Of a stretch of DNA of 6,025 nt, positions 1 to 6,025 are shown piece by piece. Made by a program: the position numbers and the translations under genes. Under the pieces are notes generated by a model that saw nothing but the letters and a program-made list of their open reading frames with translations, was not told the origin of the DNA and made no database searches. Source of the stretch: Actinomycetes bacterium (GTDB lineage Bacteria > Actinomycetota > Acidimicrobiia > Acidimicrobiales > RAAP-2); assembly GCA_021849765.1 (NCBI GenBank), contig JAJZSM010000101.1:1-6025 (forward strand), given 5' to 3'. The first letter of the stretch is position 1. Every line of letters begins with the position of its first letter.

Positions 1-228
1 CGGCTGGGTGATGTAGCCGACGTTGGGGTCGATCATCGGGCGACCACAGGTGATGCGACAGAGCGAGTGCGCGATGCCACTCGTCCAGGCGATGGGGTTG
101 TTGTTGGCCAGGCCCGTCGTGTACATCGCGTTGCCCGCGAGCACGGCGACGACGATGATGACCAGCGGCCACGTCCACGAGGGCAGTCGTCGATTGGCGG
201 CCACTACTCGGCTACGCAGCGAATTCAC
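1..228 (-). CDS. N-terminal part of a membrane protein (76 residues seen), possibly a polysaccharide-locus integral membrane protein
   Basis: The visible 76 codons start at GTG (226-228) and run off the left edge without a stop. A basic N-terminus (about residues 1-14, with several Arg) precedes a hydrophobic helix, about 21-36 (PLVIIVVAVLAGNAMY), consistent with a first membrane segment oriented with its N-terminus inside. An outside loop would follow, with Cys57 and Cys61 in SLCRITCGRP and then IDPNVGYITQ. The start is well fixed: an in-frame TAG lies only three codons upstream (238-240), no Shine-Dalgarno is present, and a TANNNT hexamer sits 6 nt before the GTG. It lies 60 bp downstream of the glycosyltransferase on the same strand, which suggests a role in cell-surface glycan assembly. 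The DPN-x-G-x-x-x-Q stretch reminds me of the start of YfhO-like or GT-C-type multi-pass proteins in actinobacterial polysaccharide loci. That is recollection only, and the function is unproven. Confidence 0.72.
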   Translation of the reverse strand, partial: MNSLRSRVVAANRRLPSWTWPLVIIVVAVLAGNAMYTTGLANNNPIAWTSGIAHSLCRITCGRPMIDPNVGYITQP

Positions 229-234
229 CAGGCC

Positions 235-240
235 AGGCTA
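235..240 (-). promoter_or_regulatory. Candidate -10 element (TAGCCT) of a leaderless transcript
   Basis: TAGCCT on the minus strand fits the actinobacterial TANNNT -10 and is followed by exactly 6 nt and then GTG (226-228), so the transcript would start at or next to the start codon. No Shine-Dalgarno precedes this GTG, and I see no clear -35. It would let the membrane protein gene be transcribed independently of the glycosyltransferase upstream. Confidence 0.4.
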
Positions 241-288
241 CAAGAGGTGCCGTGGCGCGGCCGGTGGCCCAAGCGTCGATTGGCCCAA

Positions 289-2001
289 TCAGCGGAAGCG
301 GTAGTACATCGTCTCGCCGAGCAGCAGGAGCGACTCGGGGAAGTACGGATCCGCGAAGGTGCCAAAGATGTCCCAGCGGCGGATGAACCGGTTTCGGTCG
401 TCGAGCGGGTCGAGGGTGCCGCGCGAGGAGCTGACGTGGTGATACAGCTGCACGTCGGGGGTGTAGACGACGTAGCGGCCCGCCACGTGGCTGCGCAGGC
501 AGATGTCGACGTCGTTCATCACGACCTTTAGCTGCTCGTCCATGCCACCGAGCTCGTTCCACCAAGCGCGCTCGACCATCTGGACGGCTCCGGTGACGGC
601 GGCGACGTCGCGCGTGGCGTTGACGAAGCTGTCGGCGTGCCAGTAGTTCGAGTCGGTCCGCAGGTGCTGGGGGTACGGCGAGATCACGATGCTCTCGTGC
701 TCGCGTCGGCCATCCTGGTCGAGGAGGCACGCCCCGACGAAGCCCACGTCGGGCAGTGCCGCCAGCGAGACCAGCCGCTCGAGCCAGTCCGGCGTGACCA
801 CGATCGTGTCGTTGTTGAGCGTGACCACGAAGTCGGCGCTCGAGTGGGCGACCCCACGGTTGACGATGTGGGCGTAGTTGAAGGGCCCCGGGCACGGCAC
901 GACCTGGTAGGGGCAGTCGCGAAAGTAGGCGAGGGTCTCGGGATCGACCGAGTCGTTGTCCAAGATGATGATGTTGTAGTTCGGGTAGGTCGACTTCTCG
1001 GTGATCGCGGTGATGCACTGGCGCATCAGGTCCACCCGGTCGCGCGTCGGAATCACGATGTCGATCGACGGCGCGGGCGACGGGACGGCCACGCGCCAGT
1101 TGACGAGTCCGGCGAACGCCCCCGGCTCGACGGAGCCGATCCACCCGCGCCGATCGAGCGCGGCCTTCACGACGCGCATCGTGTCGGCGTCGAGGTGCGA
1201 CCGGTCAAATGATGACGTGCGCCGACCGCCCAAGAGGAGCTCGGCGACGTGGTGGAACGTCGCGTCGATCTCGCTGAGACGCAAGAAGAGGTCGTGCTCG
1301 TAGGCCCACCCGGCCTCCTTGGAGAAGCCGCCGACTCGCTGGATCGTCGCGATGCGGATCAGCGCCGGTCGGCCCACCACGTTATAGCTGAGGAGGGTGT
1401 GCGGACCCACGGCGGGACTCTTCAGGGTCGGCGCGTGCGGCGTCGGGCCGTACTCGTCGGCGAACACGACGTCGTCGTCGTCGCGGGCGTGGGTGCGAAG
1501 GACCTCGCGGGCCAACGTCGCGTCTCCGGCCGGATCCGCCGAGTCGGCGATTAGCAGCCACGTCGTCGTTGCCCGGGACACCACGTCGTTCAACGTCGTG
1601 ATGAATTCGTCGGGACTCGAGGCGCTCTCGTCGACGCGGACGATGGTGACGTCGGTGGCCGCGATGCCCTCATCAGACCGGTAGGGCTGGTCCAGGAGGT
1701 GGGGTCGGTAGTTGATAGGGAAGAACACCTCGTCGGGTGCCTCGACGACGAGCTTGGTCGTCGGCTCGGGCTTGGTGGTGCCGCGCACCGCGCGGATGAC
1801 CTTCAACAAGGGCCGGCCGAAGAAGCGCGCGACGTGGTAGCGCCGTGTGTCCTCGCCGAGCATCCGACCGATGGTGCGACGAAGTCGATTGCCCGAGACC
1901 ATGTGGATGTTCCCGTGGAATTGGGCCCACCGGCGACGCAGTTCGTCGTCGGTGATCACCGGTTTTGCCTCGTCTACGTCAAACTGACGGATCTCGAACA
2001 T
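289..2001 (-). CDS. Two-domain family 2 glycosyltransferase
   Basis: This 570-residue protein should transfer a sugar from a nucleotide-sugar donor to a growing surface glycan or lipid-linked acceptor at the cytoplasmic face. Residues about 313-545 form a full GT-A/GT2 domain: IDIVIPTRDR at the start of the fold (313-322), IIILDNDS (344-351), GPFNYAHIVNRG (372-383), the DxD-position motif TLNNDT (394-399), VTGAVQMVERAWWNELGG (469-486), NDVDICLR (496-503) and YHHVSSSRG (520-528). Residues about 115-305 resemble the rear half of another GT2 domain: VFADEY (179-184), a long Asn/Val stretch ending VGRPALIR, GGF (224-226) and EHDLFLRLSEI (235-245). Its donor-binding front half looks degenerate. 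Such tandem architecture is common in O-antigen or rhamnan-type glycosyltransferases. The ATG at 1999-2001 has a good Shine-Dalgarno (GAGG, 2009-2012, spacing 7). No signal peptide or membrane helix is evident. Donor and acceptor cannot be told from sequence. Confidence 0.92.
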   Translation of the reverse strand: MFEIRQFDVDEAKPVITDDELRRRWAQFHGNIHMVSGNRLRRTIGRMLGEDTRRYHVARFFGRPLLKVIRAVRGTTKPEPTTKLVVEAPDEVFFPINYRPHLLDQPYRSDEGIAATDVTIVRVDESASSPDEFITTLNDVVSRATTTWLLIADSADPAGDATLAREVLRTHARDDDDVVFADEYGPTPHAPTLKSPAVGPHTLLSYNVVGRPALIRIATIQRVGGFSKEAGWAYEHDLFLRLSEIDATFHHVAELLLGGRRTSSFDRSHLDADTMRVVKAALDRRGWIGSVEPGAFAGLVNWRVAVPSPAPSIDIVIPTRDRVDLMRQCITAITEKSTYPNYNIIILDNDSVDPETLAYFRDCPYQVVPCPGPFNYAHIVNRGVAHSSADFVVTLNNDTIVVTPDWLERLVSLAALPDVGFVGACLLDQDGRREHESIVISPYPQHLRTDSNYWHADSFVNATRDVAAVTGAVQMVERAWWNELGGMDEQLKVVMNDVDICLRSHVAGRYVVYTPDVQLYHHVSSSRGTLDPLDDRNRFIRRWDIFGTFADPYFPESLLLLGETMYYRFR

Positions 2002-2103
2002 CAGCCATCCTCAAAAGTACCCGCCTCGCGCGTGAAAATCATCGTCCACGCTACCGGAGTCGGCCTGGACCAACCGAAGGACCCGAGCCGGTGGCCCGTG
2101 GGG

Positions 2104-2583
2104 TCAGGTGAGGGGCTTGCGCATCTGTAGCGAGGTCACCTCATACCCGCTGCTCTCGTAGAGACGGCGCGCGATGCGGTTGTCGCCAAAGACGTTGAGC
2201 GCGAGTGAGGCGGCGCCGAGCCGCTGGGCCTCTACCTCGGCCGCGTCGAGCAGCCGGTGGCCGACGCCGCGCCCGCGCCAGTCCGACTCCACCTCGATCG
2301 CGTAGAGCCAGGCCGCCCCGGCTCGAGGATCCGACGGTTCGGTCGCGAGCCAGAGGTAGCCCACGACCTGATTGGCCGCCGTGCGCGCCACGTACCAGTG
2401 CATTCCCGGGGTGGCGAAGCCTCGTGGCAGGAGTCGCCGCTGTTCGAGCTGTGCGAGTTCGTCGGCGTCGGCCGAGCCCCAGTTGCCGGCTCGTATCTGC
2501 TCGGCCACGTAGGCGTGCATGAGTGACGGCAGGCGATCGTCGAACTCCGCCACGGTCATGGGGTCGAGCCGCACTTCGTCCAC
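2104..2583 (-). CDS. GNAT-family N-acetyltransferase
   Basis: A 159-residue protein of typical single-domain GNAT size, expected to move an acetyl group from acetyl-CoA to an amine. The substrate is unknown. Visible motifs are the strand WLYAIEVESDW (92-102), the acetyl-CoA pyrophosphate loop R103-G-R-G-V-G108 (R/Q-x-x-G-x-G/A), and the C-terminal NVFGDNRIARRLYESSGY (130-147), in which Asn135 and Tyr142 occupy the usual late-GNAT positions. The N-terminal third (LMHAYVAEQIRAGNW and following) fits the helical part preceding the core. I chose GTG 2581-2583: a TACAGT -10 stands 6 nt upstream, fitting a leaderless mRNA. The reading frame is open up to an ATG at 2685, but that extension adds 34 residues unlike a GNAT, has no Shine-Dalgarno, and would cover the divergent promoter region. 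An internal ATG (2557-2559) is possible but has no ribosome site. The stop is 102 bp before the glycosyltransferase start, so cotranscription is possible. Confidence 0.87.
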   Translation of the reverse strand: MDEVRLDPMTVAEFDDRLPSLMHAYVAEQIRAGNWGSADADELAQLEQRRLLPRGFATPGMHWYVARTAANQVVGYLWLATEPSDPRAGAAWLYAIEVESDWRGRGVGHRLLDAAEVEAQRLGAASLALNVFGDNRIARRLYESSGYEVTSLQMRKPLT

Positions 2584-2589
2584 GCGGCA

Positions 2590-2595
2590 ACTGTA
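2590..2595 (-). promoter_or_regulatory. Candidate -10 element (TACAGT) of leaderless GNAT transcript
   Basis: TACAGT on the minus strand is followed by TGCCGC and then GTG (2581-2583). The expected start of transcription, about 7 nt after the hexamer, is the G of the start codon. A weak -35-like CTGAAG lies 18 bp upstream. No Shine-Dalgarno is present at a useful distance (the nearest GGAG is 19 nt away). Confidence 0.5.
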
Positions 2596-2635
2596 ACCGT
2601 CGCTCCCCGGCGGCTTCAGAACCCGCGCGCATCCA

Positions 2636-2664
2636 GTTAACCAAAAGTTCACTAGTTGATTGAC
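2636..2664 (+). promoter_or_regulatory. PHO-box-like direct repeats upstream of the phosphate transporter
   Basis: GTTAACC (2636-2642) and GTTCACT (2647-2653) stand at an exact 11-bp pitch, with AAAA between them. Each matches 6 of 7 positions of GTTCACC, the direct-repeat unit known for PhoP of Streptomyces, where units also recur every 11 bp. A third position at the same pitch, GATTGAC (2658-2664), is degenerate. The repeats end about 80-90 bp before the transporter GTG and read in its direction. The promoter itself is not clear: TTGACT (2660-2665) could be a -35, but its -10 partner at 17 bp is poor. The regulator is not in the window, so assignment to PhoP or RegX3 is inferred. Confidence 0.5.
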
Positions 2665-2742
2665 TGCTCGTAACAACCGGGACATTCACTCGTCACGTCA
2701 CGGGACAACACTCGATTTTCGGGGTCATGTGGGAAGGATGCC

Positions 2743-4182
2743 GTGAGCATTTCAAACTCAGAACGAGCCGGAACAGACGCAGGCGGCGCCCCTGATCCGA
2801 TGGCTCGAACCGTCGGGGAGATCCTGGACGACGCGCCAACGAGTCCGTTCCACCGTCGGGCCGTCGTGATCTCGGGCATGGGCTTCTTCACCGACGCGTA
2901 CGACCTGTTCGTGATCGGTACGGTCGCTGCGCTCGTGCAGTCGCAGTGGTCGCTCTCGACGACGATGACGAGCTGGGTGACCGGCTCGGCCATTCTCGGC
3001 GCCTTCATCGGCGCGATGGTCTTCGGTCGGATCGCCGACAAGATCGGACGCAAGTCCGTGTACACGGCGGTCGCGGCGATCATGGTCGTCGGCGCGATCG
3101 GCTCGTCCTTCGCGCCCAACGTGCTGACCCTGGTGATCGCGCGCTTCGTGCTCGGCCTTGGCATCGGTGGGGACTACCCGGTGTCGGCCGTTCTCATGAG
3201 CGAATACGCCAACCGCAACGACCGCGGACGACTCGTGGGCCTCGTCTTCTCGATGCAGGCCGTGGGCCTCATCGTTGGCCCACTCGTCGGCCTCGGCCTG
3301 CTCTCGTCGGGACTGTCCGAGAGCCTCACGTGGCGTCTGCTGCTCGGGCTGGGCGCGATCCCCGCGGCCGCGGTCATCTACCTGCGTGCGCGCATGCCCG
3401 AGTCGCCGCGGTTCCAGGCCCACGTGCAGAAGCAGAGCGAGCGAGCGGCGGCCGAGCTGCACCAATTCGCCAATGGTGCCGTGGACGCCACCACGGTGAG
3501 GGCCAACACGACGACCCTGATGGCCCCGCGTCAGTTCTTCGCCAATCGTCGCATGTGGTTGCTGATCATCGGCACGGCGGGGAGCTGGTTCCTCTTTGAC
3601 TACGCCTACTACGGCAACACGCTATCCCTGCCGAGCATCTTGCTCGAGGTCTCGCCGAACGCGACGATCAAGGTGAAGCTGCTGCTCACCCTGGCCATGT
3701 TCGTGGTGTTCGCGCTACCGGGCTACATCCTCGCGGTGACCAAGATCGATCGAATCGGTCACCGCAAACTGCAGTCGATCGGCTTTGCGGTGATGGCCGG
3801 GTGCTTCTTGCTGCTCGCGGCCGTGCCACGCTTCACCACGATGGTCGTTCCCTTCATCGTGATCTTCGGGTTCAGCTACCTGTTCACTGAGTTTGGGCCG
3901 AACACGACGACCTTCATCCTGCCCTCGGAGGTCTTTCCCGTGGAGATGCGAACGACCGGTCACGGGATCGCGGCCGGGATCGGCAAGTTCGGGGCCTTCG
4001 TCGGGGTCTTCATGGTGCCGCGCCTTCAGGCGTCGATCGGTCTGCGGGGGCTGCTACTGGTCGCTGGCATCTCGGCGATCGCGGGTCTCGCCACGACGGC
4101 GCTGCTGCCCGAGCCCGCCCTCACGTCACTGGAGGACTCGGCACATCACTCGGCGAGCCAGACGACCAACCAAGCGGCCTAG
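2743..4182 (+). CDS. MFS transporter, phosphate:H+ symporter (PHS) type
   Basis: A 479-residue inner-membrane carrier with about 12 helices, most like the PHS family (Pho84, PiPT), so likely importing inorganic phosphate with protons. Family marks: GMGFFTDAYDLF in TM1 (45-56); MFS motif A GRIADKIGRK (95-104); GIGGDYPVSAV in TM4 (140-150); PESPRF after TM6 (219-224); FDYAYYGNT in TM7 (285-293); a second motif-A-like DRIGHR (336-341); and FGPNTTTF (384-391). As I recall them, the PiPT phosphate-site residues D149, Y150, Q177, W320, D324, Y328 and N431 have counterparts here at D144, Y145, Q172, W282, D286, Y290 and N387, mostly with matching spacings. Start GTG 2743 has a strong Shine-Dalgarno (GGAAGG, 2732-2737, spacing 5); the ATG at 2738 is followed at once by a stop. 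The N-terminal ~35 residues and C-terminal ~20 are hydrophilic. A PHO-box-like site upstream supports phosphate as substrate, but related organic-acid carriers remain possible. Confidence 0.88.
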   Translation: MSISNSERAGTDAGGAPDPMARTVGEILDDAPTSPFHRRAVVISGMGFFTDAYDLFVIGTVAALVQSQWSLSTTMTSWVTGSAILGAFIGAMVFGRIADKIGRKSVYTAVAAIMVVGAIGSSFAPNVLTLVIARFVLGLGIGGDYPVSAVLMSEYANRNDRGRLVGLVFSMQAVGLIVGPLVGLGLLSSGLSESLTWRLLLGLGAIPAAAVIYLRARMPESPRFQAHVQKQSERAAAELHQFANGAVDATTVRANTTTLMAPRQFFANRRMWLLIIGTAGSWFLFDYAYYGNTLSLPSILLEVSPNATIKVKLLLTLAMFVVFALPGYILAVTKIDRIGHRKLQSIGFAVMAGCFLLLAAVPRFTTMVVPFIVIFGFSYLFTEFGPNTTTFILPSEVFPVEMRTTGHGIAAGIGKFGAFVGVFMVPRLQASIGLRGLLLVAGISAIAGLATTALLPEPALTSLEDSAHHSASQTTNQAA

Positions 4183-4194
4183 CGCCGACCTCCC

Positions 4195-4200
4195 TACAAT
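4195..4200 (+). promoter_or_regulatory. Candidate -10 element (TACAAT) of leaderless SDR transcript
   Basis: TACAAT is close to the TATAAT consensus (5 of 6) and is followed by GGGCCC and then ATG (4207), so transcription would begin on the start codon. It lies within the 24-bp gap after the transporter stop, and no good Shine-Dalgarno precedes the ATG. No clear -35 is visible. It implies the downstream gene can be expressed independently of the transporter. Confidence 0.55.
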
Positions 4201-4206
4201 GGGCCC

Positions 4207-4974
4207 ATGGACCTGGGACTTGGTGACCGCGTCGTCCTGATCACGGGCGGCACCGACGGACTCGGGCTGGCGCTCGCGAAGAACCTGGTCGCCGAGGGCG
4301 CCCGGGTCGCCGTTTGCGGCCGTGACGCCGCCCGACTCGAACGCGCGCAGGAACTACTCGGCAGTGAGGCGCTCTGCGTCGAAGCCGACGTCACCAACGC
4401 GAGCGACCGCGAGGCGTTCGTCGCGGACTCGCGGAGCCGATTCGGCCGGATCGACGCGCTGGTGAACAACGCGGGACGCTCGGCGGCGACGCTCGTGGCG
4501 AATTCTGACGACGACGAGTGGCGCGCGGACTACGAGCTCAAGGTCGTGTCGGCGCTGCACCTCGCCCGGCTCGTGCTGGATGATCTCGCGGTGTCAGGTG
4601 GCGTCGTGCTCAACGTGCTCGCCATTTCGGCGCGCGCGCCGGGTGCTGGCTCGACGCCGACCGCCGCGTCGCGCGCCGCGGGCCTGGCCATGACCAAGGC
4701 GCTGGCCAACGAAGTCGGCCCGCGCGGCGTTCGCGCGCTCGCGATCCTGATCGGTCTTATCGAGTCGGGACAGTGGGAGCGCCGTGCGGCCCAGTCGGGC
4801 GTGTCGGTCACCTCGATCTATCAGGATCTCGCTCGAAACGCCCGTGTTCCGCTGGGCCGCGTGGGTCGGGCCGAGGAGTTCGCGAACCTCGCCACCTTCC
4901 TCGTGTCGCCGCGCGCGAGCTACGTGACCGGCGTCGGCGTGAGCCTCGACGGCGGCCTGTCACCCGTCATTTGA
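4207..4974 (+). CDS. Atypical short-chain dehydrogenase/reductase (SDR) lacking the catalytic Tyr/Lys
   Basis: A 255-residue protein of classical SDR length with an intact Rossmann front half: TGGTDGLG (13-20) for the dinucleotide, GRD (38-40) after the second strand, D61-V62 for the adenine, and NNAG (87-90). The tail is also typical: PLGRVGRAEEFANLATFLVS (215-234) and YVTGVGVSLDGGLSP (239-253). The active site is not canonical. Where YxxxK is expected the sequence reads T152-A-A-S-R156, and the usual NISS strand reads LNVLAISA (135-142). I recall an SDR subgroup in Actinobacteria with LSN-x-x-RAG-type sequences and an (I/L)GLI-x-SGQWERR segment (182-193 here) that also lacks Tyr, so this may be a family trait and not decay. 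Substrate and cofactor preference are unknown; it may bind NAD(P) without ordinary alcohol/ketone chemistry. The ATG at 4207 fits the TACAAT leaderless promoter. Confidence 0.85.
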   Translation: MDLGLGDRVVLITGGTDGLGLALAKNLVAEGARVAVCGRDAARLERAQELLGSEALCVEADVTNASDREAFVADSRSRFGRIDALVNNAGRSAATLVANSDDDEWRADYELKVVSALHLARLVLDDLAVSGGVVLNVLAISARAPGAGSTPTAASRAAGLAMTKALANEVGPRGVRALAILIGLIESGQWERRAAQSGVSVTSIYQDLARNARVPLGRVGRAEEFANLATFLVSPRASYVTGVGVSLDGGLSPVI

Positions 4975-5018
4975 CACGGCCGAACGATCGGCTCTGAAAG
5001 CGTGTGCCGTCATGGGTC

Positions 5019-5024
5019 TAGGGT
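5019..5024 (+). promoter_or_regulatory. Candidate -10 element (TAGGGT) before the leader ORF
   Basis: TAGGGT fits TANNNT and is followed by GTCCAG and then GTG (5031), the same 6-nt spacing seen at other starts in this window. A -35-like CTGAAA (4994-4999) lies 19 bp upstream, longer than ideal. The element stands 45 bp beyond the SDR stop, so it could drive the leader ORF and the CopD-like gene as a separate unit. Confidence 0.35.
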
Positions 5025-5030
5025 GTCCAG

Positions 5031-5111
5031 GTGCCCGTGACCAGCCGACGTGACTCGAGCCGCGTCCAAGGCGTCAACCGGGACAGCGTGGGAGTTGGGG
5101 TGCCGCGATGA
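5031..5111 (+). CDS. Possible 26-codon leader peptide overlapping the CopD-like gene
   Basis: GTG (5031) opens a 26-codon frame that ends in TGA (5109-5111). This stop overlaps the ATG (5108-5110) of the next gene as ATGA, a layout typical of translational coupling. The putative peptide begins MPVTSRRDSS and is hydrophilic, Arg- and Val-rich, with no motif, Cys cluster or run of one amino acid that would suggest attenuation. Support comes from the TAGGGT hexamer 6 nt before the GTG and from the exact overlap. Against it, an overlap of this kind can arise by chance, and the downstream ATG has a modest ribosome site of its own (GGGG 5097-5100, spacing 7). It may be a regulatory upstream ORF or simply 5' untranslated sequence. 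Confidence 0.33.
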   Translation: MPVTSRRDSSRVQGVNRDSVGVGVPR

Positions 5112-5557
5112 CCGTGCTCTGGTCGCTGGTGCTGTTCCTTCACGTCACGGCAGCGGCGTTCTGGGTCGGGGGTCAACTGATGTTGTCCTTCGTCGTCATG
5201 CCCGCTCTGCGACGCGACTCGCCACCCGAAACGATTCGTGCCATCGCCCAGTCGGCGGGACGCCGGTTCACCGCCGTGACCAATCACGTCCTGCTTCCGG
5301 CGTTGTTGATCACCGGACCGTTGCTCGCCTGGCACGACGGGGCTCGGTGGTCCAATCTCGTGACGACGGCCTTCGGGCACCTGTTGATCGTCAAGGTGGC
5401 CCTCGTGGTGGTGGTCTTTACGATGGCTTCGTTCCACGGTTTCGTCGCGCGCCGCACGTCGCGGCGCGGTGTGCGTATCTACGCGATCATTACCGTCATC
5501 GCTTCGGTCGGCGTGCTCGCGTTGGCGGCCTTTCTCGCGATGGCGCCCGGTCCCTAG
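5108..5557 (+). CDS. CopD-like four-helix integral membrane protein
   Basis: A 149-residue, very hydrophobic protein with about four membrane helices (roughly 4-31, 58-76, 87-109 and 122-145). TM1 reads LHVTAAAFWVGGQL (11-24), a His-x-x-x-Ala-x-x-x-Trp-x-Gly-Gly pattern typical of the small CopD/DUF-type family of predicted copper-resistance or electron-transfer membrane proteins. His12 (TM1), His60 (start of TM2) and His110 (end of TM3) are candidate metal or heme ligands. His76 and His91 lie in or near the loop after TM2. Between TM1 and TM2 is a charged stretch with Arg35, Arg36, Arg52 and Arg53. Membership of the family does not prove a copper role, because many such proteins are uncharacterised. 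The ATG at 5108 is the only good start before TM1. No copper chaperone or CopC gene is next to it. It ends 66 bp before the convergent small gene, with no clear terminator between them. Confidence 0.75.
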   Translation: MTVLWSLVLFLHVTAAAFWVGGQLMLSFVVMPALRRDSPPETIRAIAQSAGRRFTAVTNHVLLPALLITGPLLAWHDGARWSNLVTTAFGHLLIVKVALVVVVFTMASFHGFVARRTSRRGVRIYAIITVIASVGVLALAAFLAMAPGP

Positions 5558-5623
5558 CGCGCGATTCGTCACGTGCAACGACGCGAGCATCGATTTCGTC
5601 GACGCGCCACCTCAACGCGGGGC

Positions 5624-5773
5624 TTAGTTCTGTGAGGACGGGTGTTCGGACTTGGCGGGCTGGTACGTCGGGAAAAAGTCCGGGTCCTTCTCGTAGAGGA
5701 AGCCGTAGACGCTGTGAGCGGCGCGACGAATCACCGTTGACATCGTCCGATGGGTTTGAGTCTCGTGCTCCAT
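5624..5773 (-). CDS. Small 49-residue protein, unknown function
   Basis: ATG at 5771-5773 opens 49 codons ending in TAA (5624-5626). A clear Shine-Dalgarno (GGGAG) ends 7 nt before the ATG. Third codon positions are mostly G or C, as in the neighbours. The peptide is soluble-looking: a polar N-terminus (MEHETQTHRT), a basic, probably helical stretch (STVIRRAAHS, 12-21), an aromatic core VYGFLYEKDPDFFPTY (22-37) and a short polar tail. No signal peptide, membrane segment or Cys is present. I do not recognise the family. Divergent from the right-edge gene, it shares with it a control region holding a DosR-type palindrome. If that box works in this direction, the protein may be induced by low oxygen or nitric oxide; this is inference. 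Longer frames over the same DNA read as low-complexity Arg-rich sequence and were set aside. Confidence 0.66.
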   Translation of the reverse strand: MEHETQTHRTMSTVIRRAAHSVYGFLYEKDPDFFPTYQPAKSEHPSSQN

Positions 5774-5832
5774 CGATAGTCTCCCAATTCTCGATAGACG
5801 TCAATCACCAGTGACTCGCTACCGCGATTCAG

Positions 5833-5850
5833 CCCCAGCGTACGGTGGGG
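5833..5850. repeat. 18-bp near-perfect palindrome, candidate operator
   Basis: CCCCAGCGTACGGTGGGG is an inverted repeat in which 8 of 9 base pairs match; only 5838/5845 (G opposite G) fail. It has no loop, so it looks like a protein-binding site and not an RNA hairpin. It covers the candidate -10 of the small gene (TACGCT on the minus strand, 5837-5842). Its centre is 42 bp, about four helical turns, from the centre of the DosR-like box. Confidence 0.4.
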
Positions 5851-5865
5851 CCCTTGAGATGACAG
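5837..5865 (-). promoter_or_regulatory. Candidate promoter of the small 49-residue protein gene
   Basis: On the minus strand CTGTCA (5860-5865, 4 of 6 to TTGACA) and TACGCT (5837-5842, TANNNT) are separated by 17 bp. Transcription would begin near 5830, giving a leader of about 56 nt that includes the Shine-Dalgarno. The DosR-like box would then be centred near -54, a plausible activator position. Confidence 0.35.
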
Positions 5866-5873
5866 CTCGCCGC

Positions 5874-5893
5874 ACCGGGACTAAAGTCCCGAA
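5874..5893. promoter_or_regulatory. DosR/DevR-type binding site (near-perfect palindrome)
   Basis: GGGACTAAAGTCCC (5877-5890) is a perfect inverted repeat around AA and is followed by GAA. Against the mycobacterial DosR consensus TTSGGGACTWWAGTCCCSAA it matches 18 of 20 positions, failing only at the first two bases. DosR is the response regulator of the hypoxia and nitric oxide dormancy response. Here the box lies between the divergent small gene (minus) and the right-edge gene (plus), about 54 bp from the predicted minus-strand start and about 91 bp from the predicted plus-strand start. No DosR gene is in the window, so the binding protein is inferred. Confidence 0.68.
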
Positions 5894-5961
5894 ATCCGTT
5901 CGTTGGTGCGACGGCCCAATCGGTTATCGCGAGTAGCGGGTCGCCATCGGGTGCGGGCGCG

Positions 5962-5998
5962 TAAAATTGCCACTTGCACGAACTATGCGAAGAGAAGG
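5962..5998 (+). promoter_or_regulatory. -10 element and Shine-Dalgarno of the right-edge gene
   Basis: TAAAAT (5962-5967) matches TATAAT at 5 of 6 positions and stands out in this GC-rich sequence. The -35 region at 17 bp is poor (GGTCGC), suggesting dependence on an activator. GAGAAGG (5992-5998) is a strong Shine-Dalgarno 7 nt before GTG 6006. The predicted leader is about 32 nt, so this gene is not leaderless. Confidence 0.5.
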
Positions 5999-6005
5999 TG
6001 TCGGC

Positions 6006-6025
6006 GTGCTCACTCGATACATAAG
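6006..6025 (+). CDS. Start of an unidentified gene cut by the right edge
   Basis: GTG at 6006 opens a frame with six complete codons visible, reading MLTRYI, followed by a codon starting AG (Arg or Ser). The start is supported by a strong Shine-Dalgarno and a good -10. A competing GTG at 5998 hits a stop inside the window. Too little is present to name it. A start such as MLxRYI is common in binding-protein-dependent permeases, but six residues cannot settle this. It may share DosR-type control with the divergent small gene. Confidence 0.5.

Follow-up and report, generated by a model that had tools for sequence, protein, structure and literature searches.

The palindrome at positions 5874-5893 of the window (the whole stretch of 6,025 nucleotides analysed here) raises the question of whether a DosR/DevR-type switch of the mycobacterial kind operates in this genome and, if so, which gene it drives at this locus. 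This 20-bp box reads ACCGGGACTAAAGTCCCGAA and agrees with the DosR consensus TTSGGGACTWWAGTCCCSAA, as printed in PMC2275270, at 18 of 20 positions; both half-sites are present and the two mismatches both lie at the left end. Its core, the perfect palindrome GGGACT-AA-AGTCCC (5877-5890), reads GGGACTTTAGTCCC towards a 49-residue open reading frame, and these 14 bases occur only once in the window. The match reported in the preliminary description is thus confirmed by the sequence, and it was not equalled in any of 200 dinucleotide shuffles of the window, none of which held a match to TTSGGGACTWWAGTCCCSAA within three mismatches. The whole genome (2,060,627 bases in 148 contigs) was then searched with the reversed pattern as control. 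The exact core GGGACTNNAGTCCC has two occurrences in it and the reversed pattern none; the second exact box precedes an acetate transporter/acetyl-CoA synthetase pair (satP-acs), so that a further copy upstream of genes, as anticipated for a regulon, does exist. When up to two mismatches in the core were allowed, 75 sites were obtained against 61 for the control, and therefore the weak matches are mostly noise and only strong sites were used.

By our estimate, 2 Mb of sequence should hold about 0.1-0.2 12-base matches of this kind, so one stray copy would be possible; a chance palindrome without function is nevertheless very improbable, because there are two exact copies, neither of them within a called gene, the reversed-pattern controls were low, and conservation of the footprint in five genomes, described below, contradicts it. 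The palindrome could also act as an RNA hairpin or terminator, since CGGGAC-TAAA-GTCCCG is able to form a 6-bp hairpin, which 14 of 200 shuffles equalled in folding. This reading is barely credible: the z-score of the fold is weak (-1.65), no terminator-like site was found in 5560-6025, and the palindrome lies upstream of the predicted transcription start.

The likely target of the box is the 49-residue open reading frame on the reverse strand (5624-5773). Homologues were found in five of the 99 genomes of the genus, the window's own genome (G000) included, the others being G102, G105, G112 and G002, and this conservation in relatives supports the reading frame as a gene. The protein had three relatives in a set of 5.8 billion proteins, matched no Pfam family at E 0.01, and was predicted from four sequences as a single helix spanning residues 2-29 (mean pLDDT 73.9, pTM 0.45). 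All five genomes with the gene carry the box, 97-105 bp upstream of the ATG, with GGGACTTTAGTCCC as the core in G000 and G105 and GGGACTTTGGTCCC in G102, G112 and G002. Furthermore, the element CCGTACG[C/A]T follows the box at constant spacing in all five. The -10 hexamer of actinobacteria has the form TANNNT, and this element contains a plausible one, TACGCT (TACGAT in G102, G112 and G002), at 5837-5842 on the reverse strand, 34 bases from the box core (33 if counted to the G before the T). Transcription is thus predicted to start at about 5830, which would place the centre of the box at about -53.

When G000, G112 and G002 were aligned as three lineages, 18 of the 20 box columns were invariant, against 25% of the remaining 353-column alignment, and the top-scoring 20-column windows of the locus were those over the box. 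This amounts to a strong footprint, with the reservation that all five genomes are close relatives, the other four having DosR proteins 96-99% identical to that of G000. The palindrome is thus conserved at this locus, where the preliminary description had named a lack of conservation as a ground for refutation, and the 49-residue protein is a likely member of the regulon, as that description proposed. On the other side of the gene, and given here as context only, a 149-residue protein encoded on the forward strand (5108-5557; Pfam CopD just under the cut-off) is convergent with the 49-residue gene and syntenic with it in the four relatives examined.

The preliminary description had also counted the gene at the right edge as a member and had called the region a divergent promoter. 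Neither proposal was upheld: the right flank (5891-6025) contains no supported gene and is not conserved with G102 or G112, and no intact, conserved start of a rightward gene was found near the box. It is quite unlikely that the box serves a right-hand gene, instead of or besides the 49-residue gene, either by activating it or by covering a rightward promoter, although several observations agree with such a role. Palindromes work in both directions, and in G105 a FUSC-type permease gene begins to the right of the box. The sequence on this side aligns with that genome up to a point 346 bp from the start of the box, where the homology of the own contig stops, some 60 bp inside the FUSC-type gene. 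In addition, a rightward promoter-like match (5859-5887; 0.1 expected) overlaps the box, its second hexamer lying inside it, an arrangement that would suit repression or a right-hand role. However, the FUSC-type gene is 271 bp away in G105 and broken in the own genome, G102 and G112 keep the box and the 49-residue gene next to different right neighbours, the conserved spacing to a -10 was found on the left of the box, and the first hexamer of the rightward match reads CCATTG in G105 and is thus not kept. Because the right side is not shared with G102 and G112, the gene is broken and the hexamer is not kept in G105, a right-edge gene is unsupported as a member.

The break in the FUSC-type gene is caused by an insertion at the end of contig C3 (L001:1847-1967), which we take, from about 19 residues read by eye, to be the start of an IS21-type transposase; its tail matched no other stretch among the loci compared. 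Over the part compared (4501-6025), the window and contig C3 differ by single bases at 4515 (C/T) and 6024 (A/G).

The genome also encodes a DosR-type regulator and a DosS-like kinase, so that the absence of such a regulator, another ground for refutation in the preliminary description, does not apply. Among its five NarL/LuxR-type regulators, the one at C84:5423-6070 combines a receiver with a LuxR-type helix-turn-helix domain, and its best solved relative is DevR/DosR (3c3w; E 1.6e-60, the next at 8.2e-36). The base contacts of DosR are made by Lys179, Lys182 and Asn183 (PMC4082495). The aligned positions are K-K-N in the C84 protein alone; the other four regulators have R-E-G, A-K-S, R-E-T and R-E-S. 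This triplet is also present at 30 of the 30 best loci of the genus, and among the 80 loci L135-L214 it was seen in 76. Just upstream of the regulator (C84:4279-5430) a kinase is encoded in which Pfam finds GAF, HisKA_3 and HATPase domains; a pyridoxamine-oxidase-like protein is also encoded upstream. The kinase GAF region, the only one found by Pfam, matches GAF-A structures of DevS/DosS (best E 1.5e-38) and has His and Tyr where these have His149, the proximal haem ligand, and Tyr171, the distal residue (PMC4082495); the chain numbering is our own count and relies on both residues fitting one offset.

The titles of the nearest DosR loci agree with the acidimicrobial host that had been proposed: of 29 loci with at least 73% identity, 15 carry the name Acidimicrobiaceae or Acidimicrobiales in the title, 13 are given only as Actinomycetes, Actinomycetota or actinobacterium, and one as Acidobacteria. 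A link to universal stress proteins was not seen in the own genome, where the single Usp domain match lies on a different contig from either exact box. Scanning the contig stretch around the own dosR gave one chance-level match with three mismatches, and no box within two mismatches was found at any of the 29 dosR loci of the same group (L135-L163, up to 6 kb per side, some cut by contig ends), which argues that the own lineage has no autoregulation box.

Recurrence across the genus provided further evidence for regulatory use of the box. The core GGGACTNNAGTCCC occurred at 30 sites in 26 of the 99 genomes, against one site for the reversed control, and 19 of these sites (in 18 genomes) had a W-W centre, an excess with binomial probabilities of 7e-10 to 3e-7 (assumed backgrounds 0.14 to 0.20; relatedness not corrected). 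W-W sites lay outside called genes in 18 of 19 cases, compared to 5 of 11 for the non-W-W sites (Fisher 0.0045). Gene calling was crude, by a script using GC at codon positions; the W-W site at L109 was counted as inside a gene, although four sister genomes have this locus between genes. A longest-ORF listing placed the W-W sites of L095 and L112 within reading frames 70 and 89 residues long, and another frame ended over the L096 site; these overlaps were taken as spurious. A one-base variant, GGGACTWWGGTCCC, was found at 27 sites in 26 of the 99 genomes (control, one site).

Neighbours of the 19 W-W core sites and 27 variant sites were assigned by a signature script covering 1.5 kb per side, and recurring ones were found at 32 of the 46 sites: satP at 11, a divergent locus of the regulator labelled RR2 and iron-sulphur genes at six, the 49-residue gene at five, a desaturase at four, a hybrid kinase at three, a dosR-like gene at two and a 181-residue protein at one. 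By eye, two of the 14 sites left as 'other' also fit these groups, L252 (trpA end, with the contig stopping before satP) and L258 (181-residue protein). Further copies of the motif, whose absence would have counted against the preliminary reading, thus lie before the own satP-acs and recur among the 99 genomes. By Pfam, the own satP-acs pair encodes Gpr1_Fun34_YaaH and acetyl-CoA synthetase domains, and FA_desaturase was identified at L098 and L268 out of the four desaturase loci. The RR2 locus gave matches to Fer4, response-regulator and kinase domains, and a 785-residue protein at L112 combines kinase with receiver domains. The target in G028 was dropped as a SatP protein, having no Pfam match. 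In the satP promoters the half-sites are fixed and the centre varies (TA/AA/TT).

Some features of these loci lie outside the box itself. The satP promoters (L021:4837-4900; G102, G107, G109, G112) contain a second conserved palindrome, GTGAA-N4-TTCAC, downstream of the box, perhaps a Crp/Fnr-like site. At the RR2/iron-sulphur divergent promoter (L091, L102, L107, L109, L111), near-invariant TACGTA-containing blocks on both sides of the box suggest a further regulator. Lastly, a protein of 181-182 residues with no confident Pfam assignment is encoded near a box in L258 and L275 of the genus and in L232 of a distant family. The two genus copies share 42-45% identity with the 182-residue protein next to the G167 box, and the protein is a candidate core target.

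The RR2 locus also offers another reader for the box, namely a different regulator of the NarL type. One example is the C15-type protein, which has RR2 look-alikes standing beside the box in six sister genomes. RR2 genes lie 108 bp from the box in G004, G032, G033, G103 and G046, with the same locus in G111, and on inspection by eye the C15 regulator of the own genome looks like RR2. We nonetheless consider this unlikely: C15 and the two RR2 proteins examined have R-E-G where DosR has K-K-N, the five RR2 genomes with an exact box each also encode a K-K-N DosR, the 49-residue and satP boxes showed no RR2 signature within 1.5 kb, and RR2 is equally likely to be a target. The own DosR is thus retained as the probable reader. 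Weighing against it, the presence of box and regulator was only weakly tied across genomes. Neither the W-W core nor the variant was found in 64 of the 99 genomes; DosR is present in 34 of the 35 with a box versus 53 of the 64 without (p 0.03 from a hand tally, relatedness not corrected). In G001 (genome 91% complete) the satP box is present, but a DosR was not found at E<=1e-40.

The search was then widened to 298 genomes of the order. Here the W-W core occurred at 22 sites in 13 genomes (control, three sites) and was absent from 285, and 152 encoded DosR-like proteins (E<=1e-40), 10 of the 13 with a box versus 142 of the 285 without (p 0.05, relatedness not corrected). Boxes lie about 58 bp from dosR in G123, about 67 bp in G019 (variant box), 207 bp in G065 and 1.4 kb in G276; in G167 the box is 37 bp after the end of a dosR-Usp-kinase row, 2.7 kb from dosR. 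Four of about 38 exact W-W sites are thus within 3.5 kb of dosR (G065, G167, G276, G123), where about 0.12 would be expected by our estimate (Poisson 8e-6), and the DosR proteins of these four genomes all carry EKTVKNY. A set of 51 dosR loci from other bacteria, most of them named actinobacteria (L164-L214), gave 20 sites within two mismatches versus three controls. The low-GC relatives G276, G321 and G225 (family f61 of the order; L217-L225) have two to four exact boxes each, which by eye precede paired FAD oxidoreductases (one site in each genome) and lie near isocitrate dehydrogenase/MetF-like genes (G276, G321).

We conclude that the palindrome is a DosR-type box, probably bound by the genome's own DosR and probably driving the 49-residue gene. 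The proposed sequence of events is as follows. The haem GAF domain of the C84 kinase would detect low oxygen (or NO/CO), and the kinase would phosphorylate DosR; DosR dimers would then bind the palindrome, with Lys-Lys-Asn of the recognition helix reading GGGAC, and DosR at about -53 could recruit RNA polymerase to the -10 at 5842-5837, with activation, rather than repression, of the 49-residue gene. The own satP-acs genes would be under the same switch, and in sister species it may act on a desaturase gene, on iron-sulphur/redox genes, on kinase genes and, in some cases, on dosR. The response could be one of dormancy.

A wider reading, which we offer as a conjecture with somewhat less than even prospects, is that haem-sensing DosS-DosR has been rewired in this uncultured Acidimicrobiaceae genus from the stress proteins that it controls in mycobacteria to the capture of acetate (satP-acs), to desaturation and to iron-sulphur redox functions, that a lineage-specific helical protein of 49 residues has been recruited as a small low-oxygen effector, and that targets turn over between species and the box is kept. 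Since the box is conserved and a matching sensor and regulator are encoded, the DosR-type switch seems to extend past the hosts in which it is classically known. If this is true, a distant actinobacterial class has an oxygen/NO switch of the mycobacterial type, written in the same DNA word and read by the same residues, an environmental comparison becomes available for the origin and change of dormancy regulons, and an orphan protein gains a testable condition. Searches of a partial literature collection for DosR in Acidimicrobiia/Acidimicrobia or DevR in Acidimicrobiales returned no paper.

Within the order, a close parallel is G167 (L232, another family), where the regulator, a Usp protein (Pfam) and, by eye, a pyridoxamine-oxidase-like protein and a GAF kinase stand in a row. 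The own genome also has a DosR-type regulator, a GAF kinase and a pyridoxamine-oxidase-like protein in a row; unlike in G167, the order is pyridoxamine-oxidase-like protein, GAF kinase, regulator, and Usp and box are absent. With the DosR/DevR-DosS/DosT system, through which Mycobacterium tuberculosis reacts to low oxygen, and its Dev box, the system shares the box core and consensus, a NarL-type regulator with the Lys179-Lys182-Asn183 triplet and a kinase GAF domain with the equivalents of His149 and Tyr171. The DosS of M. tuberculosis has two GAF domains, whereas the kinase here has one; furthermore, the own lineage has no box at dosR, the targets are probably satP-acs and the 49-residue protein, and the host belongs to a different class. 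Mycobacterial proximal boxes are described in PMC3029386 as overlapping the -35, whereas the one strong box here would lie upstream of the inferred -35, with no overlap. DosR-type systems outside mycobacteria are already known from Streptomyces coelicolor, whose OsdR-OsdK likewise uses a palindromic site, said in PMC5069765 to conform to that of M. tuberculosis; the sites listed there include osdR itself and a Usp gene, and the core found here has the mycobacterial form, unlike the 16-base OsdR consensus given in that paper, AGGGCCGATCGGCCCT. By most of the features tested, the system described here belongs with DosS-DosR and would be expected to work like it.
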